Assembly: GCA_031258155.1 (NCBI GenBank) | Contig: JAIRNH010000050.1 | Location: 1 to 52,653, forward strand | Direction of reading: 5' to 3' | Length of the DNA stretch: 52,653 nucleotides | From: Helicobacteraceae bacterium | GTDB lineage: Bacteria > Campylobacterota > Campylobacteria > Campylobacterales > SZUA-545 | In this document: piece by piece, positions 1 through 52,653 of the stretch | How positions within the stretch are numbered: the first letter of the stretch is position 1 | Layout: each line of letters begins with the position of its first letter | Position numbers and translations under genes: made by a program | Notes under the pieces: generated by a model | Database searches by the model: none | What the model was told of the DNA's origin: nothing | Seen by the model: the letters and a program-made list of their open reading frames with translations, nothing else

Positions 1-63
1 ATTATTCTCGCGATAAGCGATTACACGGGGGGAGTTTATTTTTCGGTAAAATTCGACGGCTAA
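1..63 (+). CDS. C-terminal end of an unidentified gene, cut by the window edge
   Basis: The first frame is open from base 1 to a TAA at 61-63 and encodes 20 residues ending in GVYFSVKFDG. The composition (alternating hydrophobic and aromatic residues) looks like a normal protein end, whereas the other two plus frames either stop early or run into proline-rich text at the C tract. The fragment is too short to assign a family. Its stop lies 15 bases before the poly-C tract, so that tract is downstream of this gene and not inside it. Confidence 0.3.
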   Translation: MILAISDYTGGVYFSVKFDG

Positions 64-78
64 AAAATCCCTGTTTGG

Positions 79-97
79 CCCCCCCCCCCCCCCCCCC
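79..97. repeat. Poly-C tract of 19 bases
   Basis: There is an uninterrupted run of 19 C residues. Long G/C homopolymers in Campylobacterota are classic slipped-strand, phase-variable tracts. Here the tract seems intergenic or at the 5' end of a short open frame (75-326). All three plus frames downstream stay open for 110-230 bases, so length changes would give different products if anything is translated. A sequencing or assembly artefact in length is also possible. Confidence 0.8.
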
Positions 98-430
98 GCT
101 ATTTGCGGTTGCCTCGCAAGGCGAGCGACGCGCGGCGATCGCCCAGCCAATCTCTACGCCAACATTTCAACTCGCGCGCTCGCAACGATCGCGACCCAGA
201 GCTTCTCGAAGCTCTAATCGCCGCAAAGAGTTTCAGTCCGTAACCGGTTTTATAGGCGCTAAAACGCCCGACGGCGCGCCGACAAGTTTACGGAACGCTA
301 TCGATAGCGTTAAAGGAGGTTTGTGAAAGAACGCGCGGAACAAACGCAAAAAGCTATAAGCCGCCGTTAAGCGTTTGGTGGCTTGTAACAAACTTGCTCA
401 AAGCGGTTTTTGACGACGAGGCGATCCGCG
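98..430. other. Gap without a supportable gene
   Basis: Nothing here can be assigned. Three overlapping plus frames remain open after the C tract: one ends at 239-241 (residues near the end DPELLEALIAAKSFSP), one at 324-326. A strong AAAGGAGG-like Shine-Dalgarno sequence at 312-319 sits only 3 bases before a GTG that opens a 15-codon frame. The text looks like decayed coding DNA, not designed intergenic sequence. I see no family signature on either strand. Confidence 0.4.
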
Positions 431-987
431 TTAATCGTCTTTGGATTCTTCGCGCCGCAAATCGATAAACATCCGATGCGTCTCATTGATATGCTCAACC
501 GCCCTATGACCATTAAAAACGCTAGACAAGGCTATTTCGTTATCTTTGGTGAAGCGGTGGTTGATTCTGATATTGTAGGTTTTAAACGCCCAACTTATGA
601 GTCCCGTAAAATAAACGGCGCAATCAAGGTCTCGCCATTTTACGCCGCACACTCCTTTTTGCCATGGGAAAACGCTCATATACAACCAAACGCCATCGTC
701 GTCGGCGTATAGGCGTACGCTTCTTAAAAATAGAGACTTATACATAAAACGAGCATATGAAACGTAATGCCCCCGGCGGCGCCCAGAAAGTTATATCTAT
801 CGCGTTTGACGGAATCGGTTTTGGCGTTTTGTTTATCCATCGCGACGCGATGGTAAAACGTCGCTAAAACGCCAAAGATCGCAAACAAGATCGCGGCTAT
901 AAACGCAAAGCGAATAACAAGCGCGAGATAGGTCGTCTAAGACAATTTAAAACGTTTTACAACGCCGTCGTTTGTTTTGCTTACCAT
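431..987 (-). pseudogene. Broken membrane protein with a PH-like C-terminal region (in-frame TAG plus frameshift)
   Basis: An ATG at 987 (reverse strand) starts MVSKTNDGVVKRFKLS. It then meets TAG at 937-939 and continues in the same frame with two membrane segments (about LALVIRFAFIAAILFAIFG and a second around 740-785). A second break, a one-base frameshift in a T-run at 725-730, is needed to join the C-terminal part that starts LRSVRLYADDDGVWLYMSV and ends ESKDD at 431. Joined, the product would be about 185 residues: two helices followed by a beta-rich domain with the pattern of membrane-anchored bacterial PH-like proteins. Two independent lesions argue for a real pseudogene over a single sequencing error. 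The assignment of the C-terminal domain is from composition only. Confidence 0.55.
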
Positions 988-1012
988 AAAAATCGCCCGT
1001 ATTTTTCCGGTA

Positions 1013-2722
1013 TTATATCGGCGCGCTATTTTGCTCGCTCAAAGCCACAATCGCCCCCGCTCTAGCTAGAGCGCGATCGATATGATCGCAGATATTAACC
1101 TCGCCTATCAGTTTATGCAGACCCGCCCGCCGAATGTTTTGATAGACTTTGTGATTTACGCCGCTTAGAACCAGCGTCGTCCCCTGCTTAGCGGCGCCAT
1201 TGTGCAGCTCCTCAAGCGCGTTTAAGCCCGCCGCGTCCGCCATCGGCACAAAACGCATTCGCAAGATAAAGACCTTTGGCGGTTTGGAAAATATCCTAAG
1301 CGTATCGCGCAGCCGCTCCGCCACGCCAAAAAACAGCGGACCAAACAGTTCGTAAACCTCCGTGTCGTTTGGCACGATCTTTTTGCTAATCGCGTCGGGA
1401 TCGCTCTCCTCGTCGCCAAGCGCGTCCTTGAACGACTTGATCTGCGTGCCTTCCATCATCTTTTGAATAAAGACCAGCGAAGCCATCGATATGCCCGCCA
1501 AGATCGCTATGTTTAGATCGACTAGCGTCGTTAGCGTCAGCGTCATAAACAGCACCGCCGCGTCGCTCTTTGGCGCTTTAAGAATTGACTTTATGCGCTT
1601 AAACTCGCTCATATTCCACGCGATCACGACCAATATGCCGGAGAGCGCCGCTAACGGCACATGCGCGATAAACGGCGCGAGGAAAAACATAATCAGCAAC
1701 AGCCACGCCGCGTGTAGCATCCCCGAAATCGGCGTTTTCGCGCCGTTTTGGATATTCGCGGCGGTGCGAGCGAGCGCGCCTGTGGCGCATATCCCGCCAA
1801 AAAGCGCGCTGGCGACGTTTGCCGTCCCCTGCCCTATCAGCTCCGCGTTGGAGTTGTGGCGCGTTCCCGCCAAACCGTCCGCCACCACCGCGCTAAGCAG
1901 CGACTCTATGCCCGCTAAAAGCGCGATCGTCAGCGCGCTGGGAAAAAGCTCGCGGAGTTTAGCGAAGGTGATTTCGGGAAAGCTCGGCATAGGCAACATA
2001 TTTGGAATAGAGCCAAAACGACTTTGGATCGTCTCGATTGGCGGCGAGAAAACGATGGAGAGCAAACCCATCGCGCCCACGACCACCACTGGACCGGGAA
2101 TGCGCGGAACAAAGCGTTTGCATAGGACGATAATCGCTATCGATGCGAGCGCGACGGCAAGCGCGGCTAAGTTGATCGTGTCAAAATGTTCGACGTAGGC
2201 GATAAGGCGGTGCAAAAAATCCGCCGGCAGCTCGCCTTCGATCGTCAGCCCGAAAAAGTCCTTAATCTGCGAGAAAATAAGCAGTATCGTTATGCCGCTG
2301 GTAAAGCCCGTGATTACGGGGTATGGAATAAATCTGATCAAAATCCCCGCTTTGCAAAAACCCAAAACGATCAAAATAACGCCCGCCATAATCGTGGCGA
2401 TCGCCAGTCCGTCGAAGCCAAACTGCGAATACACGGTCGCCACGGTAACGGCGAAGGCGGCTGTGGGACCGCCGATTTGAAACTTGCTGCCGCCGAAAGC
2501 GGAGATGAAAAAACCCGCCACCACGGCGGTAAAGAGCCCTTTTTCTGGCGGCAGTCCGCTCGCGATCGCGATCGCCATAGCAAGCGGCGTCGCGATCACC
2601 GCCACGCTTAATCCCGAAATCGCGTCGGAGACGAAACTTTTGGGCGAGTAGCCGTGCAAAGAGTGCGCGATTTGCGCTCCGTATAGGTTGTGAATCTTTT
2701 TTAACGCGCCGACAATCGTCAT
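1013..2722 (-). CDS. SulP-family anion transporter with STAS domain
   Basis: This 569-residue inner-membrane protein has the SulP layout: a short cytoplasmic N-terminus, about 10-14 hydrophobic segments from residue 30 to 425, and a C-terminal STAS domain from about residue 452. The N-terminal SulP text (SGLSVAVIATPLAMAIAIAS) is characteristic. Family members carry sulfate, bicarbonate or dicarboxylates by proton or sodium symport; the substrate cannot be told here. In the STAS loop the usual Ser/Thr is alanine (MADAAGL), so phosphorylation-type control seems unlikely. It is a single gene, divergent from the AI-2E-family gene with a 179-base shared upstream region, and lies just after the broken gene at 431-987. 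Confidence 0.93.
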   Translation of the reverse strand: MTIVGALKKIHNLYGAQIAHSLHGYSPKSFVSDAISGLSVAVIATPLAMAIAIASGLPPEKGLFTAVVAGFFISAFGGSKFQIGGPTAAFAVTVATVYSQFGFDGLAIATIMAGVILIVLGFCKAGILIRFIPYPVITGFTSGITILLIFSQIKDFFGLTIEGELPADFLHRLIAYVEHFDTINLAALAVALASIAIIVLCKRFVPRIPGPVVVVGAMGLLSIVFSPPIETIQSRFGSIPNMLPMPSFPEITFAKLRELFPSALTIALLAGIESLLSAVVADGLAGTRHNSNAELIGQGTANVASALFGGICATGALARTAANIQNGAKTPISGMLHAAWLLLIMFFLAPFIAHVPLAALSGILVVIAWNMSEFKRIKSILKAPKSDAAVLFMTLTLTTLVDLNIAILAGISMASLVFIQKMMEGTQIKSFKDALGDEESDPDAISKKIVPNDTEVYELFGPLFFGVAERLRDTLRIFSKPPKVFILRMRFVPMADAAGLNALEELHNGAAKQGTTLVLSGVNHKVYQNIRRAGLHKLIGEVNICDHIDRALARAGAIVALSEQNSAPI

Positions 2723-2869
2723 AAAAACCTCGCGGTAGTTCTTGGCGTGAAACGATACTTAAAATAGCTTAGTTTATTATTAGGCGCGACGCGAGATCGC
2801 GAAAACGCCGTTTAAGTTTGGCTTAATTTTGTTTCGCGGCGGACGCGAAAACGTCCAGCCTTACGGCGT

Positions 2870-2875
2870 TATAAT
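2870..2875 (+). promoter_or_regulatory. Promoter -10 element (TATAAT) of the AI-2E-family gene
   Basis: A perfect TATAAT lies 26 bases before the ATG at 2902, with T-rich DNA upstream (2822-2834) and no good TTGACA. That is the usual look of sigma-70 promoters in Campylobacterota. A ribosome site AAGGA at 2892-2896 follows. Confidence 0.5.
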
Positions 2876-2901
2876 CGCGTTGTAGAACTCAAGGACGCTA
2901 T

Positions 2902-3951
2902 ATGAACGGCAATCGACTATTTCTGCTTTGCCTACTGTTAATCACGCTCTATCTGATGTATAAATTATATCTGCCGTTTTTGGCGGATATGGCTATAGCG
3001 TCGCTGCTTGCCATAGCTATGTCCAACGTGAACTTTTTTATACAGAGATTTGTAAAATACGCGCTTATCTCTTCTATTCTGACCACGTTGGCGTTGGCGC
3101 TTGTTATATTCGCGCCGATAGGATACGTTATAACCGCCGCGAGCAATATGATTAGCTTTGATTCAAACCCTGTGGAAAAGATCGTTTCATATCTCTCTAC
3201 GATCGACGCTTCGCTACCCGAATCGTTAGATTTTTTAAAACCGGATATAAAAGCGTATATAGACAATCTAAACAAATCTGAAATATCGGCGACAATCGTT
3301 TTCTACGTTAGAACCATAGGAGAAAAAAGCGCCGGATTTCTGAAAGATATGGCGCTGATCGTTATATTCTTTTTCTTTGCCTCCTATTACGGCAAAAGGT
3401 TGGCGGCGTATTTTCAAGGCGTGCTGCCAATGAACAAAAAAGAGGCGAACGATATATTTTTCGAGGTCGCCAACGTGATGAGCGTAACCTTGTATTCAAT
3501 CGTATTAACGGCGATCTTAGAAGGCGTTTTGTTTTCATTCATAGCCGCGGCGTATGGCTACGATCCGCTGTTATTCGGCGTTTTATACGGCTTCGGCTCG
3601 CTTGTCCCGATTGTGGGCGGGGCGCTTATCTGGCTACCTTTGGCTCTAATCGAGCTTGCCAACGGCAACGCCGTATCCGCGCTTATTATCGCGTTTTACT
3701 CGTTTATTATTATCGGAGCGGTCGATATTTTTATTAAACCGATCATCATTAAATACGTTAATCGTCAATTAGTCAAAACGCCGGTTTATTTTAACGAGCT
3801 ACTGATCTTTTTTTCGATCGTGGCGGGGCTGGCGACATTTGGTTTTTGGGGAATGATATTGGGTCCCGCGATCACAACCTTTTTTATATCGCTGCTGAAA
3901 CTGCATCGATCGATCAAAGAAAACTCGTCGTTAGAGTTATCGGATCGCTAA
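2902..3951 (+). CDS. AI-2E family (PF01594) integral membrane transporter
   Basis: The 349-residue protein has hydrophobic segments at both ends and a polar middle section (about residues 95-140), the AI-2E/PerM arrangement of roughly eight helices. The C-terminal half carries the family pattern: LLFGVLYGFGSLVPIVGGAL, then the long hairpin, and near the end a Gly-rich GFWGMILGPAI motif. Family members export small molecules or exchange sodium for protons; E. coli TqsA affects AI-2 release, but the name does not prove an AI-2 role. It starts at an ATG with AAGGA six bases upstream, is not in an operon, and converges on the TPR gene at 4027. Confidence 0.88.
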   Translation: MNGNRLFLLCLLLITLYLMYKLYLPFLADMAIASLLAIAMSNVNFFIQRFVKYALISSILTTLALALVIFAPIGYVITAASNMISFDSNPVEKIVSYLSTIDASLPESLDFLKPDIKAYIDNLNKSEISATIVFYVRTIGEKSAGFLKDMALIVIFFFFASYYGKRLAAYFQGVLPMNKKEANDIFFEVANVMSVTLYSIVLTAILEGVLFSFIAAAYGYDPLLFGVLYGFGSLVPIVGGALIWLPLALIELANGNAVSALIIAFYSFIIIGAVDIFIKPIIIKYVNRQLVKTPVYFNELLIFFSIVAGLATFGFWGMILGPAITTFFISLLKLHRSIKENSSLELSDR

Positions 3952-3964
3952 CGCCGCGCGTTCG

Positions 3965-4021
3965 CTTAAAATCAAAACGACGCCTTTCGCCCCCATTTTT
4001 AAAAAGCGAACAAAGGCGTCG
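3965..4021 (-). terminator. Stem-loop terminator between convergent genes
   Basis: A 10-base inverted repeat (CGACGCCTTT at 3978-3987, complement at 4012-4021) encloses a 24-base loop. Read leftwards, in the direction of the TPR gene, the stem is followed by a T-rich tail TTTTGATTTT, as in rho-independent terminators. It may also stop transcripts from 2902-3951. Confidence 0.5.
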
Positions 4022-4026
4022 CGCCG

Positions 4027-6111
4027 TCAGCGTTTTTCAAGTTGCCTAAGCAAACCGCATTCGCCAAGTTCGCACGCGATCTTCGCGTCTCTTTCCGCGT
4101 CGCGCCTATGTTTTATAAGCAGGTTTGTTTTTCCGAGTTCGATATATATAGCCGCGTTATTTTTGTCTAACGCGGACGCTTTGTTTAGATCGTCGATCGC
4201 TTTCTCGTAGGCGCGTTGTTTATTGTAAGCCGCGGCGCGTTTCATGTATAGTTGATGATTATTCGGGTCTAACTTAACGGCTTGCGATAGATCCGCGATC
4301 GCCCTTGCCAAGTTGGAGTTTAGCTGCAATTCCGCCCTGCTCGCGTATGCCTCCGCGTATTTGGGATTGAGCTTGATCGCCTGATTGAAATCGGCGAGCG
4401 CGGCGGAGCGTTTGTTTTGTTTAAGATATATCGCGCCGCGCGCGCCGTAGGTTTCGGCAAGCGAGGGATTTATCTTGATAGCCTGCGCAAAATCGGAGAA
4501 CGCCTTGCCGTAATCGCCCAGCTCTCCGTTGGAAACGCCTCTGGCGCTGAAAGCCTCCGCGTATTTGGGATTGAGCTTGATCGCCTGATTGAAATCGGCG
4601 ATCGCTATTTTGTATCTTTTCAGACCGTTATTCGCCGCTCCGTGTCCGTAATAAAAATCCGCCCGTCGCGGCTCTTTTTGTATGGCTTTTGTGAAATCCT
4701 CGACGGCGTTTTTATAGTCGCCGACGCGGTTATAGGCAAAACCGCGCCCTCCGTAAGCCTCCGTAAGCGTCTCGTCAAATCTAAGCGCGATGGTAAAGTC
4801 CGCTATAGCGTTTCTAGCTTCCCCGTTTTTCAGATACGCCGCGCCGCGATCGGCAAACGCGGGAACAAAGTTGGAGTTTAGTCGAATTGCCCGCGTGAAA
4901 TCGGCGATCGCCTTTATTTGATTGCCGCTTTTGAGATATGCGCTGCCGCGCTCGTAACAGGAGACGTAATCTCTGGGGTTAAGAGCGATCGCCCGCGTGA
5001 AATCGGCTATCGCTCCGCTAAAATTTCTATTTGCCGCGTGTATCTGACCGCGCCCCGCATACGCCGCCGCCGCGTTTGGATCGGCGCCGATCGCCAAAGA
5101 GTAATCGGCGAAAGCCTTCTGCTTGTCGTTCGCGGCGGCGTATTCTTTTGCGCGCAAAAGATAGACGTTCGTTAGCTTGGAGTCGAATTTGATCGCTTGG
5201 CTAAAGTCCTCGATCGCCCTCTCCCGTTCGCCGCGATCGGAGCGCATAACTCCTCTGGAGCGGTAAGCCGCAGAATGGAAGGGATCCGCTTCGATCGCTC
5301 TGGAATAGTCGTCAAACGCCTCTTGGGTATTGCCCTGCCGTTGATAGGCGCTCGCGCGCAAAAACAGAACCAACGAATTGTTCGGTTCTATCGCGTAGGC
5401 TTGGTTGTAATCGTCTATGGCTTTGGCGTAATCGTTTGTTTTGAGCGAAACGTTCGCGCGCAGTAGATGGGTTAAAATCTTGGCGCTCGCGTCGTATTTG
5501 GAGCCGTTCGTATAATCGGATAGCGCCTCGCTCGTATTGGCGAGCCTGCCGTGCGCGACGGCGCGTTTAAAATAGGCTTCGGCGAGGTCTCTTTTTTGCC
5601 TGAGCGTTTCCGTATAATCGGCGATCGCTTCGCGCGTCGCGCCGACGTTCATATACGCGTCCCCTCTTAAAAGGCGCGCTTGATAGTTTTTCGGATCGCG
5701 CTTTATCGCCTCCGTATAATCGGCGATCGCTTTGGGGTAGTCTTTAAGTATCGCGTATTCGTTGGCGCGGCGAATATACGACGGCGTTATATCTTTGCCA
5801 AAGCCGATCGCCGAGGTAAAGTCCTTGATCGCCTCTTGGTGTTTGCCGTCCATAGAGTAGGCGATCGCCCGCCCGCTATAAGCTACGCGCGCGTTTTTAT
5901 CGTTTAAGATGGCAAAGGTGAAATCGACGATCGCTTTTTTGCTCTCGCCCAATTGGAGATAAACAAAGGCTCGATCCATAAAAGGCGCCGCCGCCGTTTG
6001 GTTTGATTTAATCTGCTCGGTGTATCGCTCGATCTCCTCTTGATGCGAAATAGGCTCTTCGGCAACGCATATAGAGGAGATAACGAGCGCGCAAACTAAA
6101 CTATAACGCAT
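4027..6111 (-). CDS. Large secreted tetratricopeptide-repeat protein
   Basis: The product has 694 residues. Residues 1-17 form a signal peptide (MRYSLVCALVISSICVA), so it should be periplasmic. The rest is an almost unbroken series of about nineteen 34-residue TPR units with the W-L-G-Y-A-F-A-P pattern, most carrying the variant AIADFTRAI/AIADYTEAI in helix B. The C-terminal tail DAKIACELGECGLLRQLEKR is shared with the second TPR protein at 47671-48336. TPR proteins are scaffolds for protein complexes; no enzyme domain is visible. The gene is monocistronic with a terminator downstream. It is dense in GCGATCGC words (seven by my count), partly because the repeats reuse the same codons. Confidence 0.92.
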   Translation of the reverse strand: MRYSLVCALVISSICVAEEPISHQEEIERYTEQIKSNQTAAAPFMDRAFVYLQLGESKKAIVDFTFAILNDKNARVAYSGRAIAYSMDGKHQEAIKDFTSAIGFGKDITPSYIRRANEYAILKDYPKAIADYTEAIKRDPKNYQARLLRGDAYMNVGATREAIADYTETLRQKRDLAEAYFKRAVAHGRLANTSEALSDYTNGSKYDASAKILTHLLRANVSLKTNDYAKAIDDYNQAYAIEPNNSLVLFLRASAYQRQGNTQEAFDDYSRAIEADPFHSAAYRSRGVMRSDRGERERAIEDFSQAIKFDSKLTNVYLLRAKEYAAANDKQKAFADYSLAIGADPNAAAAYAGRGQIHAANRNFSGAIADFTRAIALNPRDYVSCYERGSAYLKSGNQIKAIADFTRAIRLNSNFVPAFADRGAAYLKNGEARNAIADFTIALRFDETLTEAYGGRGFAYNRVGDYKNAVEDFTKAIQKEPRRADFYYGHGAANNGLKRYKIAIADFNQAIKLNPKYAEAFSARGVSNGELGDYGKAFSDFAQAIKINPSLAETYGARGAIYLKQNKRSAALADFNQAIKLNPKYAEAYASRAELQLNSNLARAIADLSQAVKLDPNNHQLYMKRAAAYNKQRAYEKAIDDLNKASALDKNNAAIYIELGKTNLLIKHRRDAERDAKIACELGECGLLRQLEKR

Positions 6112-6178
6112 TATTCGTCCTTTGAACTAAAATTACGCTATTTTAGCCTACAAAAGGTTTGTTAGCGCTTGGTTGTAT

Positions 6179-6200
6179 AGCGGGCGTCAAAACGCCCGCT
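6179..6200. terminator. Perfect 9-bp hairpin, possible terminator or attenuator
   Basis: AGCGGGCGT at 6179-6187 and its complement at 6192-6200 enclose a CAAA loop. It lies in the 236-base gap downstream of the cyclase gene and upstream of the TPR gene start. There is no T-run on either side, so it would not be a classical intrinsic terminator. Confidence 0.3.
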
Positions 6201-6347
6201 CCGTTCGCGAAGTTTTGCCCGCCATAAACGCTTAAAACCGCTTTATCGCTCAAACGCCGCGTTTTTGCGGCTTTAGAGCTTTCTTTTGCGTTGGCGCTTG
6301 CGCGAGGCGCATCGGCTCCGATCGGGCGTTTTGCGCCGCGTAAAGCG

Positions 6348-8540
6348 CTATTTCTCGCTGAGATTATCGATTCCGTCGTCCCACTCCTCCGCCGAAGGCG
6401 CTTTTTGGGCGTAGGCGTCGCAAATATCGGCGTAGCGTTTAGCCGTTAAATCTCGATTATTTTCGCCGTATATGGCGCTAAAAATCTCGAAAGCCTTGGC
6501 AAACTCGCGGTTTTCGTAGCGATCAAAGGCTATATTCCATTGCGCGATCGTCTCTTTCAATAAAGGCGAAGCGTTTTGCTTAAGATCGATTAGCTCGTAT
6601 AAACGCAGGGGCGTTTGAACGCCAACCGCTCTTATTTTGCTTAAACGCCTATAGATAAACTCGTCGCCGGCAAGCTCTTTGGTTCGCTCGCCGATCAATA
6701 TGCCGCCCGTGTCGTAGCGTTTATTGGCTCCCTCCAGACGCGCGGCTAGATTGACGGCGTTTCCCATAATCGTATAGTTCATCTTTTTTTGCGTTCCCAT
6801 ATTGCCCACCACCATATCGCCGCTATTAACGCCTATTCGCGTATATACGGGCGTTTGGATCGGCGCGGCGTATTTTTTGATCAGAGCGTCGATCGCTTTT
6901 TGCGTGATTAAGCCGTTTTTGATCGCCTCGCGGTTAACGCTCAACTCCGCTTTTTTCATCGCTATCGCCGCTTTGCAGGCTAAAGCGGCGTGATTGGGCG
7001 TATAGATCGGCGCGCCGAAAAAGCCGATGATCGCGTCGCCCTCGTATTTATCGATCGCGCCTTGATAATCTAAAATTATGTCGCTCATAACGGTTAAGTA
7101 GTAGTTGAGCAGTTCTACTAGTTTTGAAGGGCTTTCAAGCGCTTCGGATACGGTGGAAAAACCGCGAATATCGGTAAATATCGCCGTCATTTCGCGCTCT
7201 TCGCCGCCTAGTTTTAGTTTGGACGGATCGGTTAAAAGCGCGTCGATCACTACGGGGCTTAGATACTGCCCGAAGGCGGATTTGATAAAGCGTTTTTGTC
7301 CGCGTTCGGCGGCGTATTTGCAAAGCGCCGCCGCTACGAAAGCCGCGAACGTCCCCGCCGTCGGCGCGACGACAATCATCCAAAAGCCTTTAACGTAGAA
7401 AAGAGCGCTTAATCCGACGAGCGCCGACTCGACGGCAAACAGCGCCGCTACGCTCAAATAGACGCGGTTCGCGTAAAGCGTTAAAAACGCGATCGATCCG
7501 ATTGATAAAAAACAGATCAGGATATTCGCCCATAGCGGAAATTCGGCGATAAAATCGCCCGAAAGCATATTGTCTAGCATAGTGATATGCATGCCAGCGC
7601 CCGGATAGACCGACGAGATTGGAGAGGCGAAAATGTCGTAAAGCCCGGGCGCGTAGAATCCGAACGCGATATATTTGCCCTCAAAATCTTCAGGCGGCAA
7701 CAGCGGCTCTTCGCCTTTGGAGTAAGCCTCTAAGCTCTGTAAAATATCGGCGGCGCTATAAGGAACGTAGCGGCTTAAATCCCCTTTGAAGCGTAGCAAA
7801 GCCTTCGCGTTTTCGTCTATGGGTATTTCGTAATCGCCCCATTTGATAAAACGTCCGTCGGAGACGACCGTTTTCTCCTCAAATCCCGCCGCGATCAAGA
7901 TCGCCGCGCCGAGACTTGGGAGCGCCTCGCCGTCTAAAGGCTCGAATAGCTTATACCTGCGAAACACGCCGTCCGAATCCGGTTTGCCCGTTACGCTTCC
8001 CACCGCCCGCGCCGCGCTACGAAGCGTTTCGATTGGTAACTGCGCCGAAAACGCCAATCGATCGGCGCTAACGCGCTCGACGACGCTAAACTCGCCCAGC
8101 AGAGGCTCGCCTAACGTCCCGCCGCCGAAAAAAACCGCCTGAACAACCCCGCCGAACCTCTCGCTAGAGGCGGCAAACGCCGCGTCGTCCTCTTTGCCGT
8201 ATGCCGACGGCTCGGAAAACAGCACGTCGAAGGCGATCGCTTTGGCGCCGCCAACGTTCATATAATCGACGATCTGCGCGTAGGCTTTTCGAGGCCAAGG
8301 CCACGACCAGCCGCGCTCTTTGTTAGCCCAATCTATGCTGGCTTGATCGAGCAACGCTACTATTATGTCGTCGGAAGGCTTGAACGACGAGGCGAACAGA
8401 TTAGCTCTAAGATCGTAGGTTTTATACTCCAAGAAATCAAAAACGCCCGTAGCCGTAGCTAAAACGCAAACGGCGAAACTTACCGCCGCAATCGATAGAG
8501 CGGCGGCAAGTTTGGCGCGGCTTTTAATCGATTTTATCAC
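6348..8540 (-). CDS. CHASE2-domain class III adenylate cyclase
   Basis: This 730-residue protein has one helix at about 11-33, a periplasmic CHASE2 sensor at about 45-325, three helices at about 336-407, and a cytoplasmic class III cyclase domain at about 447-645. Metal-binding aspartates are D457 (FTDIRGFS) and D502 (KYEGDAIIGFF). The purine-selecting pair is K498 and T590 (NYTIMG), the Lys/Thr type seen in bacterial adenylate cyclases, and the transition-state Asn and Arg are N597 and R601. All catalytic residues are thus present and cAMP is the likely product. The gene overlaps the M48 peptidase gene by four bases (ATGA), so it is the last gene of a three-gene operon. No cAMP receptor is in the window. 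Confidence 0.92.
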   Translation of the reverse strand: MIKSIKSRAKLAAALSIAAVSFAVCVLATATGVFDFLEYKTYDLRANLFASSFKPSDDIIVALLDQASIDWANKERGWSWPWPRKAYAQIVDYMNVGGAKAIAFDVLFSEPSAYGKEDDAAFAASSERFGGVVQAVFFGGGTLGEPLLGEFSVVERVSADRLAFSAQLPIETLRSAARAVGSVTGKPDSDGVFRRYKLFEPLDGEALPSLGAAILIAAGFEEKTVVSDGRFIKWGDYEIPIDENAKALLRFKGDLSRYVPYSAADILQSLEAYSKGEEPLLPPEDFEGKYIAFGFYAPGLYDIFASPISSVYPGAGMHITMLDNMLSGDFIAEFPLWANILICFLSIGSIAFLTLYANRVYLSVAALFAVESALVGLSALFYVKGFWMIVVAPTAGTFAAFVAAALCKYAAERGQKRFIKSAFGQYLSPVVIDALLTDPSKLKLGGEEREMTAIFTDIRGFSTVSEALESPSKLVELLNYYLTVMSDIILDYQGAIDKYEGDAIIGFFGAPIYTPNHAALACKAAIAMKKAELSVNREAIKNGLITQKAIDALIKKYAAPIQTPVYTRIGVNSGDMVVGNMGTQKKMNYTIMGNAVNLAARLEGANKRYDTGGILIGERTKELAGDEFIYRRLSKIRAVGVQTPLRLYELIDLKQNASPLLKETIAQWNIAFDRYENREFAKAFEIFSAIYGENNRDLTAKRYADICDAYAQKAPSAEEWDDGIDNLSEK

Positions 8541-9436
8541 TTTTTCATAGCGGCGTTGTAGCGCGAAACTCTCGCGCTTTTAGTAGTCGCGGCGGCGTAT
8601 TTGCTTAAATGTTTCTTTACGCTTTTGATCCGATCCGTCGGAGATGGGTGAGTTTTGTTAAATCCGCCGGCGCGCGAGGCTTGGTTTTTTTGTAGTTCCT
8701 CAAGCATTGCGACCAGAGCGAAAGGATCGTAGCCCGCGTCCGATAGTAGCGAAAGCGCTTTGGCGTCCGCGTCAAACTCTTGCGATTTTGAGTAGCCGCT
8801 GTTAACCAAAACGGAGACTACGTCGCCCACTATGTCGCCGAAAGCGTCCGAGAGTTTGCCCAAATCTTTGCCGTCGCCTACGGCGCTTAAAGTTGAAACG
8901 CCCGTAGTCGTAGCCGCCTGCGTCCAGCGGCTAGTTTTGATCGCGTTAAGGCTATGGCGAAGCTGAATATGCGCGATCTCGTGAGCGATAACCGCCGCCA
9001 GCTCGTCTTCGGATTTGGCGCTTTCCAAAAGTCCGCGCGCGATCAAGATATGACCTCCGGACGTAGCGAAGGCGTTTATTTCGGGGCTGTCCAAGATTGC
9101 CGCGTGATAGCCGTTGTATATTTCAGGGTTTTTAGAGTTGATCGCGATAGCGTTTACGATCTCGTTGAGATACGCCGTCAGTTTTGGAGCGCCTTTGTAG
9201 AGCTTGTATCTAGCTAGGATCGACGCGCCTACGGCTCTGCCTATGTAATACTCCTCTTCGGGGGAGATCTCTTTGGCGGCTTTGCCGATCGATTCGCCCG
9301 ATTGCTTTAGGGCGGCGGCGGTTTTTGGGTCTTCGACGAAGTTGGAGCTGATTTCAGCCACTTTGCCGACTACGGCGCAAGCGGCGAGCAAAAAAGAGGC
9401 AAAGATCAACGTCGCGGCTAAGCTAAACGCTCTCAT
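8537..9436 (-). CDS. M48-family metallopeptidase lipoprotein
   Basis: The 299-residue product starts with a lipoprotein signal (lipobox LAAC, Cys20), so it is anchored in a membrane facing the periplasm. The zinc site is HEIAH (VIAHEIAHIQLRHS), with the third ligand Glu in the downstream SQEFDADAKAL segment. This fits the BepA/LoiP/YcaL group of M48 peptidases that clear misfolded envelope proteins. Its start overlaps the SH3 gene stop by four bases and its stop overlaps the cyclase start by four bases, so translation of the three genes is probably coupled. Confidence 0.92.
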   Translation of the reverse strand: MRAFSLAATLIFASFLLAACAVVGKVAEISSNFVEDPKTAAALKQSGESIGKAAKEISPEEEYYIGRAVGASILARYKLYKGAPKLTAYLNEIVNAIAINSKNPEIYNGYHAAILDSPEINAFATSGGHILIARGLLESAKSEDELAAVIAHEIAHIQLRHSLNAIKTSRWTQAATTTGVSTLSAVGDGKDLGKLSDAFGDIVGDVVSVLVNSGYSKSQEFDADAKALSLLSDAGYDPFALVAMLEELQKNQASRAGGFNKTHPSPTDRIKSVKKHLSKYAAATTKSARVSRYNAAMKK

Positions 9437-9903
9437 CGTTTATCTCCTTTTGCCAAACGTCCCTCGCTTAAAAACTTGAGCAGCCGATCGCCAGAAACGG
9501 ATAGAGACTCCACCTCGTCCACCTCCTTATAACCGACTTCGCCCTCTTGTTTATAGGCGTTTTCAACCTCTTTGTTAAACCCTTTGCCCGCCAGCGCGAG
9601 TTCTTGAGCGCTCGCCGCCGTCGCGCTAGAGGAGACGACGCGTTTCGAGGTTAAATTTGCCGACGAAATCCAGCCGCTTAGCGCGGCGTTTGAAACCGGT
9701 TTTACCAGCGTCCAGCGACCGTCCTCTTTCGCGACGGTAACGGCGTCGCCGTAAGAGAGAGCGCTTTTTTTGCTCGCGAAGAACGACGCGGAGGCTCTAA
9801 GCTCCGCGCTTTTTACGGCGACATACATCGTTTTGCTTTTGGCGGCGGGCGCGGCGTATAGCATAACGCCGCTTAGCGCCAAGCAGATCGCTAACCGTTT
9901 CAT
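9433..9903 (-). CDS. Exported SH3-domain protein
   Basis: The 156-residue protein has a signal peptide (MKRLAICLALSGVMLYAAPA) followed by a bacterial SH3 domain at about 25-90, with the typical start LRASASFFASKKSALSYGD and GWISSANL end. Such domains bind peptidoglycan or peptide ligands in the periplasm. The remaining C-terminal part is acidic and without known domain. It is the first gene of the operon with the M48 peptidase and the cyclase, has AAGGA eight bases before the ATG, and has an AT-rich upstream region (9910-9960) suited for a promoter. Confidence 0.82.
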   Translation of the reverse strand: MKRLAICLALSGVMLYAAPAAKSKTMYVAVKSAELRASASFFASKKSALSYGDAVTVAKEDGRWTLVKPVSNAALSGWISSANLTSKRVVSSSATAASAQELALAGKGFNKEVENAYKQEGEVGYKEVDEVESLSVSGDRLLKFLSEGRLAKGDKR

Positions 9904-10021
9904 TCGGTTTCCTTGCCTTGCGTTTATTTAAGGTTATGTTACTTTAAAAGGCATTAAAAGACGATTCGATCAACCGCCGGCGAAGCGCGCCGCGATAACG
10001 GCGCGAAGGGGATCGCGAGCG

Positions 10022-11227
10022 CTACTCGTTGCGCAAAACGTCCAAAGCGTCGGTTTGCGCCGCTTTTTTCGCGGGATACCACGAACTGAGCAGCACGATT
10101 ACAAACGCGCCGGCGATAATAAGCGAGAAATCAAGCGAAGAGAGATCGAGCGGCAGTTTGCTTGTGCCGTAAACGTCCGCCGGCAACGAAACGATGTCGA
10201 AGCGATCCAGCGCCCATAGAGCCGCGCCGCCAAGCGCCGAGCCAGCCGCGATACCGGCGAGACCGATCGTGGCGCCTAACGCGAAAAAGATCTTGCCGAT
10301 CTCGCGCGAGGAGGCTCCTAGCGAGGTTAGCAGGGCGATCTCTTTTCTACGGTTAATCGTGGTCATAAGCAAAGAGGAGACGATATTAAGCGCCGCGACA
10401 AGCACGATCAGCATCAAAACCAAAAATAACGCGCGTTTTTCCAGCTCCAGCGCGCCGAAAAAGTTAGCGTTTTGCTCCCACCATCCTATAGCGCTCGCTT
10501 TGGCGCCAGCCGCTTTTTTGATCTCTTCGATCGCGATCGTCGGCTCTTTGGCGTCGATATGAACGCCGTGATATTTGCCTTCCTCCGCGCCCAATATTTG
10601 GCGCAGATCATCGTATCGCGCGTAAAAGTAGGTTTTATCGTAAGCGCGTAGTCCCGACTCGAACGTTCCGGTTACGGAAAAGCGTTTCATCGCGGGCGTT
10701 AACGCAAGCCCCGCCGGTCGAACGCGGGTAAAGATTAGCAGCAGTTTTTCGTTTTCGCTTAAGGCGAACTCGTCCGACAGCGTTTTGCCCGCTATCGCTT
10801 CGTAGGGGGCGTAGTTTTCTTTGGTCAGCGCGCGGGCAAAGACGGGGTTGACCTTGCTCTCCGCCTCGAAATCAACGCCGAAAACTATATGCCCCTCCAT
10901 CATATCTCCTTTGCGGCTCATCGCGATCGATCTTAGATACGGGCTGAATCGTAAATCGGGAAACTCGGCGCGCAGACGATTTACCGTCTCTTCGTCGATC
11001 GTTTCGCCAAAGCGCGGAACCAACGTGATCGGGTAGTTCATCACAAACAGCTTTTCGCGGAACTCTTTCGTAACGCCGTTCATGATCGCCATCGCCACGA
11101 TCAGCACCATAACGCCGGTCGCCACGCCCAAAAACGCCAAAATCGCCGCGATCGATATAAACGGTTGGGCGGGATCGAAGCGAAGGTAACGCCTAACGAT
11201 AAAACCCGTTAAGCCTTTTTTTGGCAT
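10022..11227 (-). CDS. LolC/LolE-type ABC permease (lipoprotein release)
   Basis: This 401-residue inner-membrane protein begins with the cytoplasmic/first-helix pattern of LolC/LolE (IVRRYLRFDPAQPFISIAAI), has a large periplasmic region at about 45-245, and ends with three FtsX-type helices and the typical RRKEIALLTSLGAS motif. With an ATPase LolD encoded elsewhere, such permeases extract lipoproteins from the inner membrane for transfer outward. Campylobacterota normally have one such permease (acting as a homodimer, LolF-like) in place of separate LolC and LolE. It follows secA by six bases in the same direction, an arrangement I recall from C. jejuni. Confidence 0.88.
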   Translation of the reverse strand: MPKKGLTGFIVRRYLRFDPAQPFISIAAILAFLGVATGVMVLIVAMAIMNGVTKEFREKLFVMNYPITLVPRFGETIDEETVNRLRAEFPDLRFSPYLRSIAMSRKGDMMEGHIVFGVDFEAESKVNPVFARALTKENYAPYEAIAGKTLSDEFALSENEKLLLIFTRVRPAGLALTPAMKRFSVTGTFESGLRAYDKTYFYARYDDLRQILGAEEGKYHGVHIDAKEPTIAIEEIKKAAGAKASAIGWWEQNANFFGALELEKRALFLVLMLIVLVAALNIVSSLLMTTINRRKEIALLTSLGASSREIGKIFFALGATIGLAGIAAGSALGGAALWALDRFDIVSLPADVYGTSKLPLDLSSLDFSLIIAGAFVIVLLSSWYPAKKAAQTDALDVLRNE

Positions 11228-11233
11228 AGCTTT

Positions 11234-13804
11234 TTAGTTGCTCGGAGCGAAAGCGCCGCGTTTCGGACCGGATTGCCCGCAGCAGTTTTTATACTTTTTG
11301 CCGCTACCGCAAGGGCATGGCGCGTTGCGGGGTATCTTTTTCTCGATTTTAACTTGGGGGCGGACGTTTGCGCCGCTATAGGTCAGGCTCTCCTCTTTGG
11401 CGGCTTTTTCCATCTGTTCGCGCATTCGGTTGATCGCCTCTTGCTCGTCGCGGGTTCTAAATCTTATCCCAAACAACGTTTTGATAATCGCGATTTTAAG
11501 GTTCGCCGTCAGCTCGTTGAATAGCTGATAACTCTCTTTTTTATACTCGACAAGCGGGTCTTTTTGGTTGTAACCTCTTAAGCCGATACCCGTTTTCAGC
11601 ACGTCCATCTGATAGAGGTGTTCGCGCCACATCTCGTCCAGACTTTGCAGATACAAGATGCGTTCGATTTCGCTTCGCTGTTCGGGCGCGAGGACGGATA
11701 CTTTTTGCTCGTATTGAGCGATCGCGCCCTCCTCGATCAGCTTGCGAAGCGCGAGCGCGTTTGTTTGATCTTTTACGCCTTCGATCTCGATCTTCAAATC
11801 CTCGCGCAACGTTTTGATCAATTTTTCCGTCAAAAACTCTTCGGGCGCCAAACCTTCCGCGACGCCGCATTCGCTAAACAGCCCGTCGAGATAGAAGCGC
11901 AGGTTTTCGATAATCTTCTGTCCGACGTCCAGATCGCTCGTCATAAGCTCGCGGCGAAAGGCGTAGATTAGCTTTCGTTGCGCGTTTGCCACGTCGTCGT
12001 ATTCCAACAGGTGTTTTCGCGCCTCGAAGTGCATAGATTCCACCCGTTTTTGCGCCTTCTCCACGGCGCGGGTAACCATGCCGGACTCGATATATTCGCC
12101 GTGTTTTACGCCCAAACGGGTCATAATGTTTTTTATGCGATCGGAGCCGAAAATGCGTAGCAGATTATCCTCGAGCGAGAGATAAAAACGGCTCTCTCCG
12201 GTATCGCCCTGCCTGCCCGATCGCCCGCGAAGCTGATTGTCTATGCGGCGCGATTCGTGCCGTTCCGTGCCGATAATAAACAAACCGCCGAGTTTTCTAG
12301 TCTCGTCGTCGAGTTTTATATCCACGCCGCGCCCCGCCATATTGGTGGCGATCGTAACCATCGATTTTTGACCGGCTTGCGCTATTATCTGCGCCTCTTT
12401 TTCGTGCTGTTTGGCGTTTAGCACGTTGTGCGGAATTTTCGCGGCGCTTAGCCGTTTGGAGAGCGCCTCGCTTTTTTCGATGCTGATCGTGCCGACCAAA
12501 ACCGGTTGCCCTTTTTTATAGAGCGTTTTAATCTGCTCGATTACCGCCTCGTTTTTCTCGACTTCGGTGCGGTAAATTAGATCGTTGTAGTCCTTGCGGA
12601 TCACGGGAACGTTGGTCGGGATCGATATAACCTCCAGCGAATAAATCTGACTAAACTCGCTCGCTTCGGTTTGCGCCGTTCCCGTCATGCCCGCAAGTTT
12701 TTTATAGAGTCTAAAGTAGTTTTGGAAAGTTATATCCGCGAGCGTTTGGCTCTCCTCTTTGATCGTCACGCCCTCTTTGGCTTCTAGCGCCTGATGCAGC
12801 CCTTCCGAGTAGCGCCGCCCCGTCGAAAGCCGCCCCGTAAATTCGTCCACGATAACGATCTCGCCCTCTTTGACGACGTAATGCACGTCTTTTTCAAACA
12901 GATAACGCGCTTTTAACGCCTGATCGAGATGGTGCGCCAGCGCCGCGTGTTCCAGATCGTAAAGGTTCTCCACGCCGAAGAGTTGTTGCGCTTTTTCCAC
13001 GCCGCTATCGGTAATCATAACGACGCGGTTTTTCTCGTCGATCGTAAAGTCTTCGTCTTTGATCAGTTTTTTTGCCGCGTCGTCCGCCTGAACGTAGTGC
13101 GACATCTTGCGGTTTGTGGGACCGGAAATAATAAGCGGCGTTCGCGCCTCGTCGATAAGTATGCTATCTACCTCGTCCACGATCGCGTAGTTATGCTTGC
13201 GTTGCGTCATCTCCGACAGGGCGTATTTCATATTATCGCGCAGATAGTCAAAGCCAAACTCGTTGTTCGTGCCGTAGGTAATATCCGCCCTATACGCCTC
13301 CGCGCGCTCCTCGCCAAGCGGCAGATCGCTCGTCAAAACGCCGACGCTAAAACCTAAAAAGTTATACAAAACCCCCATATCCGCGCCGTCGCGTTTAGCT
13401 AGATAGTCGTTTACGGTTATTACGTGCGCGCCCTCCTCGCTTAAAGCGTTTAGAACTATGGGAAGCGTGGCGACAAGCGTTTTGCCCTCGCCCGTTTTCA
13501 TCTCCGCTATTCGTCCTTCATGCAGAGCTATGCCGCCGATAATCTGCACGTCGAAATGGCGCATATTCAAAACTCGCTTAGAGGCTTCGCGCGTTATGGC
13601 GAAACTATCGTTTAGCGCGTCGTCTAGCGTTTCGCCGTTTTTTACCTTTTCGCGCAACTCGTTAAACGCCGCTTTGAGATCGTCGTCGCTAAGCTCGGCG
13701 TATTTTGCCTCTAGCGCATTAATCGCCGCAAGCCGCTTGCGGTAGCGCTTTAGCTCTTTATCGTTGCGCGTGCCTAAGATTTTGGTAAAAATCGCTTTGA
13801 TCAT
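11234..13804 (-). CDS. secA: Preprotein translocase ATPase SecA
   Basis: The full-length protein has 856 residues. Walker A is GEGKT at 105-109 ([14 protein letters not shown]), the DEAD-like box is in [17 protein letters not shown], and the second helicase lobe shows [11 protein letters not shown] and GRSGRQGD. The C-terminus carries the zinc-binding SEC-C motif ([14 protein letters not shown], Cys 830, 832, 841, 842). It drives post-translational export through SecYEG in the cytoplasmic membrane. The permease gene follows closely and is probably co-transcribed. Confidence 0.98.
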
Positions 13805-13955
13805 CGTAAGACTTGCCTTATAACGGATAAAGCGGCGATCTTAGCATAGCGGCAGTTAAGCGCCGACGGTTATCGTTTTCGTTTTTTGCCGCGCGAAGTT
13901 GCGCGCCGAACGCTATCGCGCGAGTTTTGGCGAAACGCTTAAAAAGCGAGAGACG

Positions 13956-14951
13956 CTATTTGTCGTTTATCCGCGCGATCGACCAGCCGATCGTCTCGCC
14001 CGCGCGCATAGGAACTACGCCGCCTATTTCGGCTGGAACGATCGACGGTTGTTTGATTAGCGTTACGGTTTTTCGCGGAAGTTTAACGCCGTAAATGTTT
14101 TGCGCGTTATCGCTTATAAACGCCTGCAAAGCGCCGAGCGCCGAGCGCTCCTCAAACAGCTCGACAAGCGCGGGCGCCAAAACGGGCGCGGAAAAAATCC
14201 CCGCCGCGCCCTCTCGCTCTTTAGCGGCTCTTAGGTGCGGCGCGCTGTCCGATCCGAACGATACCTTTGGATGCGCCGAAAACGCCAGATCGCGCAAAGC
14301 GGCGCGATCGGCGGCTGTTTTGACGATCGGTTTGCAAAACAGATGCGCTTTAAGCCCGCCGCCAAGCAGATCGTCAAGCGTGTATAACAGGTGATGAAGC
14401 GTGATTGTGGCGTATAGATTTTCATATCTATCCAGCAGATCGACCAGAGCGATCGAGCTAATATGCTCCATAACGATTTTAAGACGCGGATATTTGACGG
14501 CTAGACGTTTATAAAAGGGAGCAAATTCGGCTTCGCGTTCTAAAACCGCCCCGTTTGTTTCTCCGTGCGCGCTCAAAATAACCCCGTAATCTTGCATAGT
14601 CCCAAAAAGCGCGTCAAAAGCGTCTATATCCGTTATCCCGCTTTCCGAACCGGTTGTAACGCCGATAGGGTATAGCTTAACTATCTTGGCGTTTTTTACC
14701 TCTTCGGTTTTAAGCGCGTCGGTTAGATAGAGCGCTACGATCGGCTCGAATTGCGCTTCGCCTCGCGCCTTTAAAATTCGCTCTTTATAGGCGTTTGCCA
14801 TACCGATCGTAACGATCGGCGGCGTAAGGTTAGGCATTACGACGGCGCCGGAAAAGACGCGCGCGCTGATCGGCGCGACGATTTTCAGCAGATCGCCGTC
14901 TCTAAGGTGCAGGTGCGAATCAAACGGCGAGACAAGCTCGATCTCTTGCAT
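13956..14951 (-). CDS. pyrC: Dihydroorotase
   Basis: The 331-residue enzyme of de novo pyrimidine synthesis interconverts carbamoyl-aspartate and dihydroorotate. The metal motif HLHLRDG is at residues 13-19, and the rest shows the amidohydrolase pattern, including the FGSDSAPH segment with the catalytic Asp. Its length and sequence match the class II dihydroorotases. It runs divergently from the ferrosome-like operon, separated by 163 bases. Confidence 0.94.
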   Translation of the reverse strand: MQEIELVSPFDSHLHLRDGDLLKIVAPISARVFSGAVVMPNLTPPIVTIGMANAYKERILKARGEAQFEPIVALYLTDALKTEEVKNAKIVKLYPIGVTTGSESGITDIDAFDALFGTMQDYGVILSAHGETNGAVLEREAEFAPFYKRLAVKYPRLKIVMEHISSIALVDLLDRYENLYATITLHHLLYTLDDLLGGGLKAHLFCKPIVKTAADRAALRDLAFSAHPKVSFGSDSAPHLRAAKEREGAAGIFSAPVLAPALVELFEERSALGALQAFISDNAQNIYGVKLPRKTVTLIKQPSIVPAEIGGVVPMRAGETIGWSIARINDK

Positions 14952-15016
14952 TTGTTTCCTTTTAGTTTGATAAGTTTAGCGCTTATCGGGCTAACGGGCG
15001 GCTTATTTTTGATTTA

Positions 15017-15035
15017 AGCAATGATTATCATCTGT
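15017..15035. promoter_or_regulatory. Fur-box-like operator upstream of the ferrosome-like operon
   Basis: The core ATGATTATCAT (15021-15031) is a perfect 5-1-5 palindrome equal to the centre of the 19-bp Fur consensus; 12 of 19 positions of the consensus match overall. It lies 80 bases before the first start codon of the operon and 66 bases from the pyrC start. A TATACT at 15075-15080 may be the -10 element. Iron-dependent repression of the operon is the simplest reading. Confidence 0.55.
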
Positions 15036-15114
15036 TAAACTCGCGGTTTAACAGCCGACTAATCTTTAAGCGGCTATACTTCGGGCGTTAGATGATTTTG
15101 ATAACGGAGGATGG

Positions 15115-15408
15115 ATGAGCGTAATCGAGATCGAGCGATTAAAAGAGATACTGCCGCGTCTTAGCGTCGCGCATCACATTCCCGGACGCGCGCGGCTGAA
15201 ACTAAGCGGCAAAGCGCCGTCGTGGGCTTTGGAAAGCTCGATCGACGGGTATTTGAAGTCTATCAAAGGCATTGTCGGCGTAAACGTCAATCCGTTTAGC
15301 GCGTCGGCGGTGATTACCTACGATCAAAACGAGTTGTCGCCCGCGCTTTTCGAGGCGTTGTCTAAAGGCGATTACGAACCGCTGTTAGAGCAGGCAAGGA
15401 GTTTATAA
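15115..15408 (+). CDS. HMA-like small protein, first gene of a ferrosome-like operon
   Basis: The 97-residue protein has the fold pattern of heavy-metal-associated domains of the HMA2 kind: HHIPGRARLKLSG at residues 20-32, a helix, then VVGVNVNP-like strand text and SASAVITYD. It contains no cysteine, so it cannot bind metal through the classic CxxC. Proteins of this type accompany P1B-6 ATPases in ferrosome (fez) clusters. A GGAGG ribosome site is at 15106-15110; an earlier ATG at 15111 is in another frame. Its stop overlaps the next start (TAATG). Confidence 0.75.
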   Translation: MSVIEIERLKEILPRLSVAHHIPGRARLKLSGKAPSWALESSIDGYLKSIKGIVGVNVNPFSASAVITYDQNELSPALFEALSKGDYEPLLEQARSL

Positions 15409-15614
15409 TGTTTCAGTTTGTTTTAGGCGCGGCTGCCGCCGCCGTCGTGATTGGCGCGGCGAACAGCGTCGGTTTCAAACGGGCGATCAATAGAGGTCGC
15501 CGCAAGTTCAAAGAGAAGATCGACTACGCGCGCGAATACGTCTGCGCGATCGACGAGTGCGCCAAAGAGCGCGTAAATAAGAACGCCAAAAAGAGAACGA
15601 GCGGTGAAAAATAG
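15408..15614 (+). CDS. Small membrane protein of the ferrosome-like operon
   Basis: The 68-residue product has an N-terminal Ala/Val-rich helix (residues 2-22) followed by a strongly basic amphipathic stretch (FKRAINRGRRKFKEKI) and a charged tail with two cysteines (VCAIDEC). It resembles the tiny DUF6110/YtxH-like proteins that occur beside P1B-6 ATPases. The start codon overlaps the previous stop, and its end overlaps the next gene by 11 bases, so it is translationally coupled. A structural role on a membrane-bound iron granule is inference from context. Confidence 0.65.
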   Translation: MFQFVLGAAAAAVVIGAANSVGFKRAINRGRRKFKEKIDYAREYVCAIDECAKERVNKNAKKRTSGEK

Positions 15615-15855
15615 CGGCGTTTTAGCGGGCGCGGCGCTTACGCACGCGCTTCTGTCGATCCGCGCTCGCAAAAAGGGCGTCGCTCCCAAAGCCATATACG
15701 CGGCTCAGGGCGCGATCGCCGTTCTTTGCGCCGCGGGGGCGCTGGAGGAGTTTAGCGCGAAAAGACCGCTAAGAGCGATCGCGATCGCGGCGCTTGGCGG
15801 CGCGGCTGTCGCGGCGTTAAATAAAATGGAGGATATAGATGGAAAACGAGAATGA
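15604..15855 (+). CDS. Small hydrophobic protein of the ferrosome-like operon
   Basis: The 83-residue product starts at GTG and contains three short Ala/Gly-rich hydrophobic segments (about residues 5-20, 30-47, 55-73), separated by basic turns. I recognise no domain. It overlaps its neighbours by 11 and 17 bases, the tight packing seen through the whole operon. A DUF5132-like or other fez accessory membrane protein is the most likely class. Confidence 0.6.
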   Translation: MKNSGVLAGAALTHALLSIRARKKGVAPKAIYAAQGAIAVLCAAGALEEFSAKRPLRAIAIAALGGAAVAALNKMEDIDGKRE

Positions 15856-16123
15856 CAAGAACGAGACGAATACCGCCTCCGCTTTTTTATCGGACATAAC
15901 CAAAGCGATCTTTGGCGGATCGTCCAAGGAGCAGTTTATAAAGGGCGCGATAATCGGCGGCTTGGCGACCTATCTTTTGACGAATAAAGCCGCGCAGGAG
16001 ACGCTGTTTAAGGCGGCGCTTCGCTTTGGCGCGGCGAGCGCGCAGGCTTTCGGCGAAATAAAGGATCGTTTCGACGACATGAAAGCCGAAGTCGAGGCGG
16101 AGTTAGCCAAAGAGGATAAATGA
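15839..16123 (+). CDS. YtxH-like small protein of the ferrosome-like operon
   Basis: The 94-residue protein has a polar N-terminus, one Gly/Ala-rich membrane helix (FIKGAIIGGLATYLLTNKAA, residues 33-52) and an acidic, helix-forming tail (EIKDRFDDMKAEVEAELAKE). This is the layout of YtxH/gas-vesicle-like proteins. It overlaps the ATPase start by four bases. A start at 15839 is preferred because the next Met is inside the C-terminal half. Confidence 0.65.
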   Translation: MENENDKNETNTASAFLSDITKAIFGGSSKEQFIKGAIIGGLATYLLTNKAAQETLFKAALRFGAASAQAFGEIKDRFDDMKAEVEAELAKEDK

Positions 16124-18012
16124 GCCTTATCGCGAGCGAGGGCAAAGGCGCGATTAAACGCGCCGCCCTCTCGCTTATCCTTACCCCCTTTTTGCCAAAA
16201 CCGCTTAAATTCGCGGTAACGTTAGCGGCTTCGTTTGGAGCGATCAAGCGCGGCGTAAAGGCGATCCCGAAAGAGGGGATTTCGGGCGAAACTATGGAGG
16301 CGGCGGCGATTGTTATCTCGCTCTTGCGCGGCAACTACGTTTCGGCGAATACGACCAATCTGCTTATAGCGATCTCGCAGGCGGTAGAGAACGCGATCGT
16401 GCGCCGCAGCGACGATCTGCTGCTGTCGCTTAGCGCCCCTTCGAGCGGGCTTGTCTGGGTTAAACGCGGCGGCGAGGAGATCAGAATAAACGCCGACGAC
16501 GCGCGAATCGGCGATATTGTCGTAGCCTACGCGGGCGATACGATCGAGGCGGACGGGGTAGTTTTGAGCGGAACGGCGGCGATAAACGAGGCGGCTATGA
16601 CGGGCGAGTCGCTCGCCGTAAAAAAAGAGCGCGGATCGCGGGTGTTAAGCGGTTCGATCGTGGAGGAGGGGCGCGTGGAGATATACGCCGAAGCCGTCGG
16701 AAGCGCCCGCGCGACGGCGAGAATAGCCCGCGTCGTCGCCGATTCGCTACGCTCGCGCTCGCAGTCGCAATATCGCGCCAACAGGCTCGCCGATCGGCTT
16801 ATCCCTTTTTCGCTTGGACTAACGGGCGCGACCTATCTGCTTACGCGCGATATTAACCGCGTCGAGGCGCTGTTGCAAACCGACTACTCGTGCGCTTTGC
16901 GCCTAACCGTCCCCGTTGCGTTCAAAGCGGCGATGTATCGCGCGGGCAAAGCGGGGCTGCTTACCAAATCCGCCGAGGCGCTTGAGAAATTAGCGAGCGC
17001 GACGACCTTTATATTTGACAAGACAGGCACGATCACAAACGGCGAGTTAGAGGTCGTGGAGATTTTGTCGCTAAACGAGTCGTGGAGCAAAGAGCGGATA
17101 CTCGCGCTCGCCGCGTCGATCGAGGAGCATTATTTTCACCCGATCGCGCAGGCGATTGTCGAGGCGGCTAGAAAAGATCGCAGCATTCGGCACTTTCAGC
17201 ACACCGCCGTCGAGTTTATCGCGGCGCACGGCGTTTTCGCGTTTGTGGAGGGCAAAAAGGTGGCGATCGGCTCTAGGCACTATCTTGAGGAGGACGAACA
17301 GATCGATTTTTCCTCGTTCAAGGAGCGCGACGCAAGGGGGCAAAAATCCAATCTCACGCCGTTATATATCGGTTTTGACGGGGCGTTGCTAGGCGTGGTT
17401 TGGCTTAAAGACGAGCTGAGAAAAGAGAGCAAAGAGGCGCTTTTAGCGTTAAGAAAGCTAGGCGTAACAAAGTGCGTAATGCTTACGGGCGACTCCAAAG
17501 CCAAGGCGCTGGCGCTCGCCAAAGAGCTAGGTTTCGACGATTGCCGCTACGAGCTGCAACCCGACGAAAAAGCCGCGATCGCCAAAGAGTTGCGCGCGAG
17601 CGGCGATATATGCGCCTTTGTGGGCGACGGAATCAACGACGCTCCCGCGCTGTTAGCCGCCGACGTGGGCATAGCGATGCAAAAGGGCGCGGACATCGCT
17701 AAAGTCAGCGCGGATATTACGCTACTCAAAGACGATATATATCTGCTCGCGGAGGCTAAATCGATCGCGGATCAGACGATTTCGCGCGTTAATACGGGAT
17801 CGCGCTCTATGATCGCGGTAAATACGCTTATACTTCTTCTTGCCGCGTTTGGAGCGTTAGCGCCGACTACAACAGGCTTTTTACATAACGGCTCCACAAT
17901 TGTTACGCTTGCTCTTTCGGCGCTCAAGGGCTTTAAGTCGCCTACCGCGCCAAAAAACCGAACGAATCTAGTCCGTTCAAAAACAAAACCGCGCTCCCTT
18001 CGCCGCCGGTAG
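16120..18012 (+). CDS. P1B-type metal ATPase, P1B-6/FezB-like
   Basis: The protein has 630 residues with all catalytic ATPase motifs: TGES at 161-164, DKTGT at 300-304 (phosphorylated D300), the P1B-specific HP at 340-341, TGDS at 456-459 and GDGINDAP at 502-509. The membrane metal site normally reads CPC/SPC; here it is S-C-A (257-259, in TDYSCALRLTVP), so the invariant proline is missing. N-terminal metal domains are absent, apparently supplied by the separate HMA-like gene. The set (HMA-like + tiny membrane proteins + this ATPase, behind a Fur box) matches ferrosome clusters, where the ATPase FezB loads iron into membrane-bound granules. Iron as substrate is inferred. It ends four bases before the first 125-bp repeat. 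Confidence 0.82.
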   Translation: MSLIASEGKGAIKRAALSLILTPFLPKPLKFAVTLAASFGAIKRGVKAIPKEGISGETMEAAAIVISLLRGNYVSANTTNLLIAISQAVENAIVRRSDDLLLSLSAPSSGLVWVKRGGEEIRINADDARIGDIVVAYAGDTIEADGVVLSGTAAINEAAMTGESLAVKKERGSRVLSGSIVEEGRVEIYAEAVGSARATARIARVVADSLRSRSQSQYRANRLADRLIPFSLGLTGATYLLTRDINRVEALLQTDYSCALRLTVPVAFKAAMYRAGKAGLLTKSAEALEKLASATTFIFDKTGTITNGELEVVEILSLNESWSKERILALAASIEEHYFHPIAQAIVEAARKDRSIRHFQHTAVEFIAAHGVFAFVEGKKVAIGSRHYLEEDEQIDFSSFKERDARGQKSNLTPLYIGFDGALLGVVWLKDELRKESKEALLALRKLGVTKCVMLTGDSKAKALALAKELGFDDCRYELQPDEKAAIAKELRASGDICAFVGDGINDAPALLAADVGIAMQKGADIAKVSADITLLKDDIYLLAEAKSIADQTISRVNTGSRSMIAVNTLILLLAAFGALAPTTTGFLHNGSTIVTLALSALKGFKSPTAPKNRTNLVRSKTKPRSLRRR

Positions 18013-18015
18013 GTC

Positions 18016-18140
18016 GCGGTCTTTAGCTCGTTCAACCTAATTCGTTTTATCCATTCAAGCGGCTCGATTTGGCGCGCCGATAGCGGTTCGCGTACCCACC
18101 GCGCCCTTTTTGCGCTAACGCGCCGACAATCGCCTTCGCC
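18016..18140. repeat. 125-bp direct repeat, left copy
   Basis: This segment recurs at 18774-18898 with one mismatch (C at 18105, T at 18863). The offset is 758 bases and the two copies bracket the truncated peptidase E. Both copies are open on the reverse strand and would encode the same 41 residues (including REPLSARQIEPLEWIKR), but with different flanks and no ribosome site. It may be a dispersed repeat family of this genome. Confidence 0.9.
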
Positions 18141-18282
18141 CCGTTTATCGGAAGCTAGGCTATTCGGCAAGTCTAGCGCCCCAAGTGGCGCAAACGCTAG
18201 ACAAGCGCCGATCGTCCAAACGCTTTACCGCCTCGAACGCTACAAACAGCCAAAAGGTTACTCGGCGTTTGCTAAAATTGAT

Positions 18283-18717
18283 TTGGTTAAGATATTTGCG
18301 AAAAAGATTGATAATGGCAAAATTATATTGCATAATACGTTTTATGCGACCTTCTTATTGCAAGAGCTAAAACATTCCGGCGCCGATAAACTTATTATTG
18401 AACACATAAAAAAAGGAAAAATTTATATATCGACGTCGGCTGGTTCGATAATTGTTTCAAAAAACATAGAATATATTAAGTATATGGATAGCCCCGCCGC
18501 CGCCCCAGATTTAGACAATGATTTTTCGGCTCTTGGGATTATCGACTTTTATATTGTTCCGCATTGCTCAAATTTTCCGTTTAAGAAATCCGCCGAGAAA
18601 ATAATTGCGGAATATTCAAAAAAACTTGATTTGCGCCCGATACATAATAAGCAGGCTATTATTGTAGAAGACGCTCAAGCGGAAACGCTCGAAATAAAAA
18701 GCAAAAGCAAAAAATAA
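18283..18717 (+). pseudogene. N-terminally truncated peptidase E-like (S51) gene
   Basis: The open frame encodes about 144 residues from a TTG. It aligns by eye with the C-terminal two thirds of dipeptidase E: NTFYATFLLQELKHSGADK, then the nucleophile elbow ISTSAGSIIVS (Ser52), YIKYMDSPAAAPDL, FSALGIIDFY, VPHCSNFPF and a C-terminal helix. Normal S51 proteins have about 200-230 residues; the first strand-helix units are missing, and the usual GGG/GGN-T-F loop is degraded to LHNTF. The frame stays open upstream to the left repeat, but that text does not resemble the family. Base composition is clearly more AT-rich than the surrounding genes. I think it is a decayed, horizontally acquired gene. 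Confidence 0.55.
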
Positions 18718-18773
18718 CGGCGCGCTTTGCCGCGCAAAACGGGTCTCTATATGCTTCGTCGCCAGCGGACGAG

Positions 18774-18898
18774 GCGGTCTTTAGCTCGTTCAACCTAATT
18801 CGTTTTATCCATTCAAGCGGCTCGATTTGGCGCGCCGATAGCGGTTCGCGTACCCACCGCGCTCTTTTTGCGCTAACGCGCCGACAATCGCCTTCGCC
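18774..18898. repeat. 125-bp direct repeat, right copy
   Basis: Right copy of the repeat at 18016-18140. Left of it the sequence (18721-18773) also resembles the left flank of copy one only loosely, so the repeat border is sharp at 18774. No terminal inverted repeats or target duplications are visible that would mark it as an insertion sequence. Confidence 0.9.
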
Positions 18899-19035
18899 GT
18901 TTGCCAATAGAGCCGAATTAAACGCTATGTCGAATTAAAAAACGCGCATATACCTCGGCGTATCCCGATATAGAAATCCGATCGCGCTACACAAAAACCG
19001 CTACAAAATATCGCGTATAAACGCGCGTAGCTTCT

Positions 19036-19527
19036 TTATTTATTCTTTATCAGTTTTGGTTTAAAGTTTGTCAATAAAACGGCGCCCGCTAACATTAGAA
19101 GCATAACGACAAATGATCCAGTAAATATATTTTTTGCCATTATAAAATCAGAATCCAACGCCGCCGCTTCCGCGAATTTATCCACAATAGACAACATCTT
19201 TATTATTGACGGGGCAAACAAAACGCCTCCAAATAATATTGGAACTATATTTATAACGTATTTTAATATAATCCATCTATGTTTAAAAAATCCCCATTCG
19301 GTAAACTTGGAAAACATTATACCGGTAATAAGCGTAACGCAATTTGCCGGAATAATTATTAACAGGTCGATATAATGAATTGCCGATAGTATTTCTCTTA
19401 AATTATTTTTGTCTAAAACGACCGTTAATAAAAACGTTCCTACCAAACTGGCGCCAATCCAAACAGACGATGATAAAATATGAATTGATTTGACGATCTT
19501 ATATCCTGTGTTTGAAAGTTTTTTCAC
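19036..19527 (-). CDS. DUF2269-like four-helix membrane protein
   Basis: The 163-residue product has four hydrophobic segments (about residues 12-33, 46-70, 83-103, 129-152). The first helix carries the family pattern IVKSIHILSSSVWIGASLVG with a His that could bind haem or metal. It starts at GTG, with AGGAAG in good position. It lies 29 bases downstream of the TIGR04076 gene and is probably co-transcribed with it. Codons are AT-rich and GCGATCGC is absent, unlike the core genes: a sign of recent transfer. The function is unknown; the DUF2269 assignment is by eye. Confidence 0.7.
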   Translation of the reverse strand: MKKLSNTGYKIVKSIHILSSSVWIGASLVGTFLLTVVLDKNNLREILSAIHYIDLLIIIPANCVTLITGIMFSKFTEWGFFKHRWIILKYVINIVPILFGGVLFAPSIIKMLSIVDKFAEAAALDSDFIMAKNIFTGSFVVMLLMLAGAVLLTNFKPKLIKNK

Positions 19528-19556
19528 AAAATCTTCCTCTTATATAATCAAACCGT

Positions 19557-19997
19557 TTATTCTTTATTTTCAATAATTTTATACCGCTCCTTATTTGGCG
19601 TATAGTCTATACTTGATTTTTCATCGGTTTTTTCAATCTTAAAAATGACGGGTCGTAATCCGTCGTTACAACTACATATCGCCACGCCGGGTTTCTCAAT
19701 CCAATCATTATAATAGAAAACGCCGCTTCCATGCGCCAACGCAAAAACATATTGATAAATCGCTTTCCACGCCTCGTCGCAAAATCCTTCCGGTTTTGCG
19801 TAATCCGCATAAAAAACCTGCCCTTCTTTCAGCATTGGACACTTGCCTATGCCTTTGGCGCCGTATTCTTCCGCGAGCTCTTCATCAAAATGTCTTTTCA
19901 AAACCGTAATTCTGCACTTGTTCAACCGAATCGTTCCTCCGAAATAGTTATTTCTCGCGCATTTTACTATTCTTTGCGCAATTGTCAATTTTTTCAT
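19557..19997 (-). CDS. TIGR04076 family protein
   Basis: Starting at the ATG at 19997 gives 146 residues (MKKLTIAQRIVKC...). The family signature is clear: CRITVLKRHFDEELAEEYG, GKCPMLKEGQVFYAD, KPEGFCDEAWKAIYQYV, and PGVAICSCNDGLRPVIFKIE, with the conserved cysteines in CPML, FCDEAW and CSCNDG. These small cysteine-containing proteins are common in anaerobes and have no proven function. The frame is open 45 codons further upstream, but that text is low-quality and lacks a start signal. The gene is AT-rich like its neighbour at 19036-19527. Confidence 0.82.
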   Translation of the reverse strand: MKKLTIAQRIVKCARNNYFGGTIRLNKCRITVLKRHFDEELAEEYGAKGIGKCPMLKEGQVFYADYAKPEGFCDEAWKAIYQYVFALAHGSGVFYYNDWIEKPGVAICSCNDGLRPVIFKIEKTDEKSSIDYTPNKERYKIIENKE

Positions 19998-20245
19998 GAT
20001 GTTTTGAATAAAGTTTGACCGGCGTTTCGCATAACCGTTTCGATCGCGCGCGACATTTTGCCAGCCTGAACGCGAAAGCGCCCAACGACCGATAAAATCC
20101 GCCGTTGTGCGGCGCGGAAACGAGCAAAGCAAAACTATAGCCGCTCAAACCACAACTCGCTTACTGGCGGCGAAGCGCACATTGTCCTATTGTGTGTCGT
20201 TGTTTCTTTTTTGAAATTATTTTAAACAGACTATATGTTGCGCTA

Positions 20246-20476
20246 TTATTTCTCTTTCGAGTATTTTTTTTGAATGGAATCTGATAATATTTTGATATTT
20301 ACGGCAACCGTATTTCCTCGAACAATATCTTGTTCTGTTTCAAAGGATACTTCAAAATATTGCTTTTCTTTAAAGTCAACATTTGGCGATTTATCAGAAT
20401 GAAAAAATATATCTTGTTGCATTTGCCGACTGATATGACCATATGTTTTACCATTTCTGTCTATACCAATCTGTTT
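20246..20476 (-). pseudogene. Cold-shock-domain fragment abutting galU
   Basis: On the reverse strand a frame runs from just after TAA at 20477-20479 to TAA at 20246-20248. It encodes GIDRNGKTYGHISRQMQQ, then DIFFHSDKSPNV, and ends in SIQKKYSKEK. NGKTYGHI corresponds to RNP-1 and DIFFH to RNP-2 of cold-shock domains, followed by the expected FEV-F-E-QDIVRGNTVAVNIKIL strands. The N-terminal strand and a start codon at the right place are missing (the only ATG, at 20422, comes after RNP-1), so this is a fragment. It overlaps the last codons of galU in another frame. A start at 20422 would give only 58 residues. Confidence 0.55.
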
Positions 20477-21315
20477 TTATGATTTGCCAAACAAGACCCT
20501 TTGGTTTGTTCATAGATCGCGTTTGTGGCGGCGACGAAGCCGTCCAAACCGCCGCAGTCGTAACGCGTCCCTTTGAAGCGATAAGCCAACACTTTACTCT
20601 CTTTCGCAATCGAGTTGATCGCGTCGGTTAGCTGTATCTCTCCGCTCGCTCCCGCCGGCTGATCTTGTAAAATTTCAAAAACGCGCGGCGTTAAAATATA
20701 GCGTCCGATCACGGCAAGATTGGACGGCGCTTTTTCTGGCGCTGGTTTTTCAACCATCTCGCGCACGCGAAGCAGTCCCTCGCCGATCCATTCGCCCGAT
20801 ACGATCCCATAGGCGCTTGTTTCGCTACGCGATACCTCTGTAATGGCGATGATAACGCAACGCTCTTGTTTATATAACCGCGTCATCTGTTTCAATACGC
20901 CCTCGCCCTCGCTTATGCACAGATCGTCGGCAAGCACAACGGCAAACGGCTCGTCGCCTATCAGGTGTCGCCCTGTTAATACCGCGTGTCCTAGACCTTT
21001 CATCTCGCGCTGACGAGTGTATATAAAACGGCAGTTGTCGATAATGTCGCGTATGTCGGCAAGATGTTTCTCTTTTGCGGTGCCGCGAATCTGGTGTTCT
21101 AGTTCGTAGCTAATATCGAAGTGATCCTCTAGCGTTCGTTTGCCGCGTCCCGTTACGATCGCCATGGTGTGAATGCCCGCCTCCATCGCCTCTTCCACGC
21201 CGTATTGGATTAGCGGTTTTGTGCAGATGGGCAACATCTCTTTGGGCATTACTTTTGTCGCGGGCAAAAATCGCGTGCCGTAGCCCGCCGCTGGAAATAG
21301 GCATTTGCCGATCAC
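20461..21315 (-). CDS. galU: UTP-glucose-1-phosphate uridylyltransferase
   Basis: The 284-residue enzyme makes UDP-glucose for surface polysaccharides. The nucleotide motif AAGYGTRFLPATKVMPKEML is at residues 9-28, with Lys in the sugar-phosphate site motif (VVEEAM-type helix, VEKP at about 185). The last eleven residues (SCLANHKNRLV) run into the cold-shock fragment, which may mean the original 3' end was replaced, although the catalytic fold is complete by then. Its upstream region holds two parS-like sites. Confidence 0.95.
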   Translation of the reverse strand: MIGKCLFPAAGYGTRFLPATKVMPKEMLPICTKPLIQYGVEEAMEAGIHTMAIVTGRGKRTLEDHFDISYELEHQIRGTAKEKHLADIRDIIDNCRFIYTRQREMKGLGHAVLTGRHLIGDEPFAVVLADDLCISEGEGVLKQMTRLYKQERCVIIAITEVSRSETSAYGIVSGEWIGEGLLRVREMVEKPAPEKAPSNLAVIGRYILTPRVFEILQDQPAGASGEIQLTDAINSIAKESKVLAYRFKGTRYDCGGLDGFVAATNAIYEQTKGSCLANHKNRLV

Positions 21316-21332
21316 TCTTTACTCCTTTATTG

Positions 21333-21348
21333 TGTTTCACATGAAACA
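21333..21348. promoter_or_regulatory. parS-like site 1
   Basis: The 16-mer TGTTTCACATGAAACA differs from the bacterial parS consensus TGTTTCACGTGAAACA at one position (position 9). It lies 18-33 bases upstream of galU, and an inverted copy is 57 bases away. ParB/Spo0J binds such palindromes to segregate chromosomes, usually near the replication origin. Confidence 0.7.
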
Positions 21349-21389
21349 TTCTGTAAAGCTACGTTTGCTCCAATTAGGCAAGCGCTAAA

Positions 21390-21405
21390 TGTTTCATGTG
21401 AAACA
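21390..21405. promoter_or_regulatory. parS-like site 2, inverted copy of site 1
   Basis: TGTTTCATGTGAAACA is the exact reverse complement of the site at 21333-21348, again one mismatch from the parS consensus. It lies 33 bases downstream of the rlmN stop and upstream of galU. The pair could also fold as a long hairpin, so a transcript-level role is the alternative. Confidence 0.7.
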
Positions 21406-21437
21406 TATCATAGAATCTTGGCAAATAAGAGAGAGTA

Positions 21438-22499
21438 TCATTTTGACACACGTTCTCTTAGCTGCCCGCAAGCCGCGTCTATATCTATCCCGCGCGACTT
21501 TCTAACCACGCACAGCAAGCCGCGATCTAACAGAAAACGTTGAAAGCGTTCGACGGTTTCCTGATCGGGGCGCTCAAAAACCGCCGCTTCGTGCGGATTA
21601 AATGCGATTAAATTAACTTTGGCGCGCAGCCCGCTCAAAAGTTTAAGCAACTTTTTGGCGCACTCGATGGAATCATTAACGCCTTTTATCATCAGATACT
21701 CAAACATAACTCGCTTTCGCAAATCAATCGGAAAACCTTTTACCGCCGCAATGATGGATTCAATATTATACGCCTTGTTGATTGGCATAAGTTTTTGGCG
21801 CGTCTCGTTATCGACCGCGTGGAGCGATATGGCGAGCAGAACGCCGAGCTTCATCTTGCCAAGCGCGGCGATCTTCGGCGAAATACCGCTTGTGGAAAGC
21901 GTCTGTCTGCGCGGCGATATATTCAACCCGCATTCTTGCGCAAAGATCGCGATAGCTTTGGCGACGTTATCAAGATTATCCAGCGGCTCACCCATACCCA
22001 TAAAAACAATATTTAATCCCTTTTCGGGCGGCATTTGGCGATCGCGCTTGATCAGCAAAACCTGCGCGACAATCTCGCCCGCGCTCAAATTGCGGACAAA
22101 CCCGCCCTTAGCGGTCATACAAAACGCGCAGCCAATCTTACAGCCAACTTGCGTTGATATGCAGATCGTATATTGCGCTTGGCGCGTAAGGTTGTCGTCC
22201 TCGTCAAATTGCGCGTCTCGCATCAACAACAAAACCGCCTCGATCGTATGAGCGTCCGTCAAACGAAAAAGATACTTTTTGCTACCGTCGGCGGCAGACT
22301 GCTTGGCGGCGATCGAAACCTCGTCAAGCGCAAAACGATCGGCAAGTTCGGCGCGCAAACTTTTGGGTAGCGTAGAAATATCGTTGAAATCGCGCGCGTA
22401 ACGCTGGTAAATCCATTGAAAAATCTGTTTCGCGCGATACGAGGGGCTAACGATAGCGCTTAATTCGTCAATGGAATAATCATAAAAAAACTCCTTCAT
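21438..22499 (-). CDS. rlmN: 23S rRNA (adenine-2503-C2) methyltransferase RlmN
   Basis: The 353-residue radical-SAM enzyme methylates A2503 of 23S rRNA and A37 of some tRNAs. The [4Fe-4S] motif CKIGCAFC (CxxxCxxC) is followed by MTAKGGFVRNLSAGEIVAQV; NIVFMGMGEPLDN and the C-terminal Cys in DAACGQL are also present. Its start overlaps the stop of the upstream gene by four bases. The order nucleosidase-like gene-rlmN is the one I recall from C. jejuni. Confidence 0.96.
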   Translation of the reverse strand: MKEFFYDYSIDELSAIVSPSYRAKQIFQWIYQRYARDFNDISTLPKSLRAELADRFALDEVSIAAKQSAADGSKKYLFRLTDAHTIEAVLLLMRDAQFDEDDNLTRQAQYTICISTQVGCKIGCAFCMTAKGGFVRNLSAGEIVAQVLLIKRDRQMPPEKGLNIVFMGMGEPLDNLDNVAKAIAIFAQECGLNISPRRQTLSTSGISPKIAALGKMKLGVLLAISLHAVDNETRQKLMPINKAYNIESIIAAVKGFPIDLRKRVMFEYLMIKGVNDSIECAKKLLKLLSGLRAKVNLIAFNPHEAAVFERPDQETVERFQRFLLDRGLLCVVRKSRGIDIDAACGQLRERVSK

Positions 22500-23038
22500 T
22501 TTAAACTAGGCAGAAGCTCTTTCTTGGCGTAACTATCCAGCTTATCGAGCGCCTCTTTATGGCGCGCGTTATACTGAACATGGGCGTCGCTACAAGCGCG
22601 GTTGGTTACGCAAAAAACGCCGCCCGCGCTTATTCCAAACTCCTGCGCAACGGAGATAACAGAAAAAAACTCCATATTTTCTAGCCCGATACCCCGTTCT
22701 TTCATCTGCTTCGCGAGCTTGTCATCGGTGGTAATATAGTTGCTAGAATTCACAATCGTTTCGTGAGCGACCAGATCGCCGACGCTTAAAAGCACGTTAT
22801 CGATTGGCGTGTAGCTTTGGCGTTGCAATAAACTAAGCTCGATATTCGCGCCGCCTTGCGAGGTTACAATATCCAAGAAATCATAATCTTCGTAACTGCC
22901 CGCCGTGCCAATAAAAAGCAGATATTTCGGTCTTTGCATTAGACACAGTTGCGTTAGGTTGATCGCCGCGTTGATCAGCCCCACCCCGATCGGCATAGCA
23001 AAATCAAACCTTTCGCTCTTTCCCGCGCACACAATCAT
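22496..23038 (-). CDS. Purine nucleosidase/phosphorylase-like protein
   Basis: The 180-residue protein is a short member of the PNP/UDP family: N-terminal [46 protein letters not shown], and a C-terminal [18 protein letters not shown] with the catalytic Glu-Asn-Met-Glu type motif, then [10 protein letters not shown] with the Asp used on the base. It probably cleaves a nucleoside or a futalosine-like substrate, but the precise substrate cannot be read. It is coupled by four-base overlaps to hisF before it and rlmN after it. Confidence 0.78.
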
Positions 23039-23799
23039 ACTCTTACCTCCACGTCGTTTTGATATAAATATCGCTTCAGATCGCCTATCGCGATCTCTTG
23101 ATAGTGAAAGATCGAAGCGGCAAGCGCCGCGTCCGCTCCAGCATCGAACGCGCCTTTAATATGCGCCATTTCACCCGCGCCGCCGCTTGCGATCACTGGG
23201 ATCGAAACCGCCTCGCAAACCGCCCTCGTGATCTCAAGATCGTAGCCGTTTTTAACGCCGTCGGTATCCATGCTAGTAAGCAAAATCTCGCCCGCCCCGC
23301 GATCGCAAACCTCTTTTGCCCACTCGATCGCGTCTAGTTCGGTATCGATCCGCCCGCCATGAATAAAAACGTTATAGCGATCGCCTATTTTCTTCGCGTC
23401 GATCGCCGCGACGATCGTCGAAGAGCCAAAACGCTTCGCCGCCTCGTCAATAAAACGCGGATTTTTCACCGCGCCGGAATTGAGGCTCGCCTTGTCGCAG
23501 CCGACGTTAAGTAGCGCGTAAATATCTTCGAGCGCGTTAATGCCGCCGCCGACCGTAAGCGGGATAAATACCTCTTTAGCTACCTCGCGCAACACCTCGA
23601 CGATCAGCCCTCGCGCCTCGTGGCTTGCCGTGATGTCTAAAAAGCATAGCTCGTCCGCGCCCTCGTCGTTATAGCGGCGCGCAACCTCGATCGGATCGCC
23701 CGCGTCTGACAATCCTATGAAATTTACGCCCTTCACTACTCTGCCGTCTTTAATATCCAAACATGGAATAACGCGTTTCGCAAGAGGATTTACGCCCAT
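23035..23799 (-). CDS. hisF: Imidazole glycerol phosphate synthase cyclase subunit
   Basis: From the ATG at 23799 the protein has 254 residues, the usual HisF length, starting [20 protein letters not shown]. The frame is open for 45 more codons upstream, but they do not resemble HisF. Catalytic aspartates lie in CLDIKDGR (first strand) and in [23 protein letters not shown] and [10 protein letters not shown] are the phosphate sites of the barrel. With HisH it makes IGP and AICAR. Histidine genes are otherwise absent here, so it sits alone in a mixed operon. Confidence 0.95.
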
Positions 23800-23990
23800 A
23801 AGTCCCGCCTCGCAAAGCGTCCAAGCGCGTATAAACGCGCAAGAAAAAACGACGCGGAATTTTTGCCAAACGCGATCGATTTCAAAAATACCGTTTCCAC
23901 AACCTCGCCTTTTGGGTAGCCGTAATTCGAACATGATTATACGCTTAGCGGCTTATCTCCTTATTAAGCGAAGCTTAGCTAAACTAAGCC

Positions 23991-24734
23991 GTGTTTAAAG
24001 CCAAAAAACGCTTCGGTCAGAATTTTTTGACCGATCGTTTGATAGTCCAAAAAATCATTGAAGCGACGCCCGATTATCCGACGCGGATAGTTGAGATCGG
24101 ACCTGGCTTGGGTGATTTAACCGAAGCGATTTTAGCTAAAAGAGCGCTGACGGCGATTGAGATCGACGCCAATTTGGTAGGCGTTTTGAGAAAACGGTTC
24201 GCGTCGGCGGTTGCGCAAGGCAGATTGACGCTTTACTGCGCGGACGCGCTGGAGGCGTGGAAAAATGGTTTGGCAAACGAACCATACGCAATTGTAGCCA
24301 ATCTGCCGTACTATGTGGCGACGGAAATCATCTTAAAGGCTTTGCGCGATCCGCTCTGCAAAACGATAGTCGTTATGACGCAGTTGGAAGTGGCGCAAAA
24401 GTTTTGCGCTCTAGGCGCCGCCAATTCGTTGAGCCTTCTCGTTCAATCGATCGGAAGCGCCGAAATGTTATTTAAGGTTCCTAAAGAGGCGTTTAACCCC
24501 GCCCCAAAGGTGGAATCGGCGGTTATAAAAATTGTCAAAACAGAGGAGCGTTACGACGAGGGTTTTAGCCGCTTCTTAAAAAGAGCGTTTAAAACGCCGC
24601 GAAAGCGGCTCGCAAACGCTCTAAACGCGCCGATAACGACGCTTGAGGAGCTTGGAATTGGCGCGAACGCAAGAGCGCACGAGCTAAGTTTGGAACAGTT
24701 CAAAAGATTATACAAAGGATTAAAAGATGAATAA
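23991..24734 (+). CDS. rsmA: 16S rRNA dimethyladenosine transferase
   Basis: The 247-residue enzyme (also called KsgA) dimethylates A1518 and A1519 of 16S rRNA during 30S maturation. Starting at GTG, FKAKKRFGQNFLTD is the conserved N-terminus. The SAM site is VEIGPGLGDLT and the catalytic motif VANLPYYVATEI. It overlaps rnj by eight bases. It is read divergently from hisF; the 191 bases between hold both promoters. Confidence 0.96.
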   Translation: MFKAKKRFGQNFLTDRLIVQKIIEATPDYPTRIVEIGPGLGDLTEAILAKRALTAIEIDANLVGVLRKRFASAVAQGRLTLYCADALEAWKNGLANEPYAIVANLPYYVATEIILKALRDPLCKTIVVMTQLEVAQKFCALGAANSLSLLVQSIGSAEMLFKVPKEAFNPAPKVESAVIKIVKTEERYDEGFSRFLKRAFKTPRKRLANALNAPITTLEELGIGANARAHELSLEQFKRLYKGLKDE

Positions 24735-26772
24735 CGAAAACGATCCGTCGCCCGCAGGCGAAGATCCAAACGCGAACGCGACAAAAGAACGGCGCGTCAA
24801 ATGGCGAAAATACGCCGAGAAAAATCGCAAACCGAACGGCGCCGAACGGCGCGCAAAACGCGCGGGAGAGCCGATCAACGATCGCGTCGGCGAGGCAAGC
24901 GCAAACGTCGAAAATCGCGGGGAGGGCAAAAACGCGGCGTTTGTCCGAAAAGCGCCCAAGTTTATGAGCGGCGCGCCAAAGGCAAGCGATCCGACCTCCG
25001 GCGGCGTAGATGAAAACGGCGAGGGGTGGTTTGGGCGAATGCGCGACGCTCTTGAAGCCAATAGGGCAGGGCAAAACGAACGGCTTAACTCCTATACAAA
25101 GTTCGGCGATCCCAATAAATCGGCGCGTTTTGTCTCGCTAGGCGGACTAGATCAGATCGGCGGCAATATAGCCGTTTTTGAGACGGAGGATAGCGCGATC
25201 GTAGTAGATGCGGGCATGAGTTTTCCAACGCCGGACATGCATGGCGTGGATATTCTAACGCCCGATTTTAGCTACCTGCACGCCATAAAAGATAAGATCA
25301 AAGGGATTGTAATTACGCACGCGCACGAAGATCACATCGGCGCCGCGCCATATCTGTTTAAAGAGCTGCAAGTTCCGCTATACGGCACGCCGTTGCCGCT
25401 CGCGATGATTGGCAGTAAGTTCGACGAGCATAAGATAGTCGCGCACAAGAGCTATTTTCGCTTTGTGGAGAAGCGCAAACCCGTCAAAATCGGCGATTTT
25501 GAGGTGGAGTGGATACATATGACCCACTCGGTAATCGACGCTTGTTCGCTGGCTATCACGACCGAGGCGGGAACAATTATCCACACCGGAGACTTTAAAT
25601 TGGACAACAGCCCGATCGACGGCTATCCGCCCGATTATCACAGGTTGGCTTACTATGGCGAGCGCGGCGTTTTAGCGCTCTTTAGCGACAGCACTAACAG
25701 CTTCAACGCGGGAATGACGAAAAGCGAATCAATCGTAGGCAAAACCTTCGACGAACTTTTTTCCAAAGCGAAAGGGCGCGTAATAATGAGCACCTTTAGC
25801 TCCAACTCGCACCGTATCGCCCAGGCGATCGACAGCGCTAAAAAATATGGGCGCAAAGTGGCGGTGATTGGGCGATCGATGGAAAAAAACCTTAATATCG
25901 CCATGGAGCTAGAATACGTGAAAATCGATCAGAGGGTTTTTATCGACGCGCACGAGGTAGCCAAGCTACCCGACAATGAGATTTTGGTGATAACTACGGG
26001 CAGTCAGGGCGAAAGTCAGGCGGCGCTGTTTAGAATGAGCGTCAACGAACATCGCCACGTGCATATCAAGCCCTCCGACACGATCGTAATCAGCGCGAAA
26101 GCAATTCCCGGCAACGAAACGAGCATATCAACCGTGGTCAATCAGATCGCAAAAACGGGCGCGTCAATCGCCTATCAGGAGTTCAGCGAAATTCACGTAA
26201 GCGGACACGCCGCGCAGGAGGAGCAGAAAATGATGCTCCGTTTAGTCAAGCCGCGCTATTTTATCCCCGTCCACGGCGAGTATCAGCATCTTTTGAAGCA
26301 TAAAGAAACGGCGATAACATGCGGCGTATCAGAGCGCAATATCAGCGTGCTGGAGGACGGCGAGCAGATAGATATCTCGCATAGAGGCGTGCGTAAAACG
26401 CGCAGCGTGCGAAGCGGCAAAACCTTTATAGACAATCAGAGCAATCGCGAAGTAGAGAGCGAGGTGGTATTTGACCGACAAAACCTCGCCAAAGAAGGGA
26501 TTATTATGCTTATAGCGCAACTTGATAAGCAAGAACATAAGTTAGCCTCGCGCCCTAAAGTAACAAGTTTCGGGCTGGTGGCGCAAAAGCGCGAGCATAA
26601 GTTTAATAAGGAGATCGAAACGTTAATAGACAGTTTTGTCGCGGGGTTAAAACCCGAAGAGTATAGCAATCCACGCTTGATTGAGAACAATCTTCGTCAG
26701 GCGATCAAAAAAATGGTTTTTCGCGCTCTGAAAAAGTATCCGATTATTGTGCCAAACATCTTTGTGCAATAG
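24727..26772 (+). CDS. rnj: Ribonuclease J
   Basis: This 681-residue metallo-beta-lactamase/beta-CASP nuclease processes and degrades mRNA with 5'-3' exo and endo activity. The zinc motif HAHEDH is at 198-203, with downstream TGSQGE and HVSGHA motifs of the beta-CASP fold. Residues 1-130 are a low-complexity, Asn/Arg/Lys/Gly-rich basic extension absent from Gram-positive RNase J but known from Helicobacter pylori, where RNase J works with an RNA helicase. The catalytic core starts near residue 133 (ARFVSLGGLDQIGGNIAVFE). Confidence 0.95.
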   Translation: MNNENDPSPAGEDPNANATKERRVKWRKYAEKNRKPNGAERRAKRAGEPINDRVGEASANVENRGEGKNAAFVRKAPKFMSGAPKASDPTSGGVDENGEGWFGRMRDALEANRAGQNERLNSYTKFGDPNKSARFVSLGGLDQIGGNIAVFETEDSAIVVDAGMSFPTPDMHGVDILTPDFSYLHAIKDKIKGIVITHAHEDHIGAAPYLFKELQVPLYGTPLPLAMIGSKFDEHKIVAHKSYFRFVEKRKPVKIGDFEVEWIHMTHSVIDACSLAITTEAGTIIHTGDFKLDNSPIDGYPPDYHRLAYYGERGVLALFSDSTNSFNAGMTKSESIVGKTFDELFSKAKGRVIMSTFSSNSHRIAQAIDSAKKYGRKVAVIGRSMEKNLNIAMELEYVKIDQRVFIDAHEVAKLPDNEILVITTGSQGESQAALFRMSVNEHRHVHIKPSDTIVISAKAIPGNETSISTVVNQIAKTGASIAYQEFSEIHVSGHAAQEEQKMMLRLVKPRYFIPVHGEYQHLLKHKETAITCGVSERNISVLEDGEQIDISHRGVRKTRSVRSGKTFIDNQSNREVESEVVFDRQNLAKEGIIMLIAQLDKQEHKLASRPKVTSFGLVAQKREHKFNKEIETLIDSFVAGLKPEEYSNPRLIENNLRQAIKKMVFRALKKYPIIVPNIFVQ

Positions 26773-26947
26773 TCGCGCCGATAAAAACGCAACCGGCGAA
26801 GCGTTTAAAACGCGCCTCGATTATTTTTGACGCAAAAGCCGCGCCGAGCGCCTAAACTAACGCAGAAGCAGGCATAACGCGGCAAGCAAGCTGGAAGGGC
26901 GGGGCGGGGCTTCTTGCGTCGGCTTTGGCGCAATCGGCGGCGAGCGC

Positions 26948-27049
26948 ATGCATATTTACACAAAACCTATCATGATAGCCGAAATCAAACGCGCCGCGTC
27001 TGCGGACGGCGTCAGCAAGGAAGAGTTTTACGCGGTAGCGCGAAACTAG
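26948..27049 (+). CDS. Possible small ORF or gene remnant
   Basis: An ATG opens 33 codons (MHIYTKPIMIAEIKRAASAD, then a short helix-like end EEFYAVARN) before TAG. The codon choice is host-like and the text looks amphipathic, unlike random DNA, but there is no ribosome site and no family I know. It may be the surviving part of a longer gene. Confidence 0.2.
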   Translation: MHIYTKPIMIAEIKRAASADGVSKEEFYAVARN

Positions 27050-27251
27050 AGTAGTTTAGCGACGAGGAATAGCCGTAGGCTCCCGATTCGCGCTCCTTAG
27101 AAGGCTTTCGCGTATCGCCAAAGGAACAGCGGGAAACTAGACGAAGCGGCGCGAAAATCGCTAGATTTTCTCCGAAACAACGGGCGATCTAGGCGCTGTA
27201 AACGTCGCGTTAAAACGGTCAATCGCATAAAATTAAATATTCGCCTTTCCA

Positions 27252-27324
27252 TCATTCCCTCGAAAGCAAAAATCCAGACGCGCCAAAGGCGCAAAATAGT
27301 GGATACTCGTTTTTACGGGTATGA
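27252..27324. repeat. REP-like imperfect palindrome
   Basis: Two 25-base arms (27252-27276 and 27300-27324) form an imperfect inverted repeat with TCAT at the outer ends and ATCCA at the inner ends, loop 23 bases. The right arm recurs at 48483-48504 with 20 of 22 bases identical (reverse orientation). The layout resembles the widespread TCATTCCCG-type intergenic repeats of proteobacteria. Confidence 0.6.
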
Positions 27325-27518
27325 CCAGAGAGGGGGAGCGGCGCGAGGATAAGAGATGGGGCGCCAGCGTTAGCGAAGCGGCGATAAGGCGAGCGACAAA
27401 CGAGTTTAAAAGCCGACAACTCGCGCCGCGAATAGCTTTTGCTATAGGTTTGTTTGCCCTTTTATGGCTCGTTAACAAGGGCGAGCGTTAACATATTTGT
27501 TTCAATTCTACGAGAGAC

Positions 27519-27550
27519 GTTTCAACCCACGCGCCCGCAAGGAGCGCGGT
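27519..27550. repeat. Single type I-C CRISPR-like repeat (orphan)
   Basis: GTTTCAACCCACGCGCCCGC (27519-27538) followed by AAGGAGCGCGGT closely follows the reverse-complement form of type I-C repeats, which start GTTTCAATCCACGC and end in a GCGAC-like arm. A partial GTTTCAATTC lies 20 bases upstream at 27499. No second full copy follows at a spacer distance and no cas gene is in the window, so this is at most a relic. Confidence 0.4.
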
Positions 27551-27714
27551 TTTGTGATTCCAGCGTTTTTTCGCGTTTATGCGCCATAAAACGCCTTTTA
27601 AAGAAACCGAAGCCAAAAAAAATAAACTCTGAAAAATGCCAACTAGACCGCGCCCCGTTTGTGTTTTTTGTCTTTCTCAAAATCCCGCAAACAGTTCGAT
27701 TTCAAACTTTAATT

Positions 27715-27738
27715 TATAATAGCCTTTCTCAGATTGAG
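27715..27738 (+). promoter_or_regulatory. TATAAT element with downstream hairpin
   Basis: A perfect TATAAT (27715-27720) stands in AT-rich DNA and is followed by TCTCAGATTGAGA (27727-27739), a 5-base stem with a three-base loop. No gene follows on this strand (fabH converges), so it may start a small RNA or a transcript antisense to fabH. It is weak evidence on its own. Confidence 0.3.
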
Positions 27739-27807
27739 AGGATATAGCGGCGTAACGAATTGACGCTCTCGTATAACGCGCCGCCGGACATCGCCGATCT
27801 CCTTTTG

Positions 27808-28797
27808 TTAGCCGCCAAAACGAACGAGCGCGCTACCCCAAGTCAGCCCGCCGCCAAAAGCGTCAAGCAGGGTTAGATCGCCCGTTTTTAATCGTCCCGC
27901 CTCAAACAGTTCGTTGATCGCCATTGGAATCGACGCGGCGCTGGTGTTGCCGTAGCGATCGACGGTCAAAACCACCTGATCCTCTCTTAAACCGATCGCC
28001 TCTCCCACGGCTTTGATAATTCGCAAATTGGCTTGGTGGGGGATAAAGTGCGCTATCTGCGAAGGCTTGAGGTTGTTGCGAGCCAAAATCTCTATCACGT
28101 CGTTTGAGAGAGCGCGCACCGCCAACTTAAAAGTTTCGTTGCCCTTCATACGCATAAACGGCTTGTGCGGCTTGTCGTCGCGGATCGGATTTTTGCTGCC
28201 GCCGTCGATGTAGAGATTATCCCACTGCGCGCCGTCGCTAGAAATTTTAATATCGACGATCGCCTTTAGCGGATCGTCCGTCGCGCCGATCACCGCCGCG
28301 CCCGCGCCGTCGCCAAACAACACGCACACGGAGCGATCGGAGTAGTCCATAAAACGGCTGGAGGCTTCCGCGCCGACGATCAGCACGTTGCTTGCCATGC
28401 CGGACTCCACGTAGGCTTTGGCGGTGGCAAGCGCGTAGATAAAGCCGCTACACGCCGCGAGCGTATCAAACGCGGGGGTGCTGATCGCGCCGAGTTTGCC
28501 CGCGATCACCGCCGCCGTAGAGGGCATAAATAGAAAATCGCCCGAAAGCGTGGCGGCGATAATCATATCTATATCGCCGATCGCAAGGTTCGCGCGCGCT
28601 ATCGCCTGCCGCGCCGCCAAAACGCCGAGGTCGCTGGCGGCTTGATCGTCGGCGGCTATGCGCCGCTCCTTGATGCCCGTGCGCTTCACTATCCACTCGT
28701 CGGTGGTATCGACCATCTTCTCTAGATCGGCGTTGGTTAGCCGTTTTTCGGGCGAATACGCGCCGATCGAGAGCATAGAGGCGTATGTTTTGCTCAA
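27808..28797 (-). CDS. fabH: Beta-ketoacyl-ACP synthase III
   Basis: The 329-residue enzyme starts fatty-acid synthesis by condensing acetyl-CoA with malonyl-ACP. The Cys-His-Asn triad is visible: Cys in DTLAACSGFIYAL, His in FIPHQANLRII, Asn in YGNTSAASIP. The end GGGLTWGSALVRF is typical. Its start overlaps plsX by four bases; it is the last gene of the fdxA/ndk-DUF177-rpmF-plsX-fabH cluster. Confidence 0.97.
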   Translation of the reverse strand: MSKTYASMLSIGAYSPEKRLTNADLEKMVDTTDEWIVKRTGIKERRIAADDQAASDLGVLAARQAIARANLAIGDIDMIIAATLSGDFLFMPSTAAVIAGKLGAISTPAFDTLAACSGFIYALATAKAYVESGMASNVLIVGAEASSRFMDYSDRSVCVLFGDGAGAAVIGATDDPLKAIVDIKISSDGAQWDNLYIDGGSKNPIRDDKPHKPFMRMKGNETFKLAVRALSNDVIEILARNNLKPSQIAHFIPHQANLRIIKAVGEAIGLREDQVVLTVDRYGNTSAASIPMAINELFEAGRLKTGDLTLLDAFGGGLTWGSALVRFGG

Positions 28798-29816
28798 TCG
28801 CCGCCTTTGGGCGAGAACTTATCTAGGTTTTGCAGTATAAGCGCGTTTACGTCGGATTCGATATACGAGATAGCGTTAAGGCAGGCGTTTTTGATCGCTT
28901 TGGGCGTAGATTTGCCGTGGCTGATAATCGCCGAGCCGTTAACGCCCACAAGCGGCGCGCCGCCGTATTCGTCGTAATCCATGCTCTTTTTCAGCGCCTT
29001 AAACGCGGGCTTCATAAGCAGATAGCCAAGAATCGCTAACGGCGATTTTTTCACGTTCTGTTTGATAACCTCGACAACCGCCTTTACCAGCCCTTCGCTA
29101 GTCTTTAGCAGCGCGTTGCCGACAAAGCCGTCGCATACGATCACGTCGAAACGCCCGTTGAAAATATCGCCGCCTTCCGCGTTGCCAACGAAATTAAAGC
29201 CCTTCGATCGCGCCGATTTGAGCAGGGCGAAGCTGTCTTTGACCAACTTGTCGCCCTTGCCGTCCTCTTCGCCGTTTGCGAGCAGAGCCACCTTCGGATC
29301 GTCGATTTTTAGCAGTTTTTGGGCGTAGGCGTGTCCCATAATCGCCGATTGGAAGAGATGTTTCGGTTCGGAATCAACGTTCGCGCCCACGTCGAGAACA
29401 AGCGTGTGTTTGTTTGCGATCGATGTTGGCATTAAAGTTGCGATCGCGGGGCGCGAAACCCCTTTAAGCCGTCCGATTTTAAGCGTGGCAAGACTCATCG
29501 TCGCGCCGCTGTGTCCGGCGGAGACCACCGCGTCCGCCTCTTTTTTCGCCACAAGCTCGACCGCTTTATAGATAGCGCTCTCTTTGCGCTTGAGCGCGTC
29601 GGTGGCTTGATCGCTCATCGCGATAGCGTCGTTCGCCTCGATCGTCTTTACCCGATCGTGAAACTTACGCGGCAGTTCGGCGAGAACTTCGGCGCTTTTG
29701 CCGACCAAGATCGCCTCGAAATCTACGGCTTCCAACGCCAAAGCGACCCCCGCGACAATCGGCGAACAACCAAAATCGCCGCCCATCGCGTCGATAGCGA
29801 CTCGGACTTTGCTCAC
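28794..29816 (-). CDS. plsX: Phosphate acyltransferase PlsX
   Basis: The 340-residue enzyme makes acyl-phosphate from acyl-ACP for phospholipid synthesis. The start RVAIDAMGGDFGCSPIVAGV is diagnostic and VSAGHSGATMSLA and LVLDVGANVDSEP also match. It lies three bases after rpmF and overlaps fabH, so lipid and ribosomal genes share a transcript, a common bacterial arrangement. Confidence 0.97.
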   Translation of the reverse strand: MSKVRVAIDAMGGDFGCSPIVAGVALALEAVDFEAILVGKSAEVLAELPRKFHDRVKTIEANDAIAMSDQATDALKRKESAIYKAVELVAKKEADAVVSAGHSGATMSLATLKIGRLKGVSRPAIATLMPTSIANKHTLVLDVGANVDSEPKHLFQSAIMGHAYAQKLLKIDDPKVALLANGEEDGKGDKLVKDSFALLKSARSKGFNFVGNAEGGDIFNGRFDVIVCDGFVGNALLKTSEGLVKAVVEVIKQNVKKSPLAILGYLLMKPAFKALKKSMDYDEYGGAPLVGVNGSAIISHGKSTPKAIKNACLNAISYIESDVNALILQNLDKFSPKGGD

Positions 29817-29819
29817 GAT

Positions 29820-29966
29820 CTACTTTGCGCCGCAGGAGGGGCAGAGATGGTGCGGCAACTTAAACGCGCCGCATTTGCATTTAACGGGCGATTTAAGCGT
29901 CAATTTGTAATGCGTTCGACGTTTCGCCGCTCTTGTGTGGGACACTCTTCTCTTAGGCACAGCCAT
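29820..29966 (-). CDS. rpmF: 50S ribosomal protein L32
   Basis: The 48-residue protein starts [20 protein letters not shown], the L32 signature. Four cysteines (30, 32, 42 and 45) form the zinc ribbon in CKCG and CPSCG, so this is the zinc-binding form. It lies between the DUF177 gene and plsX, the standard context. Confidence 0.97.
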
Positions 29967-29992
29967 TTTGGACTCCTTTTGTCAATTTTACG

Positions 29993-30349
29993 TTAGCGCT
30001 TTTGGCAGTTATCGCAACGGTGGTAGTCGCACTCGATCGAGGCGATTTCGCCGCGCAAAATCTCCTCTAAATCTATCGCGCCCTTTTGCTCGATCACAGC
30101 CTCTCGCGTCTCTTTATCTTTGTCGTTATAAACGCCGTCGCTGATTAACAGTTCAATCTCTTCGTCTAGCGCGTAATCATACTCTTTATAGCATATATCG
30201 CAGTTTAGCCGAGTCGCGCCCGTCAATTTTCCGCGAAAAAGCGCCAGAGCCGCCCCCTTAGCGCTAAGCTCGCCCTCCATAAGCGCCGCGCCAATCGCAA
30301 CCTTAACGGCGAGAGGCTCTTTGCCCGCTTTTGGAAAGGGAACGCCCAT
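29993..30349 (-). CDS. DUF177 (YceD) family protein
   Basis: The 118-residue product has the family core GATRLNCDICYKEYDYALDE with its CxxC and a second pair near the end (CDYHRCDNCQ), followed by LEEILRGEIA in between. YceD proteins sit upstream of rpmF in most bacteria and are linked to 23S rRNA accumulation. Its ATG overlaps the ndk stop (TAATG). The N-terminus may be shortened in comparison with E. coli YceD. Confidence 0.85.
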   Translation of the reverse strand: MGVPFPKAGKEPLAVKVAIGAALMEGELSAKGAALALFRGKLTGATRLNCDICYKEYDYALDEEIELLISDGVYNDKDKETREAVIEQKGAIDLEEILRGEIASIECDYHRCDNCQKR

Positions 30350-30762
30350 TAAAAAATCTCGAACGCTCCGAAAAACTGCGCGATCTCTTTCGCCGCGTTT
30401 TCGGCGCTGTCGCTGCCATGAACGGCGTTAGCGTCGATCGAATCGGCGAAATCGGCGCGGATCGTGCCTTTTGCCGCCTCTTTCGGATTGGTCGCGCCCA
30501 TCAGCTCGCGATTTTTCGCCACCGCGTTTTCGCCTTCTAAAACCGCAACGAATACGGGCGCGCTTGTCATGAAATCCACAAGATCGTTAAAAAACGGGCG
30601 TTCCTTGTGGATCGCGTAAAAACTCTCCGCTTCGCGGCGGCTTAGATAGAGCGTTTTCGCCGCCGCGATCCTAAGCCCGTTGGATTCAAAGCGATCGACG
30701 ATCTTGCCGATCACGCCCTTTTTTACCGCGTCCGGTTTAATGATTGAGAGGGTTCGTTCCAT
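30349..30762 (-). CDS. ndk: Nucleoside diphosphate kinase
   Basis: The 137-residue enzyme balances nucleoside triphosphates. [20 protein letters not shown] is the family start, and the phosphohistidine lies in [16 protein letters not shown]. Full length. It precedes DUF177 with a one-base overlap and follows the ferredoxin gene after 85 bases. Confidence 0.98.
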
Positions 30763-30847
30763 ATACTCTCGCCTTATTTCACAAAATAGGGGCGCGATTA
30801 TACCAAAAGGCGCTTACGCGCAATTAAAGGGCGGCTAAACGCGGTTG

Positions 30848-31102
30848 TTAGCCGAGTACGGGCGCTTCGGCGGCTTTGCCGCGCTTATTGCCCTCCGCCC
30901 AGACAATACAGGCGTCGGTCGGACAGGCGCTAGCGCACGCTGGTTCCGCGTGATGACCCTCGCACTCGACGCATTTGTCGGGATAAACGTAGTAAATCCC
31001 GCTATTTTCGGGGTTATCCCCGTCGTCCACAATCGCGCCAACAGGACATTCGTCGATACAGCCCCCGCAGGCGATGCACAGATCGGTGATTTTTACAGCC
31101 AT
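30848..31102 (-). CDS. fdxA: 2[4Fe-4S] ferredoxin
   Basis: The 84-residue cytosolic electron carrier has two cluster motifs: CIACGGCIDECP (residues 9-20) and a second, CVEC...CASACP, with a longer insertion between the second and third cysteines, as in the Alvin-type ferredoxins. It fits the FdxA of Campylobacterota that lies before ndk. An AT-rich promoter region precedes it. Confidence 0.88.
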   Translation of the reverse strand: MAVKITDLCIACGGCIDECPVGAIVDDGDNPENSGIYYVYPDKCVECEGHHAEPACASACPTDACIVWAEGNKRGKAAEAPVLG

Positions 31103-31104
31103 TT

Positions 31105-31168
31105 TGCAACCTTTATAAAAGAATTATTGAATTACTTTATCAAAACAACTATTAAGTTAATATAAAAT
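31105..31168 (-). promoter_or_regulatory. AT-rich promoter region of the ferredoxin gene
   Basis: The 68 bases between metK and fdxA are strongly AT-rich compared with the genome. Read on the reverse strand they include TTGATA, then TTATAAA about 20 bases later and AAAGG before the ATG. It likely drives fdxA and perhaps ndk onward. Confidence 0.45.
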
Positions 31169-31170
31169 TA

Positions 31171-32310
31171 CTAAAGCGCGGCGCGAATATCGTCGATTTT
31201 GTCCGTCTTTTCCCAGCCAAATCCGTCGTTTTCGCGCCCAAAATGTCCGTAAGCGGCGGCAAGACGATATTGCGGCTTAAACAGACCGATGCTCGCGGCG
31301 GCGCCTTCCGGCGTTAGATCGAAGGTCTTTTTGATCGCGTTTATAATTCGCGCTTCGTCTAGTTTTGGAGCGAATTCGCCGCGAACGGCGATCCCGATCG
31401 GCTCGATTGCGCCGATCGCGTATGTTAGATAGACCGCGATCTCTTTCGCCGCTTTCGCCGCCGCGAGATTTTTGGCGATATAGCGCGCCATATACGCGCC
31501 GACGCGATCGATTTTCAGCGGGTCTTTGCCGCTTAACGCTCCGCCGCCGTGCGGCGCGTCCGGTCCGTAGAAGTCCATAACGCTTTTTCGCCCCGTAAGT
31601 CCCGTATCCGCCTGCGGTCCGCCGATCACAAACGACCCCGCGGGGTTTATCTCTACTTGCGCGTTATCGTCGAACAACGATTGCGGCAGCGCCTCTTTTA
31701 CTACCTCTTCCATAATCGCCTCGCGCAGGTTTTTAAGCGAAACGCTTCTGGCGTGGTGCGCGGAGACCAAAACGTGCGTTAGCTTGGGCGCGCGCTCGTC
31801 GTCAAAACGAAGGGCGACCTGCGCTTTGCCGTCGGGTAGCAAGAAGGGCAAAAGACCCTCTTTTCTGACGCGCGCCAATCGGCGGGTAAGTCTATGAGCG
31901 AGCGAGATAGGCAGCGGTATAAATTCGGGCGTTTCGTCGCAGGCGTAACCGACGAGTATCGCCTGATCGGACGCGCCCAGTTTGCCGTTCGAACGAACGC
32001 CGTCGGCTATATCCGGACTTCGCTCGTTCACCGCCGTAATTACTCCTGCGCTTCGATAGTCGAAACCAAAACCGCCGTCGGTGTAGCCGATCTCTCGAAT
32101 GGCGTTTCTGGCGATCTCGCCGAGAGGCGCGTAGGCTTCGGTTTTCATCTCGCCCGCTATAACGCAAAAGCCGTTTGAGATCAGCGTTTCGCAAGCGACG
32201 CTCGCGTTTTTATCCCGCTCGATCAGCGCGTCCACAATAGCGTCGCTGATCTGATCGGCGATCTTGTCGGGATGTCCTTCGGTAACGGATTCGGCGGTTC
32301 GTATTCTCAT
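31171..32310 (-). CDS. metK: S-adenosylmethionine synthetase
   Basis: The 379-residue enzyme makes SAM from methionine and ATP. Motifs: ESVTEGHPDKIADQISDAI (methionine/metal site) near the start, GGGALSGKDPLKIDRVGAYM (phosphate loop) in the second half. Its start overlaps the aroC stop by four bases, so it is the last gene of the LapB-like-rnhA-rnc-aroC-metK operon. Confidence 0.97.
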   Translation of the reverse strand: MRIRTAESVTEGHPDKIADQISDAIVDALIERDKNASVACETLISNGFCVIAGEMKTEAYAPLGEIARNAIREIGYTDGGFGFDYRSAGVITAVNERSPDIADGVRSNGKLGASDQAILVGYACDETPEFIPLPISLAHRLTRRLARVRKEGLLPFLLPDGKAQVALRFDDERAPKLTHVLVSAHHARSVSLKNLREAIMEEVVKEALPQSLFDDNAQVEINPAGSFVIGGPQADTGLTGRKSVMDFYGPDAPHGGGALSGKDPLKIDRVGAYMARYIAKNLAAAKAAKEIAVYLTYAIGAIEPIGIAVRGEFAPKLDEARIINAIKKTFDLTPEGAAASIGLFKPQYRLAAAYGHFGRENDGFGWEKTDKIDDIRAAL

Positions 32311-33389
32311 TTCGCGCTCCCGTAAATAGCTTTTAGATGATCGATTTTGCTTCCCATATTAACCAGCGCCATATCGGCTAAAACCAAAGCGGTCATAGCC
32401 TCGCATACAATCGCGCCGCGAACGCCTACGCAGCTATCGTGGCGACCTTTGATCTCGATAACTCTCTCTTCGCCGCGAATATCGATCGTTCTTTGTTTTC
32501 GGAATATCGACGGCGTCGGCTTAAAGTGCGCCGTTATCTCGATCGGCGCGCCGCTGCTCACGCCGCCTAAAACGCCGCCCGCGTTGGCGCTTAAAAACCC
32601 CTCTTTGCTCATCTGGTCGTTGTTCTCGCCGCCGCGCATAGCCGCCGCGCTTGCGCCTGCGCCGATCTCGACGGCTTTTACCGCATTAACGCCCATAATA
32701 GCTTCGGCTAGTTTCGCGTCAAGTTTGCCATATAGCGGTTCGCCAAACCCTGCGGGAACGCCTATCGCGCGAATTTTCACGATCGCGCCTATCGAATCGC
32801 GATCGCGCTTCGCCGCTTCGATCGCGGCGATCTGCTCGCTCTCTTTTTGCCGATCAAGCGCGAAAATCGGGCTTGTTTTGGCGTAATCAAAATCGTATGT
32901 TTCGCCCTTTACGCCGCCGACTGCCGCCACGCCGCTTTCGACTTTCGCGCCGATTGTCTTTAGCATCAGTTTGGCTACGGCGCCCGCGGCGACTCTAGCG
33001 GCGCTCTCGCGCGCGCTGGATCGCCCGCCGCCTCTATGATCGCGAATAGCGTATTTCATAAACCACGAGTAATCGGCGTGAGAGGGGCGAAAAACCTCGC
33101 GCAGATCGTCGTAGTCGCCGCTTTTTACGTTGGCGTTGGCGATAAAGATCGCGATAGGCGCGCCCGTTGAAAGCCCCTCGAACGCGCCGCTTAAAATCTG
33201 GGCGCGATCGCTCTCCTTTCTCGCGGTGGCGGCGATAGAGCCGCCGCCCTTTCTGCGATCGAGTTCGCTCTGAATAAAATCTTCGTCGATCGCCAGCCCC
33301 GACGGAACGCCGTCGAGAACGCAACCAACGCCCGCTCCGTGCGATTCGCCAAAAGTGGTCAGCCGTAGTTTCATACCAAAACTATTCAT
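32307..33389 (-). CDS. aroC: Chorismate synthase
   Basis: This 360-residue FMN-dependent enzyme makes chorismate for aromatic amino acids and folate. Three family signatures are visible: GESHGAGVGCVLDGVPSGL at the start, RDHRGGGRSSARESAARVAA, and GGVLGGVSSGAPIE. It overlaps rnc and metK by four bases each. Confidence 0.97.
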   Translation of the reverse strand: MNSFGMKLRLTTFGESHGAGVGCVLDGVPSGLAIDEDFIQSELDRRKGGGSIAATARKESDRAQILSGAFEGLSTGAPIAIFIANANVKSGDYDDLREVFRPSHADYSWFMKYAIRDHRGGGRSSARESAARVAAGAVAKLMLKTIGAKVESGVAAVGGVKGETYDFDYAKTSPIFALDRQKESEQIAAIEAAKRDRDSIGAIVKIRAIGVPAGFGEPLYGKLDAKLAEAIMGVNAVKAVEIGAGASAAAMRGGENNDQMSKEGFLSANAGGVLGGVSSGAPIEITAHFKPTPSIFRKQRTIDIRGEERVIEIKGRHDSCVGVRGAIVCEAMTALVLADMALVNMGSKIDHLKAIYGSAK

Positions 33390-34117
33390 CGTTTTTCTCC
33401 GCCTAGTCTTGTCGTCAAGAGGTTCTCGGCGGTTTGCTCGGAGTCGTTTTCCAGCGCGAGTAAAGCGACTTTCGCCGCGTTCTGTTCGGCGGCTTTTTTG
33501 CTACCGCCCTTGCCGGAAGCGATCTCGGCGCCGTTTATGCTTAGCGCGACGACAAACTCTTTTTTGTGATCTGGTCCCGATTCGCTCAAAACGTAATAAT
33601 TGGGGGTAACGCCAAATTTCGTCTGCGTTAGCTCTTGGAGCTTGGTTTTATGATCGCTTAGCAGCTTTTTTGGATCGGGTATTCCAAAAAGCGCGTTCTG
33701 CGCCGCGATCGCGCATCGTTTCGCCGCCTCCAAGCCGCCGTCAAGATAGATCGCGCCGATTAGCGCCTCGTAAGCGTTGGCTAATATGGAGGGCTTTTTG
33801 CGCCCGTTATTTCTAGCTTCCGCCGAAGAGAGAAACAGCGCGGAATCCAACTCTAAAAACAACGCGATTCTCGCAAACGCCTCCTCGCTAACTAGCGCGG
33901 CGCGAAGTTTGGTCAGATCGCCCTCGCCGTAATCGGCAAAACGCGCGTAGAGATATTCGCCGACAATCAGGTCCATCACCGCGTCGCCCAAAAACTCAAG
34001 CCGCTCGTTGTTCGCTTCGCCCTTTACGCTTCTGTGCGTTAGCGCCGATTTCAGCAGCTCGCGCGAAGCGAAGCGATAGCCTATGCGCTCTTCAAGCGCC
34101 TGCGTGCGATTTTTCAT
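33386..34117 (-). CDS. rnc: Ribonuclease III
   Basis: From the ATG at 34117 the protein has 243 residues (MKNRTQALEERIGYRF). The frame is open 16 codons further upstream, but that would overlap rnhA by 46 bases. The catalytic signature NERLEFLGDAVMDLIVGEYL is followed by EALIGAIYLDGG; the C-terminal third is a dsRNA-binding domain (KLQELTQTK to KKAAEQNAAKVAL). It processes rRNA precursors and dsRNA. The gap after rnhA is two bases. Confidence 0.96.
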   Translation of the reverse strand: MKNRTQALEERIGYRFASRELLKSALTHRSVKGEANNERLEFLGDAVMDLIVGEYLYARFADYGEGDLTKLRAALVSEEAFARIALFLELDSALFLSSAEARNNGRKKPSILANAYEALIGAIYLDGGLEAAKRCAIAAQNALFGIPDPKKLLSDHKTKLQELTQTKFGVTPNYYVLSESGPDHKKEFVVALSINGAEIASGKGGSKKAAEQNAAKVALLALENDSEQTAENLLTTRLGGEKR

Positions 34118-34119
34118 AT

Positions 34120-34542
34120 TTAGCGCCTTTGTAGCTCCGCCTCGTATTTGGCGATCTGATCGCATCTCTCGTTTTCCGCGTGTCCGCTATGACCGCGCAC
34201 CCAAAACGCCTTGATCTTATGCGTTTTTGCGGCGGCGATATACTCTCGCCACAGATCGGGGTTTTTCACCTTCGCGAAGTTCTTTTTTTGCCATTTTTCC
34301 AGCCATTCGTTTATCCCGTTAGCCACGTAAGAGCTATCGGTAACGATCTCCGCCTCGCACGGCTCTTTAAGCGCTTTTAACGCCTCGATCGGCGCGGTCA
34401 GCTCCATTCGGTTGTTGGTAGTCCAGCTCTCGCCGCCTTGCAACGTCTTTTCCGCGTCGCCATAGCGCAAAATCGCGCACCAGCCGCCCGAACCCGGATT
34501 GCCAAGAGAGCAGCCGTCGGTAAAAATCTTCACTTTTTTCAT
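34120..34542 (-). CDS. rnhA: Ribonuclease HI
   Basis: From the ATG at 34542 it has 140 residues (MKKVKIFTDGCSLGNPGSGG). The upstream ATG at 34578 overlaps the previous gene and is less likely. The four acidic catalytic residues fall in FTDGCSLG, MELTAPIEAL, TDSSYV and ERCDQIAKYEA; RGHSGHAENERCD completes the active site. It removes RNA from RNA-DNA hybrids. Confidence 0.96.
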   Translation of the reverse strand: MKKVKIFTDGCSLGNPGSGGWCAILRYGDAEKTLQGGESWTTNNRMELTAPIEALKALKEPCEAEIVTDSSYVANGINEWLEKWQKKNFAKVKNPDLWREYIAAAKTHKIKAFWVRGHSGHAENERCDQIAKYEAELQRR

Positions 34543-34552
34543 ACTCGTTTCT

Positions 34553-35617
34553 TTAATAAAAGTTGGCGCTGGCGTCATAGTTTTCTCCGTCGTTTTTCGC
34601 GTTTTTGACCAGCGTCGATTCCACGCGCGCGATCTCCGCTCTTTGACAATTTGGGCATCGCAAAAATCGTATCGGCAGGCTTGCCGCGCAACGCGGGCAT
34701 CTATACTCGAACGAAAGATCGGCGAGCGCCCTGTTCTCGCCTAGCCTAATCAGTAAGTCGAACTCAAAAACGGCGCTTTCGCTCGCCGCGTCTAGCCACC
34801 CTTTTGCGGTGTAAAGCTCTCTTAAAAGCGGGTATTTTAGCGCCTCGTTCTCGTTGAAACTAGCTTTGGGCAGGCGCCAAAACAGATCGATCGCGTCGAT
34901 TATACGATCAGCGTCGATTATGCGCCAGACGTTTGCGGGATTATGCGTCAAAACAAACTCAAAAACCGCCGCGAACAGACGCGGCTCCTCTTTTTGCAAC
35001 GCTATTAAAGCGGCTTCTCGTTTTTTGTCCGACAGAAGCGGATCGTTTTTTATAGCCTTAGCCTTCAAAAATGATCTCTCTTTAGCGTAATCCAAACCAA
35101 ACTCTTCTAGCGCGTCCGCGACCTCCAACGCGCGGTTATACTCTTTGGTCTGATCGTATATTATCAGCAAAAGTTCTAACGCCTCTTTATTTCGCGCTTT
35201 AAGTTTAAGCGACTCAAGCAAAATATCGCGGCTTCGCTGATAAAAACCCGCCTTATGGTAGCTTTTGCCCAACCGCGTCATAGCCTCGATACGGCGCGGC
35301 TTATCCTCCGCGATCTCCAGCAGAGCCAGATAGATATGAATCGACTCGGCGTATTGCCCGCTTTTGAAACATATGTCCGCAAGTAGCATAAGCGAGTCAA
35401 ACGAGTCGGGTTGCGACGCCAGCAACGCTCTGTAATCCTTGCCGCCGCCAATCGAATCGAAGCCGGACAAAAATCGCGTTAGCTTTCTCTCTTGACGCCT
35501 TTTTTTAGACGCGGCGACAAAATGGTTCAAAATGGCTACCGCCGCCACGACCAAAAGCAGCATCGCCGCGCTAAAAGCGGGGTGTCGGTAGTCAATCGCT
35601 AAAAACTCCGGACTCAT
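34553..35617 (-). CDS. LapB-like TPR protein with C-terminal zinc ribbon
   Basis: The 354-residue protein has one N-terminal helix (about 15-35), TPR-type helices from about 65 to 290 (SLMLLADICFKSGQYAESIH, LGKSYHKAGFYQRSRDILLE), and a rubredoxin-like zinc site with Cys 307, 310, 321 and 324 (CPRC and CPNC). This is the LapB/YciM plan, which in E. coli controls lipopolysaccharide synthesis by presenting LpxC to FtsH. Whether that role holds here is not known. It leads the operon with rnhA, rnc, aroC and metK. Confidence 0.82.
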   Translation of the reverse strand: MSPEFLAIDYRHPAFSAAMLLLVVAAVAILNHFVAASKKRRQERKLTRFLSGFDSIGGGKDYRALLASQPDSFDSLMLLADICFKSGQYAESIHIYLALLEIAEDKPRRIEAMTRLGKSYHKAGFYQRSRDILLESLKLKARNKEALELLLIIYDQTKEYNRALEVADALEEFGLDYAKERSFLKAKAIKNDPLLSDKKREAALIALQKEEPRLFAAVFEFVLTHNPANVWRIIDADRIIDAIDLFWRLPKASFNENEALKYPLLRELYTAKGWLDAASESAVFEFDLLIRLGENRALADLSFEYRCPRCAASLPIRFLRCPNCQRAEIARVESTLVKNAKNDGENYDASANFY

Positions 35618-35632
35618 CTTGCCGCCAAAACG

Positions 35633-36379
35633 CTAGCGCTTTCCTAGCTGTTGCGAGCGCTCAAACGCGGCGTTAAGCGCCTCGAATATCGCGCCTCTAA
35701 CGCCGCGCGCCTCTAACGCGGCGATCCCCTCGATCGTGGCGCCCGCGGGGGAGCAGACGCGATCCTTTAACAACGCGGGGTGTTCTTCTTCGAGCAGCGA
35801 AGGCATACCCTCGAACAAGGCTTGCGTCAGCGCGAAGGCGTCGGCGCTTTTCATGCCAAGACGGACCGCGCCGTTAGCGAGCGATTCCGCGATCAGCGCG
35901 AGATAGCCCGGACCGCAGCCGCTTAGCGCGACGGCTATATCGATCTCTTTTTCGCTCTCAAACCACAGAGCTTTGCCGACGGCGCTAAATAGCTCTAGCG
36001 CTTCGCTCTTGAAACCGGCGTCGCCCGTTAAAGCCGTAGCCGATTTTAGACGCAAAGCGGCAAGATTGGGCATAGCGCGGATAAAGTAGTCCGCCTCGAA
36101 CGATTCGCGCAACGTTTCAAGCGTAACGCCCGCCATTACCGAGAGGATCGCTTTGGCGCGAACGGGGATGTTCACGTAGGAGAGCGATTGCGGCTTTACG
36201 GCTAAAACGACGATCCGATCTTTCGCCTCGCCAATATCGGCGGCAAAGCGCGCGCCTTCAAGCTGCTTTTGCCGCGCCGCGTTATTTTCAAGGACAAGAA
36301 TGTTATGGGAGTTTTGCCTCTCCCACCCTTTCAACAACGCGCCGCCCATATTTCCCGCGCCTATCAACAGAATATTCAT
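35633..36379 (-). CDS. proC: Pyrroline-5-carboxylate reductase
   Basis: From the ATG at 36379 the enzyme has 248 residues and starts with the nucleotide-binding MNILLIGAGNMGGALLKG. VLAVKPQSL, RAMPNLAAL and the end-domain GCGPGYLALIAESLANGAVR and SPAGATIEGIAALEARGVR are typical. It completes proline synthesis. The open frame extends 12 codons upstream into the region shared with the divergent gspG promoter. It lies 15 bases downstream of the LapB-like gene's end, read in the same direction. Confidence 0.95.
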   Translation of the reverse strand: MNILLIGAGNMGGALLKGWERQNSHNILVLENNAARQKQLEGARFAADIGEAKDRIVVLAVKPQSLSYVNIPVRAKAILSVMAGVTLETLRESFEADYFIRAMPNLAALRLKSATALTGDAGFKSEALELFSAVGKALWFESEKEIDIAVALSGCGPGYLALIAESLANGAVRLGMKSADAFALTQALFEGMPSLLEEEHPALLKDRVCSPAGATIEGIAALEARGVRGAIFEALNAAFERSQQLGKR

Positions 36380-36433
36380 AGTTTTCCTTTGTGGAAGTAT
36401 TATACAATTACGCAAAACAAGAAAAGGGGCGAA

Positions 36434-36853
36434 ATGTCTAGAGGTTTTACGCTTATGGAACTAATGATCGTTATCGTCATATTGGGACTATTAGCCGCGC
36501 TAGTCGTGCCTAACCTTATGGGGCAGAGCGAGGAGGCGAAGCAAAAGCTCGCCTGCGTTCAGATGAAACAGCTTGAAATGGCGCTGAACGATTTTAAGCT
36601 AAATTTGCACGATTACCCCTCGACCGAACAGGGGCTAGAGGCGCTGATCAATAATCCGGACGAAGAGCGTTTCAAAAACTTTAGATCGGGCGGTTACCTA
36701 AGCTCGAAAACGCCGCCAAAGGACCCGTGGAACACGCCGTATATATATCTAAACGACGACGGCGCGGTCGATCTGATCTCGCTTGGCGCGGACGGCAAAG
36801 AGGGCGGAGCCAACCAGAACCGCGATATTAAATTAAGCGAATGCGAGCGCTAA
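36434..36853 (+). CDS. gspG: Type II secretion major pseudopilin GspG
   Basis: From the ATG at 36434 (AAAAGGGGC upstream) it has 139 residues. MSRG before FTLMELMIVIVILGLLAAL is a prepilin peptidase site plus the first helix with Glu5. The C-terminal part has the GspG features PKDPWNTPYIYLN and the calcium loop SLGADGKEGG. A much longer frame from 36269 is overlap with proC, not coding. In Campylobacterota this system is mainly used for DNA uptake. Confidence 0.93.
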   Translation: MSRGFTLMELMIVIVILGLLAALVVPNLMGQSEEAKQKLACVQMKQLEMALNDFKLNLHDYPSTEQGLEALINNPDEERFKNFRSGGYLSSKTPPKDPWNTPYIYLNDDGAVDLISLGADGKEGGANQNRDIKLSECER

Positions 36854-37371
36854 AACGCGGTTTTACGCTGATAGAACTGCTTGTCGTAATCGTCATAATC
36901 GGCGCCGTTTACGCGATCACCGTCGCGACGATCAAAAGCGGGAGCGATCAAGCCGCGTCCGCGTGGTCGCTTGAAAAGCTCGACGCGACGTTGAGGGAGT
37001 TTCAAAGCGGCTACCTAAAACTGATATGCGACGGGAACGTTTGCGAAAATTGCCGCGTCGTCGATCAAAACGGCGAGGAGCTAATCGCCGATCTGGCGAT
37101 CTTTTCTCAAACGCCCAAAGTTCTCTATTTCGACGAAAGCGGCTATTTTGGCGATATGCGATTTCCCGCCGATCGCTGCTTTGAGATGGAACGCTTTGAA
37201 AACGGCGCTATTAGCGACGCGCTGGTCGAACACGAGGGAAAGTTTTATCGCTATTACGCCTATATGCGCCCCGTCGAAATTTTCGTTAGCCTTGAAGAGG
37301 CGAAAAACAGTCTTGATCCGCGTCTTTGGATACCGCAATATAGCTCCGACTTTTTCAACGAGACCGACTAA
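36841..37371 (+). CDS. Minor pseudopilin (GspH/GspI-like)
   Basis: The 176-residue protein has the class III leader MRALKRG before FTLIELLVVIVIIGAVYAIT. The rest is a small globular domain without a clear GspH or GspI mark; two cysteines close together (CDGNVCENC) may form a disulfide. It overlaps gspG by 13 bases and gspF by one (TAATG). Confidence 0.82.
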   Translation: MRALKRGFTLIELLVVIVIIGAVYAITVATIKSGSDQAASAWSLEKLDATLREFQSGYLKLICDGNVCENCRVVDQNGEELIADLAIFSQTPKVLYFDESGYFGDMRFPADRCFEMERFENGAISDALVEHEGKFYRYYAYMRPVEIFVSLEEAKNSLDPRLWIPQYSSDFFNETD

Positions 37372-38588
37372 TGCTCTACAAATACCGCGCCATCGATCAA
37401 AAAGGCGATAGGCAAAAAGGCGCGATCGAAGCCTCTAGCGCCGAAGAAGCCGCCGCGAAACTACGCGCCAAAGGATTGCTGTTTGATCTGCTCGCTCCGG
37501 CTAAGCCGTCCGTATTCGCTAGGGTTTTCAGAGGGCGCAAAGATCGCATACCGCCAAACGATCTAGCTAGGATCAGCCGCGATCTGTCCATCTATCTAAA
37601 AGCCGGCGTTTCTATCGTAAACGCCATTCGGTTAGCCTCTACGCAATACGCGAGCGATCGCAAAACGGCGGGCTTTCTCTCGGCTTTGGCGACGCTGCTC
37701 GACGAGGGCAAAAGTTTTTCGCAGGCGCTAGAAAACCAGAGCGTTTTTGAGATTCCCGCCTTTTTCGCGCAGTCGATTCGCATATCGGAAAACGGGGGAG
37801 TTTTGCAAGAGGTTTTGCTAGAGCTTTCACGTTTTATTAAAGATCAAGAAAGCGTTAAAAAACAGGCGAAAAACGCGCTATTTTATCCGCTGTTTATCGT
37901 GATCGTTTCGATATGCATGCTGATCTTTATGATGACGGTCGTCGTGCCGCAAATTACGGGCATGTTCGAGCAGTTGGGACAGGAGCTGCCTTCGCTTACT
38001 CGTTTTGTGATCGGCGTAAGCGATTTTATAGGCGGCTATTGGGTCGCGATCGCGGTTATTATCGCCGCGATCGCGATCGCGCATACGATCGCGCTGAAAA
38101 CCAATCAAGCCTATCGCTACGCCGTTCATCTGCTTATCATAAAAACCCCGCTGCTTGGACGCATAACGATGAACGCCGAACTCGCGCGATTTTGTTATAT
38201 GTGTTCCGTGTTGATGCGAAGCGGCGTGCCGTTTGTTCGAGCGATTCGCCTTGCGGCAAACGCGCAGACCAACGAAGCGCTTTCGTCTCTGTTTCTCAAG
38301 GCTTCCGATCGGCTTGTGGAAGGAGGCAGACTCTCCGTAGCGTTGCAGCAGAGCGACTTTGCGCTGGATCGCGCGTTTATCCGATCGATCGCGCTTGGCG
38401 AGGAGACAAGCGAGCTAGAGGCGATACTCTCAAATTTATCGACCCTATACTTCGAGGAAAACCGCGATCGTATCGCCGTTTTTTTATCGCTGCTTGAACC
38501 CGCGCTTATGCTGCTGGTAGGCGCTTTGGTAGGCTTTATAATAACGGCTATGCTGCTACCGATCTTCTCTATGAGTTTTGGCGTTTAA
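37371..38588 (+). CDS. gspF: Type II secretion inner-membrane protein GspF
   Basis: The 405-residue platform protein has the two repeated GspF domains (about 65-190 and 270-395), each followed by membrane helices at about 165-190, 210-235 and 370-400. The start MLYKYRAIDQKGDRQKGAIE is the usual GspF N-terminus, and AGVSIVNAIRL and SGVPFVRAIRL are the repeated motifs. No GspE ATPase or GspD secretin is in the window. Confidence 0.93.
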   Translation: MLYKYRAIDQKGDRQKGAIEASSAEEAAAKLRAKGLLFDLLAPAKPSVFARVFRGRKDRIPPNDLARISRDLSIYLKAGVSIVNAIRLASTQYASDRKTAGFLSALATLLDEGKSFSQALENQSVFEIPAFFAQSIRISENGGVLQEVLLELSRFIKDQESVKKQAKNALFYPLFIVIVSICMLIFMMTVVVPQITGMFEQLGQELPSLTRFVIGVSDFIGGYWVAIAVIIAAIAIAHTIALKTNQAYRYAVHLLIIKTPLLGRITMNAELARFCYMCSVLMRSGVPFVRAIRLAANAQTNEALSSLFLKASDRLVEGGRLSVALQQSDFALDRAFIRSIALGEETSELEAILSNLSTLYFEENRDRIAVFLSLLEPALMLLVGALVGFIITAMLLPIFSMSFGV

Positions 38589-39124
38589 TGCGAAAAGCCT
38601 TCACGCTAATCGAGATGATCGTTAGCGTGATCATTCTCTTTCTGCTGATTTTATTTTTATCAAACGCTAATCAAACGCTAAGAGATTCGCTTAAGCAATC
38701 CCAAGAATACGAAGCGCTTGAAAAACGCGCTCACGATTTAAGCGCCCTTTTGATCAGAGATATTCTACAAGCCGACGGCGTTAGCGTAACGCAAGGGCGC
38801 GAGTACGATCAGCTATACCTCGTCGCTTCGCGAAACTCGCTTAGCGGACATAGCGGAACAAATATCGCCTACGCCGCGCTTAAACCGTCGGCGGCGCTTA
38901 TACGCGTCGAATCTCCCTCTGTTTTCAAGCTGCCCGTCGGCGGCGCGGACGTTTATAAATACCGCTTTTTATCTTTTGAGCAACCGCTTAATAGCTTCAA
39001 AATCTACAAAAGCCGCAAGAGCGATTCCAACGGATCGGCGTGCTCGCTGTTAATCTATATTGCGCCAAAAGACGAAGAGCCTAAATTGTTCGAGCTTGGA
39101 CTGTTAAACGCTTCGGCGTGCTAA
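38588..39124 (+). CDS. Minor pseudopilin (GspJ-like)
   Basis: The 178-residue protein begins MRKA before FTLIEMIVSVIILFLLILFL. The residue before the cleavage site is Ala, not the usual Gly, but Glu5 is present. The rest shows no sharp family mark; the length and position after gspF suggest GspJ or a similar tip pseudopilin. Its start overlaps the gspF stop (TAATG). It is the last gene of the operon. Confidence 0.8.
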   Translation: MRKAFTLIEMIVSVIILFLLILFLSNANQTLRDSLKQSQEYEALEKRAHDLSALLIRDILQADGVSVTQGREYDQLYLVASRNSLSGHSGTNIAYAALKPSAALIRVESPSVFKLPVGGADVYKYRFLSFEQPLNSFKIYKSRKSDSNGSACSLLIYIAPKDEEPKLFELGLLNASAC

Positions 39125-39715
39125 GGCTTTTCGCCGTCCTCCGTTTTCGCGATCAAGGGCGATTTCGCGCGGCTACGCGGCGGGCTTCCTTTTTTCGCGC
39201 GCCGCATATAGCGCGCGGACGCGAAAAACTACTTTCAGACAAAATCAAAACGCGCGCGGCAAGCGTATAAAAGCAACCTGCGTAGAAAAGTAAAACGCAA
39301 CGCCGCGATCGCGCAAAACGCGGCTTAAAAACCAACAAATCGACGCCGAATAATTTCATCGTTATTTTCCGCTAAATCGCGTTTTGTTCCCCTTTTACGA
39401 CTTGGCGCGACAAAACGACAAACCGGCCGCCGACGATATTTCAATGCGCGCTAGAAGCGTCCGTTAAAACGTTCCGAATATGGGTCTTGCGGACAGAGAC
39501 GAGGGCGCTTTAGCCGTTTTTTGCGCCGCGACGAATAAAGCGGCGTTCGCCGTCGGCGCGGCGATTTAGGCTGTTGTTTGTCAATATAGACTGGTTCCCA
39601 ATAGGGTAATCGCCAAATGCTTCGTTCGCGTAAAATCTATCGCGCTACTTTGAAACAAAAACGAGCCGAGCGTTTATCTTTAGCTCGCTCGCGCGGCGGC
39701 GGCGCGCTTATAACG
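39125..39715. other. 591-base gap without a supportable gene
   Basis: I find no gene of normal size here. A frame of 29 codons (39480-39569, MGLADRDEGALAVFCAATNK onward) has host-like codons and looks like a remnant. TCTTTAGCTCGCTCG at 39677-39691 resembles a short part of the 125-bp repeat family but is too short to claim. Both flanking genes end here, so the gap is between convergent operons. Confidence 0.5.
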
Positions 39716-41887
39716 CTACGGTAAAATCTCGCGTTGACCTTTGCTGTTTTGCTCGCCCAAAACCCCCGTTTTTTCCAACTGCTCCACAATGCGCGCCGCG
39801 CGGTTGTAGCCTATCTGCAAGCGACGCTGAATGTAACTAATCGAGCTTTTGCGTTCGTTTAGCACGATCTGTTTTGCTTCGTCATACATTTCGTCAAGCG
39901 ATTCGTTCGCGTCAAACTCGCTCGCGCTCGCGCCTCCCGCTAGATCGCCGCCTTCGACAAGGAAACTATTGTCGTATTCCGGCGCGCGTTGCGCTTTGAT
40001 AAACTCCACGATCTTTTCAATCTCTTTCTCGGAGCTAAACGGCGCGTGCAACCGCACTAAACCTACGCTTCCGGGCGGCGTAAAGAGCATATCTCCGCGT
40101 CCAAGCAGGCTCTCGGCGCCTTGCGTATCCAGTATCACTTTGGAGTCGATCTTGCTGCCGACGCGATAGCTTATGCGGCTTGGCAGATTGGCTTTTATTA
40201 ACCCCGTGATCACGTCAACGCTAGGGCGTTGAGTGGCGACGATTAGGTGTATGCCGCTTGCTCGCGCCATTTGAGCTAACCTCGCGATCGAGATTTCCAC
40301 GTCTCTACCGCCGCTCATCATCAGATCGGCAAGCTCGTCGATCACGACCACGATAAACGGAAGCGGTTCAAAACCTTCCTCGCTTGCCTTTTGATTGTAG
40401 CCTTCGATGTTTTTGGTCTTGGTTTTGCTCATCATCGAGTAGCGCCGCTCCATTTCGGAAACCATATTCGACAGCGCCGCTATAGCCTGCTTAGGTTTGG
40501 TTATAACGGGGGTTAATAGGTGCGGAATATCGTTATAAACGCTAAACTCCAACATCTTAGGATCGATCATCAGTAGCCGCAAGTTATCGGGCGAGTTGCG
40601 ATAGAGAAGAGATAAAATCATCGCGTTTATGCCGACGCTTTTGCCGCTGCCCGTCGTTCCGGCGATCAGCAGATGCGGGAGTTTTTTCAGATCGGTTATG
40701 AACGGATTACCCACAATATCCTTGCCAAGCGCGATCGTAAGCGCGCTTGCCGCCGACGCAAAGATCGACGAAGAGAGAACTTCGCGCAGGTAGATGGTCT
40801 CGTAAGTTTTATTCGGTATCTCTATGCCTACCACGTCTTTACCCGGAATTGGCGCTTGGATACGGATCGTTTGCGCGCGCAAAGCCATAGCTATATCGTT
40901 TTCAAGGCTAATAACGCGGGAGACCTTCACGTGCGCCGCCGGCTTGAACTCAAAGGTGGTTACTACGGGACCGGTATAGGTGCGCGTTACGTCGCCTTCG
41001 ATCTTAAACATACGCAGTTTTTCTAGCAGATCGGCGATTTTGGCGTCAATCTCGTTCTCGTTGATTTCGCTATGTCTTGGCGGGATATTGGCTAGAAAAT
41101 CAAGCGAAGGCAACACGAAATCTTTGGGTTTTACGCGTTCGCCCTTTTCCACTTGCTCTAGCAGCCGCTTGTTCTCTTCCAGCTCTCTAACAATCTTGCC
41201 GTGCGAGGCGGTTCTGTCGTCTTTTGGCGCGCTTGCGTAATCATCGACATAAAAATCGTCGTCGTCAAAAATACGCGTCGGCTTTTTCTTGCGTTTTGGC
41301 GTTTCGTCGCTCGTCGGCGTTTTTGGCTCGAGGCGCGGCAGATTGGATAAGCCGTTTTTTTCTTTAGAGCGCAAAGCCATATCCGCAAAGGAGTCTTTAG
41401 CCGCCTCTTTGAAAGTGCGCCAATGATCGAACAGTTTCGTGTTTGGAAATTTGCGCGCCAAAAACGTTAGCAGATCGATAATGGTAACGTCAAACGCGAG
41501 CAGCCAGCCGTTTACGATCAGGAAAAATCCGAAAACGCCCGCGCCGACGCTACCTATAATAGGGCGCATAGCTTCGCATAACATAACGCCCGTCGATCCG
41601 CGCTCAAAGAGCAACGCCTGAAAGATCAGCCCCGCGAAACCAAAGAGCAAAACCGCCGCGAAGGTCTCTATAAACCTGCGCGCGGAAGTAAAACGTCTAT
41701 ATCCGCGCCACGCTAGATATATCCCGACGGGCGGCGCGGCGTATATTAAAAACCCAAACAGCTCTTCAAAAACCTCCGCCAACTCTTTGCCATAAACGCC
41801 GACTTTGGCTATAGAGCCGACGTAAAGCGCGATCGCGATATAGATCCACAACCCTACGGCGACAAAAAAATACGCTTCCCGTTTCAC
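39716..41887 (-). CDS. ftsK: DNA translocase FtsK
   Basis: The 723-residue protein has four N-terminal membrane helices (about 5-155), a short linker, and the motor domain with Walker A GTTGSGKSVGINAMIL and Walker B LPFIVVVIDELADLM. The C-terminal gamma domain (SISYIQRRLQIGYNRAARIV) that recognises KOPS sites is present. It pumps chromosome ends at division for dif recombination. It lies eight bases from flgL, an adjacency I recall from C. jejuni. Confidence 0.96.
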   Translation of the reverse strand: MKREAYFFVAVGLWIYIAIALYVGSIAKVGVYGKELAEVFEELFGFLIYAAPPVGIYLAWRGYRRFTSARRFIETFAAVLLFGFAGLIFQALLFERGSTGVMLCEAMRPIIGSVGAGVFGFFLIVNGWLLAFDVTIIDLLTFLARKFPNTKLFDHWRTFKEAAKDSFADMALRSKEKNGLSNLPRLEPKTPTSDETPKRKKKPTRIFDDDDFYVDDYASAPKDDRTASHGKIVRELEENKRLLEQVEKGERVKPKDFVLPSLDFLANIPPRHSEINENEIDAKIADLLEKLRMFKIEGDVTRTYTGPVVTTFEFKPAAHVKVSRVISLENDIAMALRAQTIRIQAPIPGKDVVGIEIPNKTYETIYLREVLSSSIFASAASALTIALGKDIVGNPFITDLKKLPHLLIAGTTGSGKSVGINAMILSLLYRNSPDNLRLLMIDPKMLEFSVYNDIPHLLTPVITKPKQAIAALSNMVSEMERRYSMMSKTKTKNIEGYNQKASEEGFEPLPFIVVVIDELADLMMSGGRDVEISIARLAQMARASGIHLIVATQRPSVDVITGLIKANLPSRISYRVGSKIDSKVILDTQGAESLLGRGDMLFTPPGSVGLVRLHAPFSSEKEIEKIVEFIKAQRAPEYDNSFLVEGGDLAGGASASEFDANESLDEMYDEAKQIVLNERKSSISYIQRRLQIGYNRAARIVEQLEKTGVLGEQNSKGQREILP

Positions 41888-41895
41888 GTCCGCTC

Positions 41896-44754
41896 TTAAA
41901 GATAATTTACCAGACTCATACTATATATGCGATTAAGCGTAGCTAAAAGCGTCTGATACGAAACGCTTAGCTGATTGAACTTGACCATCGCCGCGCCTAT
42001 ATCCGTATCAAGCGCGGAGGATTTGAGCGTCTCTACGTTCAGGGTTATCATCTCGCTTTTTTCGTAGGTTAGCTGCAAAGCGGAGCCTGTGGAGCCTACG
42101 CTTGTGTGTATCCTGTTTAGATGATCTAACAGGTGATCGACCGCGTAGATCGCGTTTTGAACGCCGATATTTCTAGCGCCCTCTACGCTGTTTCCGTCGG
42201 GGCGCGTCATACCTATTCTCACCGCCTCGATCGCTTCGGACAACTGATCAAAAAGATTAACCTTTGCCTCGTCGATCGTCAGCGCGTTATTTGCGGCGAA
42301 CGTAAAGGACGGCGATTTGCTAACCTTGAGGTCTGTTTGCGCGTCCTGAAATAGAAACTCGACGCGCGTCTGCGTCGTTCCAAGCGCCGCGTTGTCGCGC
42401 AAGATCAGCCGCCCGTCTATAACCTCCGCGACAAAGCCGCCGTTTCCAACGCCGTCGCCGAAGGTATTATCGATCGCCGCTTGCAGATCGGCGAGCGTGT
42501 CGTTTTGGCTAAGCGTTACGCTAACCGCCGCGCCGCTCATATTTGTTCCGCTTAAAACCAGCGCGCCCGAAAAATTAAAGCCAAAAACTTCGCTCAACGC
42601 CTTGTTGGTTTGCGTTTCTTTAAGCGTCCAGCCCTGCTCGCCTTTCGCGCCCGTATAGGTTTGCAGGATTGTTTTGTCGGAAGTTAAATCGTAGTCGTCA
42701 AAACGATCCGTGTCCGCGTCAAACAGCGAAATCTGCATTTTGCTTTCGCTTGTCGTATTATCTTTGACTACCAAGCGCCCAAACGAGTCCATCGAAACGC
42801 TTACGCTCTCTTGCGCGGCTTTTAGCGCGACGTTATACGCCTCGAACGATCCGTCCGTCGGCGTTGCGCCGCTAAGAGCGACGCTTATTACGTTCATAAG
42901 CTGCTGATAGGTAACGCCCTTATGGGTTTCGTCGCGGGTTTCCAATCCGTCCGCGTAGGGAACAAGTTTTTGCGATTGGTAGCCGCTCGCGGTTGTTTTC
43001 TCGCCGTTTGGATCGTACAGATCGTAGATCGCGCCCGCCGCCGGCTCGATAATCTGATAGGTCGAAAGCCGCCCGTTCGCGTCGGGAGTGTCGCGCAAGG
43101 TAATTTCAACCAGCTTGCGATCGCCGTTAATATCCGTTATCTCCAAATGTAGCCGCTTTTCGTCGAGCGCTTCGCTACCGCTAACCGCTTTTAGCTCCGT
43201 AGCCGCGTTTGCGTAAGAGCTGTCGGCGCGGATCGTTTGCGATATGGTAGAGGTCAGCGTCGCGCCCTGTTTTTCAAACCGCGCCCGATCGTAGGCGAGC
43301 GCGTCGGAGGCGCTAAACGCTAAAACCTTTTCGCCGCTCGTATTTTCCGCCGTTATGGTAACGGCGGTTAGTTTTGAGGCGACAAACTGCTCGGGCGACG
43401 TGCTGGGAGAGGACGCCGCGTTATCGAATATCGCGATTGTTCCGTTTTGCAGATCAACGTCAAAACTGCCGCCTAGATCGGCTTCTAGCGCGGCTTTGAT
43501 CTCTCCTAACATATCGCCGATCGTCGTGGAGCTAGTAATCGCGAAGTTGTGCGTTACGCCGTTAACGCTAAAACTAATTTGATCGACGTTTTCGCCCGCC
43601 GCGCTTCGCACGGTATCGTTTTTTGTCGCGATCGCCTCGTCGTCATGCCGTCTTAATACGCTATCAAACGTAAAAAGCCTCTGATCGAAGGGATCTTGAG
43701 CGGAAGCGATCTTATCTTGCGTTCTCGCGTAGGCGTAGCCGCTTTTATTGAAGGCGTAGATATGCGCGTTTTCAATCTCGCCAAGCTCGCTAACGTCGTC
43801 AACTTTGGTATCGCTCGCCGCGATATGCAAATCAGTGAGCGTTCGCCCGCTTTTCACGTCTTTGATCTCGATATTGCCAAGATAGTTTAGGCTGACCTCT
43901 ACCGCTTGATATATACTGGTATTGCCCATCTCGCGCCCGATGCGATCTAACAGGTCCTGCACGCTCGCGCCGTTTGTCATCTCGATTCGCGCCTTAAAAC
44001 TCTCGCCGTCGGGCTTTGATCCGCGTAGATAAAAGTAGGTCGGCTTGCTATCGTCGGGCTGTCCTACGAGATCGCGGATCGTATCGCTTGTCGTAATTGG
44101 AACCGGCTCGTCGAGACCCATCGGATCGTCTATGCTCATAACGCCGTGGTGCAGAAGCGTCTGATTGTATAGCTGTATATTGGTAGTAATACGCTTGGAG
44201 TAATCGCTGTCCGCGCCCTGCGCCAGCGTCCAGCCGTCAACGTTGTAGGCGATCTCGACGCGATCGCCGACTTGAGCTTTGACAATCTGATCGTTGCCGT
44301 AGTAGGTTCCGTCCTCGCCGAAAGGTTTTTGTTTGACGTTGGTTCCGGAGAACAAAAAAACGCCGTTAATAGAGGTGTTCGCCGTGTCGCGGATACTGAA
44401 CATCAGCGCCTCTAGATCGCTTGCCAGCGCCGCGTAGCTTGTGGTCGAATGCACGTCGTTTGCCGCCTGCACAAGTTTTACTTTGAAGGCTTCCAGCGAC
44501 TTTTTCATGCTTGCGATCGCCACGTCGGAGTTGTCCGAGTGAGTTTTCGCTTTTTGCGCGTTGTCGGAGATTTGAGCCAACTCGTTTTGTTCGTTGATCA
44601 AACGCAGCGCGTCTTGATATATGGTTGTTTCTTCGTATCCAAACTTGATCTTTAATCCGCTAGTCATCTGATTATTGACGCTCAAAAGACCGCTCAAGCT
44701 CCTCTGCTGATTGAGAATAAAGTTACTATAGATATAAGAGCTGCTTACGCGCAT
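41896..44754 (-). CDS. flgL: Flagellar hook-associated protein FlgL
   Basis: The 952-residue hook-filament junction protein has conserved flagellin-like ends: MRVSSSYIYSNFILNQQRSL at the N-terminus and VSYQTLLATLNRIYSMSLVN at the C-terminus, both heptad-rich. The middle (about 190-850) is variable and Thr/Ser/Asp-rich, with repeated motifs such as ITTSDTIRDLVG and ITSSTTIGDMLG. At 952 residues it is longer than the approximately 750 of C. jejuni FlgL; the surface-exposed centre is expanded. It is secreted by the flagellar export machine. No other flagellar gene is in the window. Confidence 0.9.
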   Translation of the reverse strand: MRVSSSYIYSNFILNQQRSLSGLLSVNNQMTSGLKIKFGYEETTIYQDALRLINEQNELAQISDNAQKAKTHSDNSDVAIASMKKSLEAFKVKLVQAANDVHSTTSYAALASDLEALMFSIRDTANTSINGVFLFSGTNVKQKPFGEDGTYYGNDQIVKAQVGDRVEIAYNVDGWTLAQGADSDYSKRITTNIQLYNQTLLHHGVMSIDDPMGLDEPVPITTSDTIRDLVGQPDDSKPTYFYLRGSKPDGESFKARIEMTNGASVQDLLDRIGREMGNTSIYQAVEVSLNYLGNIEIKDVKSGRTLTDLHIAASDTKVDDVSELGEIENAHIYAFNKSGYAYARTQDKIASAQDPFDQRLFTFDSVLRRHDDEAIATKNDTVRSAAGENVDQISFSVNGVTHNFAITSSTTIGDMLGEIKAALEADLGGSFDVDLQNGTIAIFDNAASSPSTSPEQFVASKLTAVTITAENTSGEKVLAFSASDALAYDRARFEKQGATLTSTISQTIRADSSYANAATELKAVSGSEALDEKRLHLEITDINGDRKLVEITLRDTPDANGRLSTYQIIEPAAGAIYDLYDPNGEKTTASGYQSQKLVPYADGLETRDETHKGVTYQQLMNVISVALSGATPTDGSFEAYNVALKAAQESVSVSMDSFGRLVVKDNTTSESKMQISLFDADTDRFDDYDLTSDKTILQTYTGAKGEQGWTLKETQTNKALSEVFGFNFSGALVLSGTNMSGAAVSVTLSQNDTLADLQAAIDNTFGDGVGNGGFVAEVIDGRLILRDNAALGTTQTRVEFLFQDAQTDLKVSKSPSFTFAANNALTIDEAKVNLFDQLSEAIEAVRIGMTRPDGNSVEGARNIGVQNAIYAVDHLLDHLNRIHTSVGSTGSALQLTYEKSEMITLNVETLKSSALDTDIGAAMVKFNQLSVSYQTLLATLNRIYSMSLVNYL

Positions 44755-44929
44755 AAAAACTCCTTTGGCGTTTCAAGCAATTTCAATTCCTAGACGAGAT
44801 CGGCAAAAAATGGCGGCGTTTTAATTGGAGACGATCGCGCGGGCGCTAGTAAGACTACGCGGCTTCTGGCGATCGCAAAGAAATGCTATGATTGCGCGTT
44901 CAACCAAAACTATCGCAAAGGAATGGCGA

Positions 44930-46081
44930 ATGAATGCAAAAGTTATTGTCGCGGCGCTAACCGCCGTATGCGCTCCTCTTATGGCGGCAGACGGCGTAGC
45001 GTCGGCTTCCACGCTCGACGAAGCGTTTTTGAAAGGAAAGCATGGCGGCGCGCTCTCGGCGATCGCGACGTTTGGCAGCGAAGACGATTCGTATATATAC
45101 GGACACGCCGATCTCTACTTTAACACGGCGAGCTTTCGCAATATACGCGCCAATATAGGTCTAAGCGGAATTGGTATCTGGTGGAAAGACGACGCGGTTG
45201 GAGATATTAAGGACAAATCCTCTCTGCATACGGCGAATATCGGGTATTTTGCCGATCAATTTACGATAGCGGCGGGTCGTCAAGAGTTTGATCTGGTATT
45301 AGCCCCCCACCACTATCAAGCCGCTTACGGCGAGCTAAAGATATCCCCTCAAGCAAAGATTCTCGCCGCCTATATCAAATCGATAGCGCTACCCAAATAC
45401 GACGCGGGTCGTTTTTTTAGCGATTACGCGGAACTGAACGAAGACGGCGTATTCGCGCTTGACGCCGTTCTTAAAGCGGGCGATATTAGCGTTAATCCCT
45501 ACGTCTATTTTCTGCCAGACGTAGCTTTTTGGGCTGGCGGCAAGTTTGAGTTTAATCAGTTGAAAACCGCTAGCGGTTTTGCCCTAACGGGACATCTGGC
45601 GTTAAGCTCGGAGGATAGCGACAGCGCCGAGAAAGACGGCTTTTTCTTGGAGTTGCAAGGCGACGTAAAACTTAACGCCGATCTCGGCTTTTTCGGCGGT
45701 TTCGCTTTAGCCGGTTCGGACGGACTAGGTTCGATAGGCGCTTCCGGTAAGGAGTGGCACAGAACGGGCGCGAACGAACGGGCGAATAGAATAAATCCGT
45801 TTTGGGACGGCGGTTGTCAAATATTCTCGCAAGAAGCTCTTACGCTTTACGCGGGCGCGGAGTTCGAGCGCGATAGGCTGTGGGCTGGCGCTATGCTTGG
45901 CGTTACCGACGCGGATAGCGAAACCTACTCGGAAATTAACCTGCGCGGCGAATTTGCCATAACCAGATCGTTTAAGGCGGAAGCGGCGCTTATTACCGGC
46001 AAGTTTGGCGACGACGCGCCAACCGCCGAAAACCCGCTTTCTCAAACAAAGATCGCGGGCGGGGTTAGATATATCTTTTAG
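44930..46081 (+). CDS. Outer-membrane porin, Campylobacterota Opr/OprD-like
   Basis: From the ATG at 44930 (AAAGGA at 917-922 upstream) it has 383 residues, with a signal peptide MNAKVIVAALTAVCAPLMAA. The mature part has alternating beta-strand patterns (RANIGLSGIGIWW, TIAAGRQEFDLVL) and ends in the phenylalanine expected for outer-membrane barrels (GGVRYIF). The pattern ADQFTIAAGRQE followed by HHYQAAYGELK is that of the Opr-type porins of this phylum. The substrate is not known. A possible -10 TATGAT is at 44887-44892. The open frame begins earlier at 44825, but the added residues lack a signal peptide. Confidence 0.82.
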   Translation: MNAKVIVAALTAVCAPLMAADGVASASTLDEAFLKGKHGGALSAIATFGSEDDSYIYGHADLYFNTASFRNIRANIGLSGIGIWWKDDAVGDIKDKSSLHTANIGYFADQFTIAAGRQEFDLVLAPHHYQAAYGELKISPQAKILAAYIKSIALPKYDAGRFFSDYAELNEDGVFALDAVLKAGDISVNPYVYFLPDVAFWAGGKFEFNQLKTASGFALTGHLALSSEDSDSAEKDGFFLELQGDVKLNADLGFFGGFALAGSDGLGSIGASGKEWHRTGANERANRINPFWDGGCQIFSQEALTLYAGAEFERDRLWAGAMLGVTDADSETYSEINLRGEFAITRSFKAEAALITGKFGDDAPTAENPLSQTKIAGGVRYIF

Positions 46082-46124
46082 TTTGCCGCCGCCTCGTTTT
46101 GAGGCGGCGCGATCGCGTTAATTG

Positions 46125-46490
46125 ATGAGATATATTGTTCAGTTTATTATCCTAAGCTCGATCGCGCTTGCCTGTAGCGGCGATTGCGTTAGCTGCCACG
46201 CGACGCTAAACGACAAGACGGGTAGAGACGACGATCATAAGGTTTTGCTTAAATGCGTCGATTGCCATCTGGAGATCGCTTCGCCAAACGCCGAGTGCGG
46301 CGGCAACTGCTTTGTCTGCCATTCGCAAAACTCGATAGACGTAAGCGTTTCCGAGCATAAGACGCTTGGCGATTGCAAAAGCTGTCATATTTCCGCTTCT
46401 AGCGCCGATATTTCGAGCAAGTTTTTTAATTTTAACCCGAACGAAACGCTTGAGGACAAGCTAGATCGCGCCGCGAAGCCGCCTAAATAA
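46125..46490 (+). CDS. Periplasmic tetraheme c-type cytochrome
   Basis: The 121-residue protein has a signal peptide (about 1-17) and four CXXCH haem-attachment motifs at residues 21-25, 44-48, 62-66 and 84-88 (CVSCH, CVDCH, CFVCH, CKSCH). The ATG at 46125 is preferred over the TTG one codon earlier. It is likely an electron carrier of the periplasm, but the partner is unknown. It lies 44 bases after the porin and nine before argB, so it may be in either transcript. Confidence 0.88.
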   Translation: MRYIVQFIILSSIALACSGDCVSCHATLNDKTGRDDDHKVLLKCVDCHLEIASPNAECGGNCFVCHSQNSIDVSVSEHKTLGDCKSCHISASSADISSKFFNFNPNETLEDKLDRAAKPPK

Positions 46491-46499
46491 AGGATCGTT

Positions 46500-47345
46500 A
46501 TGCAAGCCAAAGTTAGCGCCGTTAAAACGCTGTTAGACGCGCTCCCCTATATTCGCAAGTTTTACGGCGAGATAATCGTAATCAAATACGGCGGAGCTGC
46601 GCAGATCGATCCCGCGCTAAAAGACAAGTTCGCGCAGGATATAGCTCTGCTTAGTCTGGTGGGAATGAAACCTGTCGTAGTGCATGGCGGCGGCAAATCG
46701 ATCACGCAACTTAGCGAGCGTCTGGGGGTGAAAGCGGAGTTTAGAAACGGGCTTAGGGTAACCGATCGCGACGCGCTTCGCGTGGCGCAGATGGCGCTGA
46801 TCGGCGAGATTAACACGGAGATCGTGAGCCTGCTAAACGATCACGGCGCGAAGGCGATCGGCGTAAACGGCAAAGACGGCGGCTTCGTTAAAGCCGTAGC
46901 GATCGAAGCGCTGGGATTTACTGGCGAGGTGCGCGAGGTAAATCCCGATCTACCGTTAAAACTTATCAACGATCGCTTTGTGCCGGTCATAGCGCCAATC
47001 GCGAGCGCGAGCGAGGCGGCTCATCCGGGCTTTAATATCAACGCCGATACGATGGCAAGCGCGATCGCCGGAGCGATCAGAGCAAAAAAGGTCGTCTTTA
47101 TGACCGATACGGCGGGCGTTTTAGATAAGGATAAAAACCTGCTTCGCTCGCTAAACCGCGCCGATATAGAGCGGCTAAAAGCCGACGGCGCTATTGTCGG
47201 CGGCATGGTTCCTAAGGTCGATTCGGCTTTGGAGGCGCTTAAATACGGCGTGGATAAGGCGCATATCCTAGACGGGCGCGTCGAACACGCGTTGCTACTG
47301 GAGATATTCACCTCCGAAGGGGTTAGCACGGAGATTACGCGATGA
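46500..47345 (+). CDS. argB: Acetylglutamate kinase
   Basis: The 281-residue enzyme of arginine synthesis phosphorylates N-acetylglutamate. VIKYGGAAQIDPALKD is the Lys/Gly-rich ATP site, VVVHGGGKSITQL the substrate loop, and GGMVPKVDSALEAL the end signature. N-acetylglutamate residues Arg and Asn are in place (GLRVTD, NINADT). It overlaps cutA by four bases. Confidence 0.97.
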   Translation: MQAKVSAVKTLLDALPYIRKFYGEIIVIKYGGAAQIDPALKDKFAQDIALLSLVGMKPVVVHGGGKSITQLSERLGVKAEFRNGLRVTDRDALRVAQMALIGEINTEIVSLLNDHGAKAIGVNGKDGGFVKAVAIEALGFTGEVREVNPDLPLKLINDRFVPVIAPIASASEAAHPGFNINADTMASAIAGAIRAKKVVFMTDTAGVLDKDKNLLRSLNRADIERLKADGAIVGGMVPKVDSALEALKYGVDKAHILDGRVEHALLLEIFTSEGVSTEITR

Positions 47346-47674
47346 GCGAGACAAAAGAACGAGCGATGATTCTGGCGATGACGACGGTTGGCGGCGACGA
47401 GGAGGCGCAAAAACTCGCGTCGGAACTTGTGTCGCGTCGCCTTGCGGCGTGCGCGTCGATCGCGCCTAATATATCGAGCGTCTATTGGTGGAAAGGCGCG
47501 ATCGAAACTAGCGGCGAGCGGCTTGTGACGATTAAAACAACCAGAGAGAAAATCGCCGCGATCGAGGAGTTTTTTAAGCGCAATCACCCCTACGAGCTGC
47601 CGGAGCTGATCTTTATCGAATGTAAAGCAAGCGCGGATTACGAGGCGTGGGTAAAAGAGAGTCTGATCGGTTAA
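47342..47674 (+). CDS. cutA: CutA1-like divalent-cation tolerance protein
   Basis: The 110-residue protein has the CutA1 pattern: MTTVGGDEEAQKLASELVS, RRLAACASIAPNISSVYWWK with the metal-binding Cys, ERLVTIKTTREK and HPYELPELI. These trimeric proteins resemble PII signal proteins; their physiological role is debated. It overlaps argB by four bases and its stop overlaps the end of the convergent TPR gene by four. Confidence 0.93.
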   Translation: MSETKERAMILAMTTVGGDEEAQKLASELVSRRLAACASIAPNISSVYWWKGAIETSGERLVTIKTTREKIAAIEEFFKRNHPYELPELIFIECKASADYEAWVKESLIG

Positions 47675-48336
47675 TCGCGTATTAGTTGATTTTGCTCCAT
47701 TATTTGCAACAACTGGCAAGCGCCAAGTTCGCACGCTTTTCGAGCGTCTTTTGTAGCGCTTTTTAGATCGCCTAAATTAACGTAAGCGACTCCGCGGTTA
47801 TTGTAAGCGTCCGCATAGTTCGGATCGATTTTGATCGCCTGATTGTGATCGGCGATCGCTCTGCTTAGGTCGCCTAAATTAGCGTAAGCGTTTCCGCGAT
47901 TGTCGTAGGCGCTCGCTAAGTTTGGATCGATCTTAATCGCTTGGGCGTGATCGGCGATCGCTCTGCTTATGTCGCCTAAATTAGCGCGAGCGTTTCCGCG
48001 ATTGTCGTAAGCGATCGCATAGTTTGGATCGATCTTAATCGCTTGGTCGTAATGTTTGATCGCCTCTTCAAAAGCGCCGTGGTTATATGCGCTCACGCCT
48101 TGATTAAACGCCTCCTCCGCGGCGCTTGCGCCAAATAAAGGTATAGAGGCGCTTAGCGCTATTAGCGCGATCGGCGCTATTTTTGAAAGTTTATCTATAA
48201 AGAAAGCTCTCGCTATAGGCGCAAAAAACTTTTGCGGCGTTTGATCGACAAACGAAAAACGTTTTATATTATCGCAAACACGATCTAATAGGGGGATAGA
48301 ACTTTTGGCTTCGCAAAGCCGTCGCCCAGCGATCAT
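47671..48336 (-). CDS. Small tetratricopeptide-repeat protein
   Basis: I start it at the ATG at 48336, because AAGGGGA lies nine bases upstream. An earlier in-frame ATG at 48381 overlaps a promoter -10. That gives 221 residues: a 50-residue basic start, one helix (about IAPIALIALSASIPLFG), then four TPR units (AYDNRGNAYANLGDLSRAIA type). The C-terminus DARKACELGACQLLQIMEQ shares the KACELGxCxLL tail of the large TPR protein at 4027-6111. Three repeats are near-identical at DNA level with a period of 102 bases. No enzyme domain is visible. Confidence 0.85.
   Translation of the reverse strand: MIAGRRLCEAKSSIPLLDRVCDNIKRFSFVDQTPQKFFAPIARAFFIDKLSKIAPIALIALSASIPLFGASAAEEAFNQGVSAYNHGAFEEAIKHYDQAIKIDPNYAIAYDNRGNARANLGDISRAIADHAQAIKIDPNLASAYDNRGNAYANLGDLSRAIADHNQAIKIDPNYADAYNNRGVAYVNLGDLKSATKDARKACELGACQLLQIMEQNQLIRD
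47768..48073. repeat. Three 102-bp tandem DNA repeats inside the TPR gene
   Basis: The block starting TCGCCTAAATTA recurs at 47768, 47870 and 47972, each about 102 bases, i.e. one 34-residue TPR. The second and third units differ at few bases, including synonymous sites, indicating recent duplication. Copy number could change by recombination. Confidence 0.85.
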
Positions 48337-48369
48337 CGTTTGATCCCCTTTTACGCGTGAAATTGACAA

Positions 48370-48400
48370 ATTATAGACCATATCAACATAAAAATATCAA
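48370..48400 (-). promoter_or_regulatory. Promoter of the small TPR gene
   Basis: On the reverse strand TTGATA (48400-48395) and TATAAT (48375-48370) are separated by 19 bases; the ATG at 48336 follows 33 bases later with AAGGGGA between. This supports the later of the two possible starts of the gene. Confidence 0.55.
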
Positions 48401-48482
48401 AAAACCGCGACGCTAAACTGCTTTCGCTTTACGAACCGCCCTTCGCCTCGCCTCCCGCTATTTTCGCCCCCTCCCGCGCGCC

Positions 48483-48504
48483 ATACCCGCAAAAACGCGT
48501 ATCC
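48483..48504. repeat. Second copy of the REP-like arm
   Basis: ATACCCGCAAAAACGC and the following GTATCC match the reverse complement of 27301-27322 at 20 of 22 bases (differences C/T and C/A). The upstream flank (CTCCCGC-rich) is also similar in kind to the flank at 27325-27360. A second arm like that at 27252 is not obvious here. Confidence 0.6.
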
Positions 48505-48863
48505 GGAACGCTGAAGACGCGGATAGATGGATCCGCTCATTGACGCGCGATAAGAACCAACCTTTTCATACGATATAATGGCGCCGATCCTGTTAACATT
48601 GACTTACAATAGACTAATGCATAAAAGATCGCCGCCTTTTCTTTGCCAACCGCGCGCTTTTTTCGTCGCGCCGCCCTTTGCGCGTCAATCGGCAGACCAA
48701 GCGTAATCGCTATCGATCGCATAGCCCGCAAAACCGCTTCAAACTACGCTTTACATTATATGCCCGAAAACTCCAAAACCTACGGATTGAATTGTTTACA
48801 TTGCGGGCGCGAGCGGCGGCGGGGGCTGGGCTTTCGACCTCGCTTTTTCTCGAATTTGAAAGA

Positions 48864-48872
48864 CCCCCCCCC
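48864..48872. repeat. Poly-C tract of 9 bases
   Basis: There is a C9 run in the gap upstream of the ABC-3C operon. Tracts of this size can be slippery in this phylum, but no gene is clearly controlled by it; it lies about 590 bases from the next start. Confidence 0.6.
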
Positions 48873-49410
48873 TTGCCGCAATTTTGCCGACGCGCGTCGA
48901 TAAAAAAATCAAGCGCGATTTGCGCCGCGAGGTCGTCGGGGTTGGGGGTTTTTGGATTTTGGAACTTTGCGCGGGAGCAAGAAAAACGCATCAAAAACCG
49001 CCTAAGATTACACATTGTGCAAACTCTAGCGTTTGCCTCAAAATCACAAATCCTCTCTACAACTAGTTTGCTTGCCAATCGCTCAACCAAAATCCCTAAT
49101 CCCATTATAATTAGCGCGTTATCCATATATGCAAAAAGTAATACTAAAAACCGCTATATACGCGATCAAAATCTCCGCTCCAAGCCTCGCGACAATCCTC
49201 GTCAATCGCCGACCCTTAATCCGCTTGCTCGCTACCAACCCGCCGAAAAGCCTTAAAAATCCGCCCGAATCGCAAAAATCAACAGCATACGCGCCCCTAA
49301 CGCGGCAAAAACAAGCCGAAAACGCCTATAATTATGTTTTATTGGCTCAAAAAAATCATAAAAATCAATAAATTACCACAAAGGGGGCGCGAAGCGGAAC
49401 AAAGGGCGAA

Positions 49411-49416
49411 TATAAT
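49411..49416 (+). promoter_or_regulatory. Possible -10 element of the ABC-3C operon
   Basis: TATAAT lies 43 bases before the ATG at 49459, within an AT-rich stretch. AAGGG at 49449-49453 is the likely ribosome site. No matching -35 is seen. Confidence 0.4.
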
Positions 49417-49458
49417 AGTATTGTGTATTAATAATGGTTAGCAGGCACAAGGGTTTGG

Positions 49459-50424
49459 ATGAAATTTGCTTATGAGGATCTAAGTAGCGATCAGTTTGAG
49501 GTATTGATCGTGCTCTTGTGCCAACAGTTGCTCGGCATAGCGGTTCAGGGATTCGCTAAGGGACCGGATGGCGGGCGTGATGCAAAGTTCGTCGGCACAG
49601 CGGGGATGTTCCCCAGCAGGTATGCTCCGTGGTCAGGCACGGTCATTGTCCAGGCCAAGCATACCAATGGATACAACCGTAGCTTTTCGGAATCGAACTT
49701 TTACAGCGCTTCCAGTAACAGCACGGTGATTGGCAAAGAGGTTCCGCGCATCAAGAAACTGCGTAAGAATAAGCAGCTCGATCATTACATGTTATTTGCA
49801 AATCGCCGACTTACTGGCAGATCCGAAACGGAAATCCGCGACCACATAGCAACCCAATGCGGCATTCCTGCCGCGTCGATCTATCTTTGCGGCCTGGAAC
49901 AACTGGAACTGTGGCTAAAGCAGTTCCCGATGGTGGCTAAAAAAGCGAATCTGGATCCAGTGGACTCCCCTTTGATTGTCAGTCCATATGAACTCGCAGA
50001 AGTTGTCCAGGCGCTTACGCGCCAAATGGATGGCCTGATGGCGGTGTTCGACGATCCGCCCACCGCGCGCGTGACCTACGAGGAAAAGAACGCTCTCAAC
50101 AATATGACTGCGGAGTACGCAAAGGTGCAACGGCACAAGTATTTGAAAGAAGCCGCGCAAATTCGTACTTTCCTGGCAACGCCGGAGAACACTGAACTAT
50201 TGCGCATGTATGAATCCGTAGCCGATGAGTTTCAGCTCAAGATCATCGCTAAGCGGAAGGACTACCAAACCTTTGATGAAGTCATGGAGTACTTGGTGGA
50301 TCTGCTGTTCAACCGCGACCCGGTCCTTCGGCAACATGCCCATAAGCGCCTGACGCGGGCTATGCTTTTCTATATGTATTGGAATTGCGACATTGGAGAA
50401 GTGGAAGATGCTACGACCAACTAA
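49459..50424 (+). CDS. ABC-3C system protein: Mrr-like nuclease domain plus C-terminal module
   Basis: The 321-residue first gene of a three-gene operon has, at residues 1-130, a restriction-endonuclease-like (Mrr type) core: FEVLIVLLCQQLLG, GPDGGRD at 35-41 with the metal-binding Asp, and VIVQAKH with the Q-x-K catalytic pair at 65-67. Residues about 220-321 form a helical tail ending LFYMYWNCDIGEVED, typical of the C-terminal module of ABC three-component (ABC-3C) systems. This would be the effector that is activated by the partner ATPase. Codon use lacks the host GATCG bias. It overlaps the next gene by 17 bases. Confidence 0.8.
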   Translation: MKFAYEDLSSDQFEVLIVLLCQQLLGIAVQGFAKGPDGGRDAKFVGTAGMFPSRYAPWSGTVIVQAKHTNGYNRSFSESNFYSASSNSTVIGKEVPRIKKLRKNKQLDHYMLFANRRLTGRSETEIRDHIATQCGIPAASIYLCGLEQLELWLKQFPMVAKKANLDPVDSPLIVSPYELAEVVQALTRQMDGLMAVFDDPPTARVTYEEKNALNNMTAEYAKVQRHKYLKEAAQIRTFLATPENTELLRMYESVADEFQLKIIAKRKDYQTFDEVMEYLVDLLFNRDPVLRQHAHKRLTRAMLFYMYWNCDIGEVEDATTN

Positions 50425-50656
50425 ACACTCGCATCCTGATCGCACGGTGATCAATATGTCGCTATTACTACTATCGCGACTGAAGGATCGCCGCATTTAT
50501 GAATACGACGCGCTACGCGAGTGCGCAAAGCAAGGTGTAGCGGGTGGCGACGCGCTTTTCCTACCCGCGCTCAACTTTCTATATCTGATGGGACTAATTG
50601 AATATCGTCCTAAGATAGACGCATTGGAATACGTGGGGCCAAATGAAGCTGTCTAA
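50408..50656 (+). CDS. ABC-3C middle component (MC6-like)
   Basis: From the ATG at 50408 it has 82 residues; an earlier TTG at 50393 is less likely. The start MLRPTKHSHPDRTVINMSLL and LFLPALNFLYLMGLIEY fit the small middle components of ABC-3C systems, group 6 by eye. It has a short winged-helix-like appearance (YEYDALRECAKQ, then a strand-turn). Middle components link the ATPase to the effector. It overlaps both neighbours (17 and 14 bases). Confidence 0.8.
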   Translation: MLRPTKHSHPDRTVINMSLLLLSRLKDRRIYEYDALRECAKQGVAGGDALFLPALNFLYLMGLIEYRPKIDALEYVGPNEAV

Positions 50657-52439
50657 ACTCTATTCCAACAAGTCGGACACGTTTGCCCCCGTGGACTTTG
50701 TTTCCGGGTTAAACGTTGTCGCAGCTGAAATCCGACTGCCAGAAAATCGAAACAAGGATACCCACAATCTCGGCAAGACCACGCTGGGGCGCCTTATAGA
50801 CTTCAGCTTTCTGTCAGTAAAAGATCCGCAATTCTTCCTTTTCAAACATTTTGACTTGTTCAGGGAGCTCGTCTTCTTCCTCGAAATTGAACTGAAGGAT
50901 GGTTCATTCGTCACGATTCGGCGTAGCGTAGAAGAGGCGACAAAAATTGCTTTTAAGCAGCATGAGGCAGGCCATCAGGATTTGTCGGCGTTGTCGCTCA
51001 CGGAATGGGATCATCGCGACGTTGCTTTTGAGCGCGCGCGTAAACTACTTGACGGACTGCTTGATTGGCGTGCGCTCAAACCGTGGTCATACCGCAAAAT
51101 GCTTGGCTATCTGCTACGGTCGCAGGAGGATTTTCAAGAAGTATTCCAACTGCAAAAATTTGCTTCCAAGCATGCCGACTGGAAGCCATTCCTGGCACAT
51201 CTGCTGGGCTTTGACGCCAAGCTTATTACCGACTACTACGCAAAGGAACAGGAACTGTCCAGGAAGCGGGAGACGGAACAAACCATCAAAAATGAATTGG
51301 GTGGTTCTGTTGAGGACATCAGCAAGATCGAAGGTATTCTTCTACTCAAGCGGAAAGATGCGGAAAAGAAGCAGGAGTTGCTGGATGCTTTCGACTTCCG
51401 CGTGCAAGACAAAGATTACGCCAAGCAGGTGGTTTATGAAGTAGATGAGCGCATCGCCGCACTGAACGCCGAACATTATTCATTGAGCCATAACAGGAAT
51501 AAAGCGCGGGCATCGTTACAGGAGGATCAGATACTATTCAACCCCGATGAAGCGCAGAGACTGTTTAGCGAGGTAGGCGTGTTGTTTCAGGGGCAGATCA
51601 AAAAGGATTTCCAGCAACTGATTGCCTTCAACCGAGCAATTACCGACGAGCGACGTTGCTATTTACAAGAAGAGCTTAAGGAAATCGAGGAAGAGTTGAA
51701 ACAAGTAAATGCGAAACTGAATACTTTAGGGAAACAGCGTTCGGAAATGTTATCTTTCCTGAGCGAAACGGATGTTTTCAGTAAGTACAAACAACTTTCG
51801 GATAAGATAGTGGTGCTACGCGCCGATATCGCATCGCTGGAACGCCGGCAAGGATACTTACATCGCCTGCAGAAACTGCGCGCGCAGATTCGATCTTTAA
51901 CGGAGGAACGCGACCGTTTGCGGGATCAGATCGAAGCCGATGTGGAGAGGCAGAACTCCGACCAACAAAGCCTATTTTCTACGATACGGGTTTTCTTCAG
52001 CGAGATCGTTGAGGAGGTCATCGATCGCAAAGCGTTGTTAAGCGTAGCCCCTAATCATGCAGGTCATCTGGAACTAAAAGCGGAAATTCTTGATGGATTG
52101 GGCAATGCCACTAGCGCGGACCTTGGACATACATACCGCAAGTTGCTGTGCATTGCTTTCGATATGGCTGTACTACGCGCGCGCTTGCACGAGAGGTTCC
52201 CGCGCTTCGTGTATCACGACGGGGCGTTGGAATCGTTGGATGATCGCAAGAAAGAGAATCTGCTGATGGTTGTGCGTCGTTATGCAGAACTGGGGTTACA
52301 ACCAGTCATTACGTTGATAGACTCGGATCTGCCCGCCAGAACAGAAAACGATGGCGCCGTTTTTGGATCTGATGAGATTATTTTAACTTTACATGACGAA
52401 AACGAGCATGGAAGATTGTTCAGAATGCAAGCATGGTGA
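50643..52439 (+). CDS. ABC-3C ATPase (DUF2326 family)
   Basis: This 598-residue SMC/Rad50-like ABC ATPase has its P-loop, NLGKTTL, at residues 42-48 (NxGKT form), with the adjacent helix GRLIDFSFL. Residues about 205-450 are a long coiled coil with a central break. The C-terminal DUF2326 part has SADLGHTYRKLLCIAFDMAV (signature-like helix) and Walker B with catalytic acid in FVYHDGALESLDDRK (522-533), followed by VITLIDSDLP. In this family the ATPase probably senses an invader DNA structure and licenses the nuclease; this is inference. It ends the operon. Confidence 0.85.
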   Translation: MKLSKLYSNKSDTFAPVDFVSGLNVVAAEIRLPENRNKDTHNLGKTTLGRLIDFSFLSVKDPQFFLFKHFDLFRELVFFLEIELKDGSFVTIRRSVEEATKIAFKQHEAGHQDLSALSLTEWDHRDVAFERARKLLDGLLDWRALKPWSYRKMLGYLLRSQEDFQEVFQLQKFASKHADWKPFLAHLLGFDAKLITDYYAKEQELSRKRETEQTIKNELGGSVEDISKIEGILLLKRKDAEKKQELLDAFDFRVQDKDYAKQVVYEVDERIAALNAEHYSLSHNRNKARASLQEDQILFNPDEAQRLFSEVGVLFQGQIKKDFQQLIAFNRAITDERRCYLQEELKEIEEELKQVNAKLNTLGKQRSEMLSFLSETDVFSKYKQLSDKIVVLRADIASLERRQGYLHRLQKLRAQIRSLTEERDRLRDQIEADVERQNSDQQSLFSTIRVFFSEIVEEVIDRKALLSVAPNHAGHLELKAEILDGLGNATSADLGHTYRKLLCIAFDMAVLRARLHERFPRFVYHDGALESLDDRKKENLLMVVRRYAELGLQPVITLIDSDLPARTENDGAVFGSDEIILTLHDENEHGRLFRMQAW

Positions 52440-52524
52440 TGGCGTCGTATATGTATAATTAAGCGCCGCTGTGAAGTGCGGTTCCCCATTCCGTTGGTTT
52501 TTGCGTTTTGGCGCCGCGCCGTCG

Positions 52525-52653
52525 TTATCGCTTGGCTTCCGCTTGCGCATACGCGCCGTGATACTTTGCCCGTTCAAGCGTCTCTTGCGCTTTCGCCGCG
52601 TTAGCCAGCGCTCTGCCGTCAAGCTCCTTAGTCTGCGCCGCGAGTTTCGCGAT
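52525..52653 (-). CDS. C-terminal end of an unidentified gene, cut by the window edge
   Basis: The reverse strand is open from the edge to TAA at 52525-52527 and encodes 42 residues with host-like codons, starting IAKLAAQTKELDGRALANAA and ending AQAEAKR. It is Ala/Glu/Lys-rich and probably a helix or coiled coil. The family cannot be told from this fragment. It shows that host DNA resumes within 90 bases after the island. Confidence 0.6.
   Translation of the reverse strand: MAKLAAQTKELDGRALANAAKAQETLERAKYHGAYAQAEAKR

Follow-up and report, generated by a model that had tools for sequence, protein, structure and literature searches.

This locus raises the question of whether five overlapping genes in a Campylobacterota genome constitute a ferrosome (fez) gene cluster, as was proposed in an earlier note made from the letters alone. 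In our opinion they very probably do, and the operon would then make ferrosomes, although the formation of granules is something that we infer by analogy. By the same analogy, the small membrane proteins may shape or coat a membrane compartment, into which FezB would move Fe(II) out of the cytosol. The iron would be kept there as an electron-dense granule and drawn on once iron becomes scarce, under some iron-responsive control, possibly by Fur.

The window, that is, the whole stretch of 52,653 nucleotides that was analysed, is contig C50 of a 1.94-Mb genome in 71 contigs, which is 96.8% complete and probably a metagenome assembly. Its assignment to Campylobacterota agrees with the ATPase sequences, since those of relatives from the same order group with Arcobacter and Sulfurospirillum. 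A flanking gene encodes a dihydroorotase whose best solved relative is 3pnu, which we take to be a structure from Campylobacter jejuni.

The operon and its ATPase

Five co-directional open reading frames occupy positions 15115-18012 of the + strand, each of them overlapping its successor (Table 1), just as the earlier note had described. The block is kept together in six relatives of the same genus or family, which makes seven genomes with that of the window, and pN/pS measured against three congeners is 0.20-0.48 for every frame, indicating purifying selection on all five. Given this conservation and these ratios, the set of frames is not due to chance. The gene products also correspond to what had been read from the sequence. 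ORF1 is indeed an HMA-like protein devoid of cysteine, and its HMA_2 match exceeds the Pfam cut-off. ORF2, ORF3 and ORF4, described as three tiny membrane proteins, all carry glycine/alanine-rich hydrophobic stretches, ORF4 being just mildly hydrophobic; these three frames overlap one another and FezB, and are encoded together with it. ORF5 is a P1B-type ATPase with S-C-A in its membrane motif, where DYSCA replaces the usual CPC-type motif.

Table 1. Features of the operon and its upstream region (window positions)
Feature	Position	Strand	Evidence
Fur-box-like palindrome ATGATTATCAT, upstream of operon	15021..15031		single match in window, 0.02 expected
TATACT, possible -10 element	15075..15080	+	alignment of promoters (window, L205, L210)
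ORF1, free HMA_2 protein, HHIPGR motif, 97 aa, no cysteine	15115..15408	+	Pfam HMA_2 38.1 bits (cut-off 30); hhalign 99.4%
ORF2, 68 aa, single N-terminal hydrophobic helix; FezA-like by position	15408..15614	+	hhalign 91.9%
ORF3, small hydrophobic protein, 83 aa, GTG start	15604..15855	+	hhalign 89.2%
ORF4, YtxH/DUF5132-like small protein, 94 aa	15839..16123	+	hhalign 99.6%; YtxH E 0.0068 (below cut-off)
ORF5, FezB-like P1B-6 ATPase, 630 aa, without N-terminal HMA domain	16120..18012	+	TIGR01525 432 bits; SCA clade SH-aLRT 98
S-C-A membrane metal-site motif, ORF5 residues 257-259	16888..16896	+	alignment and motif census

A 125-bp direct repeat (99% identical, 18016-18140 and 18774-18898) begins four bases past the stop codon of the ATPase gene, and its two copies flank a 144-aa ORF (18283-18717). 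The core of this repeat has no match in the other fetched loci outside this stretch.

The ATPase was expected in the P1B-6 clade, whose members Table 4 of PMC7558416 gives as Fe(II) transporters, and this is where it falls. A tree of 68 P1B ATPases places the 36 with the SCA motif, that of the window included, on one side of a branch with an SH-aLRT of 98, apart from exporters with CPC/SPC-type motifs. Outside this clade lie also the three further P1B ATPases that the genome encodes, which have CPC-type motifs. Neither a CPC/CPH/SPC-type motif nor a grouping with the P1B-1 to P1B-4 exporters was found for ORF5 by motif or in this tree. Its SCA motif and, towards the C-terminus, its HN..TI residues agree with the FezB clade. 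One half of the clade consists of Bacillota, Methanobrevibacter and Desulfovibrionaceae, and the other of Pseudomonadota and Campylobacterota, with the window among them. Ferrosomes have been demonstrated in the Desulfovibrionaceae and Clostridioides lineages; the ATPase is matched in 123 of 199 Desulfovibrionaceae genomes, and six genomes (4.2-4.8 Mb) that share a family with Clostridioides mangenotii, and that we take to be the C. difficile group by an assignment at family level, also sit inside the clade.

ORF5 is 45-51% identical to relatives of about 700 aa across the order, and it is shorter than they are. FezB measures 609-638 aa in the genus of the window and in one further genome (G007), while every one of the 132 remaining genomes with a match in the phylum sample has an open frame of at least 688 aa. 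What the 630-aa protein of the window lacks is the N-terminal HMA_2 domain, which is present in nearly all relatives; we know of no report that this domain is required. The truncated form occurs in two genera. Judging from these proteins, the lineage of the window is slightly derived, with FezB having lost its N-terminal HMA_2 domain and ORF1, the free-standing HMA_2 protein, still in place. The idea that ORF1 is itself the split-off N-terminal domain was rejected, since the free HMA_2 proteins of other clusters are its better match (99.4% versus 97.9%) and relatives carry both. As a separate observation, FezB and the cluster of L059 (Gammaproteobacteria bacterium isolate BB4) fall among those of Campylobacterota, which points to either gene transfer or mis-binning.

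Small proteins and upstream region

With hhalign, profiles for the lineage of the window were set against those of the proteins at the same positions in clusters of Campylobacterales, alphaproteobacteria and gammaproteobacteria. The four small proteins match those of the fez-like clusters of Arcobacter, Sulfurospirillum and Azospirillum in identical order, with same-position values of 89.2-99.6% (Table 1), whereas column-shuffle maxima, the control for this comparison, were 0.6-5.8% for ORF2-ORF4. Hence the small genes do have relatives in fez-like clusters. The further expectation, that at least one of them would hit a fez-associated profile, holds for ORF1, the HMA_2-type protein of the cluster; it holds poorly for ORF4, which resembles YtxH/DUF5132 just weakly. 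ORF2 calls for caution. Its counterparts in other clusters reach 75% with the DUF6110-type FezA group, while ORF2 itself gives a weak link of 11.6% when compared with DUF6110 directly, so it has no direct support as a clear DUF6110 protein. Since it reaches 88.7% with the ORF4-type profile as well, its assignment is made partly by position.

We agree in part with the earlier note regarding the Fur-like palindrome upstream of the operon. It is indeed unique: in 52.6 kb, ATGATNATCAT is matched by ATGATTATCAT alone. The complete 19-bp Fur consensus, however, finds no site with 3 or fewer mismatches, and the flanks of ATGATTATCAT do not fit it. The best 19-bp match in the promoter is another site, with 12/19 (p 0.29), and we have thus dropped the Fur box as firm evidence. 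At roughly the equivalent position L205 carries GATAATGATAAT, and it is the only congener that reaches 14/19 (p 0.017); in the relatives L206, L209, L211 and L212 the palindrome is absent. The possible -10 element, TATACT, was not reported by a consensus promoter scan. The genome of the window encodes three Fur-family proteins. Taken as it is, the upstream sequence suggests that Fur may control the operon.

Genes related to iron also adjoin the clusters of relatives: a Fur-family gene on the upstream side in G402, FeoA and a Fur-family gene in L063, and FeoA with siderophore receptors in Cereibacter. Downstream of FezB and FezC in G402 (L207/L199) lie genes that, by eye, resemble those for a DUF4198-type and an FMN-binding protein.

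Distribution in the phylum and relation to ferritin

The cluster is not rare, nor is it special to the genome of the window. At a threshold of E <= 1e-90, which counts the ATPase and not whole clusters, 135 of the 397 genomes sampled from the phylum give a match. Within the genus it is patchy, given that neither a FezB-like protein (E <= 1e-90) nor an HMA_2 protein was matched in G349, a congener that is 98% complete. With about a third of the sampled genomes carrying the ATPase, ferrosomes have probably been overlooked as an iron store in Campylobacterota, and the question is directly testable, as this phylum has both culturable and host-associated members.

Some of these genes reside on plasmids. 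In Arcobacter strains from chicken meat the ATPase is found on 133-kb plasmids, L054 (CP129951.1) and H2 (CP134847.1), the whole fez-like cluster having been seen in L054. The clusters of Azospirillum and Cereibacter are likewise plasmid-borne, and it seems from these locations that fez-like clusters may be mobile.

Regarding other iron stores, the sole Ferritin-family match in the 96.8% complete genome of the window is a rubrerythrin-like protein; ferritin, Dps and bacterioferritin were thus not detected there by the Ferritin-family search. This search was run in 50 genomes, where scores of more than 120 bits were taken to mean classical ferritin and scores of about 80-105 mostly Dps, and the 41 of them with a fez status from the phylum ATPase search were used for the association. 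Classical ferritin is present in 1 of 21 genomes with the ATPase versus 9 of 20 without it (Fisher p 0.004, kinship ignored). If the five genomes that were chosen for having the ATPase are removed, the counts become 0 of 16 versus 9 of 20 (p 0.002, kinship again ignored), and with one vote per genus the association has a p of 0.055. The same pattern is visible within genus g3, where ferritin is missing from three genomes that have the ATPase and present in two that do not. Several genomes have neither, and two (G210 and G405) have both. The ATPase and classical ferritin rarely co-occur in this set, which we treat as a lead only, since the sample is small and the pattern was noticed in the data that were also used for the test.

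It is tempting to go further and to speculate that ferrosomes replaced ferritin as the main iron store of Campylobacterota, and that the genus of the window, with Dps and bacterioferritin undetected, has no other known store than a minimal ferrosome made from five genes, among them a truncated FezB. We put this forward tentatively and would not be surprised to see it fail. If ferrosomes do take the place of ferritin, then many Campylobacterota have an iron store that has been missed.

Rival readings and known systems

One reason for doubt lies in what the locus lacks. A search for the FezC-like protein, a DUF4405-like cytochrome, gave no match in the genome of the window, but it did detect the protein in G008, G235, G194 and G402, and, unlinked to the cluster, in G117, G400 and G007. 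In Arcobacter, Sulfurospirillum and G402 it lies inside the cluster. Of the FezC-like proteins, 5 of 5 match DUF4405, weakly. To our knowledge FezC is accessory, and there is no report that C. difficile requires it. It is known as a heme-binding ferrosome protein (PMC11334425), and in the lineage of the window it is either absent or encoded elsewhere.

Together with the loss of the N-terminal HMA domain of FezB, the missing FezC means that the function may have shifted, and this is an argument for considering metal efflux at the plasma membrane, in which the P1B-6 ATPase would export Fe(II) or another metal, with the small proteins as accessory subunits and with no compartment. P1B ATPases are mostly efflux pumps. 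Nevertheless, we consider it unlikely: none of the small membrane proteins is missing from any of seven genomes, they are under purifying selection, they match the sets found beside FezB-type ATPases elsewhere, and the metal-site and C-terminal residues of ORF5 agree with the FezB clade. The same two losses, with G349 lacking such an ATPase, might instead be taken as signs of a degenerate fez cluster that has lost the making of ferrosomes. This is very improbable in our opinion, given that all frames are open and overlapping, that their pN/pS values indicate constraint, and that the truncated FezB recurs in two genera. The reading of the operon as a fez cluster, to which we return, is supported by the position of the ATPase in the P1B-6 clade, the HMA_2 match, and the homology of the small proteins in their order.

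How the operon relates to known fez systems depends on the system. In C. difficile, according to PMC12574912, ferrosomes depend on FezA and FezB, both of which are under Fur repression. The likeness consists of an ATPase of the same P1B-6 clade, immediately preceded by a gene for a small membrane protein rich in glycine, but in Clostridioides-type loci it is a DUF6110-type protein that adjoins the ATPase, whereas the window has four small genes, a shorter ATPase and an ORF2 that is weakly DUF6110-like. The fezABC genes of Desulfovibrio magneticus were compared at family level, through Desulfovibrionaceae sequences; the ATPase clade is shared, but the Desulfovibrionaceae ATPases sit in the half of it opposite to that of the window. 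Rhodopseudomonas palustris CGA009 reportedly makes ferrosomes from six fez genes, RPA2333-2338 (PMC12016538), and is likened here by this reported description and not by sequence.

The plasmid cluster of Azospirillum, annotated as HMA2, cation transporter, two hypothetical proteins, YtxH and P-type ATPase, shares with the window the order HMA_2, small protein, small protein, YtxH-like protein, ATPase. It differs in an extra leading gene, whose product joins HMA_2 and a FezC-like domain in one protein, and in a FezB that keeps its N-terminal HMA_2. Arcobacter-type clusters likewise have a FezB with the N-terminal domain, and they add a FezC-like gene and a rubrerythrin/DUF2202-like gene, the latter being absent from the cluster of the window. 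Yet the clusters of Arcobacter, Sulfurospirillum and other Campylobacterales belong to the same phylum as the window, follow the same gene order, and encode a FezB that is 45-51% identical to its own.
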